From: Chloroflexota bacterium
GTDB lineage: Bacteria > Chloroflexota > Anaerolineae > Anaerolineales > UBA4823
Direction of reading: 5' to 3'
DNA: 64,000 nucleotides
Assembly: GCA_029265355.1 (NCBI GenBank)
Contig: JAJUJL010000010.1
Span: 62,001 to 126,000, forward strand
Shown here piece after piece: positions 1 through 64,000 of this stretch. The notes beneath the pieces are model-generated. The model made no database searches. It was not told the DNA's origin and saw only the letters and a list, made by a program, of their open reading frames with translations. Positions within the stretch are counted from its first letter, which is position 1, and each line of letters opens with the position of its first letter. Made by a program: the position numbers and the translations under genes.

Positions 1-387
1 CGCTCTGCAGGTATGTTTTTGGAAGATATGCGCACCATCCGCGAAGCCGAAAGAGCGCGCGGGTTGGATGAGACATCGATGTCTTTGCGTGACCGGGCGA
101 AGTTGTACGCTATGTACATGATCCCGCTGTTTACCCTGGCAATTCGCCGCACGGATGAAATCAGCAATGCGCTCTATGCACGCGGTTACACTCCATCTGG
201 GAAATTGGAAAATGAGAAGCAGCGCAGCGATTACATCCTGACGCAGTACCAGTTCCGTAGGATTGATACCATTCTGATCGCTGCGATGGTGATCACCTTC
301 GTGCTGGTAGGTGTGCTCCGCATTGGTTTTGGAGTGTTCGCTGTCACGCAGTCGCCGTTGCGGATCTTCTTGTTGAGCCTGTTTTAA
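1..387 (+). CDS. ecfT: ECF transporter transmembrane subunit EcfT, C-terminal part (5' truncated)
   Basis: This is the C-terminal end of the membrane subunit that links the substrate-binding S component to the two ATPases of an energy-coupling-factor vitamin or base transporter. The frame is open from base 1, so the gene starts upstream; the ATG at 13 is internal. Two Ala-Arg-Gly motifs are visible (EAERARGLD and NALYARGYT). These are the family's known coupling motifs that contact the ATPases. A final membrane segment lies near residues 90-110 of the visible part. It is followed 12 bases later by ecfA1 and then ecfA2, the expected operon order. The S component is outside the window, so the substrate is unknown. 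Confidence 0.9.
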   Translation, partial: RSAGMFLEDMRTIREAERARGLDETSMSLRDRAKLYAMYMIPLFTLAIRRTDEISNALYARGYTPSGKLENEKQRSDYILTQYQFRRIDTILIAAMVITFVLVGVLRIGFGVFAVTQSPLRIFLLSLF

Positions 388-399
388 GAGGATATTGCT

Positions 400-1266
400 A
401 TGAAAGCTGTGGTCACGAAAGATTTGGGTTGGAAGTACTCTGGCAGGAAGCGCTTTGCGATCGAGCATGTCGATCTTGAGATCGAAGAAAACACCTTTGT
501 CAGCATCGTTGGTCCGAACGAGCATGGCAAAACCACGCTGGTTTCCTGCATCAAGGGCTTGATCCCGAGCAGTTTTCATGGGGTGTGGCGAGGGAGCGTC
601 GAGATCTTTGGGCAAGATGTGCGCAAGCTCTCTGCGCAGCGCCTGGCGCAGGAAATTGGTTTTGTGTTCGCCGATCCCGAAGCGCAGTTCACCTCCATGA
701 CTGTGGAGGAGGAGCTGGTGTTTGGCCTGGAAAATATCGGTCTGCCGCTGGGAGAAGTCAAAGAGCGATTGGATTGGGTCAGTCAGATCACTATGATCGG
801 CGACTTGCTGGACAAATCCCCTTACGAAATATCCGGTGGGCAAAAGCAGCGCGTGGCGATCGCCAGCGTGCTGGCAATGCGCCCGCGCATCATCATCCTT
901 GACGAACCTACCTCGATGCTCGACCCATTGGGAAAGGACTTCATCTTTGAGATCCTGACCAATATCAAAAAAGAAACCGAAATGACCGTGATTGTCGTCG
1001 AGCATAACATCGAACAAATCGCGCCGCTGTCGGATGTGATGATTTTGATGTACGAAGGGAGCATCGCCAAATCTGGTCCACCTGAAGTTTTCTTCGAGAA
1101 CAGCGATTTCCTGATCGAACATGGCATTCAACCTCCCCAGGCAACCGCTTTTATCGACAACGTGAGGAAATTGGGAGATTACAACGGTCCTCTCCCCATC
1201 AGCCTGGAAGCATCGATACCGGTGCTGGCAAATATCCTGGATCACCGGCTTGGCGGAAAAGGGTAG
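400..1266 (+). CDS. ecfA1: ECF transporter ATP-binding subunit EcfA1
   Basis: Cytoplasmic ABC ATPase of 288 residues that powers the ECF transporter with EcfA2 and EcfT. The Walker A is GPNEHGKTT, which keeps G..GKT but has Glu-His where Gly-Ser is usual. The signature ISGGQKQR and Walker B IIILDEPTSMLDP are intact, and an EHN sequence gives the switch histidine. It lies between ecfT and ecfA2 with gaps of 12 and 3 bases, so translation is probably coupled. The A1/A2 numbering follows gene order and is arbitrary. Identification as a cobalt/ECF-type ATPase is secure from context and motifs. Confidence 0.9.
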   Translation: MKAVVTKDLGWKYSGRKRFAIEHVDLEIEENTFVSIVGPNEHGKTTLVSCIKGLIPSSFHGVWRGSVEIFGQDVRKLSAQRLAQEIGFVFADPEAQFTSMTVEEELVFGLENIGLPLGEVKERLDWVSQITMIGDLLDKSPYEISGGQKQRVAIASVLAMRPRIIILDEPTSMLDPLGKDFIFEILTNIKKETEMTVIVVEHNIEQIAPLSDVMILMYEGSIAKSGPPEVFFENSDFLIEHGIQPPQATAFIDNVRKLGDYNGPLPISLEASIPVLANILDHRLGGKG

Positions 1267-1269
1267 CTT

Positions 1270-2115
1270 ATGACTGCAGAAAGATTGATCGAAGTCTCGA
1301 ACCTGGTATTTGAATATCCAGATGGTACACCGGCTCTGCGCGGCGTTAACCTGGAGATATTCTCCAATGAATTCATTGCTTTGATCGGGCAGAATGGCTC
1401 GGGCAAGACCACCCTGGCAAAATGCCTGAATGGGCTGCTCAAACCCACCCAGGGCTACGTCAAAATTGACGATCTGGACACTCGGGAAAAAGGAACCACC
1501 AAAAAAATTGTCACCAAAGTGGGCTATGTCTTCCAGAACCCCGATCACCAGCTTTTCAACAACACTATCTACAAAGAGATTGCCTATGGGCCACGCAATC
1601 TCGGATTGGATGAAAAGCAGGTGAACGAGCGTGTGCACGAAGCGGCTCGGGTTTGTGGGGTCGAGGAAGTTCTGTTTAACGAGCATCCCTTCTTCCTCAC
1701 CAAAGGCTTGCGGCAGCGTGTGGCAATCGCCTCGATCCTGGCGATGCGCCCGCGCACGATCATCGTGGATGAGCCGACCACCGGTCAAGATTTGCGCCAG
1801 TCACTGGAGGTGATGAACTTCCTGCGCGACCTGTGGCAGAACGAGGGTCACACGATCATCATCATCACCCACGAAATGCCAATCGTGGCGCAGTACGCCC
1901 AACGTTCGATTGTCTTGGGACAGGGAAAAGTGCTGATGGATGGCGTTACGCGCGAAGTATTCGCTCAGCCGGAGCTGTTGGCGCAGACATTCGTCAAGCC
2001 GCCGCAGATCACCCGCCTGGCCCAGGCTTTTTCGCACGTGGGCTTTTCTCCAGGCACGCTTTCGGTGGAAGAGATGACCGAGCAGTACCGAGAAATCTGC
2101 CAGGGCAAATCATAA
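1270..2115 (+). CDS. ecfA2: ECF transporter ATP-binding subunit EcfA2
   Basis: Second ABC ATPase of the ECF module, 281 residues, cytoplasmic. The Walker A GQNGSGKTT is canonical and the Walker B reads TIIVDEPTTGQD. The signature loop is LTKGLRQR rather than LSGGQ. Since EcfA1 has a canonical signature and a slightly altered Walker A, the heterodimer may have two unequal ATP sites, as is known for other heterodimeric ABC ATPases; this is inference. The switch His is in ITHEM. It starts 3 bases after ecfA1 and ends 69 bases before the hydrolase-like gene. Confidence 0.88.
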   Translation: MTAERLIEVSNLVFEYPDGTPALRGVNLEIFSNEFIALIGQNGSGKTTLAKCLNGLLKPTQGYVKIDDLDTREKGTTKKIVTKVGYVFQNPDHQLFNNTIYKEIAYGPRNLGLDEKQVNERVHEAARVCGVEEVLFNEHPFFLTKGLRQRVAIASILAMRPRTIIVDEPTTGQDLRQSLEVMNFLRDLWQNEGHTIIIITHEMPIVAQYAQRSIVLGQGKVLMDGVTREVFAQPELLAQTFVKPPQITRLAQAFSHVGFSPGTLSVEEMTEQYREICQGKS

Positions 2116-2184
2116 GGCTCGTCCCGCACCACGGCTGGCGCACTCTGGCATTGGTATGCGATTGCAGACTCCTGGCGTTGAGCG

Positions 2185-3030
2185 ATGATGGAGCAAGTAA
2201 CTTACCAGACCGCAAATGGCGCGCTGACCGGCTGCCTGTTCGAGGTATCGCCTCTCGAGCCCAAAGCTGTGGTGTTTTGCCACGGCGCTTTCGAAGACCA
2301 ACAAAGCTGGCAAGAATACGCCAGCCGCATGGCGGGACAAGGCTTCAATGTTTTCACCTTCGACTTTGCCGGCCATGGTCTCAGCGAGGGCATCCGCAGC
2401 ACGGTTGATCTCGAGGTGTGGGCGTACAACTTACGCGACAGCATGAATTACCTGGCGCGCCGTGGTTACCAACGCTTTGCCGTAGTCGGCCACGGTCACG
2501 GCGGCTCTGCTGGCTTGATCGCTGCCGCCCATGATGCGCGCATCACCTGCCTGGTTGCCCTGGCAGCGCCGGTCAGCCTGATACCGCCGCTTTCGGAGCG
2601 TATCGCCTATACTGCCGCCAGCCTGGCGAGTAAAATAAAGAAAAAGATCAAGCATGCACCGCTGACGCTTTCCAGGCTGCAAGAACTGGACGATCTGGAA
2701 TTGCTGGCAGATGAGAGCGCCAACGCCGCCTATCTTGCTACACCGACGGTGCGCAGTTATTACCAGGCTGTGCCCATTCCTGATAGCTTGCACAGCGTGT
2801 GGATGGATATCACCCGCTCTGCCGGGCGGGTGCGAGCGCCGGTGTTGATCCTGCATGGCGCAAAAGACCGGGTTATTGCCGAGAAGCAGAGCCAGGCGCT
2901 GGTGAGATTGCTGCCGGAGCATAAGCGCCTGGAAATTATGCCCCAATCTGGCCACGCTCTGCACCTGGACATCGAAAAAGACGAGGTTTATAAACAGATC
3001 GCAGTTTGGGTGAAACGCTATTTGAAGTGA
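2185..3030 (+). CDS. Alpha/beta-hydrolase-fold protein with altered nucleophile elbow
   Basis: Protein of 281 residues with the layout of monoacylglycerol-lipase-like hydrolases: oxyanion region FCHGAFED, an FDFAGHGLS strand, an acid in HGAKDRVI and a catalytic His in QSGHALHLD. The elbow, normally GHSxGG, reads GHGHGG, so the usual nucleophile Ser is Gly. A Ser follows four residues later in GGSAG, which formally fits GxSxG but is shifted off the usual strand end. The protein may therefore be inactive or use a displaced Ser. It lies between the ECF genes and a dihydropyrimidinase-like gene on the same strand. Substrate unknown. Confidence 0.78.
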   Translation: MMEQVTYQTANGALTGCLFEVSPLEPKAVVFCHGAFEDQQSWQEYASRMAGQGFNVFTFDFAGHGLSEGIRSTVDLEVWAYNLRDSMNYLARRGYQRFAVVGHGHGGSAGLIAAAHDARITCLVALAAPVSLIPPLSERIAYTAASLASKIKKKIKHAPLTLSRLQELDDLELLADESANAAYLATPTVRSYYQAVPIPDSLHSVWMDITRSAGRVRAPVLILHGAKDRVIAEKQSQALVRLLPEHKRLEIMPQSGHALHLDIEKDEVYKQIAVWVKRYLK

Positions 3031-3055
3031 TCACCTGAATTCTCGGAGGTTTCCT

Positions 3056-4447
3056 ATGAACACAAAAAAGAAGATCGTCCGCGGGGGTACCCTGGTCAGC
3101 GCGACTGGAATCACCGCCGGCGACCTGCTCATTGTCGGAGAGAAGATTGCAGCCCAGGCGGCGCCTGGGATACTGGATGCCGCGGCAGTGGATGAGGTCA
3201 TCGATGCTCAGGGCATGCTGGTGCTGCCGGGTCTGATCGATCCGCATGTGCACTTCAATTCACCATTTATGGGCACGGTCACGGTGCATGATTATGAGAA
3301 CGGCACGCAGGCGGCTGCTTTTGGCGGCGTCACCACGATCATCGATTTCAGCACCCAACCCAAGGGCGGTTCGTTGCTAGCAAACCTCGAGCAGAAAGAG
3401 GAAGAAGCGCGGGGCAGAACGTATATCGACTGGAGTATGCACGGCATCCTGCTGGACGCCGGGACGCAAACGTTGGCGGAAATTCCCGAGCTGATCCAGG
3501 AAGGCGTGCCCACGTACAAATGCTTTACCACCTATAAGCATGCCCAGCGCATGGTGCAGGATGATGACATCGTTGCCTTGCTTGAGGTGACCGCCCGGCA
3601 TGGCGGAATGCTGATGGTGCACTGTGAGAATGACTCGATCATCGAGTATTCGATCCGCCAGGCGCTGGCAGCGGGCAACTATGCCCCGATCTACCATGCC
3701 CGCACTCGCCCTCCGGAAGCCGAGAATATTGCCATCCAACGCGTGGTCGACCTGATGCGCCAGGTCACCGCTCCGGTGTACATCGTGCACACTTCCACTG
3801 CGCAGAGCGTGGAAATCATCGCCAAAGCTCGCATGGATGGATTGCCCTTGCACAGCGAGACCTGCACGCACTACCTGGCTTTGACCGAGGAATATTTGCT
3901 CGGTCCGAAGGGCAATTTTTACATTTGCAGCCCACCGCTGCGTAAGCAGGCGGATGTGGATGCGTTGTGGCAGGCAGCCAGGGCGGGTTTTCTCGAAGTG
4001 GTCTCCACGGATGATGCTGGAGTGCCGCCAGAGGATAACCTGCGCCTCTCGCAGGGACGTTTTGACAAAACGCCCAACGGGATCGCCTCGATCGAAACCA
4101 GGCTCGATATTCTCCACAGCGAAGGCGTGTGCAAAGGAAAAATCACGTGGCCTCAATTGGTGGCTTTGACTTCGACCAACCCAGCGCGCTTGTTCGGATT
4201 GTATCCGCAAAAAGGGCACCTTGCTCCGGGAGCAGATGCGGATCTCGTGTTGTATAATCCCAATAGCAAGTGGATTATGGGCGCAGAAGTGCTGCACATG
4301 AATACGAGCTTTTGCCCGTTCGAAGGCTGGGAGATTTCCGGGCAGGTGGATAGCGTGCTGGTGCGCGGCCAGGATGTGATACGCAATCGCAAATTGGTCG
4401 GTCAGCCTGGTTTTGGCAGGCGTGTATTCCGCAGGCTGGAAGCCTGA
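3056..4447 (+). CDS. Dihydropyrimidinase/hydantoinase-like amidohydrolase
   Basis: Cyclic-amide amidohydrolase of 463 residues in the family that opens dihydropyrimidine or hydantoin rings. Metal-site motifs visible: GLIDPHVHF (His pair), YKCFTTYK (the Lys aligned with the carbamylated metal bridge), MVHCEND and YIVHTST (His ligands). The Asp ligand lies in STDDAG, where family members usually read GTDHCPF, so the His after the Asp is replaced by Asp. That suggests a shifted substrate range. The start ATG has a GGAGG site at 3044-3048. It sits in a run of uptake genes; a second, canonical paralogue lies at 17682. Exact substrate not known. Confidence 0.82.
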   Translation: MNTKKKIVRGGTLVSATGITAGDLLIVGEKIAAQAAPGILDAAAVDEVIDAQGMLVLPGLIDPHVHFNSPFMGTVTVHDYENGTQAAAFGGVTTIIDFSTQPKGGSLLANLEQKEEEARGRTYIDWSMHGILLDAGTQTLAEIPELIQEGVPTYKCFTTYKHAQRMVQDDDIVALLEVTARHGGMLMVHCENDSIIEYSIRQALAAGNYAPIYHARTRPPEAENIAIQRVVDLMRQVTAPVYIVHTSTAQSVEIIAKARMDGLPLHSETCTHYLALTEEYLLGPKGNFYICSPPLRKQADVDALWQAARAGFLEVVSTDDAGVPPEDNLRLSQGRFDKTPNGIASIETRLDILHSEGVCKGKITWPQLVALTSTNPARLFGLYPQKGHLAPGADADLVLYNPNSKWIMGAEVLHMNTSFCPFEGWEISGQVDSVLVRGQDVIRNRKLVGQPGFGRRVFRRLEA

Positions 4448-4470
4448 CCGGCTTCGAGAAGCTCAGGAGT

Positions 4471-5823
4471 TTGGCTATCATTTACCTGAAAGACCTGGTT
4501 TATCGCCTGGAGATTTGTCTGGCGTTGGCGTTATGCCTGGCGGCCAGCGCGGGTTGCGCATCCAGCGCGCCGGCGCTCGACAGCCTGCCCCCACCGCTCG
4601 CCGGCAAGTTCAATCTAGCCGTGGTTGCTTCCGGGAGCGGGGAGGCGGGCGATCCGTCCGAAGCGCACCGCCGGGGTGTGGATTATGTCAACACACTGAA
4701 CCAGACGGGCGGAGCCATCAACGCTGTCTTCATTGGCAGAGCGCCTGAGTTGAGCGACCAGCAACGGCTCTTTAACCGGTTGGGAGAATTGGGCTACCGG
4801 CTGGTGATCGGCACAGAGGCGGGCTATATGGACAGCATGCAGGCTGCGGCTGCACGCAACCCGGGCACCGTCTATCTCACCGTGCGCGGCTTGAAATCCA
4901 ACGGCGGCAACTTTGGCAGCCTGGATGTGCCCCTGGAAGCGGCATACTTTATTGCCGGGCTGACCGCGGGGGCGCGCATCGAGGCGGATATTGTTCCTCC
5001 GCCAGCCCCCACGCCCACGCCGGCTGGTTCAGGGGCGCCGCTGCCGCCCACCCAACCGCCCACCGCCTCCAATGTGCAGCGTTTGGTGGGCTTCATCGCC
5101 AGCTACGTCACGCCCGAGCAATTTCGGTATATCAATGCGGCTGCACTGGGCATGCACATCACCTGCCCTGAGTGCAGGATGGATGTGCGCTTCCTGAATG
5201 CCTGGGCATCCAAAGAGCGCGAAAAACAATTGGCGGAAGAGCTTTTCGCCGGGGGCGCGCATGTCTTGTTTGTTTCGACGCTGGGTAATGGCGCTGCAGA
5301 AGCCGTGAACAACACGCGTTGGCTGATCCTGGAAGGGCTGCCCGAGAGCTGCCAGGCGATGCCGCAATGCCTGACTTCGCTCAGTTGGAATTGGGGCCTG
5401 GTTTACCAGGACCTGGCATCGAAAGTGCAGCCTGGCAATTTTCGCAGCGAGTTCATGTACACCGTGAACAGCGCGGGCATCCAGGTGGCTGGATTGATGC
5501 CCAACGAACCACTCTCCTCAAAGGTCAGCACCATTCCGGGTAACCGATTGGATTTCATTCGCGCCTACCTGGTTGCCTTCATTCAGGCGCAGCGCAAATC
5601 GACCAGCATCTTCAGCATCGATACTTTTCCAGACGGGGTACGAGATAACCGCGGCAACATCATCTTCGCGCCTGAAAAAGTCAGCGGCCGCGCGGATCAG
5701 ACTGGCTTGAGGGACCAGGACCTCCAGCAATTCCCACCTGGGGCAGACAATCACCCATGCAATCCATGCATCTATTGGTTTGCAGAGTGGATTCGCAGCG
5801 AACTGCCCTGGGCTGGCAACTAG
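4471..5823 (+). CDS. BMP-family lipoprotein, divergent paralogue with Pro/Thr-rich insert
   Basis: A 450-residue relative of the substrate-binding lipoprotein at 6154. The N terminus has a hydrophobic stretch ending in ASAGC, a likely lipobox. Shared blocks with the neighbour include GYMD, G.KSN..NFG, TCPEC.MDVR and a C-terminal CxxC (CNPC versus CTYC) before a Trp-rich end. An insert of about 30 residues rich in Pro, Thr and Gly lies near residues 172-200. The start is uncertain: TTG at 4471 has AGGAG almost touching it, and no better ATG exists upstream. It may bind a different nucleoside or act as an accessory sensor; this is inference. Confidence 0.75.
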   Translation: MAIIYLKDLVYRLEICLALALCLAASAGCASSAPALDSLPPPLAGKFNLAVVASGSGEAGDPSEAHRRGVDYVNTLNQTGGAINAVFIGRAPELSDQQRLFNRLGELGYRLVIGTEAGYMDSMQAAAARNPGTVYLTVRGLKSNGGNFGSLDVPLEAAYFIAGLTAGARIEADIVPPPAPTPTPAGSGAPLPPTQPPTASNVQRLVGFIASYVTPEQFRYINAAALGMHITCPECRMDVRFLNAWASKEREKQLAEELFAGGAHVLFVSTLGNGAAEAVNNTRWLILEGLPESCQAMPQCLTSLSWNWGLVYQDLASKVQPGNFRSEFMYTVNSAGIQVAGLMPNEPLSSKVSTIPGNRLDFIRAYLVAFIQAQRKSTSIFSIDTFPDGVRDNRGNIIFAPEKVSGRADQTGLRDQDLQQFPPGADNHPCNPCIYWFAEWIRSELPWAGN

Positions 5824-5858
5824 GCTTCATACAGGACAGTTTTTATACATAATGAAAT

Positions 5859-5874
5859 TGTGACAAGTGTCACA
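5859..5874. promoter_or_regulatory. CRP/FNR-type operator
   Basis: TGTGACAAGTGTCACA is a perfect inverted repeat that matches the CRP consensus TGTGA-N6-TCACA exactly. Its centre lies about 65 bases before the predicted start of transcription of the BMP transporter, close to where an activating CRP-family site is expected. Which regulator binds is unknown. Confidence 0.6.
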
Positions 5875-5896
5875 GGCAATAACGGAAAAGGCGCAA

Positions 5897-5925
5897 TAGA
5901 CAAGATGACGATATTTGTGTATGCT
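5897..5925 (+). promoter_or_regulatory. Candidate promoter for the BMP transporter operon
   Basis: TAGACA (5897-5902) and TATGCT (5920-5925) are separated by 17 bases. The match is 5 of 6 and 4 of 6 to the sigma-70 boxes. The predicted start near 5932 leaves a leader of about 220 bases before the gene at 6154. Confidence 0.45.
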
Positions 5926-6153
5926 TATCAAGTGTAGAAAATTGCCGGGCGCTGTTTGCGGGAGGCAGGTTATCGGATTGCTGATGAGCATGACGGTGCC
6001 GGCGAGATGATCAAGGAGGTGAGCATTTCCAATTATCGATCAACGCATACCAGATCGGTGTCCACGCTCCAGCCGCAAACCGCGGCTGAAAATCGCCCAA
6101 CCAGAGCGAGGCTCAAATTCGGATACCCAATAAAGAAAGAGGAGAAGTAAGAT

Positions 6154-7416
6154 ATGCAACAGAGAATGATTTGGCGATTGGCTGTGCTGATGGTGATCGC
6201 GGCGTTGCTGCTGGCGGCCTGCCAGCCCCAGCCGGCTGCCCCTGCGGAGACTGCAGCTCCCCAGGCAACCGAAGAAGCTGCGCCTGCAGCAGAAGAGGTG
6301 GCTGGATTTCAGATTCCCGCTATCCAGGAAGGCAAATTTAACGTGGCCATGGTGCTGATTGGCCCGCACGATGACGGCGGCTGGTCGCAGGCGCACTACG
6401 AAGGCCTGGAATACATCCAGCAGAATGTGCCCAATACCCACGTGGCATACATCGAGAATGTGCCTGAAGGCGCTGACTCCGAACAGATCTTCCGCAGCCT
6501 GTCTCGCAAGGGCTTCAACTTGATCTTCGGCACCTCCTTTGGCTACATGGATCCGATGGAAATCGTTGCGGGCGAGTTCCCGGATGTCACCTATATCCAT
6601 ATCAGCGGCTTCAAGTCCAACGAGACCAACTTTGGCAACTTGTTCGGCGCCATGGAAGTGATGAAATACCTGGCGGGCATGCTGGCCGGCGCCCGCGCCA
6701 AGATGGACGGCAATCCCAAGCTGGGCTACATGGCGACCTTCCCGATCCCTGAAGAGCTGCGCCTGGGCAACGCCATTGCCCTGGGCATGCGCCGCACCTG
6801 CCCAGAGTGCACCATGGACGTGCGCTGGATCAACACCTGGCATGATCCGATCATCGAAAAAGAAGCCTCGGCTTCGCTGTTCGATGCTGGCGCCCAGGTG
6901 GTCTTCACCGGCGCTGATACGCCAGCGGTCGCCGATGTGGCTCAGGAGAAGGGCAAATGGGGCGTGACCTATGACTGGTACGGCTCCTGCAAGGTCGAGC
7001 GCTGCCTGACTGCTCCCTATTGGAACTGGGGTCCCGTGTATGCCAAGATCACAGCGGGTGTGATCGATGGCACCTACAAACCGGGCTGGGATTACTTCGA
7101 CGCCGATACTGGCAGCCTGGGACTGTTCGGCTTTATGGAAGGGCAGGAGCTCACCCCGGGACTGGCTGAGCTGCCGCCGGAAGTGATCGCAGAGGTGAAA
7201 GATTTGGTTGCCAAGAGCCTGGCTGGTGAATTCACTCGTTTCGATGTTTTCGCTGGTCCGATCAAAGACAACCAGGGCAACACCGTCGTTCCGGAGGGTG
7301 AAGCCTTGCAGCAAATCGACCTGGATCAGTTCCCCGAGATGGGGTTGGGCTGCACCTACTGTATGAAATGGTGGGCCGAGGGCATCACCGCTGAATTGCC
7401 GGATACTGGCAACTAA
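6154..7416 (+). CDS. BMP-family ABC transporter substrate-binding lipoprotein
   Basis: A 420-residue lipoprotein: membrane segment then lipobox LLAAC at about residues 19-23, followed by an Ala/Pro/Glu-rich linker. The body matches BmpA/PnrA proteins, which bind purine or pyrimidine nucleosides outside the membrane (FNVAMVLIGPHDDGGWSQAHYEG near residues 65-87). It carries cysteine pairs TCPEC and CTYC, shared with the paralogue at 4471. A strong AGAGGAGA site precedes the ATG. It heads a block with a double ATPase and two permeases, which makes a complete importer. A stem-loop follows its stop, as is common after highly expressed binding proteins. Confidence 0.9.
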   Translation: MQQRMIWRLAVLMVIAALLLAACQPQPAAPAETAAPQATEEAAPAAEEVAGFQIPAIQEGKFNVAMVLIGPHDDGGWSQAHYEGLEYIQQNVPNTHVAYIENVPEGADSEQIFRSLSRKGFNLIFGTSFGYMDPMEIVAGEFPDVTYIHISGFKSNETNFGNLFGAMEVMKYLAGMLAGARAKMDGNPKLGYMATFPIPEELRLGNAIALGMRRTCPECTMDVRWINTWHDPIIEKEASASLFDAGAQVVFTGADTPAVADVAQEKGKWGVTYDWYGSCKVERCLTAPYWNWGPVYAKITAGVIDGTYKPGWDYFDADTGSLGLFGFMEGQELTPGLAELPPEVIAEVKDLVAKSLAGEFTRFDVFAGPIKDNQGNTVVPEGEALQQIDLDQFPEMGLGCTYCMKWWAEGITAELPDTGN

Positions 7417-7432
7417 TCGATCCGATTGAATT

Positions 7433-7480
7433 GGGGGCCGGCCGAGATTTGGCGTATTGCCAGAACGCGGCGCGGCCCCC
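7433..7480 (+). promoter_or_regulatory. Intercistronic stem-loop after the binding-protein gene
   Basis: GGGGGCCG (7433-7440) pairs with CGGCCCCC (7473-7480), and an inner TGGC/GCCA hairpin sits in the loop. No T-tract follows. The position between the binding protein and its ATPase suggests mRNA stabilisation or partial termination, as known for malE-type operons. The function is inferred. Confidence 0.5.
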
Positions 7481-7541
7481 AGCTTTGAATTGCGCTGCGC
7501 TTCCCGGCGCGCCCAAACCAGATTTTTCATCCTGAGGTGAG

Positions 7542-9116
7542 ATGAGCGAATCCCAGGCAACCGCTGTGTACAACGCCACCTCGAGCCCACCGCGACCACC
7601 GGTGATCCAGATGCTGGGGATTGTCAAGCGTTTCCCCGGCGTGCTGGCCAACGACCATGCTGATTTCGAGGTGTTGGAAGGCGAGATTCACGCCCTGTTG
7701 GGTGAGAACGGCGCCGGAAAAAGCACCTTGATGAATATCTTGGCAGGTCTGTACCGTCAGGATGCCGGAATGATCCTGCTGCGCGGCAAGCCAGTGACTT
7801 TCTCTTCCCCGCGCGACGCCATCCAGGCAGGGATTGGCATGGTGCACCAGCACTTCATGTTGGTGCCCTCTCAAACTGTTACCGAGAATATCCTGCTGGG
7901 TTTAGACGAGCCCCGTTTCTTGCTGCGCTTATCCGAGTTCGACAGGAAAGTGGCGGAGGTTAGCGAGCGCTTTGGGCTCAAGGTCGACCCGCGCGCCAAG
8001 GTCTGGCAGCTATCGGTGGGTGAGCAGCAGCGGGTTGAGATCTTGAAGATGCTCTACCGCGGAGCCGAAATCCTGATCATGGATGAGCCCACAGCGGTGT
8101 TGGCTCCTCAGGAGATAGAAGGTTTGTTTACCACGCTGCGCGCCATGGCAGCCGAAGGCAAGACGATCATCTTCATCAGCCATAAGTTGCAAGAAGTGAT
8201 GGCGATTGCCGACCGGGTGACCGTGCTGCGCAAAGGAAAAGTGACTGCCTCGGGTGTGCCGGCGCGTGGGATGAGCCGCGCCGAGCTGGCCCGATTGATG
8301 GTCGGGCGTGATGTGCTGTTCCATCTGGAAAAGGAAGCCAAAACCCCGGGCGAGGTGGTGCTATCTGTCCAGGATGTGTACGCTGAGAACGACAAAGGCC
8401 TGCCAGCATTGCGAGGGCTGAGCCTGGAGGTTCGCTCCGGCGAGATCGTTGGATTGGCGGGTGTGGCAGGCAATGGGCAGCGCGAGCTTTCCCAGGTGAT
8501 CACCGGGCTGCGCAAGTGCCTGAAAGGGCAGGTATGGCTCTCTGGCGAGCTGGTCAGCAACAAGCCTGTCCAGTTTGGCATCCAGCGTGGGCTGGCCTAT
8601 ATCCCCGAAGATCGCCACCAGGTTGGTTCGGCGCCCAACCTGAGCATCACCGACAACGTGATCATGAAATCTTACAACAAGGAACCGATCGCCCATGGCT
8701 GGATGATCGATATGACCGCTGCCACCCGCTTCGCCGAAGATCTCAAAGAAGCCTACGAGATCATGGCGCCCACCGTGCGCACGCCAGCGCGCTTGCTCTC
8801 CGGTGGCAACCTGCAGCGGGTGATCCTGGCGCGCGAGATTTCGGGAAAACCACGCCTGATCCTGGCGGTGCAGCCGACGCGCGGCCTGGATGTGGGCGCC
8901 ATCGAAGGCGTGCAACGCCTGCTGCTGGCGCAACGCGCCGCTGGCGCAGCCGTGCTGCTGATCTCGGAAGAACTCGAAGAGTTGATCTCGTTGAGCGATC
9001 GTATTTACGTCATCTACGAGGGTCAGATCATGGGACAGGTCACGGATGGCAACATCGAAAAGATCGGCCTGATGATGACAGGCACGCCGCTTTCGCAGAT
9101 CGAAACAGGAGACTGA
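7542..9116 (+). CDS. BMP-type nucleoside ABC transporter, double ATP-binding protein
   Basis: A 524-residue protein with two fused ABC domains, the YufO/NupO/RbsA-like architecture of nucleoside and sugar importers. Domain 1 has Walker A GENGAGKST, signature LSVGEQQR and LIMDEPTAVL. Domain 2 has LSGGNLQR and the altered Walker B ILAVQPTRGLD, where Asp-Glu is replaced by Val-Gln. This loss in the second site is typical of this class and suggests one active ATP site. It is followed 4 bases later by the first permease. It energises import of whatever the lipoprotein at 6154 binds, probably nucleosides. Confidence 0.92.
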   Translation: MSESQATAVYNATSSPPRPPVIQMLGIVKRFPGVLANDHADFEVLEGEIHALLGENGAGKSTLMNILAGLYRQDAGMILLRGKPVTFSSPRDAIQAGIGMVHQHFMLVPSQTVTENILLGLDEPRFLLRLSEFDRKVAEVSERFGLKVDPRAKVWQLSVGEQQRVEILKMLYRGAEILIMDEPTAVLAPQEIEGLFTTLRAMAAEGKTIIFISHKLQEVMAIADRVTVLRKGKVTASGVPARGMSRAELARLMVGRDVLFHLEKEAKTPGEVVLSVQDVYAENDKGLPALRGLSLEVRSGEIVGLAGVAGNGQRELSQVITGLRKCLKGQVWLSGELVSNKPVQFGIQRGLAYIPEDRHQVGSAPNLSITDNVIMKSYNKEPIAHGWMIDMTAATRFAEDLKEAYEIMAPTVRTPARLLSGGNLQRVILAREISGKPRLILAVQPTRGLDVGAIEGVQRLLLAQRAAGAAVLLISEELEELISLSDRIYVIYEGQIMGQVTDGNIEKIGLMMTGTPLSQIETGD

Positions 9117-9120
9117 TAGC

Positions 9121-10257
9121 ATGGGCCAGGCTTCCGCTACCACAGGCGGCCTCAACCGCTGGTTGCCGTACCGCATTCGCTTCGAGCCGCGTATGAAAGA
9201 AGTGCCTGCCTGGTATCCGCTGGCAGTCACAATTGGCGCAATCGTGGTGGCGCTGTTCTTGGGCGGTATTCTCATCTCACTGGCGGGCGGCGACCCGCTG
9301 CGCTCCTACGCGCACATTGCCAGGGCCTCATTTGGCAACCTGGGTGTCTTCTCGGACACACTCGTCAAAGCCACGCCCTTGATCCTGGTCGGGCTGGGAT
9401 GTTCGATAGCCTTTCGCATGAAGCTGTGGAATATTGGCGCCGAAGGCCAGTTTTTCCTGGGCGCGTTTGGCGCAAGCGCTGTGGTGCTCACACCGCTGCT
9501 GCCCCCCGAAAGCCCGACCTGGCTGTTCATCCCGGTGTGCATGCTGGCGGGCATACTGGCGGGGGCTTTGTGGGGTTTTGTGCCCGGTTTCTTGAAGGCG
9601 CGCTACAATGTCAACGAAATCATCACCACCTTGATGATGAATTACATCGCCGTGGCCTGGAACAACTTCTTCATTTATGCGGTGTGGAGCGAAGGCGGCT
9701 TTCAGATGAGCCGCATGTTCAGCCGTTCTGCCTGGCTACCGCGCCTGGCAGACTACGCCAGGGAGGTGCCGCTCTTTCGTGGGCTCACCGTGCACCTGGG
9801 ACTGGTTTTCGGACTTTTGGCGGCGGTGGTGGTGTGGTACATTGTCTATCGCAGCCGTTGGGGCTACGAGATCCGCCTGATCGGCGACAATCCGCGGGCG
9901 GCGGAATACGCCGGTATCAACATCCGGCGCAACACCATCCTGGTGATGATGCTCTCGGGCGCCCTGGCGGGGCTGGCAGGCATGTCTGAGATCACCGGTG
10001 TGGTGCATCGCTTGCAGGGCTCGATCTCGCCCGGCTACGGATTCACGGGCATCATCATTGCCTGGCTGGCAAAGCTGAATCCATTTGCTGTCATCATCGT
10101 CTCGATCTTGTTCGGCGCGCTGATCCTGGCGGGAAGAGAAATCCAGCCCTCAGGCATACCCAAGATGATCCAGGGCATCATCCTGGTCAGCCTGATTGCC
10201 AGCGACTTTCTGCTGCGCTACCGTGTGCGCATCGTTCGCCTGGTAGAGGAGGCCTGA
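9121..10257 (+). CDS. BMP-type nucleoside ABC transporter permease 1
   Basis: Integral membrane protein of 378 residues in the BPD_transp_2 family (NupP/YufP-like). About ten hydrophobic segments follow a charged N-terminal tail. Typical family blocks are LWNIGAEGQFFLGA and FLKARYNVNEIITTLMMN, the latter a cytoplasmic coupling region. It starts 4 bases after the ATPase and ends one base before permease 2, so the three are surely co-translated. Together the two permeases form the channel of the importer. Confidence 0.92.
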   Translation: MGQASATTGGLNRWLPYRIRFEPRMKEVPAWYPLAVTIGAIVVALFLGGILISLAGGDPLRSYAHIARASFGNLGVFSDTLVKATPLILVGLGCSIAFRMKLWNIGAEGQFFLGAFGASAVVLTPLLPPESPTWLFIPVCMLAGILAGALWGFVPGFLKARYNVNEIITTLMMNYIAVAWNNFFIYAVWSEGGFQMSRMFSRSAWLPRLADYAREVPLFRGLTVHLGLVFGLLAAVVVWYIVYRSRWGYEIRLIGDNPRAAEYAGINIRRNTILVMMLSGALAGLAGMSEITGVVHRLQGSISPGYGFTGIIIAWLAKLNPFAVIIVSILFGALILAGREIQPSGIPKMIQGIILVSLIASDFLLRYRVRIVRLVEEA

Positions 10258-10258
10258 A

Positions 10259-11227
10259 ATGGACCCCATCATCATTCTGCAGGCCGGCGTTGCCAGCGGC
10301 ACGGTGCTGCTCTTCGCTACTATTGGCGAGCTGTTCGCCGAGCGCGCCGGCGTTCTGAACCTGGGTGTGGAAGGTATGATGTTGATCGGCGCGATGAGCG
10401 CCTTCAGCATCGCCAGCGCGACGGGCAATCCCTGGCTTGGACTGCTGGTGGCCATGCTGGCAGCCGGCTTGATCAGCCAGATCCACGCCCTCATCACCAT
10501 CACGTTGCAAGCTGACCAGGTGGTATCCGGTCTTTCGCTGACCTTCTTGGGCACTGGCATCAGCCTGGTGCTGGGCGAAGGGCTGAGCAAGGCAGGCACG
10601 ATCTCGCTGCTGCCCAATTTCAGCATCCCCCTGCTGGCGCAGATCCCTCTCCTGGGTCCGATTTTCTTCACCAACCAATCGATCCTGGTCTACGCAGGCT
10701 ATTTGTTGACTCCCCTGGCCTGGTACTACATCAATCACACGCGCCCTGGGGCGCACCTGCGGGCGGTGGGAGAACATCCCGCAGCGGCCGATTCCCTGGG
10801 AGTCAATGTGCAGGGCCTGCGCTATTTCTACGTTTTTGTGGGCGGCGTGTTGGCGGGCCTGGCTGGCGCTACCATCAGCCTGGCGATCTCGCCGGGCTGG
10901 TTCAGTGAGCTGACCACTGCTGGGCAAGGCTGGATCGCGGTGGGATTGGTGATCTTCGCCCAGTGGGATCCGCTGCGAGCAGCGTTTGGCTCGTACACCT
11001 TCGGCGCGCTGCGCCGATTGATCCTGGATATCCAGGGGCCGACCACGCTCCTGGGCTTGCGCAACCCGTTTTATTACAACCCGTACTGGGGTTTCTTCCT
11101 GCAGATGCTGCCGTATGCCTTCACCATCATCGTGCTGGTGATTGGCTCGCGCGAGGCCGTGCGCAAGCGCCTGGGCGCGCCAGCCGCGCTGGGTACCCCA
11201 TACATACGCGGGGAGAGAGGTTTGTAA
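10259..11227 (+). CDS. BMP-type nucleoside ABC transporter permease 2
   Basis: Integral membrane protein of 322 residues, NupQ/YufQ-like. It shows the family pattern of ERAGVLNLGVEGMM near the N terminus, the middle block ADQVVSGLSLTFLG and about eight to nine hydrophobic segments. It is the last gene of the transporter. The following 120 bases before thrC contain a loose GGGGTG/CACCCC inverted repeat but no clear terminator, so read-through into thrC is possible. Confidence 0.92.
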   Translation: MDPIIILQAGVASGTVLLFATIGELFAERAGVLNLGVEGMMLIGAMSAFSIASATGNPWLGLLVAMLAAGLISQIHALITITLQADQVVSGLSLTFLGTGISLVLGEGLSKAGTISLLPNFSIPLLAQIPLLGPIFFTNQSILVYAGYLLTPLAWYYINHTRPGAHLRAVGEHPAAADSLGVNVQGLRYFYVFVGGVLAGLAGATISLAISPGWFSELTTAGQGWIAVGLVIFAQWDPLRAAFGSYTFGALRRLILDIQGPTTLLGLRNPFYYNPYWGFFLQMLPYAFTIIVLVIGSREAVRKRLGAPAALGTPYIRGERGL

Positions 11228-11347
11228 AGGGCGGTTCTATCTGTCAGATTATTCATCCCCCTTCGTTAAGTCACTTGGGGTGTTGTGCGCAGACAGGCTC
11301 TCGGCACCCCTACTCCCAAATCTCGTGCTTCTCAAAGGTGAGTAAAG

Positions 11348-12619
11348 ATGGCCAAACATTTTCTGGGCTATGTGTGTTCACTGTGCAAACGCCAGTACCA
11401 ACCCGAGCAGGTGACCTACACCTGCCCGCACGATGGCGGCAACCTGGATGTGGAATTGGATTACGCTGCCATTCGGAAAGAGGCGCTGGCTTCCGACTGG
11501 CTGGCAAACGGCGAGCCTTCGCTGTGGCGCTACCTGCCGCTGCTGCCGGTGGATGACCACGGCGGCCAGGCGACTCCGTTGCGCGCCGCCGGCTGGACGC
11601 CGGTTTACGCGCCGCCAGCATTGCGCAGCACGCTGGGTATGCCGCACTTGTGGATCAAAGACGAAAGCCGCAACCCAACCGCTTCCTTCAAAGACCGCGC
11701 CAGCTCGGTGGTGGTGGCGCGCGCCCGGCAGATCGGAGCGGAGGTGGTGGTGACCGCTTCCACCGGCAACGCTGGCGCAGCTCTGGCCGGTATGTCGGCA
11801 GCGGTGGGACAGCGGGCAGTCATCTTTGCCCCGCGCACCGCACCCCCCGCAAAAGTGGCGCAGTTGTTGATCTTCAAGGCGGGTGTGCTGCTGGTGGATG
11901 GCACCTACGACGATGCTTTCGACCTGACCATCCAGGCCGCCCAGGAGTTTGGCTGGTACTGTCGCAACACCGGCTACAACCCGTTCACCGCCGAGGGCAA
12001 GAAGACCGCTGCCTTCGAAATCTGGGAATGGCAGCGCCAGCAGACGAAGAATGGTCATCCGGCGTTGAAGAACAAGCCTGCGTCGGTCTTCGTCTCGGTC
12101 GGCGACGGCAATATCATCTCCGGCATCCACAAGGGCTTCAAAGACTTGCAGCGATTGGGCTTGCTGGAACAAATGCCACGCATCTTCGGCGTGCAGTCCA
12201 CCGGCTCGGCAGCCATCGCCAACGCTTTCCACGCTGGCACGGAGACAATCACGCCGGTTTCGGCGACGACGCTGGCGGATAGCATATCGGTCGACCTGCC
12301 GCGCGATGGTGTGCGCGCGGTGCGCGCGGCCCGCGAAACTGGCGGCAGCTATGTGCTGGTCAGCGACGAGGAAATCCTGCAGTCCATCGCTGCGCTGGGT
12401 GTGGCGGGCATCTTCGCCGAGCCGGCCGGCGCCACCGCCTACGCCGGGCTGGTGAAAGCGTTGGATTTGGGCCTGGTAGATCCTCAGGAGCCGGTATTGG
12501 TGATCAACACCGGCAGCGGCTTGAAAGATGTCAAATCCGCCACCCGCGCCGCCGGCGAGGCGACCATCATTGAGCCAACCTTGCAGGCCGTGAAAGGTTG
12601 GTTGAGCGCGCAGAAATGA
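11348..12619 (+). CDS. thrC: Threonine synthase
   Basis: PLP-dependent fold-type II enzyme of 423 residues, making threonine from O-phosphohomoserine in the cytoplasm. The N terminus has a zinc-ribbon-like start (CSLCKRQY and YTCPHDGG), but the last Cys of a normal four-Cys ribbon is Asp. The PLP lysine is in [10 protein letters not shown], and the phosphate-binding loop is [11 protein letters not shown]. The GTGAG site directly upstream is modest. Its stop overlaps the start of the glycosyltransferase by 4 bases. A related lyase, such as cysteate synthase, cannot be excluded from sequence alone. Confidence 0.85.
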
Positions 12620-13587
12620 CAACGCCCACTTTTTCCATCGTTGCGCCTATTTTCAACGAGGCGCCGATCATCCCCGAGCTGTACCGGCGCATTCGCGCTG
12701 TGATGGAGCAGACCGGCGAGCCCTGGGAGCTGGTGGCAGTGGACGACGGTTCGACTGACGGTTCGACCGATTTGCTGCGCCAACTGGCAGCGCAGGACGC
12801 CTGCGTTCGCCCGGTGATTTTCGCCCGCAACTTTGGGCACCAACTGGCGGTCACCGCCGGCTTGGATTATGCGCGCGGGCAGGCTGTGGTGATCATCGAC
12901 GCCGACTTGCAGGACCCTCCCGAGGTGATCCTGGAGATGATCTCCCGTTGGCGGGAAGGCTATGAAGTCGTCTATGCGGTGCGCTCTGAGCGGGAAGGGG
13001 AGAGCTGGTTCAAACTGGCGACCGCCTCGCTGTTCTACCGCCTGATCTACCGCATCACCGATGTCAATATCCCGATGGATACCGGCGATTTCCGCCTGTT
13101 GGACGCCAAAGTGGTCAAGGTGCTGCGCAGCATGCGCGAGCGTCACCGTTTCCTGCGCGGTATGTCGGTGTGGGTGGGTTTCAAACAAACAGGTGTCAAG
13201 TACCGCCGGGCAGCGCGCTTTGCAGGCGCCACCAAGTACCCGCTGCGCAAGATGCTCAAGTTTGCCAGCGACGCCATCACCAGCTTCTCTTACTTGCCGC
13301 TGCAGCTTGCCACATACCTGGGCTTTATCTCCGCAGGGGTGAGCATCCTGGCCATTCCGCTGGTGATTGCCATGCGACTGACCGGGTCGATGGCTTTCAC
13401 CGGGCAAGCCACCACGCTGATCGCCGTGCTGTTTCTGGGCGGCGTGCAGCTCATCTCGCTGGGCATCCTGGGCGAGTACATCGGACGCCTGTACGATGAG
13501 GCGAAGGGCAGGCCATTGTATATCGTCAGGGAAGAGCCAGACGACCTGGCGCCGAAGACCGAGAGATCTTTGGAAAAGACAGTTTAG
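12616..13587 (+). CDS. Family 2 glycosyltransferase, DPM1/GtrB-like, membrane anchored
   Basis: Enzyme of 323 residues that probably moves a sugar onto a polyprenyl phosphate at the inner face of the membrane. The GT2 domain has [16 protein letters not shown] and the metal-binding IDADLQDPP, then [10 protein letters not shown] and the RHRFLRGMS block. Two C-terminal membrane segments lie near residues 230-290. The ATG at 12616 forms an ATGA overlap with the thrC stop, which is better than an in-frame TTG at 12598. No lipid-glycan cluster surrounds it. Confidence 0.9.
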
Positions 13588-13758
13588 GCGATTCTCACGG
13601 ACATCTGGTTTATTTCAAGCATTTCGCGCTTGAAAGACATCATCAGCTTGAGTAAGAATGGCTCATCAGCGGGAAAGCCATTCCTGTATTGGCGCGATCT
13701 GCAAGAATCGCTTGTCTGTCAGCAACGGTCGGAGCTTTGTCTTCCTCGCAATCGAACC

Positions 13759-13871
13759 GGGTGTTTCGCCGGAAGTTTTTTTACAAAAATGTGAACGAGC
13801 ACCAGCGAAACCCTGGAGTAAACCGCCGACGCGATGGCGGATTTACTCTAAACACTTGCGGCGGTTTACTC
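13759..13871 (+). repeat. Dispersed two-hairpin repeat, copy A (113 bases)
   Basis: Starts GGGTGTTTCGCCGGAAGT and ends GGCGGTTTACTC. Hairpin 1 pairs GTTTCGC (13763-13769) with GCGAAAC (13805-13811). Hairpin 2 pairs GAGTAAACCGCC (13816-13827) perfectly with GGCGGTTTACTC (13860-13871). It aligns end to end with copy B at 43411-43522; three blocks match at 17/18, 19/22 and 22/25 bases by hand count. Related shorter copies are at 34787-34869 and 44857-44936. Confidence 0.75.
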
Positions 13872-13915
13872 AGTTTCAATGGCAAGCGGTATATCTAGAA
13901 AAGGTGCGCTTACAT

Positions 13916-13921
13916 TATAAT
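13916..13921 (+). promoter_or_regulatory. -10 box for the gene at 13932
   Basis: A perfect TATAAT. An ATG at 13920 overlaps this box, so the usable start is the ATG at 13932. That implies a leader of only a few bases. No good -35 hexamer is seen. Confidence 0.55.
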
Positions 13922-13931
13922 GAACTTGACC

Positions 13932-14504
13932 ATGCTGCCCGAACCGAACGCTCTTATCCTGGTCGCCGTGATCAACGACCGGCGTGATCTGGAGATCGCC
14001 CGGCTGTTGGGTTGGTACCGCATCCCGCTGCGCAGCGCTCCCAAGGTGGTGGCGATGGATTACCTGGCTTTCTACCAGACGGGCGCCTTTGGCGAGGAGC
14101 GCTGGCAGATCCAGTATGTGGCGCCGGTGCGCGGGCACGAACTGACCACCCGCGCCGAGCTGCTGCGCGACGAACCAAACCACCCGCGCGCCAACGAGGA
14201 GTACTTCAAGATTCAACTCGGGCCGCTGGTGCGTTTGCCGAAGCCAGTACCGGCAGAGAAGTGGCGGCGCATCACGTTTTTCTATACCACCGGCGAGTAT
14301 TTGCTGCGCGCCGAGACGGTGAATGACCTGGTAGTGCAGGATGATGAACGGCGCATGCTGTGGCAGGCGCTGCGTGAGCGCGCCTCCCAGGCGCAGAACT
14401 ACCAGGCCGGCGCGCCGCCCGAACTGCCCCTGGATGCTGCTCTGCTGGCAGCGCTGTTCGAGATCGGTTCATTAGACTCGGGCAGAACGCCTGCGGAGGA
14501 TTGA
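13932..14504 (+). CDS. Conserved-looking protein of unknown function
   Basis: Protein of 190 residues, not recognised. It has no signal peptide or membrane segment. Visible features are an LLGWYRIPLRSAPK stretch, MDYLAFYQTG, an aromatic and basic middle, and an acidic C-terminal third (VNDLVVQDDERR). The start at 13932 is chosen because the in-frame ATG at 13920 lies inside the -10 box. It ends 4 bases before an ABC permease gene, so it is likely co-transcribed with the permease pair and the dihydropyrimidinase. Codon use resembles its neighbours, so it is very likely a real gene. Confidence 0.7.
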   Translation: MLPEPNALILVAVINDRRDLEIARLLGWYRIPLRSAPKVVAMDYLAFYQTGAFGEERWQIQYVAPVRGHELTTRAELLRDEPNHPRANEEYFKIQLGPLVRLPKPVPAEKWRRITFFYTTGEYLLRAETVNDLVVQDDERRMLWQALRERASQAQNYQAGAPPELPLDAALLAALFEIGSLDSGRTPAED

Positions 14505-14508
14505 ATCC

Positions 14509-15435
14509 GTGGTCAAATTTGCTCTTCGCCGCCTGGCGGTATTGCCGCTGATTATTTGGCTGACGAATTTCCTGGCCTTCGCCTATGCCCACCTGGTCAC
14601 GCCCAACCTGGCGCTGCTCAACCCCTATTCGTTTGGCAGTGTGACCATACCGCCCTTGCTGCCAGCGTATCTTGCCTATTTACAGCGACTGGCGCGCCTC
14701 GATTTTGGCGTCATGCCCAATAACGAGCCTTTCTGGAGCGCATTAAACCGCGCCGGGCTTGCCAGCCTGGGCTTGTTGGGGCTGGCGCTTTTTTTTAGTG
14801 TGATCGTGGGTTTGTTTTTCGGTTTGCGAGCTGTGCGCCTCGATCCACCGCGCATCTCTTCCTGGCTGACGGTTTTGGCATCGGTGGGTCTGGCTTCTCC
14901 CGCTTTTTACATCGGTGTGTTACTGATCGCCTTTTCGGTGGTTTATGTCATTTGGGGACCGGGCAGCGAGCCGCTTTTACCTTTCCAGGGATTTGGTTGG
15001 GATGCGCACCTGGTGCTTCCTGTTTTGGCCTTGATGGTGCAGCCGACCGTCAAAGTGGCGCAGATCACCGCTGGCTCCATGGTTGGCGAAATGAGCAAGC
15101 AGTACGTGGTGGCGGCGCGCAGTTTTGGACACTCGCTGAAATCGATCCGCGGCCGGTTGGTGCTGCGCAATGTGCTGGTGCCGGTGACGCTAACCATCGC
15201 TGGCTCGCTGCGAATGATGGCGGCGGAGATCATCATCATCGAGCGCCTCTTCAACTGGCCTGGCCTCGGACGCCTGTTTTCTCACATGATTGTGGCTTCC
15301 AACCACACAGATTTTTACTTCAGCACCGATATCTTTGCCATGACGCTGACCCTGCTGGCGGTTTTCTTCTTGCTGGCAGACACGGTCGCCTCGCTCATTG
15401 TGCGCGGCTTCGACCCGCGCCTGGAGACAGCATGA
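14509..15435 (+). CDS. Opp/Dpp-family ABC transporter permease (DppB-like)
   Basis: Integral membrane protein of 308 residues with about six hydrophobic segments. The binding-protein-dependent transport signature region is visible as KQYVVAARSFGHSLKSIRGRLVLRN, split by the EAA-type loop, and the C-terminal ERLFNWPGLGRLF block is typical of DppB/OppB. The start is GTG at 14509. It overlaps the next permease gene by ATGA. No binding protein or ATPase is adjacent, so this is an orphan permease pair. Peptide or another small solute would be the expected cargo. Confidence 0.85.
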   Translation: MVKFALRRLAVLPLIIWLTNFLAFAYAHLVTPNLALLNPYSFGSVTIPPLLPAYLAYLQRLARLDFGVMPNNEPFWSALNRAGLASLGLLGLALFFSVIVGLFFGLRAVRLDPPRISSWLTVLASVGLASPAFYIGVLLIAFSVVYVIWGPGSEPLLPFQGFGWDAHLVLPVLALMVQPTVKVAQITAGSMVGEMSKQYVVAARSFGHSLKSIRGRLVLRNVLVPVTLTIAGSLRMMAAEIIIIERLFNWPGLGRLFSHMIVASNHTDFYFSTDIFAMTLTLLAVFFLLADTVASLIVRGFDPRLETA

Positions 15436-17654
15436 GCGCCCCCTGGATTCGCCGCGCAATCTCGCGCATGAACTGGCCGCTGTTGCTGGGCGGCGCCCTG
15501 GTTTTGCTGTTGGCTGCGCTGGCGATCAAGGGGCCGGCGTGGGCTCCGCAAGATCCCATGCAGGAAAATTACGCCCTGTCGATCGATGGCCGCATTGTGC
15601 GCCCGCCTTACCCGGCCTTTCGCTTGCCAGAATTTCCCCTGGGCACGGATCAGTTCGGCCGCGATCTCATCTCACGCATCTTGTGGGGGATTCGCCCAAC
15701 GCTGAGCATGGTGGCGGTTGTTGCTGCAGTGCGTTTGTTGGCGGGCATCTTGATGGGTTTGTTGATCGGCTGGTCGAGCGGACGCGTCCAGCGCTGGCTG
15801 GACAACGTGCTATCATTCGCGCTGGCGATACCGGTGTTGATCGTCGCATTGATGGGTATCACGGCGGTTGGCATTCAAAAAGGGCTGCCGGCCTTTATCG
15901 TCGGCCTGGCGTTGACCGGTTGGGCTGAGTCAGCGCGCCTGGTATCCGATCAGACACGCATCCTGAGAAGACAGACCTTTGTCGAAGCCGCCCGAGCCCT
16001 GGGCGCTTCAGACCGGCGCATTTTGCTCGTTCACATACTCACCCACATCAACCCTCTGCTTTGGATGCTGATGGCCTTCGAGATCAGCAGCACAATGGTG
16101 GTGGTCGCCGAGTTGGGATTTTTGGGTTATTACATTGGCGGCGGCAGTTGGATCGAGATCTCCGACTTCGCAGTGGTCAACACCACCGGATTGCCAGAGC
16201 TTGGACAGATGTTGGCGACGGTCTTGATCAACCTGGTGAATCCGATGCCCATGATTGTCGTGGGCGGTGTGGTTTTCTTGATCATCTTTGGGTTCAACAT
16301 GCTGGGGGAGGGACTGCGCCTGCGTTTGCAGCGCCAGGTAGAGATTGGCTGGTCGCGCCCGTGGTGGCAGCGCGGTGCATTTGGCGATTGGCTGGACGTG
16401 ACGGTTAAGCCTCTCTTCCAGGGCTGGCTGGAGGTTTATGGCGGACGCCTGGCCTGGATCGGTCTGATCATTGTCCTCGTGTCTGGCTGGTTAGTCTATA
16501 ACGATCTGCGACCTCAGAACCGAGCGAATTCAGCTCCGGCGCTGATCAGCGTCCCCGGTGGTCACGGGTGGGCCTCCGAACGCCACGATGCCCAGGGAAC
16601 GCGCTGGACAGATGTGCAAGGCCCAGATACTGCTCTCATCCAATGGGTCTTCAATGCGCCGGGCGGCTTCGATGGCGGTCCGGTGGTGAGCGCGGACGGC
16701 ACGATCTACGTCGCTTCGCTTGCAGGGCGGTTGATCGCTTTGAATCCCGATGCCAGCATTCGATGGGACGCCGAGCTGATCGATATGCCGGTTGGGACGC
16801 CTGCCTTGGGACCGCAGGGGCAAATCTATGTCGCTTTGAACGGGGGCGGGTTGAGCGCTTTCACCCCAGAAGGGCAAAAAGAATGGGACTTCATCCCACA
16901 CACCGCGCGCAATTCAACTTCTGGACCGGTTGTCAGTTCCAACGGCGTGATTTACTACACCCGGGTGGAACGGATCCAAGCCGTGCTCCCGGATGGGCAA
17001 GAGCTGTGGTATAAACTCGCCAGGGATGATTATCTCGAGGTCCAACCCAGCCTGAGCGCCGGCGAGTCCTTCTTGTTCCTGCTGGATGTGGCGCTCTCCG
17101 CAGAGAATGGCTTTCCGGTGGCTTTGGAAGGGCTACCGATGGAAAATTTCCAGTTTACCCTGCCCGCATTTTTTACCGGCGCAGATGGCAGATCTTATTT
17201 TCGCACCTCGCACACGGTTTTCGGGTGGCGCTCGACGGCGGAAGGCGTGGAAACCGACCTGCCCGTCACCTGGGACTATCAAGGACAGGTTTTGGTGCCG
17301 CCTGTCGAGCAAGGTGTTACCCCGGATGGTCTATATTGGCTGTTTTATGCGGGCGATTTCTTCGATACCCGGATTGTGTGGCTTGACCAGCATGGGCGGC
17401 TCTTGAACAATATCCGCCCTGCTGACCGGCAGAGTAAGCTGGCAGCCATTGACCGGCGCAACACGATGTATTTTTGTTCTAACAATTACAATCTCCAATT
17501 GAACTGCGTTGCTCAGCCGCTGGACAGCGCACAGCCTGATTGGAGTGTGTCGCTGGGCGAGAATGACTCGATTGCCGGCGCAGCGCTGCTGGAGGGTCGC
17601 TTGCTGGTGACCACCACAAACGGGATTTTGTACGCCCTGGGAGAAGGGCGATAA
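15432..17654 (+). CDS. DppC-like ABC permease fused to a C-terminal beta-propeller
   Basis: Protein of 740 residues. Residues 1-320 are a DppC-type permease: N-terminal membrane segment, GTDQFGRDLISRI, the coupling loop FVEAARALGASDRRILLVHIL, and a C-terminal GFNMLGEGLRLRL. An extra membrane helix lies near residues 338-358. Residues 360-740 are a PQQ/WD-like beta-propeller with repeats such as DGTIYVAS.AGRLIALNPDASIRWD and GQIYVALNGGGLSAF. Typical DppC proteins end near 300 residues. The extra helix would place the propeller outside the membrane, perhaps as a built-in sensor or binding domain. The ATG at 15432 overlaps the upstream stop. The frame is open upstream, but that part shadows the other permease. 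Confidence 0.85.
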   Translation: MSAPWIRRAISRMNWPLLLGGALVLLLAALAIKGPAWAPQDPMQENYALSIDGRIVRPPYPAFRLPEFPLGTDQFGRDLISRILWGIRPTLSMVAVVAAVRLLAGILMGLLIGWSSGRVQRWLDNVLSFALAIPVLIVALMGITAVGIQKGLPAFIVGLALTGWAESARLVSDQTRILRRQTFVEAARALGASDRRILLVHILTHINPLLWMLMAFEISSTMVVVAELGFLGYYIGGGSWIEISDFAVVNTTGLPELGQMLATVLINLVNPMPMIVVGGVVFLIIFGFNMLGEGLRLRLQRQVEIGWSRPWWQRGAFGDWLDVTVKPLFQGWLEVYGGRLAWIGLIIVLVSGWLVYNDLRPQNRANSAPALISVPGGHGWASERHDAQGTRWTDVQGPDTALIQWVFNAPGGFDGGPVVSADGTIYVASLAGRLIALNPDASIRWDAELIDMPVGTPALGPQGQIYVALNGGGLSAFTPEGQKEWDFIPHTARNSTSGPVVSSNGVIYYTRVERIQAVLPDGQELWYKLARDDYLEVQPSLSAGESFLFLLDVALSAENGFPVALEGLPMENFQFTLPAFFTGADGRSYFRTSHTVFGWRSTAEGVETDLPVTWDYQGQVLVPPVEQGVTPDGLYWLFYAGDFFDTRIVWLDQHGRLLNNIRPADRQSKLAAIDRRNTMYFCSNNYNLQLNCVAQPLDSAQPDWSVSLGENDSIAGAALLEGRLLVTTTNGILYALGEGR

Positions 17655-17681
17655 GCGTTTGTTACCTGTGGAGAATAATGT

Positions 17682-19121
17682 ATGCGCAAACTCTTGATCC
17701 GCGCTGGAACCCTGATCTCAGCTTCTGAAACGATCCAGGCAGACCTCCTGGTCGAGGGAGAAAAGATTGCCGCAGTTGGTCTCAATCTACCGGCGAATGG
17801 CGCAGAAGTGATCGATGCAGATGGCAAGTTGGTGATGCCTGGGGGTATCGACCCGCACACGCATTTCGACCTGCCCATGTTCGGCACGGTTTCATCTGAC
17901 GATCACTACACAGGTCATAAGGCGGCGGCTTTTGGCGGAACGACCACGGTGATGGACTTTGTACCCCAGGATCTGCCAACCTTGAAAGAAAACCTGGATG
18001 CCTGGCATGCCAAAGCCGATCCAAAAGCGGCGATCGATTTCGGTTTTCACATGAATATCACGCGCTTCGATGCGCAGACCGCCAGTGAAATACCCGGCCT
18101 GGTGGAGCACGGCGTCACCACTTTGAAAGTTTTCACCGCTTACAATGGGCGCCTACGCCTGTCCGACGGGGAGATCTTCCAGGTGCTGCGCATTGCCAAA
18201 CAACATGGCATGCTGACCATGCTGCACGCTGAGAACGGGGATGTGATCGAAGTGCTGACTGCCCAGGCATTGGCGGAGGGGCACACCACGCCTGAATGGC
18301 ACGCCCATACTCGCCCGGCGTGGGGTGCGGTGGAAGCCACGCTGCGCGCTGCCGCCCTGGCAGGCCAGGCCGAAGCCCCCTTATACATTGTGCACATGAA
18401 CGCCGCCGGGGAGGTGGACCAGTTGGAATACGCCCGCCAGCGCGGCCTGCCGGTGATGGGCGAAACGTGCCCGGCTTACCTGTTCTTCACCATCGACCAC
18501 CTGCGCCGCCCAGATGGCGCAAAGTGGATTTGCTCCCCCCCGATGCGCACAGTCGCCGATAACAACCGCCTCTGGCAGGGACTCGCCGCCGGTACGCTTC
18601 AGGTGATCGGCACAGATCACTGCCCGTTTTTCTTCAATGGCGAGCAGCCCATCATCTATGAAGGTCAACCGGTAGCGATCCCAGGCAAGGAGCTGGGTCG
18701 CCCTCCTTTTGTGGCTCACGATGATTTCACCAAGATACCAAATGGGTTACCTGGGGTGGGGGACCGCCTGCCAATCCTGTGGACCTATGGGGTGCGCGCT
18801 GGAAAAATCACTCCCAACCAGTTTGTTGCTCTGACCTCCACCACCGCGGCCAAGATTTTTGGCCTGTACCCGCGCAAGGGCAGCCTGCTGCCCGGCGCCG
18901 ACGCTGACCTGGTGATCTGGGATGCAGAGCGGCGCCTGACCTACGGCTTGGCCCACGCACACCACCGCACCGATTACAACCTGTTCGAAGGCTGGGAATT
19001 GGTCGGTTTTCCGGAGAAAGTCCTGTTGCGCGGTAACCTGATCGTGGATGGTGAGCGCTGGCTCGGCCGGCCCGGGCAGGGGCGATTTTTGCGACGCCAA
19101 CCCGGTGCGCCGGTGCTGTAG
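17682..19121 (+). CDS. hydA: Dihydropyrimidinase / D-hydantoinase
   Basis: Canonical cyclic-amide hydrolase of 479 residues, cytoplasmic, opening dihydrouracil- or hydantoin-type rings. All binuclear-metal motifs are present: PGGIDPHTHFD (two His), LKVFTAYNG (carbamylated Lys), LHAENG (His), YIVHMNA (His) and IGTDHCPF (Asp). The length fits the family. It follows the permease-propeller gene by 27 bases on the same strand, so it probably shares the operon. It has a second, altered paralogue at 3056. With the BMP importer it suggests pyrimidine base or nucleoside use; this is inference. Confidence 0.9.
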   Translation: MRKLLIRAGTLISASETIQADLLVEGEKIAAVGLNLPANGAEVIDADGKLVMPGGIDPHTHFDLPMFGTVSSDDHYTGHKAAAFGGTTTVMDFVPQDLPTLKENLDAWHAKADPKAAIDFGFHMNITRFDAQTASEIPGLVEHGVTTLKVFTAYNGRLRLSDGEIFQVLRIAKQHGMLTMLHAENGDVIEVLTAQALAEGHTTPEWHAHTRPAWGAVEATLRAAALAGQAEAPLYIVHMNAAGEVDQLEYARQRGLPVMGETCPAYLFFTIDHLRRPDGAKWICSPPMRTVADNNRLWQGLAAGTLQVIGTDHCPFFFNGEQPIIYEGQPVAIPGKELGRPPFVAHDDFTKIPNGLPGVGDRLPILWTYGVRAGKITPNQFVALTSTTAAKIFGLYPRKGSLLPGADADLVIWDAERRLTYGLAHAHHRTDYNLFEGWELVGFPEKVLLRGNLIVDGERWLGRPGQGRFLRRQPGAPVL

Positions 19122-19182
19122 GATTTTCCCCGTGCGGCTGAAGCGCGTTTGATCAGCATCGGGGTATGGTGATCAGCTAAAC

Positions 19183-20733
19183 ATGCGGCGAGCTGTCGTT
19201 TTCCGCGGGGTGCTCTGGGGAGTGTGCCTGCTGCTGTTATTCAGCAGCAGTTGTGCGATGCTGTCCAATGATTCGCCAGCAGCCTCGGCCTCTTCTGCGG
19301 GAGAGGCGCCGACGCTTGCCGCTTCTCCACTGGCGCCGGAAGCCCAGGCTCGATCGGCTCGCCCAACGATGCAGGCCAGCCCCAGTCCTTCGGCTCCGCT
19401 TCGGGATCTCTCCGCCAGCACACCGACGCGCATCAGCGCCTTGCCGGCTTCGGGAACTGCAACCGCGCCTGTAGAACCCCAAGAGATCAATTCACACGCG
19501 CTGCTTGCATTGGATTTTGATGTGCTCTACCTGCGCCAGGGGGGCCTGCATCGCTGGAGCCATGTGACCAGGCAGGTGGAAACCCTGTTCGGGCCGTCCG
19601 TTCCGGGCCTGGGCGGCGCTCTCAAGGCAGAATCGACCCTCTTCCCCGGCGAGGTGGTCGACTTTGCCACCGACCGCTTGCAGCGCCGAGTGGTGGTGTT
19701 GGTCGATCGCGGTATTTCCGCCAATGGCGTTGGCCTGTACGATCTGGTGCTGCTCGATCTGGCGCGCGGCGCAGCCCGCCAACTGCAGGGGGAAGTTCGC
19801 CGGCTGGACCGGCTGGCGCTCTCGCCGGATGGCAGCCGGGTGGCATACAGCGATGCTCTCAGCCGACAGATCTACCTGTTATCTCTCGAGCAAGGGCCTT
19901 CTCCCCAGGAGCTGGCTACTTGCCAGTCAGATAACCCCGGAGCCTGCACGCCGACCTGGTCTGTTTCAGGAAAATTCCTGGCATGGGCCGATGCGCAAGG
20001 CATCTGGCAAGCGAGCGCTCCGGATTGGCAGGCATCCCTGGCCTCGCCGCTGACGATTTCAATGCTGGATATCGACGGTAGCCCGCGGGAGGTTCAGGTG
20101 CATGCTGGCAGGGTGAGCTGGTCGCCGTTCGACCGTTATCTGCTGGCAGAAGTCTCTCCGCACACCGGGCAGCAGTATTGGCTGGCGGTGGTTGACATGC
20201 GCACCGGTATGGCAGATGAAATTCCCGGGCCAACATTTTCTGCAGATAGTCGAGCGCCTGCCGCCTGGTTGCCGGATGGATCCTTGATCACACTGCACGT
20301 ACAGCCTGCTTCGAATGGAACTGTCCAGGTGAACTTGTGGCAGGTATTTCCAACCCGCAAACCAATGCCCATGCTGCAGCGCAGGCTGGAGTTGCGCATG
20401 GAAGCTGCTGGCTTTGCGGACCTCCAGATGATTGCTAACCGCTATTTGTTATTTCGCGCCCAGGATGAAAATAACCTCAAGGGTTGGTTGGCGCGCCTGG
20501 ACCTGGATTTTGGGCAGTTGAACTGGATCTTGCCTGTCCCGGGCGGCGCTCGCCAGGCAGTGTGGGCACCAGATGGCTCGGGTGTCTTCGTGGCGGTTGA
20601 GCCGGATATCAGCGTGTATGCCTCTGCGGGAGGCGCGAGATTGACCGATCTGCGGGATTGGTTCGGAGATGAACTGAGCAACCTGACCTGGTGCCTGGCA
20701 ACCGGCAAAACGGGAACCGGGGGTGATGAATGA
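19183..20733 (+). CDS. Predicted lipoprotein with beta-propeller repeats, first gene of the membrane module
   Basis: Secreted protein of 516 residues. A membrane segment ends in LFSSSC, a plausible lipobox near residue 24, followed by a Ser/Ala/Pro-rich linker to about residue 105. The rest has TolB/WD40-like blades, for example LDRLALSPDGSRVAYSDALSRQIYLL and RQAVWAPDGSGVFVAV. No enzyme motif is seen. Its stop overlaps the start of an antiporter-like membrane protein (ATGA), which ties it to the three following genes. It may be the outward-facing part of that complex; this is inference. Confidence 0.78.
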   Translation: MRRAVVFRGVLWGVCLLLLFSSSCAMLSNDSPAASASSAGEAPTLAASPLAPEAQARSARPTMQASPSPSAPLRDLSASTPTRISALPASGTATAPVEPQEINSHALLALDFDVLYLRQGGLHRWSHVTRQVETLFGPSVPGLGGALKAESTLFPGEVVDFATDRLQRRVVVLVDRGISANGVGLYDLVLLDLARGAARQLQGEVRRLDRLALSPDGSRVAYSDALSRQIYLLSLEQGPSPQELATCQSDNPGACTPTWSVSGKFLAWADAQGIWQASAPDWQASLASPLTISMLDIDGSPREVQVHAGRVSWSPFDRYLLAEVSPHTGQQYWLAVVDMRTGMADEIPGPTFSADSRAPAAWLPDGSLITLHVQPASNGTVQVNLWQVFPTRKPMPMLQRRLELRMEAAGFADLQMIANRYLLFRAQDENNLKGWLARLDLDFGQLNWILPVPGGARQAVWAPDGSGVFVAVEPDISVYASAGGARLTDLRDWFGDELSNLTWCLATGKTGTGGDE

Positions 20734-22319
20734 GCGCTTTGCTGCCTTTCGCCTCTCCATTGCTCCTGCTGCTCATTGCGGGGCTGCTCGCTGGCCTGGC
20801 AGCAGCGCAGCCAAAGTTTAAGTATCACTGGTTGGTAGCAGTGTTGGGATCGATCGCCGCCTGGCTTCTGGCAGCTTTTGCTTTACAGGCGGCGGGTCAA
20901 AGCAAGCTGGCGCTGGTGGAGTGGGAGCCGGTAACTGTGTACCGCGAGTCGCCGGCGTTGCTGATGGATGCCTTTTCCTGGCCATTTGGCTTGGCTTTGG
21001 CAACCCTGGCGCTGGCTGTGATGCTCACCGATGTGGCTCGCGCTGCCGAGGCGAACTGGTCGGTGTGGTCTGGCAGCCTTTTTCTCATCGCTCTGGGGAT
21101 GCTGGCGGTCAGCGCCGGCAATCCACTGAGCCTGGCGCTGCTCTGGGCGGCCATCGATCTGGCGGAGTTCGTGATTTTACTGGGCACGATCGAAACAAAA
21201 GCGATGCGCGAGCGCCTGGTGGTGGCTTTCTCTGCCCGGGTGGGTGGCGTTCTGGTTCTGCTGGGCGCCGATCTTTCAGCCGGGGCGGGCGGATCGCCGC
21301 TGAATCTCAGCCAGGTTTCCCAGGATTATTCGATTTATTTGTTGTTAGCAGCCGGGCTACGCCTGGGCGTGATCCCGCTGCACCAGCCTTTTTTAAGAGA
21401 GGTGCCTGTGCGTCGCAGCCTGGGGACATCCTCACGCCTGGTGAGCGCTGCCTCCAGCTTGATTTTGCTGGTGCGCACCGCCACCGCTGGTGTGCAGAGC
21501 ACCGCCGCAGGATATTTGTTTGCGCTTGCTTGCCTGACGGCATTCTACGCTGCCATATCCTGGCTGCGCAGCCAGGATGAGTTGGATGGGCGTCCATACT
21601 GGTTGCTGGGAGCTGGTTCCTTCGCACTGGCTGCGGCCGTTCAAGGTCAGGCGCAAGCTGCACTGTCGTGGAGCCTGGCATTGCTTTTTTCCGGCGGCTT
21701 GTTGTTCCTTTATTCAGGAAGGCATACCAGTCTCCGGCTGCTGGTGGCTTTGGGCCTATTGGGCTTTCTTGGTTTACCTTACACGCCCAACGCCACAGGT
21801 ATGCAGATGTACCGCATGCCGATTGGGCTGGGAGATCTCGTCTTGCTCCTGGCGCAGGCATTGATGGTGGTGGGCTATCTGCGCCATGGGCTGAGACTCT
21901 CACCTCCCCTGGCAGGCGTTGAGCGTTGGGTATGGGCGATCTATCCTTGGGGATTGACACTGCTACCGCTGGTGCATTTTGGCGCCGGGTGGTGGTTGTT
22001 GGGCGGCGCCAGGTTTGAGTTTCCCTGGCAAGGCCTGGCTGCGGCGGCCCTATCCGCGTTGTGGATCCTGGCGGCGCGCAGGCTCGCTCTACAAGCGACC
22101 TGGCAAGCGCCTGTGGAACGATTGGGTAGAGACCTGACCGGCATTTTATCCCTGGAGTGGCTTTACCGCGCCCTTTGGCGCCTGTACCGCCCGCTGCGCA
22201 ACCTCCTGGATTTCTTTAGCAATGTGGTCGAAGGCGAAGGCGGAGTGCTGTGGGCGCTGCTTTTCCTGGTGCTTTTCATGGCGATCCTGAGCCAGCTCAA
22301 TTCAGGAGCTGCGCCGTGA
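20730..22319 (+). CDS. Complex I / Mrp antiporter-like membrane protein (NuoL/M/N fold), divergent
   Basis: Very hydrophobic protein of 529 residues with about 13-14 predicted membrane segments. It resembles proton-conducting subunits of complex I and Mrp antiporters. The region matching the conserved G..K....PLH.WLP reads GLRLGVIPLHQPFL, so the key Lys is Arg. The helix with the conserved Glu reads LLWAAIDLAEF, with Asp or Glu available. It overlaps both neighbours by 4 bases (ATGA, GTGA). No quinone-side, hydrogenase or flavin subunits are in the window. It may translocate ions or be a degenerate membrane scaffold. Confidence 0.72.
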   Translation: MSALLPFASPLLLLLIAGLLAGLAAAQPKFKYHWLVAVLGSIAAWLLAAFALQAAGQSKLALVEWEPVTVYRESPALLMDAFSWPFGLALATLALAVMLTDVARAAEANWSVWSGSLFLIALGMLAVSAGNPLSLALLWAAIDLAEFVILLGTIETKAMRERLVVAFSARVGGVLVLLGADLSAGAGGSPLNLSQVSQDYSIYLLLAAGLRLGVIPLHQPFLREVPVRRSLGTSSRLVSAASSLILLVRTATAGVQSTAAGYLFALACLTAFYAAISWLRSQDELDGRPYWLLGAGSFALAAAVQGQAQAALSWSLALLFSGGLLFLYSGRHTSLRLLVALGLLGFLGLPYTPNATGMQMYRMPIGLGDLVLLLAQALMVVGYLRHGLRLSPPLAGVERWVWAIYPWGLTLLPLVHFGAGWWLLGGARFEFPWQGLAAAALSALWILAARRLALQATWQAPVERLGRDLTGILSLEWLYRALWRLYRPLRNLLDFFSNVVEGEGGVLWALLFLVLFMAILSQLNSGAAP

Positions 22320-22942
22320 TCGCCCAAGAAATGTTGGTAGCAGCCGCAGCGGGGCTGGTCGGGGTGACCGCCACAGCCCTGCTGGTGCTCTGGACATGGC
22401 GCTGGCGCCTGATCGTCTTGGCGGCACAATACGTGGGTGTATTCTTCCTGGTGCAGGCGAGTTGGCCCACATCGCTGGCGCTGACCAAGCTAATTGCCGG
22501 TTGGATCGCGGTGATCGTGCTGTGGCTGGCGTCTTCTGCCCTGCCAGCAGCCGGACCCAAAAAGCCGCGCCGTTTTTCGCAGCCAACCTGGCTGACTGCA
22601 GATGTTTTCCCTGGCGCGGTGCTGCGTTTCTTATCCTCGCTGATGGTGATCGCGGCGGCCATCTCCATCTTGCCACAGGCGACTACCTGGCTTGGCAGCC
22701 AGGACGATTTGACGGTGTTCGGAGGGCTGGTACTGGTGGGCCTGGGCGTGCTGCACCTGGGAATGTCTGCCCGGCCTTTTGGTATTTGCCTGGCGTTGCT
22801 GACTTTTAGTTCAGGTTTCGAAGTGCTGTACGCAGTGGTGGAAACCTCCGCCATGGTAGCCGGCTTACAGGCGGCGATCAACCTGGGTTTAGCGTTGGCG
22901 ATATCGTATATGTTGATCGAACCTGCTGAGGAGAGTGGATGA
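22316..22942 (+). CDS. Small polytopic membrane protein of the antiporter-like module
   Basis: Protein of 208 residues with about six hydrophobic segments and a short basic loop (AGPKKPRRFSQP) near residues 80-91. The start is GTG at 22316, overlapping the preceding stop as GTGA; a longer frame upstream is only a shadow. The stop overlaps the next gene by ATGA. By position it may take the place of NuoK/J- or MrpC-like small subunits, but no family motif is secure and it is about twice the length of NuoK. Confidence 0.7.
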   Translation: MIAQEMLVAAAAGLVGVTATALLVLWTWRWRLIVLAAQYVGVFFLVQASWPTSLALTKLIAGWIAVIVLWLASSALPAAGPKKPRRFSQPTWLTADVFPGAVLRFLSSLMVIAAAISILPQATTWLGSQDDLTVFGGLVLVGLGVLHLGMSARPFGICLALLTFSSGFEVLYAVVETSAMVAGLQAAINLGLALAISYMLIEPAEESG

Positions 22943-24372
22943 ACGTAGCCTTGATTTGGATGTTCTTTCCGGCAGCGTGTGGCGCTGTGCTGCTCTTCCT
23001 GCAGCGCCAACAGCGACTGGTGTACATCGTTGGCATTGTTGTCGCGCTGTCGCTCTCCCTGCTTGCCTGGCAGCTTCCGATTGGAGAACCCATCAGCCTG
23101 GGGTCAGCAGAGTTTGTGATCGAGGATTCATTCACGATTTTGGGACGCAGTTTCGTTCTGCAATCCAATGACCGCTTTTACCTGGTGCTGCTCTACCAGG
23201 GTCTGGTTTTCTGGTTCGGCGGCGCGGCGTTGGCGAGAGTTAATCGCTTGTTCGTGCCTTTGGGGTTAGGAATGGTAGCCTTGCTCACTGCGTCTTTATC
23301 GGTGGAACCCTTCTTGTATGCCGCTCCATTGCTGGCGCTGACCGCCTTGGTTAGCGTACCGCTCTTATCTCAACCCGGCAAACCCAATCGTGGCGTGTTA
23401 CGCTTGATTTCATTCATTTTCCTGGGTTTTCCCTTCATACTCTTCTCGGGTTGGTTGCTGCAAGGCCTGGAAACTGCCCCGCAGGATGCCTCCAGCTTGC
23501 TGGAAATCAACGTTATTATTGGCCTGGGTTTTGCTCTTCTTTTGGGAATTTTCCCTTTTCACACGTGGATTTCGATGCTGTTACTGGAAGGCAATCCATT
23601 TGCCGTCGCTTTCGTGCTCTATGAGCTGCCGGTCGCAGTATCGATCCTGGGGCTGAGTTTCATTGAACGATATCCCTGGCTGATCACCGGTGAGCTGTCC
23701 ACCGTGCTGCAGTTTGTGGGGGTATTGATGGTGGTGCTGGGAGGCGTGTGGGCGGGATTCCAACGCCACCTGGGCAGAATGATTGGGCAGGCTGTGATCA
23801 TGGAAACAGGTTTTTCACTCCTGGCAATCAGCTTGCTGGGCAGCAACAGCCAGCAAGCGCTCAGCCTGTTCTTTACCTTGATCTTACCGCGCGGACTCAG
23901 CCTGGGCATTTGGGGATTGGCTCTATCGGTGCTGCAAAACGCAATGCAGGGCGAGAATAAAGAACTGCCGCCCGAACAAGCTTTGAACTATCGCCATGTG
24001 CAGGGAATAGCCCAACGGTATCCGGTTGCCTCTGCCGCCCTCCTGCTGGCGCATTTCTCCCTGGCGGGCTTTCCACTCCTGGCGGGCTTTCCGGTGCGCC
24101 TGGCGTTATTGGACGCCCTGTCCGACGAGAGCATCTCCATTGGCCTGGCATGCCTGTTCGGATTGGCTGGGCTGATGGCAGGGGGTATTCGCACCCTGGC
24201 AGTCTTTATCTCTGCGGAGGGCGTTTTGGCATGGGAATCGCTCGAAACTATCCCGCAGCGACTGCTGCTTGTGCTGGGAGCGGCCATGCTGATTTTGGTG
24301 GGTCTCTTCCCGCAATGGTTCACTCCGTTTCTGGTGCAGATGATGGCAATTTTCCCAAATCTCAGCCGCTGA
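22939..24372 (+). CDS. Second complex I / Mrp antiporter-like membrane protein, divergent
   Basis: Polytopic protein of 477 residues with about 13 predicted membrane segments, similar to NuoM/N and MrpD types. The block FALLLGIFPFHTWISML corresponds to the conserved helix around the key Lys, which is Leu here. GRMIGQAVIMETGF matches the family's HLGRM/GYS-type motif after a later helix. It is the last of four overlapping genes. The missing Lys argues against a classical proton channel unless another residue replaces it. Confidence 0.75.
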   Translation: MNVALIWMFFPAACGAVLLFLQRQQRLVYIVGIVVALSLSLLAWQLPIGEPISLGSAEFVIEDSFTILGRSFVLQSNDRFYLVLLYQGLVFWFGGAALARVNRLFVPLGLGMVALLTASLSVEPFLYAAPLLALTALVSVPLLSQPGKPNRGVLRLISFIFLGFPFILFSGWLLQGLETAPQDASSLLEINVIIGLGFALLLGIFPFHTWISMLLLEGNPFAVAFVLYELPVAVSILGLSFIERYPWLITGELSTVLQFVGVLMVVLGGVWAGFQRHLGRMIGQAVIMETGFSLLAISLLGSNSQQALSLFFTLILPRGLSLGIWGLALSVLQNAMQGENKELPPEQALNYRHVQGIAQRYPVASAALLLAHFSLAGFPLLAGFPVRLALLDALSDESISIGLACLFGLAGLMAGGIRTLAVFISAEGVLAWESLETIPQRLLLVLGAAMLILVGLFPQWFTPFLVQMMAIFPNLSR

Positions 24373-24418
24373 GTGGCTTGCCGCTGGCCAAGCGCCAATT
24401 TGCATCTTAATGGCATGC

Positions 24419-24424
24419 TATAAT
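24419..24424 (+). promoter_or_regulatory. -10 box upstream of the coiled-coil gene
   Basis: A perfect TATAAT 46 bases before the ATG at 24471. The -35 region (near 24396) is a poor match. It separates this gene from the membrane module that ends at 24372. Confidence 0.45.
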
Positions 24425-24470
24425 GTCACCATTCATACCGCATTGGCGGTCACCCCGATGGAGTTGAGTT

Positions 24471-25649
24471 ATGGAACAGGATCAGATCAGCAAACGCGTT
24501 GAGTGGTTGGATGAAGAGCGCCGTAAAGATAAAACCATCCTGGTGAGAGTAGATGAGCGCATCACCGGCCTGGAAGCCCAGCTTCCGGCTTACTCGCGCC
24601 AGATCAAGGAGTTAGAGAGCGAGATCGCTCGTATAGCAGGCTTGTTGAACCGCATGGATCAGTTCGACGAGGCCGTGCTCCAGGTGCGCATCGAGGCGAA
24701 GAAAGCCCTGGAAGAGTTGGAGAAGGAGCTCCGCCAGCGCAGCGATGAGATGGAGAAGGTGCGTCGCCTGGAGATGCGCGCACTCGAGAATACCCTGGCA
24801 GATCTGCGCAAAGAGCTGGCTCCAATTGCAGAGATCAAGCGTTCTCTGCAAACGCGCTCCGAGATCGAAAACCGCCTGCAGCGGGAAATTGATGAGGTGC
24901 GCTTGCGCGTCGATAGCATTCGCCGCAGCGAAGAAGAATACACGCGCACTTACCGTCTGCTGGAAGATGGAAGGCGGCAGGATGCCAAGCGCCTCACCGA
25001 TCTGCAGGGCGAAGTTTCTGCAATCCGCAAGACTGTTGACGAGCAACGCGGGCGCAACGAATTGACGGCCACCACGCTGCGCAAGATCGAAGCACGGCTG
25101 AACGAGTTTTCCATGGTTGAGGCCGAGCGGCGCGAGGCGCAAGCCAAATTCCTGGAAGAGCAAACCCTGCAGCAGGTTGAACGCGACCGGGTTTGGAAAG
25201 AGTGGCAGGCGCGCTTCGAGACCATTGAGCAGCAAACCGCCGATATCGAGGTGAATCTGCAAACATTGGATGCCACCCACCGAGAGGTGCGCCGCTCGCA
25301 GCAAAATCTTGACGAGCTGAGCGTGAAGGTGGAGCGGCGCATCAACGAGCTGGCTGAGATCCAGCGCCTGTCTGAAGAGCGTTTTCGCCAGGAGTGGGTC
25401 ACCTTCCGCGCGGACGATCAGAAGCGCTGGACGAACTACACCCTCACGCTGGAAGAGCAGCGCGGCGAAGTGGCTCGCCAGTACGAACGCCTGGCAGAAC
25501 GGGCTACCCAGGTTGAAGACAGCTTGCAGGAGATTCAAGACGCGCTGCAATTGATCAACGAGCAGACTGAAAAGCGGCTGCAATCCCTGCTGGCGCTGGT
25601 GCATGATTGGGTAACGGTCTTCGAAAGGGCGGGCGCTCGTCAACGATGA
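24471..25649 (+). CDS. Long coiled-coil protein of unknown function
   Basis: Cytoplasmic protein of 392 residues made almost wholly of charged heptad-like sequence (Glu, Arg, Gln, Leu), so it is predicted to be one long coiled coil. It has no signal peptide, membrane segment or catalytic motif. Residues 1-60 and 150-300 show the clearest heptads. It has its own -10 box and lies between the membrane module and selB. A structural or scaffold role is possible. Resemblance to SMC-like or tropomyosin-like sequences would be low-complexity only. Confidence 0.75.
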   Translation: MEQDQISKRVEWLDEERRKDKTILVRVDERITGLEAQLPAYSRQIKELESEIARIAGLLNRMDQFDEAVLQVRIEAKKALEELEKELRQRSDEMEKVRRLEMRALENTLADLRKELAPIAEIKRSLQTRSEIENRLQREIDEVRLRVDSIRRSEEEYTRTYRLLEDGRRQDAKRLTDLQGEVSAIRKTVDEQRGRNELTATTLRKIEARLNEFSMVEAERREAQAKFLEEQTLQQVERDRVWKEWQARFETIEQQTADIEVNLQTLDATHREVRRSQQNLDELSVKVERRINELAEIQRLSEERFRQEWVTFRADDQKRWTNYTLTLEEQRGEVARQYERLAERATQVEDSLQEIQDALQLINEQTEKRLQSLLALVHDWVTVFERAGARQR

Positions 25650-25711
25650 ACCAGCCTTTCCCTGCCCCTTTGAACCGGATTGTTCACCTGTGATGAGTTG
25701 AGGGCATAGCG

Positions 25712-27610
25712 ATGCGTGTGATTGGAACCGCAGGTCATGTGGATCATGGCAAATCCACGCTGGTGCAAGCGCTCACCGGAATACACCCAGATCGCTTGAA
25801 AGAAGAGCGCGAACGCGAAATGACCATCGACCTGGGATTTGCCTGGATGACCCTGCCGGATGGTGAAGAGGTGGGCATCGTCGATGTTCCAGGGCATCGC
25901 GATTTTATCGAGAATATGCTGGCCGGTGTTGGCGGCATCGATGCAGCATTGTTTGTGATTGCCGCCGACGAAGGGGTGATGCCGCAAACGCGCGAGCACC
26001 TGGCGATCCTCGATCTGCTGCAAATACAGGGCGGGGTGGTGGCGTTGACGAAGATTGACATGGTGCCAGACGCGGAATGGCTGGAGTTGGTGGAAGATGA
26101 AGTGCGCCAGGTGTTGGCAGGAACCGTGCTGGGCGAAGCGCCGCTGGTGCGCGTCTCGGCGCGCAGCGGGGCGGGTCTCCCCGAACTGATCCAGGCGATA
26201 GCCAGGTGCCTGGCAGGGCGGCCCTCGCGCCTGGACCAGGGTCGGCCGCGTTTGCCCGTGGACCGTGTGTTCTCCATGCCGGGCTTCGGTACGGTGGTGA
26301 CCGGTACGTTGATCGATGGCAGCCTGCGCCTGGGTGAAGAGGTGGTGGTGTTGCCGCGCGGCCTGCGCGGCCGCGTGCGTGGGTTGCAATCCCACAAGCG
26401 CAAAGCCGAGATTGCTGTGCCTGGCTCGCGCACCGCCATCAACGTCTCGGGCATTGCGCTGGAAGAGATCCAGCGCGGCGACGTGATTGCTCATCCAGGG
26501 GACTATCGCCCTACGGCGCGCCTCGACGTCCGTATGCGATTGCTGGCGGACGTTTCCCAGCCGCTCAAACACAATACCCAGGTAAAGCTGTTCATTGGCG
26601 CCAGGGAGGTGCTGGCGCGCTTGCGGCTGTTAGGTCAGGAAGAACTTTCCCCCGGCGAGGAAGGGTGGCTGCAGTTGGAAACCAGCGAACCAGTTGTGGC
26701 GGCCCGCGGCGATCATTACATCCTGCGGCGACCTTCACCGGGAGAAACATTGGGCGGGGGCGTTGTTGTGGACCCACATCCGGGGCGGCGTCATAAGCGC
26801 TTCGCGGAGGCCACGCTGCAGCATTTGCGCACTCTGTCCCAGGGTGAACCGGTGGATTTACTGCTCCAGGCGTTGGCCGTATTGAAGGCTGCTCCCTTGA
26901 AAGAGGTGGTGGCGCGTTCGAATGTGCGCGCCGAAGTAGTCGAGGATGCCCTGCATCAGGCGCTGGAGCGCGGCCTTATGCTGCCGGTGGAAGAGGGCGC
27001 GACTGCCAGGCCAGGCGACGAAAGCCTGGTGGCTGAACGCACATACTGGCTCGACTTGAACCGGCGCGCTCTGGATGAGATCGATCGCTATCACCGCAGT
27101 TTCCCGCTGCGTCGCGGTATGCCGCGCGAGGAGTTAAAAAGCCGCCTGAAGATCACCGCGCGGGTTTCGAATGCCCTGCTGCGCAGCCTGAGGGAAACTG
27201 GCCAGGTCATTGAAGCCGGCCCGTTGGTTTCGCGCGCCGGTCATGAAATCCGTTTCAATCCTCAACAGCAAGCTCAGGTCGATCGACTGTTAGCCCAGTT
27301 TAATGCCCAACCTTATTCACCGCCCTCAGTGAAAGAAAGCATTGCCCAGGTCGGCGAAGATGTCTTTACTGCGCTGCTCGAGTTGGGTTTGCTGGTTCAA
27401 GTCGCGCCCGAAGTGGTGTTTTCCCAACAAGCTTACCAGTCGATGACCTCCCAGATTCGTAAGCTATTCCAGCAGCAGGGGACGCTGACTGCAGCGCAGG
27501 TGCGCGATCATTTTAATACCAGCCGCAAATATGTGCTGGCGCTCCTGGAGCACCTGGATGCCCAAGGCGTCACGGTTCGCGATGGCGATGTGCGTAGACT
27601 CAAGGGATGA
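25712..27610 (+). CDS. selB: Selenocysteine-specific elongation factor SelB
   Basis: Translation GTPase of 632 residues that delivers Sec-tRNA to UGA codons followed by a SECIS element. It has G1 AGHVDHGKST, a G2 region REREMTIDLGFAW, G3 DVPGHRDF and G4 TKID, then EF-Tu-like beta-barrel domains and a C-terminal third of winged-helix repeats, as in bacterial SelB. No selA, selD or selC tRNA was recognised in the window. The frame is intact. It implies that the genome encodes selenoproteins elsewhere. Confidence 0.92.
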   Translation: MRVIGTAGHVDHGKSTLVQALTGIHPDRLKEEREREMTIDLGFAWMTLPDGEEVGIVDVPGHRDFIENMLAGVGGIDAALFVIAADEGVMPQTREHLAILDLLQIQGGVVALTKIDMVPDAEWLELVEDEVRQVLAGTVLGEAPLVRVSARSGAGLPELIQAIARCLAGRPSRLDQGRPRLPVDRVFSMPGFGTVVTGTLIDGSLRLGEEVVVLPRGLRGRVRGLQSHKRKAEIAVPGSRTAINVSGIALEEIQRGDVIAHPGDYRPTARLDVRMRLLADVSQPLKHNTQVKLFIGAREVLARLRLLGQEELSPGEEGWLQLETSEPVVAARGDHYILRRPSPGETLGGGVVVDPHPGRRHKRFAEATLQHLRTLSQGEPVDLLLQALAVLKAAPLKEVVARSNVRAEVVEDALHQALERGLMLPVEEGATARPGDESLVAERTYWLDLNRRALDEIDRYHRSFPLRRGMPREELKSRLKITARVSNALLRSLRETGQVIEAGPLVSRAGHEIRFNPQQQAQVDRLLAQFNAQPYSPPSVKESIAQVGEDVFTALLELGLLVQVAPEVVFSQQAYQSMTSQIRKLFQQQGTLTAAQVRDHFNTSRKYVLALLEHLDAQGVTVRDGDVRRLKG

Positions 27611-27624
27611 ACTGAGAGTTGGCG

Positions 27625-27630
27625 TATAAT
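27625..27630 (+). promoter_or_regulatory. -10 box for the sortase-fusion gene
   Basis: A TATAAT just after the selB stop and 35 bases before the ATG at 27666. The ribosome site CGGGAG at 27652-27657 is 8 bases from that ATG, which supports ATG 27666 over the GTG at 27657. Confidence 0.5.
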
Positions 27631-27665
27631 ACAGAAGAGAATGCACGCAATCGGGAGTGATCATC

Positions 27666-30521
27666 ATGCCTGAAGAAACCCTGCACCGTCTAGCGGATGG
27701 ACGTCAGCGCCGCATCTGGGCCGCCGGCCTCATTCCGATCAGCGGTCTGTTTATCCTGGTGGCTTTGTGGGTGTTGCTGGGCGCGGCCGCAGGCGCAAAA
27801 GCTGCCCCAGATTTACCGGATGTTGCTGACCTGACCATTGCCAAAACCCACCAGGGCGACTTCACCATTGGCGCGACTGGTGTTTACACTATCAGTGTTT
27901 CCAATGCTGGGGCGGATCCAGTCACCGGATCGATCACGGTGACCGATATTCTCAGGCAGGGACTCTCGTTCGTCAGCGCGGTGGGCTCGGGCTGGTCTCC
28001 CTGTGGCGTGAACGGTCAGACGCTGACCTGCGTGAATGCCAATGCTGGCGGGCTGGCATCCGGCGGAGTTCTTCCGCCCATCCGCCTGACGCTGGGTGTG
28101 GGAATTACAAACACCAATGTCTTCACCAACACGGCCAGCGTGGCCAACCTGGGTGACGCCAACGCAGCCAATAACACTGCCAATGATCGAACGACCCTCC
28201 TAGGTACAGACCTGAGCGTGACCAAATCGGTTCTGCCAGCCAGCCCGTTAGAGGGTGAAACGGTGCTCTACACCATCCGCCTGACCAATCAAGGGCCAAA
28301 TACTGCCAACAGCGTGCTGCTCACCGATACATTGCCCGCCGATCTCACCTTTGTTTCTGCAGCAGCCAGCCAGGGCGTTTACACCGTGGCCAATGGTCGC
28401 TGGACGGTGGGCACGCTGGCCAATGGCGCCACGGCGACGTTGAACCTGACTGCCACGGTCAAAACGGGCACGCGCGGCAAGACTGTTGTGAACACCGTCA
28501 GCGGCGTATCCTCTGATCAACCAGACTATGACCCGGCGAACAACACTGCCAGTGTCTCATTCGCAGTCGCGGCAACGGTCGTGAGGGGTAAAGTGACTGA
28601 TGCAGTCACGGATAACGCCATTGCATCAGCGCTCATCACTTTGGTAGATAACGCCAGCCGCACATACACTACCACAACCAATGCAACTGGATTGTACACG
28701 TTCACCAGTTCAATCAGTAAACCGATTGCGCCGGGATTGGCGCAAATAACTGCAGCGAAGAGTAACTACGCGACCAAGTCAGTCGCGCCGGTCATCGTTG
28801 CGAACGTGATCAACACCGTCAATCTCGAATTGGACACCACCGATCTGACCGTCACCAAGACCGATGGGGCGACGACGATGATTGCCGGCGGCACCTACAC
28901 CTATACCATCACGGTCACCAATCAAGGGACGATCACCGCCACCAATGTGGTGATTACTGATGTGATGCCGACCTTGATGACTTATGTCTCCGATACCAGC
29001 AACATCACCCATTCCGTTCCGGTGGCATCTACCCTGGTGTGGAAACCCAAGACAGCTCTTGGACCATCCAAATCCTTCAGTTTCAAACTGCGCGTTAGCC
29101 TCGCCAACGCTATGCCCAGCCCCTCCACGGCGCTGACCAACCAGGTGAAAACCAAGACCAAGAGCGTTGAAGCAAACCAGACCAATAATACCGCCATCGA
29201 CCTCAATACCTCGACCGGCAATGCCTCGCCGGCGGTGACCATCTCTGTCACGCCGACACAGGTGCGAACCGGGCAGAATGCCACTTACACCATCAAGGTC
29301 AAGAACAACGGCAATGCGCCAGCGACTGACTTAACCTTGACAGACACATTCTCTACATTGGTGGACCTGGTCAGTGCAACCACCAATAAAGGCACGGCGA
29401 CAACCAACAATACTACCCGACAGGTGACCGTGACGATCGCCTTGCTCAAGCCAGCCGAAGAAGCAACGGTCACGGTCGTGGTGAGGGTCAATACCACGGC
29501 GCGTGCCAACACCACAGTCAGCAACCAGGCCAGCCTGACTTATAAATTCGATGGCTCGACAAGATCTGCGGTTTCGAACTCAGTCTCTTTTCAATTGATC
29601 TATTCTGCCACGTTGCCCGGCACAGGGGGCATGGAACCTGGCCCGACCCAGGCGCGGCCCGATTTGATTTCATTGGGAATTGCTGTGTTCCTTGGGCTCT
29701 TGGGTATCAGTTTGCTTGGCTATGCTGTTTGGGCGCGCCAGCGGCAACCGGAGTGGTCCGCCTGGACGATGCGCATGGGCCTCGTTTTCTCGCTTTCAGC
29801 GCTGCTGTTTGGCGGGGTTGGGTGGGGGTTGAAGAATGTGCTGGCTGAACGGCAAGCGCGCCAGGCGAGTGCGCAGACGGCAGCTTTGCCCACGACTGCT
29901 TCCGAGCCAACGCCGGCGCGCGCTCAGCATGATGAGCCGCCGATCATCATGCCGCCGAATCCGCTAGCTTCTGCCCCGGGAGAAGTTCTGCCAGAATACA
30001 CGATCCCCACACCGGTGCTGCCAGGCGAGGCTGCTCCCGGCGAGCCGGCTGTAGACACATCTCCGATCACGCGCATCACGATCCCGATCCTGGGCCTGGA
30101 TACCGTGGTGAAATATATCCCCTTCGATGGCCTCACCTGGACTATCTCCGGCTTGCAGCAGGAAGTGGCCTGGATGGGCGATACTGCCTGGCCGGGTGTG
30201 GGTGGGAATACCGCCCTGGCTGGTCATGTGACCCTGCGCAATGGCGCCAATGGGCCTTTCCGTTATCTCGCCGACCTGCGCTATGGGGACGTGATCTGGG
30301 TGTATACTGAACAGAATCTGTACGAATACCTGGTGCAGGAGCAGCGGGTTGTCGAAGAGACCGACTTGAGCATTGTCAGCCCGAGCGAAGAATCCCTTTT
30401 GACACTGATCACCTGCACCGATTGGAACGCCACACTGAGATATTACCAGCGCCGCCTGGTGGTGCGCGCGGCTCTGAATTCGGTCGATCCGCTGAAATCT
30501 GAAACTGCCCTGGGACAGTAG
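27666..30521 (+). CDS. DUF11-repeat surface protein with LPGTG signal fused to a C-terminal sortase
   Basis: Protein of 951 residues. An N-terminal membrane segment (about 18-44) acts as signal or anchor. Then come four DUF11 beta-sandwich repeats (about 52-160, 172-300, 402-505, 515-635), with a carboxypeptidase-regulatory or CnaB-like domain between the second and third. A sorting signal follows: LPGTG at 650-654, a hydrophobic helix 667-690 and a basic WARQRQ tail. A second membrane helix (about 702-722) leads to a sortase domain with His854 (LAGHV), Cys917 in TLITC and Arg929/930. Sortase and substrate are thus one chain. Both DUF11 and sortase parts would face outward. No other sortase gene is in the window. 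Confidence 0.9.
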   Translation: MPEETLHRLADGRQRRIWAAGLIPISGLFILVALWVLLGAAAGAKAAPDLPDVADLTIAKTHQGDFTIGATGVYTISVSNAGADPVTGSITVTDILRQGLSFVSAVGSGWSPCGVNGQTLTCVNANAGGLASGGVLPPIRLTLGVGITNTNVFTNTASVANLGDANAANNTANDRTTLLGTDLSVTKSVLPASPLEGETVLYTIRLTNQGPNTANSVLLTDTLPADLTFVSAAASQGVYTVANGRWTVGTLANGATATLNLTATVKTGTRGKTVVNTVSGVSSDQPDYDPANNTASVSFAVAATVVRGKVTDAVTDNAIASALITLVDNASRTYTTTTNATGLYTFTSSISKPIAPGLAQITAAKSNYATKSVAPVIVANVINTVNLELDTTDLTVTKTDGATTMIAGGTYTYTITVTNQGTITATNVVITDVMPTLMTYVSDTSNITHSVPVASTLVWKPKTALGPSKSFSFKLRVSLANAMPSPSTALTNQVKTKTKSVEANQTNNTAIDLNTSTGNASPAVTISVTPTQVRTGQNATYTIKVKNNGNAPATDLTLTDTFSTLVDLVSATTNKGTATTNNTTRQVTVTIALLKPAEEATVTVVVRVNTTARANTTVSNQASLTYKFDGSTRSAVSNSVSFQLIYSATLPGTGGMEPGPTQARPDLISLGIAVFLGLLGISLLGYAVWARQRQPEWSAWTMRMGLVFSLSALLFGGVGWGLKNVLAERQARQASAQTAALPTTASEPTPARAQHDEPPIIMPPNPLASAPGEVLPEYTIPTPVLPGEAAPGEPAVDTSPITRITIPILGLDTVVKYIPFDGLTWTISGLQQEVAWMGDTAWPGVGGNTALAGHVTLRNGANGPFRYLADLRYGDVIWVYTEQNLYEYLVQEQRVVEETDLSIVSPSEESLLTLITCTDWNATLRYYQRRLVVRAALNSVDPLKSETALGQ

Positions 30522-30555
30522 CCTGGGGCATTTCCCCTCTGCCTCGATGGGTTGG

Positions 30556-32151
30556 CTAGAAAGCGTCCGGCTCCTGGAATACCCACCGGCCGCCGATCAT
30601 CGTCGCCAGCGAGCGGATGTGGGGGATTTGCTCAAGGGGAGTTTGGAAGATATCCTGGCTCAGCACAACCAGATCCGCAAAGTAACCGGGTGAAAGTTTG
30701 CCTTGCTGGTGTTCCCAGCCAGCAGCGTATGCCGGGCCGCAGGTGTAAGCCTGCAGCGCTTCTGTCAGCGACAGGCGTTGCTCGGGATACCAGCCTTGCG
30801 GGCCCGGAGAACCATCCAGCCGCTGCCGGGTGACGGCGGCGTGTATACCCAGGAAAGGGTTGGGCGATTCGACTGGCGCATCGGACCCAAAGACCAGCCG
30901 TGCGCCATAGTCGAGTTGTGTGCGCCAGGCGTAAGCCAGGCGCGCGCGATCCCCCCAAAATTGGTCTGCCATGTGCAGGTCCGAGGGGGCGTGAATGGGC
31001 TGCATCGAGGCCAGGATTTGGTTCTCTGCCAGCCTGCTGGCATCCTTGGGGTGCAAAAGCTGGACGTGTTCGATGCGGTGACGCAACTTTGGCAGGCCGT
31101 GCTCCTGCTCATAGGCGCGCAATTGCGCAAAGGCGTTCAAAACCTCGTGGTTGGCGCGGTCGCCGATGGCGTGCACAGCCAGGCTCAAGCCGTTTTGCAC
31201 CGCGATGCGACCGTGTTCATAAATTTCTTCACCGTCCAACAGCAGCATGCCGCGGTTCTCTGGCTCAGTTTCGTAAGGCTGCAACATGGCGGCCGTGCGT
31301 GGACCAAGCGCCCCATCGGCGAACGCTTTCAGGCTGCCAATGCGCAAGAAGTCATCGCCGAAACCACTGCGCAGGCCGAGCGCCACCGCGTGCCCCAGCG
31401 ACTCGAGGGGCAGGCTTTTCAAGACCCGCAGCGGTAGTTGGCCTTGCTGATGCAGCGATTGCAGGGCAGAGAAACACTCTTTGCGGTCAAAATCGTGCAC
31501 ACTCGTGATCCCCAAGGTCCACAGCACGGGAAATGCCTGCTGCAAGGCCTGCGCGATCGCCATCATACCTGGAGCGGGGATAGCATTTTCGACGAGCCGC
31601 ATAGCGTTCTCGAACAAGATCCCGTTGGGATTGCCGTGCTCATCGCGGTCGATTTTGCCGCCAGGCGGATCTGCAGTTTCTCGATCGATGCCTGCCAGGC
31701 GCAGCGCCTGGGTATTCGCCCAGGCGGCGTGCAGCGATTTAGCTGTCAGGTACACCGGAGAAGCGGGAGCGACCTGGTCGAGCTCAGCAGCGCTACCAAA
31801 ACCATCCGGCCAGCGGTTTTGGTTCCAGCCATGTCCCAGGATCCACTCTCCAGGTGGTGTGAATTGCGCTCGGGCTGCAACGTGCTGCAGGCATTCCTGG
31901 CGGCTGTTGGTTTCGCAGTTCACTTTCTGTAACCCCAGGGCGTAGTGTTGCAAATGGATGTGCGCATCCACCAGGCCCGGAATCACCGCGCGGCCACCAA
32001 GATTCAGCTTTTGGCGAATTTGAGGGTAGTCTTGCTGCAAGGTGTGCGCGTCGCCGAGCGCGGCGATGCGCCCGGCATCGATCAACACAGCTTGCGCCAG
32101 GGGCGACTCAGCATCCAGCGTGTAAATCTTTGCATTGTAGAGCAGTTGCAT
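30556..32151 (-). CDS. Amidohydrolase family 3 protein (YtcJ-like)
   Basis: Metal-dependent hydrolase of 531 residues. It has the family's PGLVDAHIHLQHY near residue 58, WILGHGWNQNRWPDG, FADGALGPRTAAM (with the region of the metal-bridging residue), VHAIGDRAN, HRIEHVQLL and the late GSDAPVE Asp. The substrate is unknown; relatives act on N-substituted amides or formamides. Start ATG at 32151 (MQLLYNAKIYTLD) is chosen over an upstream frame extension. It is the last gene of the minus-strand run kinase-parA-parB and starts 19 bases after parB ends. Confidence 0.87.
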   Translation of the reverse strand: MQLLYNAKIYTLDAESPLAQAVLIDAGRIAALGDAHTLQQDYPQIRQKLNLGGRAVIPGLVDAHIHLQHYALGLQKVNCETNSRQECLQHVAARAQFTPPGEWILGHGWNQNRWPDGFGSAAELDQVAPASPVYLTAKSLHAAWANTQALRLAGIDRETADPPGGKIDRDEHGNPNGILFENAMRLVENAIPAPGMMAIAQALQQAFPVLWTLGITSVHDFDRKECFSALQSLHQQGQLPLRVLKSLPLESLGHAVALGLRSGFGDDFLRIGSLKAFADGALGPRTAAMLQPYETEPENRGMLLLDGEEIYEHGRIAVQNGLSLAVHAIGDRANHEVLNAFAQLRAYEQEHGLPKLRHRIEHVQLLHPKDASRLAENQILASMQPIHAPSDLHMADQFWGDRARLAYAWRTQLDYGARLVFGSDAPVESPNPFLGIHAAVTRQRLDGSPGPQGWYPEQRLSLTEALQAYTCGPAYAAGWEHQQGKLSPGYFADLVVLSQDIFQTPLEQIPHIRSLATMIGGRWVFQEPDAF

Positions 32152-32170
32152 GGCTGCCTGGGCGAGCCTG

Positions 32171-33028
32171 TCAATCCTGCCTGTCGAGCAGCAGCGCAAG
32201 CAGGGCGTTCAATTCTTCGTCGGAATAATAATAAATGACCAGGTTTCCCCCTTTGCCCCTGCGATTCAGCCGCACTCGCGTACCCAGGTGCGCCTGCAGA
32301 CGCTCCTCGAGGTCCTTGACCTCTGGCGCAGGAGCAGGCGAAGGCGCTTTCTCGGGGCGTTCGCCGCTCAACGCTCGCACCAGCGCCTCGGTCTGGCGCA
32401 CGGTGAGGTCTTTGCGCAGAACGGTTTGCAATGCAGCCACCTGTGCCTGGGGTGTGGAAAGCATCAAAAGGGCGCGAGCATGCCCTTCGGAGATGGCATT
32501 GTTCTCCAGGGCTTGCTTGACCGCCGGCGGGAGCTTGAGCAAGCGCAATGTGTTGGTGACCGACACGCGGCTTTTACCCACCCGGGCGGCAATCTCTTCG
32601 TGAGACAGGTTGAACTCTTCGCTAAGCTGCCGGAAAGCTTCGGCTGTTTCCAGGGGAGAGAGATCGGCGCGCTGAACATTCTCGATCAGGGCCAGTTCCA
32701 GGCGCTGCTGGTCGCTGGTGGTGCGCACCAGGGCGGGCACGGCGTGCAGACCCGCCTGCCTGGCTGCCAGCCAGCGTCGCTCGCCAGCTACCAGGTAATA
32801 TCCACCCTCCCCATCATCTTGCGTCAAGATCAAAGGTTGGATGATGCCGTGCTGGCGAATCGACTCAGCCAGACCCTCCAATTCCTGGGGGTCGAAATGC
32901 GTGCGCGGCTGGCGCGGGTTGGGTTTGATTTGATCCAAGGGGATCAATGTGACGCCCTCGGAGCTTGGGCGATCTGACGAAGGAATGAGCGCATCCAGGC
33001 CGCGTCCCAGGCCGGTTTTTCGAGCCAT
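32171..33028 (-). CDS. parB: Chromosome partitioning protein ParB
   Basis: DNA-binding CTP-switch protein of 285 residues that loads on parS sites near the origin and works with ParA. The N-terminal domain has IPLDQIKPNPRQPRTHF, the box YLVAGERRWLAA and ALIENVQRADL. The helix-turn-helix region contains ARVGKSRVSVTNTLRLL. A Pro-rich linker leads to the C-terminal dimer domain. It starts 6 bases after parA ends. No classical parS palindrome was found in the window by eye. Confidence 0.95.
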   Translation of the reverse strand: MARKTGLGRGLDALIPSSDRPSSEGVTLIPLDQIKPNPRQPRTHFDPQELEGLAESIRQHGIIQPLILTQDDGEGGYYLVAGERRWLAARQAGLHAVPALVRTTSDQQRLELALIENVQRADLSPLETAEAFRQLSEEFNLSHEEIAARVGKSRVSVTNTLRLLKLPPAVKQALENNAISEGHARALLMLSTPQAQVAALQTVLRKDLTVRQTEALVRALSGERPEKAPSPAPAPEVKDLEERLQAHLGTRVRLNRRGKGGNLVIYYYSDEELNALLALLLDRQD

Positions 33029-33034
33029 GCCGAT

Positions 33035-33826
33035 TTACACCTTCAAGGCTGGAATCTGGATACCGTTCATGGCCAGCACCTCACGCGCTAGCGCGGCATA
33101 AGCCTCTGCCCCGGTGGAGGCAGGTGCATAGCTGGAGATCGGTTCACCATGAGAGGGCGCTTCCGCCAGTCGCACACTGCGGGGGATCACCGATTTGAAG
33201 ACCACATTTGGAAAATGGCGGCGCACTTCGTCTTCCACCTGGCTTGCCAGGTTAGTGCGGCCATCGTACATGGTGAGCAGCACTCCGAAAATCGCCAGCT
33301 CGGGGAAGAGCGCCGCACGCACTTTGGCAAGCGTCTGTGTGAGCTGGCCCAACCCCTCCAATGCCAGGTATTCACATTGCACCGGAATGATCACGCCATC
33401 CCGCGCAGCAACCAGGCCATTGATCGTCAGCAATCCCAGCGAAGGGGGGCAATCGATCAGCACATAATCGTAGCGCTCGCTGATGCTTTGCAGGGCGTTT
33501 TTCAGGCGCTGCTCGCGCGCCAGCTCATTCACCAGCTCGACTTCTGCGCCGGCCAGGGCCGGCGAGGCTGGCAGCAGCGACATCTTCAGGCGTGGGTTGT
33601 GCAGCACAACGCTGGCAGCCGGCAGCGATCCAAGTAAAATGTCGTACGTGCTGCCTTTGAGGGTATGCTTGTCCACTTTCAGGCTGGAGGTGGCATTGGC
33701 TTGAGGGTCTATGTCCACCAGCAGCACGCGCTGCCCGTAGTAGGCCAGGTAAGCGCCCAGGTTAATCGCCGTAGTGGTCTTACCCACACCGCCTTTCTGG
33801 TTGGCGAGGGTGAGGATATAGCCCAT
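33035..33826 (-). CDS. parA: Chromosome partitioning ATPase ParA/Soj
   Basis: Deviant Walker ATPase of 263 residues: NQKGGVGKTTT near residue 11, DIDPQANAT, LIDCPPSLG and QCEYLALEG. It drives segregation with ParB. The start at 33826 (MGYILTLANQ) is chosen because the family begins just before the P-loop, and it overlaps the kinase stop by one base (TAATG). The upstream frame to 33943 only shadows the kinase gene. Confidence 0.95.
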   Translation of the reverse strand: MGYILTLANQKGGVGKTTTAINLGAYLAYYGQRVLLVDIDPQANATSSLKVDKHTLKGSTYDILLGSLPAASVVLHNPRLKMSLLPASPALAGAEVELVNELAREQRLKNALQSISERYDYVLIDCPPSLGLLTINGLVAARDGVIIPVQCEYLALEGLGQLTQTLAKVRAALFPELAIFGVLLTMYDGRTNLASQVEDEVRRHFPNVVFKSVIPRSVRLAEAPSHGEPISSYAPASTGAEAYAALAREVLAMNGIQIPALKV

Positions 33827-34677
33827 TACTCGTACACTTCTACCATGCAGGTCTGGATTTCTTCCGGGGTAGGAATGCTCTCCAGCCCGCGACGGGTGAC
33901 TGAGAAGGCGGACAGCAAAGTGGCAAAGCGCGCGGCCTCCCATGGATCGCGCGTGGTATACAGGCGGTAGAAAAATGCCGCGGCAAAGATATCGCCTGCG
34001 CCGGTATCGTCCACCAATTCTACCTGTGGCGGGCGAAAGCGGCGCACATCACCGTTCCAATACAGGCGTGTACCCTGGTCGGCTTCGGTCACTGCCAGGA
34101 TGCGGCTGGAGGAGGCCATCTCTTCGATGCGGGTTTCATCACCACCGACATCCTCCCGACTGATCACCGTGGCGCCGGTGCGCTGCAGGACAAAAGTGGC
34201 TTCAGGCCACTCTACCGGGTGCACTAATCCCTGCTCGTCCCAGCCTCGCAGCCACCCCTGGGGGGTCAGGCCGATCAGGGCGGATGGGAAGTACCGCACC
34301 AACCCGGGATCCACCTCTTGAGCAACCGGTCCCAAGTGAACGATGGGTGCGTTGCGCCAGGCGTCTGGAATAATGTTGAGGTGAATTTGGGGAGCAACAG
34401 AGCGAATGTATTGCACGCGGCCTTCATCCGTCATGATATTGGTGAAGGTGGTGCTCGTTTCGGTCGGGAAGCTGATAACCGGAATGCCATTCAGGGGTGC
34501 GCTGGAGACTTCAGCGCCCCATGCGGTGACAATTCCAACCCGCATACCGAGTGCCTGGGCAGTCAACCCGGCATAGGCGGCGGTTCCACCCAGCTTCAGA
34601 CCCTCATCGGTCTGATCACAAGTCAGGTGGCCGATGACCAGATAATCTACAGGCGTTAAAGGCACGATGGGTCGCAT
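33826..34677 (-). CDS. PfkB-family sugar/nucleoside kinase
   Basis: Cytoplasmic kinase of 283 residues. The C-terminal signature VDDTGAGDIFAAAFF includes the catalytic Asp, and the N-terminal LGGTAAYAG block matches the ribokinase fold. The substrate is not clear. A TATAAT lies only 6 bases upstream of the ATG, so the mRNA is probably leaderless. It heads the kinase-parA-parB-amidohydrolase run, an unusual first gene for parAB. Confidence 0.88.
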   Translation of the reverse strand: MRPIVPLTPVDYLVIGHLTCDQTDEGLKLGGTAAYAGLTAQALGMRVGIVTAWGAEVSSAPLNGIPVISFPTETSTTFTNIMTDEGRVQYIRSVAPQIHLNIIPDAWRNAPIVHLGPVAQEVDPGLVRYFPSALIGLTPQGWLRGWDEQGLVHPVEWPEATFVLQRTGATVISREDVGGDETRIEEMASSSRILAVTEADQGTRLYWNGDVRRFRPPQVELVDDTGAGDIFAAAFFYRLYTTRDPWEAARFATLLSAFSVTRRGLESIPTPEEIQTCMVEVYE

Positions 34678-34683
34678 ACCTGA

Positions 34684-34689
34684 ATTATA
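34684..34689 (-). promoter_or_regulatory. -10 box of the kinase-parAB operon (leaderless)
   Basis: A TATAAT on the minus strand with 6 bases between it and the ATG at 34677. Transcription would start on or next to the start codon. No ribosome-binding site is present. Confidence 0.6.
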
Positions 34690-34786
34690 CCTGAAAGCAG
34701 AAAACCGAAAAATAACACACCAGCCAGACTGCTACATGCTCTGCGCCAGGTCCGGCTGGTTATTGGGAAAATGCCGAAAGTGATTA

Positions 34787-34869
34787 GAGTAAATTGGCAA
34801 ACACGCTGCCTGGATCTTCAGGTTTCGCCGATGCACATGATGTTAAAAACACTTCCGACGAAACACCTG
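34787..34869 (-). repeat. Dispersed two-hairpin repeat, copy C (diverged)
   Basis: Read on the minus strand it begins GGTGTTTCGTCGGAAGT, continues to CGGCGAAAC and ends AATTTACTC. It matches the left half of copy A and its end, but the middle is shortened. Hairpin 1 arms are kept; hairpin 2 is degraded. It lies between khpB and the kinase promoter. Confidence 0.6.
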
Positions 34870-34897
34870 ACTCATACCGGGCTGAGAACGGCTCGCG

Positions 34898-35692
34898 CTA
34901 TTTGGGCAAGATGGTCACTTTGCGGCGCGGTTCTTCGCCAACGCTCTCGGTGACAACCTGGGGATTGGAGCGCAGCTCGACATGAATAATGCGGCGCTCG
35001 TTGGCAGGCATCGGTTCCAGCGTCTGGCGGCGACCGGTTTTGACGGCCTGGTCTGCCATGCGGCGAGCCAATTGGCGTAGCTGCTGTTCACGCCGTTTTC
35101 GGTAGCTTTCCACATCCAGGATCAATGGGATGGAATAACCCAGCTCTTTGCCCAGGATTAAGCTGGTGATATATTGCAGCGCATTCAGGGTTTCGGCATG
35201 TCGCCCGATCAGGATGCTGAGGTCTTTTCCGCTGATGTCCACGCAGAGCGGCGCCCGGCTCTGTGGATCGTCCTTGGGTCCAAAATAAGCCACCACATCG
35301 GCATGCACGTGCATGCGGTAAAGCAAGTCTGCCACTGTCTGCCGCGCCAACTCAGCAACGCGCTCTTCTTCTTCCAGGGCGGCGATATCCTCCTGCGGCA
35401 GGCTGCTGGGTACAACTTCTGCCGTGGCAACCGGTTGCTGAGAGGACTCTCCCTTCCCGACCGGCGGTGCGCTCTTCGCAGGCGGCGCTGGTTGCTGCTC
35501 GCCGATGTTCTCGCCGTGGATGGTGATGCGGATGCGAGCCTGCCGCGAACCCAGCCCAAACAGGCCTCGGCTGCCGGAATCGAGAACCTCGATATCGACT
35601 TCATCCTCGCCCACCCCCAGTTCACTCAACCCTTTCTCAATAGCTTCTTCGATCGATGGAGCGATCACTTCCAATGTCGTGCGATTATCCAT
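34898..35692 (-). CDS. khpB: RNA-binding protein KhpB/Jag
   Basis: Protein of 264 residues with the classic three parts: Jag-N domain (1-50, ending SRGLFGLGSRQARI), a low-complexity linker, a KH domain (LIGRHAETLNALQYITS) and an R3H domain (PMPANERRIIHVEL). In other bacteria it binds RNA with KhpA and affects cell division and envelope growth. It starts 33 bases downstream of yidC, the usual order. Nothing unusual apart from the repeat copy after its end. Confidence 0.93.
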   Translation of the reverse strand: MDNRTTLEVIAPSIEEAIEKGLSELGVGEDEVDIEVLDSGSRGLFGLGSRQARIRITIHGENIGEQQPAPPAKSAPPVGKGESSQQPVATAEVVPSSLPQEDIAALEEEERVAELARQTVADLLYRMHVHADVVAYFGPKDDPQSRAPLCVDISGKDLSILIGRHAETLNALQYITSLILGKELGYSIPLILDVESYRKRREQQLRQLARRMADQAVKTGRRQTLEPMPANERRIIHVELRSNPQVVTESVGEEPRRKVTILPK

Positions 35693-35725
35693 GAAATACC
35701 CTCGCCAAGCGTCGATAGCAGCGCA

Positions 35726-36520
35726 TCATGGTTTTGCTGCGCGGCCCGGTAATAAATTACGCCAATTGACCTTGCCCATCAGGGCGTACTGTAAGATGCT
35801 CAGCAGGTTGCTGGCCACAAAGTACAATGCCACTCCGGCGTTCAACGAATAGGCGATGAAACCCATGAACAGCGGCATGTAGATGTTCATCGTCTGGCTC
35901 ATCTGCGCCATCTGGGCGCCTTGCTCGCCCGCTCCAGCAGCCGGCGGCGGCGTCATCACTTTTTGTTGCATATACGTGGTGATGACCACCAATATGGTCA
36001 GGATAGGGATGCCCAGGCCAAAGACCACCAGCCGCTCTGGTTCATTCAAATCCATCCACAGAAAACGATTATTGAGAGGGATCAGGTTGGCAGCGTTGAT
36101 GAAGGGATAGATATGGGTCGAGAATTCGATTAACTGCACCGGCGCAGAAGCCAGCGCCCTGCTGATGGCCTGGTAAAGGCCAAAAATGATCGGAAGCTGG
36201 ATAATCAGCGGCAAGCAGGAACTGAAGGGGTTGATGCCCATCTCTTTATACAGCCGCATTTGCTCCTGAGCCAACTTCTCGCGGTCATTTTTATACTTTT
36301 TCTGGATCTCTTTCCATTCTTTGGAATTCTGAAACTCCTGCATGGCCGCCGTGGAACGCATTTGCGAGGCCGTCAGCGGATAGGTGATCAGGCGGATCAG
36401 GGCGGTGAAGAAAATGATCGCCAGCCCAAACATGTGCGCAGGTCCAAACACACCGGCCAGCAAGGCGTAGATGCCGAGCAGGGTGTTGACCATCGGGTTG
36501 ATAATGAGCGTGTCCCACAT
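35726..36520 (-). CDS. yidC: Membrane protein insertase YidC
   Basis: Insertase of 264 residues, the short form without the large periplasmic domain. It has about five membrane segments. The conserved Arg of the hydrophilic groove is in LIRLITYPLT, and the cytoplasmic coiled region is KYKNDREKLAQEQMRLYKEMGINPF. A PPPAAGAGEQGAQ loop lies before the last two helices. It follows the propeller lipoprotein by 31 bases and precedes khpB. Confidence 0.94.
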   Translation of the reverse strand: MWDTLIINPMVNTLLGIYALLAGVFGPAHMFGLAIIFFTALIRLITYPLTASQMRSTAAMQEFQNSKEWKEIQKKYKNDREKLAQEQMRLYKEMGINPFSSCLPLIIQLPIIFGLYQAISRALASAPVQLIEFSTHIYPFINAANLIPLNNRFLWMDLNEPERLVVFGLGIPILTILVVITTYMQQKVMTPPPAAGAGEQGAQMAQMSQTMNIYMPLFMGFIAYSLNAGVALYFVASNLLSILQYALMGKVNWRNLLPGRAAKP

Positions 36521-36551
36521 AGCTAAACCTTAAACCTTCGTGCCTGTGCGG

Positions 36552-37637
36552 CTAATTGCCTTGTTCCGGGGGGAATTTCCAGCGAATCGATCCGCTGGGA
36601 TCCAATGCGACCAGGATCTGCGGCAGGTTGTTGGGAGCCACAAGGATGACGTCACCACCATCTTGCGGTGCAGCGTACAGCTTGCCTCCAATTTCAACCG
36701 GCCAGTTGGACTTGATCGCGCCATCCACTCCCACGGCATAGACCGAGCCGGCTTCTGTCGTGAAGTAAATTGTATCATTTATTATTAAGGGAGTTCCGGC
36801 AATCGGGCCATCTGGCTGAATGCGCCAGGCGATCGACCCATCGGCGGCGTTGACTGCATAGAATGAGCCCTTGAGATCTCCAAAGTACAGGCGTCCATCG
36901 GCCAGAGCTGGTCCAGCCCACACCCAACCATCTGTTTTGAGGCGCCAGTTGATTGCGGCGGTTTCGGCATTGATCGAGAGCAGCTCGCTGGCGAAGGTGC
37001 CCACATACAGCGTGCCGTTTTCATCCCAGGCAGGTGTGCCCACCACCGACCCGCCGAGGTCCTCGGATTTCCACTTCTGCTCGCCGGTTGCGACATCGAT
37101 GGAGTAAATGTGGTGATCCATCGATGCGAGGAAGACGCATGTGCACGGCTCGTTCTTCACCGGCGCAGACCACTGACCGCCGGTAGTGCCGGTGTTAAAA
37201 GTCCAGCGAAGCTTGCCGCTCAAGTCCAGGGCATACACCAGGGGTCCAGAAGTTGGCGCGATGATGAGACCATCGGCTTCCAGCGGGCTGGCGATATAGC
37301 GGTAGGGCGATTCGGTGAAAGCCCAGTTTTGAGCGCCGTTTTCAGGTGAGATACTGTACAGTGTTTTGTTGTAGCCGCTGACCAGGAGCTGCCCGTCTGA
37401 AGTCAAGACCGGGGGTGCATAGAAGGAGTTTGCGGCTGCGTCTTCCTGCGGGAACTGCCAACGGCTTTGACCACTGGTCAAGTCGATGGCGTAAACATAC
37501 TGGTTGTTGGCGACATAGGCGGTGTTGCCGTCTACGGTTACACCGGGCCAGCTCAGGGTGGGTTGCGCGCCACATCCGGTGAGGAAAAGCGACAGGCCGA
37601 TGAGCAGCAAAGTAAAAGTCAGAATTTTTTGTTTCAT
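36552..37637 (-). CDS. PQQ-type beta-propeller lipoprotein (BamB-like)
   Basis: Protein of 361 residues with a signal peptide ending in lipobox LTGC (about residue 22), then seven to eight blades with the repeated pattern Y.ID..TG...W. It resembles BamB and other PQQ-repeat proteins but lacks any quinoprotein active-site motif. It sits between yidD and yidC, where most genomes have nothing, so a role in membrane or envelope protein assembly is tempting but only inferred. The ATG has little ribosome-site support. Confidence 0.85.
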   Translation of the reverse strand: MKQKILTFTLLLIGLSLFLTGCGAQPTLSWPGVTVDGNTAYVANNQYVYAIDLTSGQSRWQFPQEDAAANSFYAPPVLTSDGQLLVSGYNKTLYSISPENGAQNWAFTESPYRYIASPLEADGLIIAPTSGPLVYALDLSGKLRWTFNTGTTGGQWSAPVKNEPCTCVFLASMDHHIYSIDVATGEQKWKSEDLGGSVVGTPAWDENGTLYVGTFASELLSINAETAAINWRLKTDGWVWAGPALADGRLYFGDLKGSFYAVNAADGSIAWRIQPDGPIAGTPLIINDTIYFTTEAGSVYAVGVDGAIKSNWPVEIGGKLYAAPQDGGDVILVAPNNLPQILVALDPSGSIRWKFPPEQGN

Positions 37638-37700
37638 TGATTTCTCTTTTGGCCGGCAGCGCCAGGCGATATGGCCTTGAAGCTGCTCGTTTTGGATGTC

Positions 37701-37994
37701 TCAGGGTACCGGGTCATAGCCTCCCGGGTTGAATGGATTGCAACGCAACACACGCCAGATCGCCATCAGTGTGCCGCGCAGTGCGCCGTATTTATAGATC
37801 GCCTGGTAGCCATAATGAGAGCAAGAGGGGTAAAAGCGACAGGTATTGGCAGGTAAACCGCGCGAAATCGTCATCTGGTAAAGACGGATAAGTCCCAGCA
37901 GGGGAAGGCGCGCCAGGTTGTTGAAATTGATCGGCAAATCCTTCAAGCGCGGCTCATTGGGATAATCTGGGTGGAAAGGATGTTCACGGGACAT
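37701..37994 (-). CDS. yidD: Membrane protein insertion efficiency factor YidD
   Basis: Small protein of 97 residues with the family core [32 protein letters not shown] and the Cys-containing tail [17 protein letters not shown]. The start overlaps the end of rnpA by 11 bases, a common arrangement. It assists YidC-dependent insertion. The N terminus is about 25 residues longer than short homologues. Confidence 0.95.
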
Positions 37995-38334
37995 GTTGGT
38001 GAATGCTCAGGTTTGCCCGCCCGAGTAAAGCCTGGAGTGCCGCCTGGAGCTGTGAAAATTCAGCTTGAGCGATTGGACGTCGAGCGATCAACAGCACATC
38101 CCAGCCTGGGCGGATTTGATGAATTTGTTGGCGCACGGCTTCTCGCAGGCGGCGCTTTGCTCGATTGCGTTGGACGGCCGAGCCCACGCTTCTTCCTGCA
38201 GCAACAGCAAAACGTGTGATTTGCAGATCATTTGGGGCTGCCACCAACACAAGTAGCGGGTGAGAATATGACCTTCCATTTGTCCTCACCCGCTTGACAT
38301 CGGCTGAGCGTGTCAGTCGAAATCGGCGATTCAC
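37984..38334 (-). CDS. rnpA: Ribonuclease P protein component
   Basis: Basic protein of 116 residues that assists the RNase P RNA in tRNA 5' maturation. Landmarks are [20 protein letters not shown] at the start, [27 protein letters not shown] (the RNR motif) and [11 protein letters not shown]. The GTG at 38334 gives the usual N terminus; the longer frame upstream overlaps rpmH. It begins 59 bases after the rpmH stop. Confidence 0.92.
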
Positions 38335-38393
38335 CGTGGCTGGACTGGCAACCTGGCATGGTTGAACCGCAGCCCATCTGGTCAGAGCTGCGC

Positions 38394-38570
38394 TCAGCTC
38401 TTCCAGTTGATTTTCTTGACGTGGTTGTTCATGGTCACCGTCAGGCGATGGCGGCCTTTTGCCCGGCGGCTTTTGAGCACTTTGCGACCATCGGCGGTTG
38501 CCATGCGCGCCCGAAAGCCGTGCACGCGCACTCGGCGACGGATCTTTGGTTGGTAAGTTCTTTTGGTCAT
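38394..38570 (-). CDS. rpmH: 50S ribosomal protein L34
   Basis: Protein of 58 residues: [19 protein letters not shown], then [22 protein letters not shown], the universal L34 pattern, with a C-terminal extension of about 14 residues ([15 protein letters not shown]) beyond the usual 44. The AGAGG site precedes the ATG. It is the first gene of rpmH-rnpA-yidD and has a strong promoter at 38660-38688. Confidence 0.96.
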
Positions 38571-38659
38571 CCTCTTTCCCTATCTGATTATTAAAAAGAT
38601 AAGCGCAGTCGCGCAATTTTATATTGCTGGCCAGGATCAGGCGCTTTAGCCAAAACCCG

Positions 38660-38688
38660 ATTATACCCTAAGCATAAGGGGTGGTCAA
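38660..38688 (-). promoter_or_regulatory. Strong sigma-70-type promoter of the rpmH operon
   Basis: On the minus strand TTGACC (38683-38688) and TATAAT (38660-38665) are separated by exactly 17 bases. The -35 box overlaps the stop codon of the trkA-like gene at 38685. The predicted leader is about 83 bases. Confidence 0.85.
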
Positions 38689-39365
38689 CTTTGATTCGAC
38701 TTCAAATTGCCAAAAATGGAAGCAAATTGCCTGGCGCCTACCGAATCGGTGACTGCCAGCACCTCATCGCCTGCCTGGAACACGGTAATGCCGCGTGGCA
38801 GCACCACCTTTCCTTCGCGGATGATGGCAGCGATCACGCATCCTCCGGTGAGCGGTAAATCTTTCAACATTTTGCCAATCACCTCGGCGCCGGGTGGGAT
38901 TTTTTCCTCCACCAAAGAGTAATCCCCGCGCCGAAGTTTGAGCAGGGTCATCATGTCGCCCATCGACATCTCTTCCTCGATCAATCTGGCCATGATCTCA
39001 GCATTGTTGAGGGCAACATCGACGTGAAACTTTTCATCGAACAACCAGGCATTGCGCGGGTTGTTGACGCGCGCAATGGTGCGCGGCACTTTGTAGAGTG
39101 TTCTGGCAATGTAGCAGATCGCCAGGTTATCATCATCGTTCACGGTGCAGGCAGCTAGCACGTCAGCTTGTGGCAGGCCGGCCTGTTCGAGCAAGCCTGG
39201 ATTGGTGTATTCCCCGTGAAAAATGATCTCTGTGGGCAGCTCCTTGTGAATGCGCGCCAGCACTTCGGGGCGGTGTTCGATGATGTGAACGGTATGGTTT
39301 TGGTTCAAGAGCATGATGGCGAGCTGAGTTCCCGTGCGCCCGCCGCCAGTAATCACAACGAACAT
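38685..39365 (-). CDS. TrkA-family potassium uptake regulator, protein 2
   Basis: Cytoplasmic RCK protein of 226 residues: Rossmann NAD-binding domain starting VVITGGGRTGTQLA, then a TrkA-C domain from about residue 145 (SLVEEKIPPGAEVIGKMLKDLP). These subunits gate K+ channels or transporters by binding nucleotides. Its partner gene ends 6 bases upstream. No TrkH/KtrB membrane subunit is in the window, so the target channel is elsewhere. Confidence 0.9.
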   Translation of the reverse strand: MFVVITGGGRTGTQLAIMLLNQNHTVHIIEHRPEVLARIHKELPTEIIFHGEYTNPGLLEQAGLPQADVLAACTVNDDDNLAICYIARTLYKVPRTIARVNNPRNAWLFDEKFHVDVALNNAEIMARLIEEEMSMGDMMTLLKLRRGDYSLVEEKIPPGAEVIGKMLKDLPLTGGCVIAAIIREGKVVLPRGITVFQAGDEVLAVTDSVGARQFASIFGNLKSNQS

Positions 39366-39371
39366 AGATCC

Positions 39372-40031
39372 CTACGCTTTCAACGCCGTCAGCCGGCTGC
39401 GAACTTGTTGGATGCCTTCCAGGTTGGCGCTCACCAGCACGATGTCGCCGGCTTTTAGCTCCGTGTCGCGATCAGGTAGCATGGCCAGGCCAGCGCGGGT
39501 GAGCGAAACAGGGGCGCAGTTCTGTTCGGGTACCAGGTCGCGCACCCGTTTGCCATCCAGAAATTCAGGAATCGCGAACTCATAAATTTCTATTTCCCCG
39601 TTGCCGGCAGAAAATACCGTGCGCAGTTCTGCGTGGTACAGCATTTCTTCGATTCGCTGGGCGCCCCAGTGGGTTGAACTGACGACGTGATGTCCAAAGG
39701 TCTCGTGCAAGCGCCGCCAGCGAGGATCATAATTGCGCACCACCACATTGGAGATGCCGTAAATGCTGCGAGCAATATGCCCAACAACCGCATTCAAGGT
39801 ATCTGAATTGGTCACAGCTGCCAGGCCCGCCGCTTCGGTGATGCCAGCTCGCTCCAACACATCTCGGTTGAGGGCTTCGCCCTCCACTGTTTTTCCGCGA
39901 AAGTCTGCCGGCAAGTTATTAAACGCCGAGGCGATATGATCGATAATCGTTACTTTATTGCCTCTCTGGTATAAGCGGTAGGCCAGCTCTGCACCAACCC
40001 GACCGCAGCCTACAACGATCAATTTCATCAT
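39372..40031 (-). CDS. TrkA-family potassium uptake regulator, protein 1
   Basis: RCK protein of about 219 residues beginning MKLIVVGCGRVGAELA, with a TrkA-C domain near residues 140-215. Three ATGs lie close together (40037, 40031, 40028). A GGAG is 8 bases from the one at 40031, which is chosen. It pairs with the gene at 38685; two single-RCK proteins in tandem may form a hetero-octameric gating ring, as in other bacteria. Confidence 0.88.
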   Translation of the reverse strand: MMKLIVVGCGRVGAELAYRLYQRGNKVTIIDHIASAFNNLPADFRGKTVEGEALNRDVLERAGITEAAGLAAVTNSDTLNAVVGHIARSIYGISNVVVRNYDPRWRRLHETFGHHVVSSTHWGAQRIEEMLYHAELRTVFSAGNGEIEIYEFAIPEFLDGKRVRDLVPEQNCAPVSLTRAGLAMLPDRDTELKAGDIVLVSANLEGIQQVRSRLTALKA

Positions 40032-40373
40032 GAGCATGACTCCAGTTTGTCCACCGCCAGAATCGACTTTTTTCTGACTCGTGGCGCTTCCTCCTGGCTG
40101 ATGTGTCCAGGGCAGCGGGTCAACAATCGCCTGCCGCTCCCAATGAACACCCCAGGCGAAAATGCAGGCTAATTCTAGCTGTATTATCTTGCAGCGTCAA
40201 TAGAGGTGTCTCAGGGCAAACAATCGTTCGGACAATTAGGATAAGGCTGTCATCGTGAGCGACAGCAAAGCGATCTCCGCGTTCACCCAGGGGATTGCCA
40301 TGCCCCTGCGGGACTCGCAATGATCCGTGAAATGGATGTTGTCCGAACATTTGTCCGATGGCCAGAGTTATGT
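40032..40373. other. 342-base intergenic region with a nested palindrome
   Basis: No supported gene. Its middle is occupied by the palindromic element at 40221-40353. The rest shows no motif I can name. The open frame on the minus strand at 40120-40476 runs through the palindrome and is not called. Confidence 0.55.
40221..40353. repeat. Palindromic intergenic element of the CTCGCAATGA type
   Basis: Outer arms TTCGGACAA (40227-40235) and TTGTCCGAA (40339-40347) are perfectly complementary. Inner arms TCATCGTGAG and CTCGCAATGA match at 8 of 10. The inner sequence resembles the TCATTGCGAG-GAAGCAATC palindromes dispersed in many bacterial genomes. It is probably a non-autonomous mobile or REP-like repeat. 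Confidence 0.6.
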
Positions 40374-41414
40374 TTATTGGGGCAAGACAGGTGTTTCTGC
40401 GCCGCTCATGCGAGATTCGCGCTCTCCTTTGGGGAGTAAACGAAATGCAATGACGCCAAGCAGCAGCGGCAGCCAAAAAGTGATGGCGCGGTAGGACAGC
40501 GCCACAACGGCTGCACCCCCTACGGATACACCCAGACTGCTCAGCGTCAGGGTGAGTATGCCTTCGACGACGCCCACCCCGTAAGGCGTCGGGGATACGA
40601 TCACGAACAGGCTGGCAGTGCTGAAGCCAGCCAGCAAGATGTCCACCGGGATGTCAACCTGAAATGCCCTGGAGGCCAGAAATAGAATTGCCAGTTGAAA
40701 ACCTTTGCTGGAAAGCGCCAGGGCTGCTGGTTTCCACAGGTTGGCGGGATTGCTGCGCAGTTGCCGCATACCCGCGGCTGCATCCCTGGAGAATTGGTGG
40801 GCGTATTCCTCAGAGAGCGATTGGCGTTTTGACACGAGGTGCAAGGCGCGGTTGATGGTGCGCACTCCCCAGGCAAGCAACTTCCCGAGCCGCTCTGCAG
40901 AATGCATCGCCAGGTATAAGATGGCGAACAATCCGACAGCGAAAGCCAGCAAGATCAGCGAGGCGATGACATCTATCCAGTTCAGATGATTTAAGCGAAA
41001 AAGGATCGATAACCCCAGCGTCAGCGCAATCAACAGGCCCAGGTAATCGAACAGCACCACCAGAACCCCAGCCACCGTGGCGCGCCCCGAGGAGTAGCCC
41101 CGCTGCCGGGCATGTGCAATAAAGATCGCCAGCCCACCCATCCCGCCGCTTGGGGCGATTACGTTGATCGAGTTGGCTGCTGTCGAAAGCAGTATCAACT
41201 TTCTCAATGGTTCATCCAATCCAAGCAGCAAGTAAATCGTGCGGTAGCTGGCAGCCAGGTTAATCAGCCAGGCGAACATCAACAGGCAGGCCAATAATAA
41301 AAATCGCCAGTCGCCGCTTCTCAAGGTTGCCAGGATCGCTTCCACTTCTGCAATGCGACCGACGACAAATATTACCGCCAGCAGGATGACAACTGCTGTG
41401 ACGAATTTACGCAT
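40374..41414 (-). CDS. Flippase-like membrane protein (LPG synthase TM-domain / UPF0104 family)
   Basis: Polytopic protein of 346 residues with about eight membrane segments. Family landmarks are NVIAPSGGMGGLAIFIAHAR and the C-terminal PTPYGVGVVEG motif. Relatives move or modify lipids such as lysyl-phosphatidylglycerol, but this protein has no synthase domain. TATAAT lies 7 bases before the ATG, so its mRNA is probably leaderless. Function unproven. Confidence 0.85.
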   Translation of the reverse strand: MRKFVTAVVILLAVIFVVGRIAEVEAILATLRSGDWRFLLLACLLMFAWLINLAASYRTIYLLLGLDEPLRKLILLSTAANSINVIAPSGGMGGLAIFIAHARQRGYSSGRATVAGVLVVLFDYLGLLIALTLGLSILFRLNHLNWIDVIASLILLAFAVGLFAILYLAMHSAERLGKLLAWGVRTINRALHLVSKRQSLSEEYAHQFSRDAAAGMRQLRSNPANLWKPAALALSSKGFQLAILFLASRAFQVDIPVDILLAGFSTASLFVIVSPTPYGVGVVEGILTLTLSSLGVSVGGAAVVALSYRAITFWLPLLLGVIAFRLLPKGERESRMSGAETPVLPQ

Positions 41415-41421
41415 ACATGCG

Positions 41422-41427
41422 ATTATA
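41422..41427 (-). promoter_or_regulatory. -10 box of the flippase-like gene (leaderless)
   Basis: A TATAAT on the minus strand with 7 bases between it and the ATG at 41414. No ribosome-binding site is present. Confidence 0.55.
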
Positions 41428-41448
41428 CAATAACTGGACGGTGTTGGA

Positions 41449-42588
41449 TCAGCCGCGCGCTTCTCCCAGCGTGACCTGCAAATCTAAAATCTGGCGCTCC
41501 CGGTACACTTTCAGATCCACCTGATCTCCGGGTTGGTAGGAGAATAGCACGTTGATGTAAGAGTGTTCAGCGTCGATCGCCTGTTCGCCCACCTGGGTGA
41601 GAATATCGCCGCGCTGCAAACCTGCCAGGTCGGCTGGGCTGCCTGGGATCACTTCGGTGATGTAAACGCCCCATTCAACCGGTAAGCGATAGACCGAGGC
41701 GATCCCCGGCGTGATTGGCTGCCAGCGGATACCCAGGTAGGGGCGGGCAAAGTAGCCGTTTTGAATGATCTGCTCGGCGACTGCCCGGGCGGTATTCGAG
41801 GGTATGGCGAAACCCAGGCCCTCAGCAATGGTGCTGCCGAATCCCTGGCCGCGCACCACCAGGGTATTGATGCCAATCACTTCGCCTGCCAGGTTTACCA
41901 GAGGGCCGCCGGAGTTGCCCTGGTTAATCGCCGCATCGGTCTGGATCAAATCTTCCATCAAATACCCTTTGCCGGTGTCCAGGCTGCGTCCGGTAGCGCT
42001 GATGACGCCCACCGTGACGCTGTTTTTGAAGTCGCCCAGCGGGGAGCCGATGGCGATGACGGTTTCGCCCGGCTTAAGCGCATCTGAGTTGCCGATCGTG
42101 GCCACGGCTGGCACTGGCGAGTCCGTTTTCAAGACGGCCAGGTCGGCGTAAAGATCGGTGCTGACAATGCGCGCCGGCAGACTCGATCCATCGGCGAGGA
42201 TGATAGCCACCTCGCTCGTCTCCTCCACGACATGGTTGTTGGTGATGATGTAGCCCTCGGATGAAATGATCACCCCGCTGCCGCTCACCTGGCTGTCACT
42301 TGTCCGGCCAAAGAACGTCTGCTGCCCGGGTATTCGACCGATCACCGTGACAACGGCTGGCCCAACCTTTTCCACGGCCTGGGTGATGGCGGTTTGGATT
42401 TCTGTTTCGGAAACCATCACGCTGGCCGCTGGCGCGACTGTGGGCGCCGCGGCTGCCACGAGCGGGGCTGCGGCTTGCCCCCGCATACTGACATAGACGA
42501 CCCAACCGCCCACGGCTGCGCCAACTGCGCTCGCCAGCAGGGCAGTGAGCAGCACCCCCAGCACGTAGACTGCCTGTTTTGTGGTCAT
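41449..42588 (-). CDS. HtrA/DegP-like serine protease with PDZ domain
   Basis: Membrane-anchored protease of 379 residues: an N-terminal helix (about 7-34), an Ala/Pro-rich linker, a trypsin-like domain with His in TNNHVV, Asp in YADLAVLKTD and Ser in NQGNSGGP, then one PDZ domain from about residue 280 (VIPGSPADLAGLQRGDILTQV). It probably degrades or refolds misfolded envelope proteins. It lies downstream of the zinc peptidase gene but behind a strong terminator, so it has its own expression. Confidence 0.94.
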   Translation of the reverse strand: MTTKQAVYVLGVLLTALLASAVGAAVGGWVVYVSMRGQAAAPLVAAAAPTVAPAASVMVSETEIQTAITQAVEKVGPAVVTVIGRIPGQQTFFGRTSDSQVSGSGVIISSEGYIITNNHVVEETSEVAIILADGSSLPARIVSTDLYADLAVLKTDSPVPAVATIGNSDALKPGETVIAIGSPLGDFKNSVTVGVISATGRSLDTGKGYLMEDLIQTDAAINQGNSGGPLVNLAGEVIGINTLVVRGQGFGSTIAEGLGFAIPSNTARAVAEQIIQNGYFARPYLGIRWQPITPGIASVYRLPVEWGVYITEVIPGSPADLAGLQRGDILTQVGEQAIDAEHSYINVLFSYQPGDQVDLKVYRERQILDLQVTLGEARG

Positions 42589-42604
42589 AGCTCTTGCCTC
42601 ATCG

Positions 42605-42647
42605 AAAAAGGCTCCTGAGGCGTTTGGTAAGCGGCCTCAGAAGCCTT
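42605..42647 (-). terminator. Rho-independent terminator of the zinc peptidase gene
   Basis: On the minus strand AAGGCTTCTGAGGC pairs with GCCTCAGGAGCCTT (13 of 14 bases, 12-base loop) and runs directly into TTTTT. It lies between the zinc peptidase stop and the htrA-like start. Confidence 0.88.
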
Positions 42648-42685
42648 GTTTATGTACTGGTCGGCCCCCGGCGCCGCAGCGGGAT

Positions 42686-43384
42686 TTAATCTCGACTGCG
42701 ACCGATGCCCATCACCAGGGTAACGTAATAGAGAAGCTGCATGACTGCCGTGACCAACGCAGCCACGTAGGTGAGCGCAGCGGCGTTGAGCACATTGCTG
42801 ACGCCCCTGGCCTCATCGTCGCCCATGATCAAACCGGACTCGGACAGCAAGCGGCGCGCCCGCGCCGAGGCGTCCAACTCAACGGGTAAGGTTGCCAGCG
42901 CAAACAGCACACCTGCGGAGAAAACCGCTACGCCCAGCCAGGCCAGTTGGGTCAGCCCGATCAGCACGCCCAGGATGATCAAGATCCATCCCAGGTACGA
43001 CCCGATGTTTACCGCTGGCACCAGGGCTGATCTCAGTCGCAATGGGAAGTAGCCCTCCTGATCCTGCAAGGCATGCCCGAGCTCGTGCGCCGCTATGGCT
43101 AACGATGCTACCGAAGCGCCCTGGTACACTTCGGGCGAGAGGCGCAGTGTCTTGGTGCGCGGGTCATAGTGGTCGCTCAAGTGACCCGATACGGGTTCGA
43201 TGCGCATGTCATACAGCCCGCTGCGCAACATCAAACGTTGCGCGGCGGATGCGCCGCTGAAGCGGCTGCGCGCCGGCACGCGGCTCCAGCGCTGGTATGC
43301 TGAATTCACATACCACTGCACCGCCAGCATCAGCAGAAAAGCTGGCAGCATAAAAATCATATAGCGGATGTCAAAGAAAAACAT
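42686..43384 (-). CDS. Membrane zinc metallopeptidase (YugP-like)
   Basis: Protein of 232 residues with an N-terminal membrane helix, the zinc motif AIAAHELGHALQDQEGY near residue 98, two or three further helices, and an acidic segment (PVELDASARARRLL) that supplies the third ligand in the family. The ATG at 43384 is 9 bases from a GGAG; an ATG at 43390 is only 3 bases away and less likely. Substrates are unknown. A strong terminator follows. Confidence 0.88.
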   Translation of the reverse strand: MFFFDIRYMIFMLPAFLLMLAVQWYVNSAYQRWSRVPARSRFSGASAAQRLMLRSGLYDMRIEPVSGHLSDHYDPRTKTLRLSPEVYQGASVASLAIAAHELGHALQDQEGYFPLRLRSALVPAVNIGSYLGWILIILGVLIGLTQLAWLGVAVFSAGVLFALATLPVELDASARARRLLSESGLIMGDDEARGVSNVLNAAALTYVAALVTAVMQLLYYVTLVMGIGRSRD

Positions 43385-43410
43385 CGTCATTCACTCCGTT
43401 CTTTGTTACT

Positions 43411-43522
43411 GGGTGTTCCGCCGGAAGTCGGTCAACTCAAATTTGATTGACTTCGGCGAAACTCTGAAGTATACCGCCGTTCTCAGCACCGAATTTTGCT
43501 AAACAGTTGTGGCGGTTTACTC
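43411..43522 (+). repeat. Dispersed two-hairpin repeat, copy B (112 bases)
   Basis: GGGTGTTCCGCCGGAAGT to GGCGGTTTACTC. Hairpin 1 arms are GTTCCGCCGGAAGTC and GACTTCGGCGAAAC. Hairpin 2 pairs GTATACCGCC (43469-43478) with GGCGGTTTAC (43511-43520) with one mismatch. Paired differences from copy A, some keeping the stems, suggest the structure is conserved. It sits between the zinc peptidase start and the ctpA-like stop. Confidence 0.75.
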
Positions 43523-43548
43523 GCCTTCTCGAACGCCAGTCGGGCTTT

Positions 43549-44805
43549 TTACTTGCTCAGCAATTCCACAGCTTTGTCGAGCTGAGGATCGCGACCGGCG
43601 TTGGCATCTTCATCCGTGATCTCCACGGCATAATCTGGGGTCAAACCGACCCCATTGATCATCGACTCGTTGGGAGTCAACCAGCGAGCCACGGTGATGC
43701 GCACCGCGCCCTGGTCGTTCTGCAAAACGGTGGGGATTTGCACCAGGCCTTTCCCAAAGGAGGTTTCTCCGACCAACAGGGCGCGCTCGCGGTCCTGGAG
43801 CGCCCCCGCCACGATCTCGGAAGCCGAGGCAGAACCTTCGTTGATGAGCACCACCAGGGGAATATCTGTGGCCAGCCCACCGGGGCGGGCTTCGTACGTT
43901 TTCCGAGAGCCATCGCCGTATTCTTCATACATGATGACGCCCTCATCGATGAATTCCGAAGCGACATCGATAGCGGTCTCCAAGTAGCCGCCGCCGTTGA
44001 AGCGCAAATCGAGGATCAAGCCCTTGGGTTTTTGGTCGAGCAATTCAGACAGCGCGTTGCGCAACTCCCGCTTGGTATTCTCACCGAAAACGAACAAATG
44101 CACATAAGCAATGTCGCCCTCGAGCATGCGGCTCTCCAGCGTGGGCACTTTGATGCTGTCGCGGGTCACCGCAACATCGAAGGGTTCCTGGTCATTGCGC
44201 AGGATGGTCAGTGTCACCGTCGAACCGGCCGGTCCTAAGACTTTCTGGCGCACCAGCTCACCGTCCACACCGCTCATGTCCTCCCCGTCGATGGCAATGA
44301 TCCGGTCGCCAGGTTTCAACCCGGCTTTATCGGCAGGAGAACCGGGCATCGGGCTGATGATGGTCAGGAAGTCCTTGGTGGTGTCCACCCAGGCGCCAAT
44401 GCCTTCATAGGTCAGGTTGCCTTGAAGCTCATCGTTGAGCATCTGGTATTCTTCGGGTTCCATATAGGATGTGTAGGGGTCCCCCAAAGAATCCATCATG
44501 CCGCTCAACGCACCGCGCATTAACTGCTCATCGTCAAGAGGTTGGTCTACATACTGTTCGTGCAGCAAATCCCAGGCTTCCCAGAAGGGCTTGAAAAGCT
44601 CCTCCAGTTCTTCGGGTGTCGCTGTGGTGCCAGTGGAACTGGAGGCCTCGGGCTGCGGCAGGCTGACTTCTGGGGCCTGCGCCACAACCGGGGTTTGCGC
44701 TGGAAACAGAAAACGCCCGGCGAGAAAGCCTGCAGAACACGCCCCGCTGACCAGCACCAGTACGACAACGATGCTAATAGCAATGACCCAACCTCTAGAT
44801 TTCAT
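43549..44805 (-). CDS. C-terminal processing peptidase (S41 family, CtpA-like)
   Basis: Exported protease of 418 residues: N-terminal membrane segment with an ACSAG sequence, an acidic linker, a PDZ domain (about 135-215, SPADKAGLKPGDRIIAIDG), and the S41 domain with catalytic Ser in INEGSASASEI and Lys in GETSFGKGLVQ. It trims C termini of envelope proteins. Repeat copies B and D lie on either side of the gene in opposite orientations. Confidence 0.94.
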   Translation of the reverse strand: MKSRGWVIAISIVVVLVLVSGACSAGFLAGRFLFPAQTPVVAQAPEVSLPQPEASSSTGTTATPEELEELFKPFWEAWDLLHEQYVDQPLDDEQLMRGALSGMMDSLGDPYTSYMEPEEYQMLNDELQGNLTYEGIGAWVDTTKDFLTIISPMPGSPADKAGLKPGDRIIAIDGEDMSGVDGELVRQKVLGPAGSTVTLTILRNDQEPFDVAVTRDSIKVPTLESRMLEGDIAYVHLFVFGENTKRELRNALSELLDQKPKGLILDLRFNGGGYLETAIDVASEFIDEGVIMYEEYGDGSRKTYEARPGGLATDIPLVVLINEGSASASEIVAGALQDRERALLVGETSFGKGLVQIPTVLQNDQGAVRITVARWLTPNESMINGVGLTPDYAVEITDEDANAGRDPQLDKAVELLSK

Positions 44806-44856
44806 CCCATCACTCCTGCTGGCGAAAGTGTTTTAACTTTCGCGCACCGTGGATAC

Positions 44857-44936
44857 TGTGTAAACCACCAAAAGCGTTTAGCACAACCCGGCTATCATCG
44901 ATAGCATGATTGTTGAGGCGCTTCCGGTGAAACACC
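44857..44936 (-). repeat. Dispersed two-hairpin repeat, copy D (80 bases)
   Basis: Read on the minus strand it begins AGGTGTTTCACCGGAAG and ends GCTAAACGCTTTTGGTGGTTTACAC, closely matching both ends of copies A and B, but the middle is replaced. Part of the middle (44901-44918) recurs at 54466-54483 with 16 of 18 bases identical. Confidence 0.65.
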
Positions 44937-44959
44937 TTTTTATAATTATCGTTATAAAA
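44936..44959. repeat. AT-rich perfect inverted repeat
   Basis: TTTTTATAA and TTATAAAAA flank a 6-base spacer, a perfect 9-base palindrome touching repeat copy D. It could be a weak terminator or a protein-binding site; nothing decides between them. Confidence 0.4.
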
Positions 44960-45040
44960 ATTTACCACATCTATATTAGAAGAAGATAAGCGGCAAGAAA
45001 ATAATTGTTAAAACCAGCCGCAACGCTCGCGCCGATCAAA

Positions 45041-45856
45041 TCACGCTGTTCCAGGATCATGCTGGTCGAAAAACCATTGCAGGTAGCTGGCAAAGGACTG
45101 GGGGTCGCTGACTTTTTCGGAATAGGCCAGTATCGCTCGCCCGTCCAGGGTGTAATATGGGTGGCAGGAACTGGGCGCCGCGCCGCGCGGTGCATGGACC
45201 ACGGCGTGCACGTAGGGTGCAACGATGTCTGCGCGCTCCAGCTCGGGAACGATTTCTTCAGCGGTGATGATGGTGCGGTCGGCGGCTTGCACCAGCTCGA
45301 TGTCCATAGCCTGGTTGAGCCCGAGCTGGGCATTGCCTTCATCATCAGCCCGCAGTGCATGTATCACGGCCAGGTCGGGGTGAATGGCGGGGAAGGCCAT
45401 CAGCTCTTCGCCCGTGTAAGGGTCGACGATTTTCTTCACGTCTGGGCGCAGCCTGGGGAGATCGGTGCCAATCCAGCCTCTGCCGGGCATGAAGCCAATA
45501 CCAGCCAGCCGGGCGCGCAGCCCAAAGGCCAGGCTGGCTTCGGTTTCTTCCATCACCTCGATCAAGCCGTGGTTGGCGTAATAAGTGAACATCGGCGCCA
45601 GGCCAAATATTTCCAGGCCAAAATAGCAACATCGCACCCGAGAGACTAAACCGGCGCCGACCAGCAGGTCGCTCTCCAGGCCGCAGGCAAAGGAGAGCAG
45701 GGTGAGCTGGTTTGGCTGATGTTCCTTGAGATGGCGGCGCAGCAAGGCATAAACAAACGCCGAAGGCCGTCGGTAGAGGGTCATTCCCCCGAGCCCCAGG
45801 GTGCTGCCGGTTTCTACCCAGGATGCTGCTTCTTCCAACGAGATGGTTTTGTTCAT
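45041..45856 (-). CDS. CoA-transferase family I subunit A (glutaconate CoA-transferase-like), orphan
   Basis: Protein of 271 residues resembling alpha subunits of family I CoA-transferases: TGSTLGLGGMTLYRRPSAFV near the N terminus, LTLLSFACGLESDLLVGAG and HPDLAVIHALRADDEGNAQLG. The catalytic Glu of this enzyme class sits in the B subunit, and no B subunit gene is adjacent. It is 12 bases downstream of the HAD phosphatase gene and probably in its operon. Its partner may be encoded elsewhere, or the protein works differently. Confidence 0.8.
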   Translation of the reverse strand: MNKTISLEEAASWVETGSTLGLGGMTLYRRPSAFVYALLRRHLKEHQPNQLTLLSFACGLESDLLVGAGLVSRVRCCYFGLEIFGLAPMFTYYANHGLIEVMEETEASLAFGLRARLAGIGFMPGRGWIGTDLPRLRPDVKKIVDPYTGEELMAFPAIHPDLAVIHALRADDEGNAQLGLNQAMDIELVQAADRTIITAEEIVPELERADIVAPYVHAVVHAPRGAAPSSCHPYYTLDGRAILAYSEKVSDPQSFASYLQWFFDQHDPGTA

Positions 45857-45868
45857 GGGAGTTCCTGG

Positions 45869-46522
45869 TCAGGTGAGCTTGCCATTCCACAGGTCTGGCA
45901 GTGCCTGGGGGAGCTGCTTCAACTGGGAAATGGCGTGAACGGCTGCCGGATCAGATCCTGTGGAGCCCACCAGCACCGTGGTGAAGCCCATCAGACGGGC
46001 GGGCGCCAGGTTGCGGATCGAGTCATCCACCAGCAGGCAACTGGCGGGATTGTTTTCTCCGCTCAATTTCAACGCCAGGCGATACGCTAAGGGGTCCGGT
46101 TTGCAGACAAAGTCGATCGCGCGCACATCAATGATGCCATCGAAGCAGTCCTCAAGCTGGAGAACTTTCAAGACGCGGGAGGCGTGCTCACGATCGGCGT
46201 TGGTGAAGATAAATTTGCGCTGCGACAAGGAGGTCAGCATCCGGCGCAGTTCTGGGTCGGGTTGGATAAATTGCGGCAAAGGCAGGTCGTGCACATAGGC
46301 CAGGTATTCGTCAACGTTCACCTGATGATGGAGCTGCAAACCGCGCAGTGTCGTTCCGTAGTTGGTGAAATATTCGTGGCGCAGGCGGTTGGCTTCCTCC
46401 GGCGCCAGCCCCAGCCGTTCTTCCATGTAGCGTCCCATGCGGATGCGGATCGCCTCCCATAGACCACAGGAGCTGTCGTACAAAGTATCATCCAAATCAA
46501 AGAAAAGCGTCTTAAGCGACAT
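45869..46522 (-). CDS. HAD-superfamily hydrolase, pyrimidine 5'-nucleotidase type
   Basis: Phosphatase of 217 residues. Motif I is FFDLDDTLYDSSCGLW, the pattern of the SDT1-like pyrimidine nucleotidase group. Motif II is FIFTNADREH, the Lys is in VCKPDPLAY and motif IV is LLVDDSIRN. It would remove phosphate from UMP or CMP, or from a related phosphate ester. The start at 46522 lies 6 bases after a minus-strand TATAAT, so the mRNA is leaderless. It is divergent from mutL. Confidence 0.87.
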   Translation of the reverse strand: MSLKTLFFDLDDTLYDSSCGLWEAIRIRMGRYMEERLGLAPEEANRLRHEYFTNYGTTLRGLQLHHQVNVDEYLAYVHDLPLPQFIQPDPELRRMLTSLSQRKFIFTNADREHASRVLKVLQLEDCFDGIIDVRAIDFVCKPDPLAYRLALKLSGENNPASCLLVDDSIRNLAPARLMGFTTVLVGSTGSDPAAVHAISQLKQLPQALPDLWNGKLT

Positions 46523-46528
46523 GGATGT

Positions 46529-46599
46529 ATTATACGTGATGGCAGGCGCGAAAACGAATGCGAAAATTCTACCGATGACATCTTTTTCCCCTGTATAAT
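46529..46599. promoter_or_regulatory. Divergent pair of -10 boxes for the HAD gene and mutL
   Basis: TATAAT on the minus strand (46529-46534) stands 6 bases from the HAD ATG, and TATAAT on the plus strand (46594-46599) stands 6 bases from the mutL ATG. Both transcripts would start at their start codons. The 59 bases between the boxes must hold both -35 regions; neither is a good match. Confidence 0.6.
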
Positions 46600-46605
46600 G
46601 GGGAC

Positions 46606-48414
46606 ATGCCAATACAAACCCTGCCGCAAGAGGTCGCCTCTCAAATCGCCGCCGGTGAAGTGGTTGAACGGCCCGCCTCGGTAGTCAAGGAGCTGCTGGA
46701 GAATTCGCTGGACGCGGGGGCCAGCTTCATCAGCGTGAAGGTGGAGGAGGCGGGCAAAAGCTTGATCGAAGTGGTGGATGACGGCGCCGGCATCCCGGCG
46801 GGAGAATTGCACCTGGCCGTCGCCAGGCACGCCACGAGTAAACTGCGCAGCGCGGAGGATCTTTTCCACATTTCGACGCTGGGATTTCGCGGCGAAGCGC
46901 TGGCATCCATCACCTCCGTGTCGCGCACCACGATCACTTCACGAACCAAAGACGCCGCCAGCGCGACACGCCTGCGCATCGAGGGTGGGATCGTGGGAGA
47001 GGCCAGCGCGGTCGGAGCGCCGCCAGGAACCGTGGTGCGCGTCGAAGACTTGTTCTACAACGTTCCGGCGCGCTTGAAATTCTTGAAGAGTGATGTGACC
47101 GAGAAGCGCCAAATCGACATCCTGGCCACGCGCTACGCATTGGCATATCCGCACGTGCGCCTGCACCTGATACAAGATGGGAAGCCCACCTTGCAAACCA
47201 GCGGAAATGGCAACCAGAGAGAGATTTTGGCGGCCTTGTATGGCGCAGACATCGCTCGCCAGATGCTGGAAGTCTACGCTCAGGAAGAGGGCCTCGGCCT
47301 GCGCGGCTTCATCAGCCCGGTGGCCTTGACGCGCTCCAACCGGCGCGAGATCACCTTGTTTGTCAATGGTCGCCCGGTGCAGGATACGGCGTTGACAGCC
47401 GCACTTCTGCAAGCCTACCACACCCTCTTAATGGTTGGGCGCTATCCCCTGGCTGCGCTGTTCTTGAGCCTGCCTGCAGAAGAAGTGGATGTGAATGTTC
47501 ATCCCACGAAGGCCGAAGTGCGTTTTCGGGAGTCGGGGAAGATCTTCAGCTTTTTCACCCGCAGCGTCAGGAAGGCGTTGATGGCTGCCCTGCCTGCCCC
47601 AGGCATGGACGGATTTAGCTCGGAGTGGGGGCAACCGAAGTGGCGCAACCTTGATCGAGATAGCGCACAGCCCACCTGGTCGGAACCCTTGCGCCGCCAG
47701 CCGGCTGTGGATTGGGGCGAGGAAAATGCTCCGCCGCCAGAGCCACCTGGAGAAGCACCAGTCCAGGAGGCGCAGGCGCCTGTATTCCAGCAGCCTCGAG
47801 TACCCAGCCTGGCAGCGCCCATCCTGCGCCTGGTGGGACAGATCGCCTCGGCGTACCTGGTCGCCGAGGGCCCGGATGGGTTGTACCTGGTAGACCAGCA
47901 TGCTGCCCACGAGCGGGTGCTGTATGAGAAAATGATGGCACAGCACCTGGATGCAGCCGGTCAACCCGGGAAAATACCTGCCCAGGCGCTGCTCCAGCCA
48001 GCGCTTGTCGAGCTGCCGGCAGCCGCGGCGCGCTTGGTGACTGAACAGCTTTCCCTGCTCGAGCACCTGGGCTTTGAGGTCGAACCCTTTGGGCCGGGCG
48101 CTTTTCTGGTCAGGGCTGTGCCGGTGTTGCTCTCGGGCATGGATGCAGGCGCTGCGCTGCGCGTCCTGGTGGAGGATTTCGAAGAGGATGAAACGCCGCT
48201 GCAAAGCGAGCTGGAAGCGCGGGTCATTGCCCGGGTGTGCAAACGCGCCGCAGTCAAAGCTGGCCAGGCGTTATCCGCAGATGAACAGCGCGCGCTGCTG
48301 CACGACCTGGAAGCCTGCCAGTCGCCGCGCACCTGCCCGCACGGCCGCCCGACCATGATCCACCTGTCGGTGGATCTACTGGAACGCCAGTTTGGAAGGA
48401 GGGGTGCACGGTAG
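46606..48414 (+). CDS. mutL: DNA mismatch repair protein MutL
   Basis: Protein of 602 residues. The GHKL ATPase domain has IAAGEVVERPASVVKELLENSLDAG, VDDGAGI, and LGFRGEALASI. A Pro-rich linker covers about 360-400. The C-terminal domain has DQHAAHERVLYE, which fits the endonuclease motif DQHA..E....E, and CPHGRP near the end, so it should nick DNA. The start is the ATG right after the -10 box. mutS is not in the window. HMG-CoA reductase follows on the same strand after 68 bases. Confidence 0.95.
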   Translation: MPIQTLPQEVASQIAAGEVVERPASVVKELLENSLDAGASFISVKVEEAGKSLIEVVDDGAGIPAGELHLAVARHATSKLRSAEDLFHISTLGFRGEALASITSVSRTTITSRTKDAASATRLRIEGGIVGEASAVGAPPGTVVRVEDLFYNVPARLKFLKSDVTEKRQIDILATRYALAYPHVRLHLIQDGKPTLQTSGNGNQREILAALYGADIARQMLEVYAQEEGLGLRGFISPVALTRSNRREITLFVNGRPVQDTALTAALLQAYHTLLMVGRYPLAALFLSLPAEEVDVNVHPTKAEVRFRESGKIFSFFTRSVRKALMAALPAPGMDGFSSEWGQPKWRNLDRDSAQPTWSEPLRRQPAVDWGEENAPPPEPPGEAPVQEAQAPVFQQPRVPSLAAPILRLVGQIASAYLVAEGPDGLYLVDQHAAHERVLYEKMMAQHLDAAGQPGKIPAQALLQPALVELPAAAARLVTEQLSLLEHLGFEVEPFGPGAFLVRAVPVLLSGMDAGAALRVLVEDFEEDETPLQSELEARVIARVCKRAAVKAGQALSADEQRALLHDLEACQSPRTCPHGRPTMIHLSVDLLERQFGRRGAR

Positions 48415-48482
48415 AGCCGCTTGATCATGCTATTGGCCTTGCGGCGAGAAGGGTTGATTAACCAAGGATAGCCAAGGAGGAA

Positions 48483-50036
48483 ATGATGGCGGTGATGGCA
48501 GTGATTCCCAGCCTGTTATTACGGCAAATTTACACATTTGGCAGTTTGAAGAATGTGCCTGGGGGCGTCAAGTTCTCAATCAAAAACCGCTTGAGCGATG
48601 CAACCTTCACCGGTCTATCCGCGGTGCACATCGCCGGGCGTGACATACCGATCGAAAAGGTTGTGTTGCTCCTGGATGGAAGCCAAAGCGTCAGGCCAGA
48701 GCAGGTCAGCGAGCAGCAGCCCATCGATTTTCCTTTGCGCCGCATCGTAGACCTGCTGCTGGAGATCGAGCACCTGCCCAAAGGCAAATACCCAATCGAG
48801 GTGGAATTCGACACTCGCCCCTTCGGGCGCCTGCGCTTGAAAGTTGAGGACGCGATCAGCGAGGATAAGCCTGTGGTGCGCATCCCGCGCTCGACAAGCG
48901 ACGATTACGCTGCGGAGATCATTGCCACGCGTCAAGAGTTCGTGCGCAGTTTCACGGGGGTCGATTTCCAGCACATCCGCCAATATTCCTTCGACCCTCA
49001 CCTCACCAAGGGGAACATCGAAAATTTTACCGGCGTTGCCCAGATACCGCTGGGTTTTGCCGGGCCATTGAAGATTAATGGTGAACATGCCCAGGGCGAA
49101 TTCTTGATCCCGCTGGCAACCACGGAGGGGACGCTGGTGGCTTCTTATAACCGGGGTATGAAAGTGCTCAACCTGTGCGGCGGCGTCAAGGTCACCGTGG
49201 TGGGCGACGCCATGCAGCGCGCCCCCGTGTTTGTTTTCTCGGATGCGCGCCAGGGACGGGATTTTGTGCAATGGGTGCAGCAGAATATCGAAAAAATTCG
49301 CGAGGAAGCCGAAGCCACCTCCCATGTGGCGCGCTTGCTGTACATCGATCCTTACCTGGCGAACAAATTCGTTTACCTGCGCTTCAACTTCACTACCGGA
49401 GACGCTGCCGGTCAGAACATGGTCGGAAGAGCTACCTTTGCCGCGTGTTCCTGGATATTGGACCATTATCCCGGTGTGGAGCATTTTTACCTGGAGTCGA
49501 ACCTGGCGACGGACAAGAAAGCCTCCCAGATCAATATTATGCGCACGCGCGGCAAACGCGTGACCGCAGAAGCCATCGTCAAGCGCGATATCCTGATCCA
49601 TTCCATGCGCGTCGAGCCTGAAAGCCTGGCCTATCACTACCAGGTGGCAAACGTGGGCTCGATACTCTCGGGCGCCAACAATAACGGGGCGCACTCTGCC
49701 AATGCGATCACGGCGATCTTCATTGCCACCGGCCAGGATGTAGCCAATGTCTCCGAGTCCTCTGCGGGAGTGCTGTACACCGAGCTTACCCCGCAGAAAG
49801 ATCTGTACATTTCACTGACCATCCCCTCCTTGATCGTTGCTACCTATGGGGGCGGCACTGCCCTGGCGACCCAGCGCGAATGCCTGGAAATCCTGGGCGC
49901 ATACGGGCCAGGCAAGGTCAACCGCCTGGCGGAAATCGTCGCCGCGGCTGCGCTGGCGGGCGAGCTTTCATTGGGCGCGGCGATCTCGTCTTCCGATTGG
50001 GTTTCCAGCCATGAGCAGTACGGTCGCAACCGCTGA
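48483..50036 (+). CDS. HMG-CoA reductase with extra N-terminal domain
   Basis: Protein of 517 residues reducing HMG-CoA to mevalonate for isoprenoids. The catalytic part starts near residue 138 and has ENFTGVAQIPLGFAGP, TTEGTLVASYNRG, TGDAAGQNMV, ESNLATDKK and a C-terminal SSHEQYGRN with the catalytic His. Residues 1-135 form an additional domain of unknown type (HIAGRDIPIEKVVLLLDG, then EVEFDTRPFGRLRLKVEDAI); bacterial enzymes are usually about 400-430 residues. AAGGAGG precedes the start; ATG 48486 is an alternative. Other mevalonate genes are not nearby. Confidence 0.9.
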   Translation: MMAVMAVIPSLLLRQIYTFGSLKNVPGGVKFSIKNRLSDATFTGLSAVHIAGRDIPIEKVVLLLDGSQSVRPEQVSEQQPIDFPLRRIVDLLLEIEHLPKGKYPIEVEFDTRPFGRLRLKVEDAISEDKPVVRIPRSTSDDYAAEIIATRQEFVRSFTGVDFQHIRQYSFDPHLTKGNIENFTGVAQIPLGFAGPLKINGEHAQGEFLIPLATTEGTLVASYNRGMKVLNLCGGVKVTVVGDAMQRAPVFVFSDARQGRDFVQWVQQNIEKIREEAEATSHVARLLYIDPYLANKFVYLRFNFTTGDAAGQNMVGRATFAACSWILDHYPGVEHFYLESNLATDKKASQINIMRTRGKRVTAEAIVKRDILIHSMRVEPESLAYHYQVANVGSILSGANNNGAHSANAITAIFIATGQDVANVSESSAGVLYTELTPQKDLYISLTIPSLIVATYGGGTALATQRECLEILGAYGPGKVNRLAEIVAAAALAGELSLGAAISSSDWVSSHEQYGRNR

Positions 50037-50272
50037 GCCGGGATGGAGGCTGCGATGTCGCATTTAGGAGCGCGCTTTGAAAGCGCAACACGGCATGTGC
50101 CTCACCGGCCGCTGCGCCCGGTTTGTGAAACGCTGCTCGGCCTGCACGCTGGTTTAAACAGGCCACCCTGGGTAATACCAGCGGCGCGTGCATCCACGAT
50201 GAGTCCAAAGAGTCTGCCAGGCAGGTCGATATTGCTTTGGCGGGCCGTTTGATGACGGGGAGGTAGCTCGAT

Positions 50273-51232
50273 ATGCGCGCCATCTGGTTGGCAGAATGCC
50301 AGGCGAGCTTACGCACCGATCTGCCTGTACCCATCGCCGGGGCAGGAGAGGCCCTGGTGCAGGTGCGTTTTGCAGGGATCTGCGGCACCGACCTGGAGAT
50401 GGTGAAGGGCTATGCACCATTTGCCGGTATCCTGGGGCACGAGTTTGTCGGGGTGGTCGTTTCTGCTGCGGGCGCGCCGCAATGGGCCGGTAAACGGGTG
50501 GTTGGCGAGATCAACCTGGCATGTGGGCAATGCGACCTGTGCCAGCGGGGCTTGCGCAGCCACTGCCGCCGCCGGCAGGTGTTGGGAATTCGCGGTAAGG
50601 ATGGCGCATTTGCCGAGTATGTCACCCTGCCGCTCGAAAACCTGCACGAGGTGCCAGAGCGGGTTTCAGACGAAGCGGCGGTCTTCACCGAGCCGCTGGC
50701 GGCAGCCTTGCAAATCCAGGAGCAGGTGGTGGTGACTGCTGAAGATCGAGTTTTGGTCATCGGCGCTGGCAGGCTGGGTCAATTGGCAGCGCGCACGCTG
50801 GCGCTGACGGGTTGCCGTCTAACGGTGTTGGCGCGCAGCCACAACCATCAACGCTTACTGAGCCGGGCGGGCATTGATTGGGTCGCGGCGCTCGATGCAG
50901 ACACTACCGGGCGCTGCGACCTGGTGGTGGAGTGCTCTGGAAACCCGCAGGGGCTGGCGCTGGCGCAGCAGGCCGTCCGCCCGCGAGGCGTTATGGTGTT
51001 AAAGAGCACCTATCACGGCCATGTTCAAGTGGATATGTCCTGGTTTGCGGTCAATGAAGTGTCTTTGGTGGGTTCGCGCTGCGGACCGTTTGAGAAGGCG
51101 CTGCGCCTGCTGGATGAAGGCAAAGTTGACCCACGCCCCCTGGTGGAGGAAATATTTCCGCTTTCGCAAGGGATGGAAGCCTTGCTGGCGGCTGCTCGCC
51201 CTGGAGCGATGAAGTTCTTATTGGCGCCTTAA
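50273..51232 (+). CDS. Zinc-dependent medium-chain alcohol dehydrogenase
   Basis: MDR-family oxidoreductase of 319 residues. Catalytic zinc ligands are in GICGTD and LGHEFVG. A structural zinc loop reads CGQCDLCQRGLRSHC. The NAD-binding domain has VLVIGAGRLGQLAA. It resembles sorbitol or threonine dehydrogenase types, but the substrate cannot be told. The 236 bases before it hold no clear gene or motif. It ends convergently with the histidine kinase gene; a short TCGGGT/ACCCGA hairpin at 51248-51263 lies between them without a T-tract. Confidence 0.9.
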   Translation: MRAIWLAECQASLRTDLPVPIAGAGEALVQVRFAGICGTDLEMVKGYAPFAGILGHEFVGVVVSAAGAPQWAGKRVVGEINLACGQCDLCQRGLRSHCRRRQVLGIRGKDGAFAEYVTLPLENLHEVPERVSDEAAVFTEPLAAALQIQEQVVVTAEDRVLVIGAGRLGQLAARTLALTGCRLTVLARSHNHQRLLSRAGIDWVAALDADTTGRCDLVVECSGNPQGLALAQQAVRPRGVMVLKSTYHGHVQVDMSWFAVNEVSLVGSRCGPFEKALRLLDEGKVDPRPLVEEIFPLSQGMEALLAAARPGAMKFLLAP

Positions 51233-51307
51233 TCGATAAAGAGTGCGTCGGGTATTCACCCGATCCCCGGCGCAGGCGATGATCCTCTGTAAACCCTGTT
51301 TGGGGAG

Positions 51308-52492
51308 CTAGCGCGGCAGGTAAACGGTGAAGGTTGTGCCCTCGTTCTCGCGGCTATTCACTTCTATCCGGCCGCGGTGCGTTTCCACGATACGCTTACA
51401 AATCGATAGCCCCAGCCCGGTGCCGGCGGCGCTTTTCTCGCTGCCCGGCACACGGAAAAATTTTTCAAACAGGCGCGGCAAATACCGCTCTGGGATTCCC
51501 GGCCCATTGTCCGCCACGCTGAACCAGACGCAATCCTTTTCATAACCTGCATTCAGCCGGATGACTCCCCCCTCTGGAGTGTATTTGTGGGCATTGCTGA
51601 GCAAATTGATGATCACCTGTTTAATCTTGTCGCTGTCAGCGGCGATGATGGGCATATCTTCAGGGAGGGTCATTTCCAGCGACTGCTGCTTTTCCTGCAG
51701 CGTGCTGCGCACCAGCAAACCGCTTTCCTCCAATAGCTGGCGCAGATTGACCCTGTCGTGCTGGAAAGGCATTCGCCCCGATTCGAGCTTTGCCAGGTCC
51801 AAAAATGAGGTCGCCATTTCCGCCAGGCGGTTGATCTCGTTGCTCATTGTGCGGATCACGCGATCGCGCTGCTCTTGTGTGGCTCCTGGGTGCTGCAGGA
51901 GAAATATGGCGGCGTTCAAGGATGCAAGCGGGGTGCGCAGCTCGTGCACCATATCTGAAATCAGGTCTGACTGCTGGAACAGGCGGGTATTCTCAATCGC
52001 CACCGCCGCCTGCGCGCCCAAAATGTTGAGCAATTCGAGATCTTCCTGGGTGAATTGGTCTTCGCGTTTGTTGATTGCCTCCAGCACTCCCAGGACTTTA
52101 TCCTTGGTGATCAATGGCACACCGAGTAACGAGCGCGTTTGAACGTGGGTGGATTGATCGACCTGTCCAAAGTGGCGCGGATCCTGGCTCACGTCGGGAA
52201 TGATCACCGCCTCGCGCCGGGTGACAATCCAACCAGCGATGCTGCTTTCCACTGGCACAACCAGGCCGCGCATCGCCGGTTCATCCAGGTTCGAAGCAGC
52301 CTGGAAATAGAGCTGTTCATTGGATTGGTCGTAGAGCAAAATGGAAGCCGCTTCCGCGTTCGACAGGTCGGCGGCGGCCTGCACGATGCGTTTAAGCAAT
52401 GAGTCCAGGTCCAGCGTGGAGGCCAGGTCACGTGAAATCTCCAGCAGCCGCTCATAGCGCTGCAGCCTGGATAGCTTGCCAGTGTCAGTCAC
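51308..52492 (-). CDS. GAF-domain histidine kinase
   Basis: Cytoplasmic kinase of 394 residues without membrane segments: a GAF domain (about 20-165), a HisKA domain with SDMVHELRTPLASLN (phosphorylated His), and an HATPase domain with NLLSNAHKYTP, VADNGPGIPE and GTGLGLSI. The GAF domain would sense a small ligand. The GTG at 52492 overlaps the sirtuin stop by 8 bases. It belongs to a three-gene minus-strand operon with a sirtuin and a REC-CpaE protein, its likely signalling partner. Confidence 0.9.
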   Translation of the reverse strand: MTDTGKLSRLQRYERLLEISRDLASTLDLDSLLKRIVQAAADLSNAEAASILLYDQSNEQLYFQAASNLDEPAMRGLVVPVESSIAGWIVTRREAVIIPDVSQDPRHFGQVDQSTHVQTRSLLGVPLITKDKVLGVLEAINKREDQFTQEDLELLNILGAQAAVAIENTRLFQQSDLISDMVHELRTPLASLNAAIFLLQHPGATQEQRDRVIRTMSNEINRLAEMATSFLDLAKLESGRMPFQHDRVNLRQLLEESGLLVRSTLQEKQQSLEMTLPEDMPIIAADSDKIKQVIINLLSNAHKYTPEGGVIRLNAGYEKDCVWFSVADNGPGIPERYLPRLFEKFFRVPGSEKSAAGTGLGLSICKRIVETHRGRIEVNSRENEGTTFTVYLPR

Positions 52493-53252
52493 CCAGCACC
52501 GCCCGTACCAAACGGGGGATGGCTTCTGCCACATCCATCGAGAAGACGATATCAGCGCGCAGATCGATGTAAGTGGGCGTTTGGTTGATCACAATCAGGT
52601 GGGCGCCGTGATCCAGGGCGCGCATGGGCAATCCGGCGACTGGCAGAACTTCCAGGGACGAGCCCGCCACGATCATCAAATCGCATTGGTTGACCGCTTC
52701 CTGGGCTGCCAGCCAGGTGCGCGCCGGGAGCTGCTCGCCAAACAAGATCACATCCGGCTTCAGTATGCTGCCGCAATCGGGGCAATGAGGAATAATGCCG
52801 TGATCCAGGTACGGACCGCTGAAGGCTGCGGCGGCATATTGGCGATAGCACTGCGTGCAGGTCAGGGTCTGCATGGAGCCGTGCACTTCCAGTACATGGG
52901 TAGCTCCAGCGCGTTGGTGCAGGTAATCGATGTTCTGGGTGATGATCGTTTTCAAAAAACCAGCTTTCTGGAGTCGAGCCAGGCCGACATGTGCAGGGTT
53001 GGGCAGGGCGTTCTGCATGCCACGCGCCAACGGGCGCATCCATTCAAAAAACTTTTCCGGGTAGTAGCGGAAAGCGCTTAATGACGCCACCTCAAATGGA
53101 TCGTACTTTTCCCATAATCCGCTGTCTGCTGAGCGAAAATCCGGGATCCCCGAAGGCGTCGATATGCCTGCGCCGGTCAGCGCAACTGCGCTGCGGCTGT
53201 TGTGAATAATCTCAGCGGCGCAAGCCAGAGCATGCTCGATTTTTCGGTCCAT
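52485..53252 (-). CDS. NAD-dependent protein deacylase, Sir2 family
   Basis: Sirtuin of 255 residues: LTGAGISTPSGIPDFR, TQNIDYLHQRAG, VHGSM (catalytic His), a zinc site CTQC...CPDC, and GSSLEVLPVAGLP. It removes acetyl or other acyl groups from lysines using NAD. It is 13 bases downstream of the REC-CpaE gene and overlaps the histidine kinase gene, so it is part of a signalling operon. A phosphorelay protein as its target is an inference. Confidence 0.94.
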   Translation of the reverse strand: MDRKIEHALACAAEIIHNSRSAVALTGAGISTPSGIPDFRSADSGLWEKYDPFEVASLSAFRYYPEKFFEWMRPLARGMQNALPNPAHVGLARLQKAGFLKTIITQNIDYLHQRAGATHVLEVHGSMQTLTCTQCYRQYAAAAFSGPYLDHGIIPHCPDCGSILKPDVILFGEQLPARTWLAAQEAVNQCDLMIVAGSSLEVLPVAGLPMRALDHGAHLIVINQTPTYIDLRADIVFSMDVAEAIPRLVRAVLGD

Positions 53253-53265
53253 CGTCGCCTTGTGC

Positions 53266-54426
53266 TTATAGGGCGACCCGGATGGCTACCTTTTCTGCAA
53301 GCTTGCGAAACTGCTGTGCAGTCAGACTCTCTGGTTGTTGAATAGCAATTGGAACATTATGGACCGAGGCCTGGTAAGCCAGTTCGGGTGCGGGGGTAAA
53401 TATGACACTGATATTTTTGCCAATCTGTTCTTGTACCTGGCTCCAGGAAAGTTGCACGCCGGAGCGGATGCGGTTTACAAGCACCAGGTCGATGCGCCCC
53501 TCGCCAATGCCCATTTTGACCATCTCTTCCAGCATGCTCTTGGTTTGAGTGATCGTGTGCGGGGAGGGTTCGACCAGCACGATGATCTGGTCGCAGAGTG
53601 GCATGATGCGGGTGTTGATCGGGTCAATTGCTGGCGGCAAATCCAGCACCACGAAACGTCCAATGCCAGGTAGGATGCGGGCAATGGCTTCGAAATTGGC
53701 CACTTCTGCAGTAAGGCGCGCTTCTGCGGCATTATGCGAAGACAGCAGCAGCCGCACGCCAGAATTGTGGGAGATGAGCTCGGATTCCACCTCGCGTGGG
53801 GTGATCTCATTCTGCTTGCGGCGCAGCAACCGCACCAACCCTTCGCTTTTGATGTATCCCAATTCAAGGCCGATCGTGCCCAAGCCCGGGCGAAAATCGG
53901 AAAGGATAACTTCTTTGTGGTACACCTCATGCAGAACGATGGCCAGGTTGGTGGCCAGCGTGGAGGTGCCCAGGCCGCCTTTGGCGCTGGTCAGTCCAAC
54001 CATCAAGCCTCGCTCGCCCGGCGCGGTGGGTGGTGGCGCAGCCTGGCGACTCTTGCTGGCCCGAGACAACACGGCGCGCATATGGGCAAATAACTCGCGT
54101 GGTTGCGTCGGCTTGGTCAGGTAGTCATCCGCTCCAGCCTCGAAGCCAGCCACTTTATCGTCGATCTGGGACTTGGCGGTGAACATGATGATGGGAATGT
54201 CGGCTGTGCGTGCATCGCTACGCAAACGGCGCGCCACCTCGTAGCCGTCCATATCCGGCATCATCACATCCAACAAGATCATATCCGGCAGCTCGCTCTG
54301 CACCATGGCAAGCGCCTGGACCCCGCTGTTGGCGGCGCGCACTTCGTATCCCTGTCGCTGGAGCATCAAACCAACCAATCGCAGTGTATCCAGGTCGTCA
54401 TCAATGAGTAGAATTTTCTCTGCCAT
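53266..54426 (-). CDS. Response regulator receiver domain fused to a CpaE/MinD-like ATPase
   Basis: Protein of 386 residues. Residues 1-125 are a REC domain: LIDDD, phosphorylated Asp in MILLDVMMPDMDG, Thr in MFTAKS and Lys in TKPTQP. After a Pro/Ala linker, residues 140-386 are a ParA/MinD-type ATPase with GLTSAKGGLGTSTLATNLA. The deviant P-loop has Leu and Ser-Thr changes typical of CpaE. CpaE proteins localise pilus or secretion machinery, but no tad genes are here. The AAGGAG site precedes the ATG. First gene of the kinase operon. Confidence 0.9.
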   Translation of the reverse strand: MAEKILLIDDDLDTLRLVGLMLQRQGYEVRAANSGVQALAMVQSELPDMILLDVMMPDMDGYEVARRLRSDARTADIPIIMFTAKSQIDDKVAGFEAGADDYLTKPTQPRELFAHMRAVLSRASKSRQAAPPPTAPGERGLMVGLTSAKGGLGTSTLATNLAIVLHEVYHKEVILSDFRPGLGTIGLELGYIKSEGLVRLLRRKQNEITPREVESELISHNSGVRLLLSSHNAAEARLTAEVANFEAIARILPGIGRFVVLDLPPAIDPINTRIMPLCDQIIVLVEPSPHTITQTKSMLEEMVKMGIGEGRIDLVLVNRIRSGVQLSWSQVQEQIGKNISVIFTPAPELAYQASVHNVPIAIQQPESLTAQQFRKLAEKVAIRVAL

Positions 54427-54568
54427 GCCCGCTCCTTAAAATCATTCCCGGGGACGCAACCAGTCTAGCATAGTTGTTGAGGCTTCGCTAGCCTGCATCA
54501 AGCTCCTGGGCTCGATATCACTCAAGGCAAACCAGGTGTTCGGCGCTGATGAACGCTCTTCAATACAC

Positions 54569-54574
54569 TATAAT
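54569..54574 (+). promoter_or_regulatory. -10 box of tilS
   Basis: A TATAAT 10 bases before the ATG at 54585. It lies inside the frame that begins at 54549, which argues for the later start. Confidence 0.55.
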
Positions 54575-54584
54575 AAATGGCGAA

Positions 54585-56024
54585 ATGATTCTACAACGCC
54601 TGCACACAATTTTACATCAAAAATGTCACTTGCAACCACACTCTACAATATTGTTGGGTGTGTCGGGCGGAGCGGATAGCCTGTGCTTGATGGACGTCTG
54701 CTGGCATTTGGGCTTGAAGGTGCATGTGGTACATTTCGATCACCGGCTGCGACCCGAGTCTAGCCAGGATGCCCAGGCGGTGGCGGAGATGGCCGCTGCC
54801 CGGAGACTGCCTTTCATCAGCCAGCAGGCGGAGGTGCGCAGTTATGCAGACCAGCGTGCGCTGAGCCTCGAAGCCGCGGCGCGCGAGTTGCGCTACAGGT
54901 TTTTATTCGATGCCGCCAGGAGACTTGCCGCGCAGGCGGTGATGGTGGCTCACACCGCCGACGACCAGGTGGAGACGGTGTTGATGCACCTGCTGCGCGG
55001 CAGCGGGTTGGACGGCCTGGCGGGCATGCCTTTCCACATGCTGCCCAACCCGTGGAGCGATGAAATTGCGCTGGTGCGCCCTTTGCTGAGCACCTGGCGG
55101 GAGGAAATCCTGGTTTACTTGCAGCGAGAAGGCTTGCAGCCGTTGCAGGATTCCAGCAACCAGGATGTAACTTATTTCCGCAACCGCTTGCGCCTGGAAA
55201 CGCTGCCCTACCTGGAGCAGGTGCGTCCCGGTTTCCGCCTGGCGCTGCATCGCACGGCGGAGATACTCTCGGCTGAGCGCGAGCTGGTCGAGGAAGCCGC
55301 TGCCCAGGCATGGCAATATGCTGTGCGAACCCGCCGGCAGGGGGTGATTGCCCTGGACGCGCCTGCATTCAGAAGCCAGCCGCTTGCCATCCAGCGGCGG
55401 CTGCTGCGCCGGGCGGTCGCTGAGCTACGCCCGGGCTGCCCAGAACTGGATTTCGCCGCCGTGGAGCGCGGCCGCAATTTCGTCCTGCTGGGGCGCCCCG
55501 GCAGGGTAGACCTGACCTCGGGTCTGTGGCTAGCCTGTGAGCAGGAGCTTGCCTGGGTGGCAGCCTGGGAGGCTGAGCTGCCTGGGCTGGAGTGGCCCGA
55601 GGCGCCGGCGGGTGAAGAGCTGGTGCTGCCCCTGCCGGGTCGTGCGCCGTTGGCGCACGGTTGGAGATTGGTAACTGAGCGGATCGAGGGAAACGACCTG
55701 CTCGAAATGGCTGCCGCCAACCGCGATCCCTACCAGGCCTGGCTGGATGAAGCCGCCCTGCAGTTCCCGCTGACCGTCCGGCGTCGTAAGCCCGGCGATC
55801 GTCTCCAGCCGCTCGGCATGCCGGCTGGGCGGATCAAAATCTCGGATTTGATGATCAACCAGCGCCTGCCACGCCGTGCGCGCGCCGCCTGGCCGCTGGT
55901 ATTGAGTGGAGATCAAATCGCCTGGGCGCCGGGATTGCACACCGCGCATGCCTTCCGCCTGACGCAGGCCTCGCGCTCGGCGGTACACCTGCAATTGGTC
56001 CATGATCCCGTGGACATGCTATAA
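54585..56024 (+). CDS. tilS: tRNA(Ile)-lysidine synthase
   Basis: Enzyme of 479 residues that converts C34 of tRNA-Ile (CAU) to lysidine using ATP. The PP-loop LGVSGGADSLCLMD is near residue 30, followed by VHFDHRLRPES, AHTADDQVETVLMHLLRG and DSSNQDVTYFRNRLR, then the TilS substrate-binding domain and a C-terminal domain with RRRKPGDRLQPLGM. The start at 54585 is chosen because the in-frame ATG at 54549 lies upstream of the -10 box. Downstream are two repeat elements. Confidence 0.94.
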   Translation: MILQRLHTILHQKCHLQPHSTILLGVSGGADSLCLMDVCWHLGLKVHVVHFDHRLRPESSQDAQAVAEMAAARRLPFISQQAEVRSYADQRALSLEAAARELRYRFLFDAARRLAAQAVMVAHTADDQVETVLMHLLRGSGLDGLAGMPFHMLPNPWSDEIALVRPLLSTWREEILVYLQREGLQPLQDSSNQDVTYFRNRLRLETLPYLEQVRPGFRLALHRTAEILSAERELVEEAAAQAWQYAVRTRRQGVIALDAPAFRSQPLAIQRRLLRRAVAELRPGCPELDFAAVERGRNFVLLGRPGRVDLTSGLWLACEQELAWVAAWEAELPGLEWPEAPAGEELVLPLPGRAPLAHGWRLVTERIEGNDLLEMAAANRDPYQAWLDEAALQFPLTVRRRKPGDRLQPLGMPAGRIKISDLMINQRLPRRARAAWPLVLSGDQIAWAPGLHTAHAFRLTQASRSAVHLQLVHDPVDML

Positions 56025-56035
56025 TTTTGATGCGA

Positions 56036-56140
56036 AAAAGATCAACACAAAAGGCGCAAAGGAGGCGCTAAGACCAGACCACAAAAGTTGCTTTATTACC
56101 TTTGTGACCTTCGAGCAATCTTCGTGTCCCTGGTGGTAAT
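56036..56140. repeat. Degenerate CACAAAGG/CTTTGTG-type palindromic repeat
   Basis: The left part has CACAAAAGGCGCAAAGGAGG and the right part has CTTTGTGACCTTCG and CTTCGTGTCC, roughly complementary in tandem units. Elements of this kind (AAGGCGCAAAGG ... CTTCGTGTCCTTTGTGG) are common dispersed palindromes in Chloroflexota and other phyla. It is too degenerate to define exact ends. Confidence 0.5.
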
Positions 56141-56147
56141 TGTTTTA

Positions 56148-56235
56148 GGACTTACGCGGTTGGGGGAAGTTGGGGATATTTTGACAGGCGAAGCCCGCTA
56201 AAATATCCTCAAACCCACCCGAAGTGCGTAACTCC
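56148..56235. mobile_element. MITE-like palindromic element (88 bases)
   Basis: GGACTTACGC at the left end and GCGTAACTCC at the right end are complementary at 9 of 10. Inner arms GGATATTTT and AAAATATCC are perfect, around a 17-base loop. The whole forms one imperfect hairpin without coding capacity. The GGACTTACGC end resembles terminal repeats of insertion sequences and MITEs. No clear target duplication is seen. Confidence 0.6.
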
Positions 56236-56280
56236 AACGCTTTTTATCGAGTCACAGGTAGATTTCTGGAGGAGTGGATT

Positions 56281-56559
56281 GTGAAGGTAAATTTTTTTGC
56301 TACACTGCGCCAGATCACCGGACAAAAAACAGTCGAGTTCGAGCTGGCTCCGGGCAGCAGCCTGCGCACACTGCTGGACCTGGTGCTGGCGAAATTCCCC
56401 CCTTTGCGGCGTGAATTGCTCGACGAGCACGGCAATCTCTACCAGCATGTGCACATCTTCATCAACGGGCGCGACGTGCCCTACCTGGATGACAAGCTTG
56501 AGACCATCGTACAGCCTGAGGACGTGGTCAACATCTTCCCGGCGGTGGGGGGAGGGTGA
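56281..56559 (+). CDS. moaD: MoaD/ThiS-family sulfur carrier protein
   Basis: Ubiquitin-like protein of 92 residues that carries sulfur as a C-terminal thiocarboxylate for molybdopterin or tungstopterin. It begins MKVNFFATLRQITG and ends VVNIFPAVGGG, with the required terminal Gly-Gly. The GTG at 56281 is preceded by GGAGGAG at 56270-56276; the frame from 56224 runs into the mobile element and is rejected. The stop overlaps the next gene (GTGA). It is close to aor and moaA, so a tungsten cofactor role is likely. Confidence 0.9.
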   Translation: MKVNFFATLRQITGQKTVEFELAPGSSLRTLLDLVLAKFPPLRRELLDEHGNLYQHVHIFINGRDVPYLDDKLETIVQPEDVVNIFPAVGGG

Positions 56560-56825
56560 GCCTGGAACCGGTCATCTACCGGCGCGAGATGCGCGGCATC
56601 CCGCTGTGGCTGCTGGAAGAATACCTGGTGGAGCTGGGAGCGGAGCGCATCGAGCAGGGGATGGTCGCGGGAGAGGGCTGGACAGCTCGGTTGGAGCAGT
56701 TGCCTGATTTCAAGCTCGGATCACTGAGCGTTGGACAGGTGCGGTTGGAAGTGCAGGCAACGTCGCAAGCCTGGCGGGCGCTGCAGCCGGCGCTGGAAAA
56801 AAAGCTGCTGCGCGCCGGGGGGTGA
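56556..56825 (+). CDS. Small protein coupled to moaD, function unknown
   Basis: Protein of 89 residues starting at a GTG that overlaps the moaD stop by 4 bases. It begins SLEPVIYRREMRGIPLWLLEEYLVELG and has a pattern of short helices and strands, with no membrane segment, no Cys and no His. The tight coupling to moaD and position near aor suggest a part in pterin sulfuration or cofactor transfer. I do not recognise the family with certainty. Confidence 0.72.
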   Translation: MSLEPVIYRREMRGIPLWLLEEYLVELGAERIEQGMVAGEGWTARLEQLPDFKLGSLSVGQVRLEVQATSQAWRALQPALEKKLLRAGG

Positions 56826-56910
56826 GCGCATCAGGGGAGGCCATCCACGAATTGGATAGCCAGTAAACCACGGCGTGAACAGGCGAATGGTTGCCAGAGG
56901 GCTTGCCTGG

Positions 56911-56954
56911 TACAAAAATCAGGGCTGCCTGGAGAAAGTCTCCAGGCAGCCCTG
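56911..56954 (-). terminator. Rho-independent terminator of aor
   Basis: CAGGGCTGCCTGGAGA and its exact complement form a 16-base perfect stem with a 3-base loop (56920-56954). On the minus strand it is followed by ATTTTTG (56912-56919). It ends the aor transcript and may also work for the plus-strand gene at 56556. Confidence 0.92.
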
Positions 56955-56979
56955 TTGCAACTAGATAGAAGCTTGGGCT

Positions 56980-58797
56980 TTATACGATGCCCAGCTCCTT
57001 GAGCTTGCTCTCCGGCACCACGCCGTTCTTCCAGCCGCGGGCGGCGTAGTACTCCTCCAGCATCAGATCCAGCTCGCACACATGCCCTTTCGAGCCAGGC
57101 ATGGTGGAGGGCTCTTTCAGGAAGCGCTCTGGCAGGTAGTCGCTGCCCTCGCGGAAGCCAGCCAGGTTGTTGAAGTAGCGCTCCAGGTTGTAGATGCGCT
57201 CGCCGGTCTTGAGCACGTCATCAGCAGTGAAGGGCACGCCAACCATGGCGGAGTATTGCTGGGCGTACTCTTCGGTGCCCTCGGCAAAGGCGCTGAACTT
57301 GCACAGGTCGAGCGAGTCAGAGAAGGAGTGGATATCCTGCAGCAGCTTGGTCAGCTCGCCCTTCCCCTTCCAGGCCAGCGGGTCGGAGGGCAGCGGGATC
57401 AAGGTCAGCTCGCTGGCGGGCGTGTAAGCGCGCAGGTGACAGGCGCCGCGGTTGCTGGTGGCGTAGGCGATGCCCATGCCCTTCAAGCCGCGTGGGTCGT
57501 AGGCCGGGATCGCCTGGCCTTTGACCGTCATGGCGATTTCTGGGTGCCCCCAGGCCTTGGCGGCGCGCTCGGTGCCCTCGGCCAGCACATCGCCGATGCC
57601 TTCGCGGAAGGCGACCTTGGTAATGGTGGCCACCATGCCGGCATGGTCGCCCCATTTCAGGCCGGGATCGCCGTTGAGGTAGCCCTTCTCGGTTGCCTCC
57701 ATGTAGACCGACAGGACATTGCCGATTTCGATGGCATCCAAACCATAATCATTGGCTTGGTCGATCATCTTGGCGATGCTGGCGGCGTTATCGTTGTCGC
57801 AGTTCGCGCCCAGCGACCAGGCTGGTTCATACTCGAAGCTTTCCATGTGCAAACCGGCGTAGGGGCCTTCTGTGATCTTCACTTCCTTCTTGCAGGCCAC
57901 CGGGCAGGCGTGGCAGGTGGGGTCATCGACCAGGATGTTTTCCTTTACCCACTCTCCCGAGACACGCTCCGCTTTTTCGCCAAAAGATGTGAGCTGGCTG
58001 TTGCGGGTGGGGAGTGCGCCCATGTTGCTGGTGATATTCGTCAACACATTGGTGCCGTACACCGACAGGCCGCCTTTGCGCGGGCTGGTGATGTTCTTCT
58101 CGTCCATGATGGTCGCCAGAGCGCGCGTGTGGGCTGGCTTCCAGGCGTCGCGGTCGGCGGCTTTGGTCAGTTTCTTCTTGGCTTTGACCACAATGGCTTT
58201 GAGTTGCTTGGATCCGCCCACGCAACCCGTGCCGCCGCGCCCGCTAGCGCGATCGTTCTCGTTCACCCAACAGGCAAAACGGGATAGCCTCTCGCCAGCC
58301 GGTCCTATAGCAATGACGGTCAGGTCCTTCTCGCCGTATTTCTCTTTGAAGAATTTGACGGTGTCATGAACGCCCTTGCCCCAAACTTCGCTGGCGTCGT
58401 GCAGCTCGAGCTTGCCATTCTCGATATACGCATAGACCGGTTTGGCAGACCGGCCTTTGAAGATGAGCCCATCGAAGCCTGCCCAGCGTAAGCGGGCGGC
58501 GGACCAACCGCCGTGATGGCTGTCGGTGACCGTGCCGGTCAGCGGCGACTTGGTGACGATTGCCATGCGCCCGCTCATGTTGGCCTCAGACCCGGTCAGC
58601 GGGCCGTTCATGAAGCACAAAATGTTGTCTGGGGATAAGGGGTCTACCTGGGGACCGTTCTCCAGCACATATCTCACCCCCAGGCCTCGACCGCCGATAT
58701 ACTTGAGCGCCCATTCTTCCGGAATATCTTTGTACTCGACTTTTCCGGTTGTGAGGTTGACATGGGCAACGTTATGTGCATATCCTCCGAGTGCCAT
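56980..58797 (-). CDS. aor: Tungsten-containing aldehyde:ferredoxin oxidoreductase
   Basis: Enzyme of 605 residues that oxidises aldehydes to acids with ferredoxin as acceptor, using tungsten-bis-pterin and a 4Fe-4S cluster. The N-terminal domain has YIGGRGLGVRY, the pterin-binding region MSGRMAIVTKSPLTGTV, and three cluster Cys in TCHACPVAC near residues 292-299. The fourth is in DLCKFSAF near residue 500. These positions fit the archetype. An AGGAG site precedes the ATG. moaD, a small protein and moaA flank it, giving a compact cofactor and enzyme cluster. A perfect terminator follows. Confidence 0.95.
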   Translation of the reverse strand: MALGGYAHNVAHVNLTTGKVEYKDIPEEWALKYIGGRGLGVRYVLENGPQVDPLSPDNILCFMNGPLTGSEANMSGRMAIVTKSPLTGTVTDSHHGGWSAARLRWAGFDGLIFKGRSAKPVYAYIENGKLELHDASEVWGKGVHDTVKFFKEKYGEKDLTVIAIGPAGERLSRFACWVNENDRASGRGGTGCVGGSKQLKAIVVKAKKKLTKAADRDAWKPAHTRALATIMDEKNITSPRKGGLSVYGTNVLTNITSNMGALPTRNSQLTSFGEKAERVSGEWVKENILVDDPTCHACPVACKKEVKITEGPYAGLHMESFEYEPAWSLGANCDNDNAASIAKMIDQANDYGLDAIEIGNVLSVYMEATEKGYLNGDPGLKWGDHAGMVATITKVAFREGIGDVLAEGTERAAKAWGHPEIAMTVKGQAIPAYDPRGLKGMGIAYATSNRGACHLRAYTPASELTLIPLPSDPLAWKGKGELTKLLQDIHSFSDSLDLCKFSAFAEGTEEYAQQYSAMVGVPFTADDVLKTGERIYNLERYFNNLAGFREGSDYLPERFLKEPSTMPGSKGHVCELDLMLEEYYAARGWKNGVVPESKLKELGIV

Positions 58798-59032
58798 AGT
58801 ATTCTCCTGATCTAACTTGGTTGGGTTAGGGTAATAGGGAATGATTTGTGGTTGGTGGGAACCCTGATAAACGGACGCGCCCTCCTTTCAAGGATAAACT
58901 GGATGCGTGATCAGCACTGGGCGATTGCCAGGGAAGGGAGTGAACTTTCGATTTGTTTAAATACTAACATTGTCTCATCCTGCGGGCAATTATAAGGAAA
59001 AACTTAAAATGGCTTTGGGCTGGGTCTCTCTG

Positions 59033-59038
59033 TATAAT
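59033..59038 (+). promoter_or_regulatory. -10 box of moaA
   Basis: A TATAAT 21 bases before the ATG at 59060, followed by an AGGAAAGG ribosome site. The 262-base divergent region between aor and moaA holds no riboswitch that I can recognise. Confidence 0.5.
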
Positions 59039-59059
59039 CGGGTTCAGGAAAGGTGCATT

Positions 59060-60040
59060 ATGGCCCTGGATCGTTACGGTCGCCTCATTCACTACTTACG
59101 TATCAGTCTCACCGATCATTGCAACCTGCGCTGTATCTACTGCATGCCGGATGACATCAGCTTCAAACCCAATGCAGAGCTGATGCAAGATGAAGAAATC
59201 TTGCGCCTGGTGGGTCTATTTTCCCAACTGGGTTTCGATAAATTCCGCCTGACCGGCGGCGAGCCCACCGTGCGCGCCGGAATCGTGGAATTGGTGCGGC
59301 AGATCAGCCAGACGCCCGGAGTCCGTACCCTCTCAATGACCTCCAATGGGGTGCTGTTTTCGCGCCTGGCGCAACCATTGGCTGAGGCGGGGTTGAAGCG
59401 GGTCAACTTCAGCCTGGACACACTGGATGCCGAGAAATTCCGCCGTTTGACCCGGCGGGGTTCCCTGGATGATGTTTGGCGTGGCATCCAGGCGGCAGAG
59501 GCTGCCGGCCTGACGCCGATCAAGATCAATAGCGTGGTGGTGCGCGGCTACAGCGAGCAAGATGCGATCGAACTGGCGCGCCTCACACTGGAACATCCCT
59601 GGCAGGTGCGATTCATTGAGATGATGCCTTTTGCTGGCGCGACTGAGTTTCAATTGACGCAGGTGGTCACCGCTGCGGAGATCAGGCAGCAATTGGAGAA
59701 CGTATTTGGGCCCCTGGAAGCGCTGAACGGTGGGCGGCTGGATGGCGAGGCGCGCATGTACCGCATCCCGGGCAGCCAGGGGCAGGTGGGCTTTATCTCC
59801 ACCGTCAGCGAGCCATTCTGCCACACCTGCAGCCGCGCCCGCCTGACCGCCGATGGTCGCCTGCGCCTGTGCCTGCTCAATGAGATGGAAGTAGACTTAT
59901 TGACTCCGCTGCGCCAGGGCGCCAGCGACGCGGCATTGCGCGCCTTGATCCTGGAAGCCATTTGGAACAAACCGTGGGGCAACAGCCTGGCGACCGGGCA
60001 GGTGCCCTTGAATCGGGCAATGAGCCAGATCGGCGGCTGA
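59060..60040 (+). CDS. moaA: GTP 3',8-cyclase MoaA
   Basis: Radical SAM enzyme of 326 residues for the first step of molybdopterin synthesis. The SAM cluster CNLRCIYC is at residues 21-28, the SAM-binding GGEP follows in RLTGGEPTVR, and the second cluster is CHTCSRARLTADGRLRLC near residues 253-270. The start at 59060 lies after the -10 box; the frame upstream to 58970 precedes it and is rejected. MoaA usually ends with a Gly-Gly; here the end is MSQIGG, intact. moaC and moaE are not in the window. Confidence 0.94.
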   Translation: MALDRYGRLIHYLRISLTDHCNLRCIYCMPDDISFKPNAELMQDEEILRLVGLFSQLGFDKFRLTGGEPTVRAGIVELVRQISQTPGVRTLSMTSNGVLFSRLAQPLAEAGLKRVNFSLDTLDAEKFRRLTRRGSLDDVWRGIQAAEAAGLTPIKINSVVVRGYSEQDAIELARLTLEHPWQVRFIEMMPFAGATEFQLTQVVTAAEIRQQLENVFGPLEALNGGRLDGEARMYRIPGSQGQVGFISTVSEPFCHTCSRARLTADGRLRLCLLNEMEVDLLTPLRQGASDAALRALILEAIWNKPWGNSLATGQVPLNRAMSQIGG

Positions 60041-60116
60041 TGGCCAGGGCTTGTGGATGGGGGGATTCTATGCTGCTCTTCTCTGCAGCGGGTAAAGGGT
60101 GAAATACTACCCAGAC

Positions 60117-61019
60117 TCAGCGCGCCAACTGTGCCAGTTTCAGGCTGATCTCGCGCCACTGCACGCGCGAAACCCCCAGCTTTTGGCGGATCTTATCCTG
60201 CTCCATACCCGATAACCAATCGGTGACAGCGCAAGTCCAGCGGCACATATCGAAAGACAGGTGCTTGCTCAGCCCGGCCTCTTTTCCCAAATCCTCCAGC
60301 AGATATTCCAAGCGCCGCTGAGACCAGGGGAATAAACGATCCTCCAGGGTGTACTGCGCCCGGTACAGCGCATAGGCCTCCACCCAATCTTGGGTGAGGG
60401 CGATCTTGCGCTCTTTGTAGCGCTGCTGGGGATTGGCATAGCGCACGAACAGGAGCGGGCCGCCCGGCGCCTCCAGATCGATGTGATTGGGGCTGATCGC
60501 CAGGCATTCGCCCTTCTTGATGCCGGTGCTCAGCAGCAGGGCGACCAAGGTATAGTAACGCGTATCGGGGTTCTCTCCATGAAGATGAGCGCGGGCTTTG
60601 TCCAACACGGCTTCGATCTCTTCCGTGGTGAGAGTTTCTGGCAATGGACTGATCACGCTCTTTTGCACCACGCGCTCGGCTGGGTCGACCGGTATGACGC
60701 CGTGGGTGTGCAACCACCGGAAAAATGCTTTCAGCGCTGTGATGCGGCGAGAGAGCGTTTTGGGGCTGCATGGCACGCGACGCACATGCTGCATCCATTC
60801 CAGGAAATTGTTCAGGTCGGTGGTGCTGATCGAACCGAGCGTGCGGTCGGCAGGCAGGTAAGCGGCCAGCAGGCGCAGGTCTCCCAGGAATGCCTTCACC
60901 GTGTGCGGCGAATTGCCCTGGTCATCAAGGTAGATGCGCCAGGCCTCGATGGTGGGAATCAGCAGCGAATTCGGGGTGATGTGGGCAGAAAGGTGTTCGG
61001 CGGTTGATTCGGGCGACAT
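60117..61019 (-). CDS. Tyrosine-recombinase-like protein with lost catalytic residues
   Basis: Protein of 300 residues with the XerC/XerD layout: an N-terminal SAM-like core-binding domain (AWRIYLDDQGNSPHTVKAFLGDLRLL) and a C-terminal catalytic-fold domain. The first Arg (TGLRxxE) is Lys in TGIKKGE. The HxxR motif reads SFDMCRW, keeping Arg but not His. The region of the GH and catalytic Tyr reads KLGVSRVQWREISL, with neither. Only a Lys (YKERK) and one Arg remain. It is probably a DNA-binding protein without strand exchange. ATG 61019 has GGAG 8 bases upstream. Confidence 0.8.
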   Translation of the reverse strand: MSPESTAEHLSAHITPNSLLIPTIEAWRIYLDDQGNSPHTVKAFLGDLRLLAAYLPADRTLGSISTTDLNNFLEWMQHVRRVPCSPKTLSRRITALKAFFRWLHTHGVIPVDPAERVVQKSVISPLPETLTTEEIEAVLDKARAHLHGENPDTRYYTLVALLLSTGIKKGECLAISPNHIDLEAPGGPLLFVRYANPQQRYKERKIALTQDWVEAYALYRAQYTLEDRLFPWSQRRLEYLLEDLGKEAGLSKHLSFDMCRWTCAVTDWLSGMEQDKIRQKLGVSRVQWREISLKLAQLAR

Positions 61020-61099
61020 AGACACACTCCACAATTGCGGATAGGTGGTTCGTATAGCTTAACAAAGTGTAGCGGAGAATGGGGTTTTTGTCAATCAGG

Positions 61100-61105
61100 T
61101 ATAAT
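61100..61105 (+). promoter_or_regulatory. -10 box of the small lipoprotein gene
   Basis: A TATAAT about 87 bases before the ATG at 61192. No -35 at standard spacing is seen; a TTGTCA lies too close (61088-61093). Confidence 0.4.
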
Positions 61106-61191
61106 ATCTGGCGAGCGCAGGTTGCTCACATTTCACCCGGAGCCGGCAAGTTGTTATGATGCTGCGGCTTCAGTTTTGCGGAGGCAAAATA

Positions 61192-61605
61192 ATGCGTAAC
61201 CGTTGGATGTTTATCGCGGCGATCCTGGTATTCGCCAGTTTGATCCTGTCAGCTTGCCAGACGGAACCAACCGAAGCGCCGCAAGTTCCCGCCTACCCAG
61301 AGCCCGAACAGGCAGCAGGAGAGACCAACGCCTATGCTGCCCCGCAGCTCTCGGTTGAGCTGGTGGCGGTCAATCCTTACCCGATCCCTGAAGGGGCAGA
61401 AGAACTGGAGTGGGGAAAGATTGCGGAGCTGCTGAATTCGGGCCAGGTGGCAGAAGTGTTGCAAACTTCTACTCTCAAAATCGTGATCACCACCCGGGAT
61501 GGGCGCACGCTGTTCTCCCAAGAGCCGCAGGCGAACGAAATTCTGAACCTGCTCGAAGCGTGCGGCGCAAACTGTGCGGAGATCAAAATCAAGTCAGAAT
61601 TCTAA
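61192..61605 (+). CDS. Small secreted lipoprotein of unknown function
   Basis: Protein of 137 residues: basic N terminus, hydrophobic segment and lipobox LILSAC at about residues 18-23, a Pro/Glu-rich linker, and a compact domain (residues 60-137) with ITTRDGRTLFSQEP and two Cys in EACGANCAE near the end. The start at 61192 follows a GCGGAGG site; the frame upstream to 61156 precedes that site and is rejected. It is convergent with an HD hydrolase. No known family is recognised. Confidence 0.8.
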   Translation: MRNRWMFIAAILVFASLILSACQTEPTEAPQVPAYPEPEQAAGETNAYAAPQLSVELVAVNPYPIPEGAEELEWGKIAELLNSGQVAEVLQTSTLKIVITTRDGRTLFSQEPQANEILNLLEACGANCAEIKIKSEF

Positions 61606-61627
61606 CGAAAGCAACCTTCCGGACTCG

Positions 61628-61665
61628 ACCGGCGGATGCCGCAGATTCTCGCAGCACCCGCCGGT
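61628..61665. terminator. GC-rich hairpin between convergent genes
   Basis: ACCGGCGG (61628-61635) pairs perfectly with CCGCCGGT (61658-61665). There is no strong T-tract, but the position after the lipoprotein stop and before the HD gene stop suggests two-way termination. Confidence 0.4.
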
Positions 61666-61706
61666 GTTCCTTCAGCGCGGGATACGCGCCCGATCTATCA
61701 GCCATC

Positions 61707-62270
61707 TCAGCCATTGCCTTCCAGACCCAGCTCGGGGGCGATACGTCGCATGGCCTGGATGACGTTCTCCACATGCGCCCACAGCTCCACACCGAATTCC
61801 TGCGCCGCGCGCTCGATCTCTTCCCGGTTAGCGCCGGCTGCAAAGGCGCGATCTTTCCATTTCTTCTTGACCGATTGGTAAGTCAGGTCGTGCAGTGAGC
61901 GCGAAGGGCGCACCAGGGCCACCGCAGTCACCAAGCCGGTGATCTCGTCACAGGCGTAGAGCGCCTTTTCCATCAGCGAGAGGCGCGGTACGCCGGTGTG
62001 ATCGGCGTGACTCTGGATGGCGCGGATGATCGCTTCTGGCACCTGGCGCTGGCGCAAAATGGGCTCGCCGGCCTGGGGATGCTCTTCCAGCGTGGGATGG
62101 ATTTCCCAATCGAAATCGTGCAGCAGCCCGGCCAGGCCCCACACTTCCGCGTCTTCGCCAAATTTTTCTGCGTAATACCGCATGCAGGCTTCGACAGCCA
62201 GCATGTGGCGCACCAGGTTCTCGTTCTTCACATATTCTCGCACCAGCTTCAAAGCATCCTCTCGGTTCAT
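61707..62270 (-). CDS. HD-domain phosphohydrolase
   Basis: Cytoplasmic protein of 187 residues of the HD superfamily. Metal ligands are in LVRHMLAVE (His), GLLHDFDWEIHP (His-Asp) and later His and Asp residues in IQSHADHTG and ALYACDEITG. It resembles small HDIG-type hydrolases acting on nucleotides or phosphate esters; the substrate is unknown. The ATG overlaps the DUF218 gene stop by 4 bases, so the two are co-translated. Confidence 0.88.
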   Translation of the reverse strand: MNREDALKLVREYVKNENLVRHMLAVEACMRYYAEKFGEDAEVWGLAGLLHDFDWEIHPTLEEHPQAGEPILRQRQVPEAIIRAIQSHADHTGVPRLSLMEKALYACDEITGLVTAVALVRPSRSLHDLTYQSVKKKWKDRAFAAGANREEIERAAQEFGVELWAHVENVIQAMRRIAPELGLEGNG

Positions 62271-62944
62271 TGCGCCTCCACGGGGAAGATTGGTTCAGGC
62301 GAGCCGAGCACGGGCAGCGGCCTGGTAATATGAATGTCCAGCAGCGCGACCGCGGTGGCAAAGGTCTCGCGGATATTCCACAAGAGCAGCGAGCGCGCCA
62401 GGTAGCGGTAGTGATTCGCTGGTACGCCCTGGGTGATGATCCCCATTTGGGCGCAGGTGTACAGGGCGCGCGGCAGGTGGAAGGGCTGGGTAACCACCAC
62501 CGCCTGCTGCAAGCCAAAGATATGCGCAGCGCGGTAGCAGGTATCATAGGTGCGCCGCCCAGCGTAATCCAGAACGATGGCTTCATCTGGCACACCCAGG
62601 CTCAAGGCGTAGTTGCGCATGGCGCCGGGTTCGTTATAGTCCTCGAAACGATTGTCGCCGCTCATCAGCAGCCGGTCGACTTTACCGGCGAAGTAAAGGT
62701 TGGCCGCGGTCTGGATGCGATCGCGCAGCACCGTCGTCGGCGCGCCGTCGCGGCGCAAACCAGCGCCAAAAACGATGGCTGCCCGGCCGCTGTTTGGATG
62801 TTTTGCCGGCAGCTCCTCGGGTGGATAAATGCGCTGCGAGGCATAGATGGCGGTGATCAGGCGCGGCGTAACCAGCGCCAGCAATGCAGCCAACGACAGC
62901 CAGAGTGCCAGGCGCGACACAAATCGAAGTAACTTGTTCAGCAT
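62267..62944 (-). CDS. DUF218/SanA-like membrane protein
   Basis: Protein of 225 residues with one N-terminal membrane helix (about 10-32) and an outward-facing DUF218 domain: AAIVFGAGLRRDGAPTTVLRDRIQTA, LLMSGDN and VVVTQPFHLPRAL. SanA/YdcF relatives affect envelope barrier function or vancomycin sensitivity, without a defined reaction. The start at 62944 (MLNKLLRF) gives a normal anchor; a longer frame upstream is rejected. It overlaps the HD gene by 4 bases. It is divergent from folC. Confidence 0.87.
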   Translation of the reverse strand: MLNKLLRFVSRLALWLSLAALLALVTPRLITAIYASQRIYPPEELPAKHPNSGRAAIVFGAGLRRDGAPTTVLRDRIQTAANLYFAGKVDRLLMSGDNRFEDYNEPGAMRNYALSLGVPDEAIVLDYAGRRTYDTCYRAAHIFGLQQAVVVTQPFHLPRALYTCAQMGIITQGVPANHYRYLARSLLLWNIRETFATAVALLDIHITRPLPVLGSPEPIFPVEAQ

Positions 62945-63022
62945 AGACACTGATTTTACCAAAACACTCCCAGATTCGCCGCAAGTGCGTGACGACCATC
63001 CAAAACGCTGCGTAGATTGGCC

Positions 63023-63051
63023 TTGCACCTGAAGGTTCATGGGATTACAAT
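63023..63051 (+). promoter_or_regulatory. Candidate promoter of folC
   Basis: TTGCAC (63023-63028) and TACAAT (63046-63051) are separated by 17 bases. The box ends 9 bases before the folC ATG, leaving room for a GAGG but almost no leader. Confidence 0.5.
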
Positions 63052-63060
63052 CGCGAGGCA

Positions 63061-64000
63061 ATGAACATCGAACCCTCTTACCAGGCAACCCTCGATTATC
63101 TTTACAGCTTCGTTGACTACAGCCTGACGCGCTCCGACCGCTACACCGCGGAAAAGTTCGACCTGGGGCGGATGCGTCACTTTGTCGAGAAGCTGGGACG
63201 GCCCGATCAGAAGTACCCGATTATCCACATTGCGGGCACCAAGGGCAAAGGCTCGGTCTCAGCCATGTGCAGCCGCGTGCTCCAGGCACAGGGATACCGC
63301 GTGGGCCTGTACACTTCTCCGCACTTGCATGACTATGCTGAGCGCATCCAAGTGAACCAGGAGCCCATCGCCCATGCCGACCTGGTGGCATTGGTTGAGG
63401 AATTGCGCCCGGTGTTTGCCTCGATCCCAGAATTGACCACCTTCGAAATCACAACCGGGCTGGCGATGGTCTATTTTGCGCGCGAGCAGGTGGATGTGGC
63501 GGTGCTGGAGGTGGGGCTGGGCGGCAGGCTGGATGCCACCAACGTGGTCACCCCCGTTGTTTCAGTGATCACCTCCATATCGTTTGATCACATGTTTCTA
63601 TTGGGCGATACACTGGCGGCGATTGCTGGGGAAAAATGCGGTATCATTAAGCCGGGCATACCGGTGGTGAGCGCTCCTCAGCATGAGGAAGCTCGCATCG
63701 TGATCGAACGCCGCGCCAAAGAGCTTGGCGCTGCGTTGGTGCAGGTGGGTAAAGACTACCTGTATGCGCCGGTTTCACACTCGCTGGGGGGCCAAAGTAT
63801 GCTGATCTGGCCGGCGAGCGAGCAGCCCCTGGTCAATGAGTTCATCGAGTCGGGCGGCTTGATCGAGTGGGAGCCTACCCGGTTGAATTTATCGCTGTTG
63901 GGCTATCACCAGGTTGAGAATGCAGCCACGGCGTATGCAGCCTTGCAGGTTTTCCGCCAGCGCTCGCTCCCCATCAGCGCGCCGGCAATGCAGGAAGGCT
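63061..64000 (+). CDS. folC: Folylpolyglutamate synthase / dihydrofolate synthase, N-terminal part (3' truncated)
   Basis: Mur-ligase-family enzyme that adds glutamate to folates. The first 313 residues are visible and the frame runs off the window end. Landmarks are FDLGRMRHFVEKLGRP, the P-loop HIAGTKGKGSVSAMC, LYTSPHLHDYAERIQVN, LEVGLGGRLDATNVV and FDHMFLLGDTLAAIAGEKCGIIKPG, all typical of FolC. The ATG is chosen from the GAGG and promoter directly upstream and from family length. Confidence 0.94.
   Translation, partial: MNIEPSYQATLDYLYSFVDYSLTRSDRYTAEKFDLGRMRHFVEKLGRPDQKYPIIHIAGTKGKGSVSAMCSRVLQAQGYRVGLYTSPHLHDYAERIQVNQEPIAHADLVALVEELRPVFASIPELTTFEITTGLAMVYFAREQVDVAVLEVGLGGRLDATNVVTPVVSVITSISFDHMFLLGDTLAAIAGEKCGIIKPGIPVVSAPQHEEARIVIERRAKELGAALVQVGKDYLYAPVSHSLGGQSMLIWPASEQPLVNEFIESGGLIEWEPTRLNLSLLGYHQVENAATAYAALQVFRQRSLPISAPAMQEG

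Follow-up and report, generated by a model that had tools for sequence, protein, structure and literature searches.

The window analyzed here, a stretch of 64,000 nucleotides from a Chloroflexota bacterium, contains a gene whose product unites a surface stalk, an LPXTG tag and a sortase in one chain, and this fusion has been retained in dozens of related environmental bacteria. The architecture, its conservation and a two-gene counterpart in relatives were observed directly. We consider it probable that the product is a self-sorting surface protein, in which a stalk like that of fibrillar adhesins is joined to its own dedicated sortase, and that this enzyme cuts the protein's own motif between LPGT and G, passing the stalk on to an amine of the envelope.

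Architecture of the fused protein

The gene is a single uninterrupted open frame on the plus strand (27666..30521) encoding 951 amino acids, in agreement with a previous sequence-only reading of this DNA. By eye, a GGGAG sequence is located approximately 10 nt 5' of the ATG at 27666. A sigma-70 promoter-like site was not found at the fused gene, nor were RNA genes (tRNA included) found in the window. The gene directly upstream (25712-27610 of the window) reads, by eye, like that of a SelB-type selenocysteine elongation factor. All features of the fused protein described below lie on the plus strand. Its first 46 residues (27666..27803) contain a hydrophobic core at residues 20-38, as judged by hydropathy, which had been interpreted as an N-terminal anchor. 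A cleavable signal peptide is more likely, with a putative cut between AKA and AP at residues 44-48, identified by eye.

Four DUF11 domains follow, which were detected by HMM at 27828..28187 (domain 1; C29:89828-90187), 28209..28559 (domain 2; C29:90209-90559), 28842..29195 (domain 3; C29:90842-91195) and 29232..29552 (domain 4; C29:91232-91552). The Pfam DUF11 model matched the four stretches with 243.5 bits (cut-off 24.6) and TIGR04226 scored 54.9 (cut-off 30). The number of DUF11 domains had been given correctly before, while a CarboxypepD_reg-like domain between domains 2 and 3 (28575..28836; PF13620, 39 bits, cut-off 32.3) had gone unlisted. DUF11, also termed CLIPPER, is a stalk domain often possessing an intramolecular Lys-Asn isopeptide bond, for which the structure 9IFR is available (PMC12617251). 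Domain 2 gave a phmmer match to 9ifr_A, and comparison of domain 1 with 9IFR suggested Lys60, Asp94 and Asn155 as candidate isopeptide residues (PMC12617251). Inspection by eye alone suggested plausible Lys/Asp/Asn sets in domains 1-3; domain 4 is devoid of an obvious isopeptide Lys.

The LPGTG motif (residues 650-654, 29613..29627), whose L, P, T and G are invariant in the alignments, is predicted to be cut between Thr653 and Gly654. Hydropathy revealed a first membrane helix, that of the sorting signal, at residues 667-685 (29664..29720), followed by a basic loop (ARQRQ) and a second membrane helix at residues 704-722 (29775..29831), which confirms the order of parts proposed previously. In the AlphaFold2 model, residues 667-685 are helical with a pLDDT of about 95. 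The second helix corresponds to the N-terminal anchor of the unfused sortase, judging from the two-gene relatives L214 and L215. Hydropathy and charge are consistent with a topology in which stalk, LPGTG and sortase would be outside, with helix 667-685 running in, helix 704-722 running out and the basic loop inside. The window protein thus shows the order of a substrate's signal (LPXTG, hydrophobic helix, basic residues), though this signal is not C-terminal: it lies about 300 residues from the C-terminus. Farther downstream, an LPxYxIPTP element (residues 775-783, 29988..30014), whose L and three P residues are invariant among the fusions of this type, is situated about 25-30 residues ahead of the sortase core, near the place held by LPxTG in the second type of fusion described below.

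The sortase domain (residues 804-937, 30075..30476) belongs to PF04203 (peptidase family C60) by the family HMM (84.5 bits, cut-off 26.6), by its fold and by its triad, which consists of His854 (30225..30227), Cys917 within TLITC (30414..30416) and Arg930 (30453..30455), each an invariant alignment column. LPGTG, His854, Cys917 and the arginines 929 and 930 were all found exactly at the residues reported before; of the two arginines, Arg930 is the invariant, aligned one. TIGR01076 also matched (43.5, cut-off 39.35), while the scores for the NCBIfam sortase classes E (53 of 160), D (44.8 of 165), F (35.3 of 166) and C (32.3 of 160) remained below the cut-offs. On sequence grounds, a transpeptidase activity on LPXTG is putative.

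Conservation of the motif and two types of fusion

To collect related proteins, genomes of the class, the order and the family were searched with the C-terminal 306 amino acids, so that selection was based on the sortase match and not on LPxTG. The fused frame was encountered in many independent assemblies, and 70 distinct C-terminally fused sortases were found in the class. A strict LPxTG is present 115-460 residues ahead of the catalytic Cys in 65 of them and in none of 48 complete unfused sortases (Fisher 9e-28, a value that overstates independence because the panel sequences are related). In the remaining five, this position is taken by near-variants of the motif (IPVTG twice, FPESG, APETG and LACTG). 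Loss of the motif from fused orthologues, which had been named as an outcome unfavorable to the original proposal, was not encountered: LPxTG is near-universal throughout the class and present in 23 of 24 fused orthologues of the window's own family (22 alignment rows and L216), nearly always as LPGTG, the exception being L180 with LACTG. The LPxTG columns are 98% identical, as against an average of 33% for the next 15 residues, and the catalytic His, Cys and Arg are invariant. The family region around the motif aligns poorly, with insertions of as many as about 70 residues separating the motif from the helix. In two loci (L079:4015-5112 and L036:1432-2562, both on the minus strand), peptides such as SPLGRGVRGEG recur in the spacer between LPGTG and helix, as if a DNA repeat had been inserted in frame and translated. 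A chance occurrence of the motif was ruled out, as LPxTG arose in 1.7% of cases when the 220 residues preceding the sortase core were shuffled and the fused proteins contain it elsewhere only four times in 82,734 amino acids, compared to 65 of 70 at this place.

The fusions belong to two types. Type I, found in the window, its family and a few other families, has the order LPxTG, helix, helix, linker and sortase, with 245-325 residues between motif and Cys. In type II, which is widespread in the window's order, LPxTGFAPG directly precedes the sortase, no membrane helix intervenes and the distance between motif and Cys is 140-146 residues. Type II proteins comprise up to about 4000 amino acids, mostly without a clear membrane helix beyond the signal peptide; one example that was examined contains SdrD_B, CarboxypepD_reg and DUF11 domains. 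A phylum-wide search with a type II profile yielded full-length matches including LPxTG essentially only in the window's order; outside of it, the sortase core alone was matched, in frames of about 200-430 amino acids. The fused sortases of L098, L113, L116, L126 and L131 end giant surface proteins of 3500-4011 amino acids, and in those of type II among them no membrane anchor is evident close to the enzyme. L159 and L033 harbor sortases of the type II clade without a large N-terminal part and without LPxTG, which look degenerate or truncated.

A two-gene counterpart of type I exists within the same family. In the genomes G398 and G399 (L214, L215), an ORF of 150-166 amino acids with a textbook terminal sorting signal, in one example ending in LPETGEFPIDPGTGLQWLFALTLIFLIGMVLIRTVVKARIRK followed by the stop codon, directly precedes an ORF encoding a membrane helix and a sortase; in L215, the two frames overlap. 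L217 possesses the same arrangement of an LPxTG-TM-basic ORF and a TM-sortase ORF, and in L014 and L017, which belong to other families, a substrate gene is located just upstream of the sortase. Read-through of such a pair would yield exactly type I, with the sorting-signal helix becoming helix 1 and the anchor of the sortase helix 2. In a sortase-domain tree, the type I family clade (98/91) has as its sister group the two-gene sortases L187, L189, L214 and L215 (support of 99/93 for this relationship), and type II forms a separate clade (100/99). The best tree implies three changes between the fused and the separate state. Nevertheless, with two degenerate unfused rows of the type II clade set aside, the data do not reject that all fusions go back to one event (p-AU 0.25). 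The claim of several independent fusions was dropped and convergence is not asserted, because a previously obtained tiny p was driven by these two rows.

Self-sorting and its alternatives

In the self-sorting mechanism that we favor, the protein would be exported by Sec and lose its signal peptide, which would leave the DUF11 stalk, LPGTG and sortase on the outer side of the membrane and the two helices as a membrane hairpin between motif and enzyme. Cys917, together with His854 and Arg930, would then attack the bond between Thr653 and Gly654, either in its own LPGTG or in that of a neighboring copy, and the resulting acyl-enzyme would carry the whole stalk. Transfer to an envelope amine would anchor the stalk covalently, and the sortase would be left behind, presumably held by the hairpin. 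Cleavage, action in cis and the identity of the nucleophile are steps that we infer. The conservation of LPxTG in the fusions lends good support to the previous notion of an enzyme that carries its own first substrate; the interpretation as a whole is supported in part, and the single-use display device also envisaged there would correspond to action in cis. On a more tentative footing, both types may make up a single-chain self-ligating class with a membrane-hairpin form and a soluble LPxTGFAPG-sortase form, where self-acylation of the sortase would occur in cis with the stalk of its own chain, one enzyme per displayed molecule. The soluble form, with up to about 4000 amino acids and a cleavable signal peptide as its sole anchor, could ligate itself to an envelope target after release.

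To assess the position of the motif, template-free AlphaFold2 models were calculated from alignments of the window and locus proteins. The predicted sortase fold matches solved sortases with Z values of up to 17.6. The type II model has a pLDDT of 94 and its LPATGFAPGQ block one of 97; the motif is therefore predicted to be an ordered part of the domain. For the type I segment of the window, the overall value is 81 and that of the LPGTG block only 69. The models were compared with class C sortases by the range ends of VIA-align alignments rather than by coordinates, assuming gap-free first residues. The first aligned residue of type I (2 or 3) pairs with residue 87 of 4g1j, 81 of 4g1h, 46 of 3rbk and 3tbe, and 56 of 2w1j. 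By this count, the Leu of LPGTG (L5) would land on residues 90 (4g1j), 84 (4g1h), 49 (3rbk, 3tbe) and 58 (2w1j). Residues 90 and 84 are the lid Asp of the class C DPX motif (PMC3493515), as are residues 49 and 58 (PMC3166054), and this lid, which has been termed a pseudo-substrate, superposes on the LPAT peptide of SrtA (PMC3493515). In the type II model, LPxTG would likewise fall on the lid Asp for 4g1j and 2w1j, and is off by three to four residues for 4g1h and 3rbk. The range ends are suggestive of LPxTG sitting at the class C lid position, i.e., in the modelled substrate groove, which for type I is consistent with the motif reaching the active site, as had been asked of a structure prediction, at a pLDDT of 69 for the block.

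The same position gives rise to the main rival explanation, namely that LPxTG stays uncut and acts like the DPX lid as an intramolecular pseudo-substrate, closing the sortase as long as no other substrate has displaced it. The placement of the motif by range ends (type I, and type II for 4g1j and 2w1j), the pLDDT of 97 and constant spacing of 140-146 residues in type II, and the pseudo-substrate role described for class C lids (PMC3493515) are all in line with it. However, class C lids are DPF, DPY or DPW and not a cleavable LPxTG, while in the fusions conservation extends over the entire motif, T and G included. Moreover, type I and the two-gene relatives contain LPxTG in a complete, substrate-like sorting signal (LPxTG-TM-basic). 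We regard the lid as unlikely.

A second possibility is offered by the sortase content of the genome, G000, which encodes a stand-alone sortase (G000:C17) in addition to the fused one. Relatives of this enzyme, of about 300-320 amino acids, occur alongside the fused sortase in nearly every genome of the family, and it may be argued that the stand-alone sortase processes LPGTG and the fused domain serves other proteins. Besides the fused LPGTG, one classical LPXTG protein was detected in G000 by a non-exhaustive tag search. It comprises 190 amino acids (L213:5568-6140, minus strand; G000:C42, about 14.6 kb) with an N-terminal helix and a C-terminus of the type LPxTGFxDxxGIPG-helix-basic (LPTTGFADEVG...), and is conserved together with its neighbors, in a syntenic locus that includes a phosphoglucomutase-like gene, in G383 and G399 and in part in G027. 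This protein may be the substrate of the stand-alone sortase, in which case each of the two sortases would be matched with one of the two tags. A PF00746 search of the genome gave no match over the cut-off and also missed the motif of the window. A profile of the relatives' sorting signals retrieved one protein, itself in the profile by construction, and a whole-genome LPxTG DNA pattern was unusable because the reversed control gave 290 matches compared to 410. Hardly any other LPXTG protein was thus detected in G000 that the fused sortase might serve. Processing by the stand-alone enzyme also leaves unexplained why LPxTG is present in fused and absent from unfused sortases, and why substrate and sortase genes are adjacent in relatives, and we hold it to be slightly less probable than the lid.

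That LPGTG and its helix are a vestige of an accidental fusion of neighboring genes, without a present role, would agree with the two-gene state in the same family and its identical order of parts. This view is strongly disfavored by the near-perfect conservation of LPxTG within strongly diverged sequence and by its retention at constant spacing in the second architecture. Finally, a frame error or chimeric assembly joining two genes, which had been raised as an objection from the outset and for which no sign was found, is refuted to near certainty by about two dozen diverged fusions of the same family from separate assemblies, including the single-contig genome G383.

Relation to known sortase systems

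Sortases, sorting signals, DUF11 stalks and adjacent substrate and sortase genes are already known. Usually, substrate and sortase are separate proteins, the sorting signal is located at the end of the substrate, and the enzyme serves its substrates in trans. To our knowledge, the sortases of Chloroflexota have hardly been studied. In the open PMC papers searched, no account was found of a sortase joined to an LPXTG of its own; as far as that literature goes, the single-chain fusion with conserved LPxTG, the persistence of this fusion throughout the family and the LPxTGFAPG version that lacks an anchor are apparently new. Should the sortase cleave its own tag, each substrate would come with one enzyme, already assembled with it, contrary to the in-trans rule. 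Such a protein would be a naturally occurring display module capable of self-ligation and of use in protein ligation, would explain the attachment of giant adhesins in Chloroflexota and would allow both cis acylation and the pseudo-substrate lid idea to be tested in a natural system. The soluble type II version leads one to ask how a sortase can work when it has no membrane anchor.

The DUF11/CLIPPER fibrillar adhesins (9IFR) resemble the fused protein in their DUF11 stalks and, as judged by eye, in the Lys-Asp-Asn isopeptide candidates (PMC12617251). They have been described with sorting motifs, and no description of a C-terminal sortase domain was found for them. With the class C pilus sortases (4G1J, 4G1H, 2W1J), the fused protein may share a segment N-terminal to the barrel that is predicted to lie at the substrate groove. 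What separates it from them is a real LPxTG and a surface stalk; the DP(F/Y/W) lid motif is absent, LPGTG stands where DPX would be expected, and the class C HMM cut-off was missed. The LPXTG signal and the class A/E housekeeping sortases agree with it in motif, helix, basic residues, fold and His/Cys/Arg triad. On the other hand, the signal of the fused protein is internal and the enzyme is part of the same chain. The adjacent LPXTG-substrate/sortase pairs (L214, L215, L217, L017) possess the same parts in the same order as the fused protein, distributed over two proteins instead of one.
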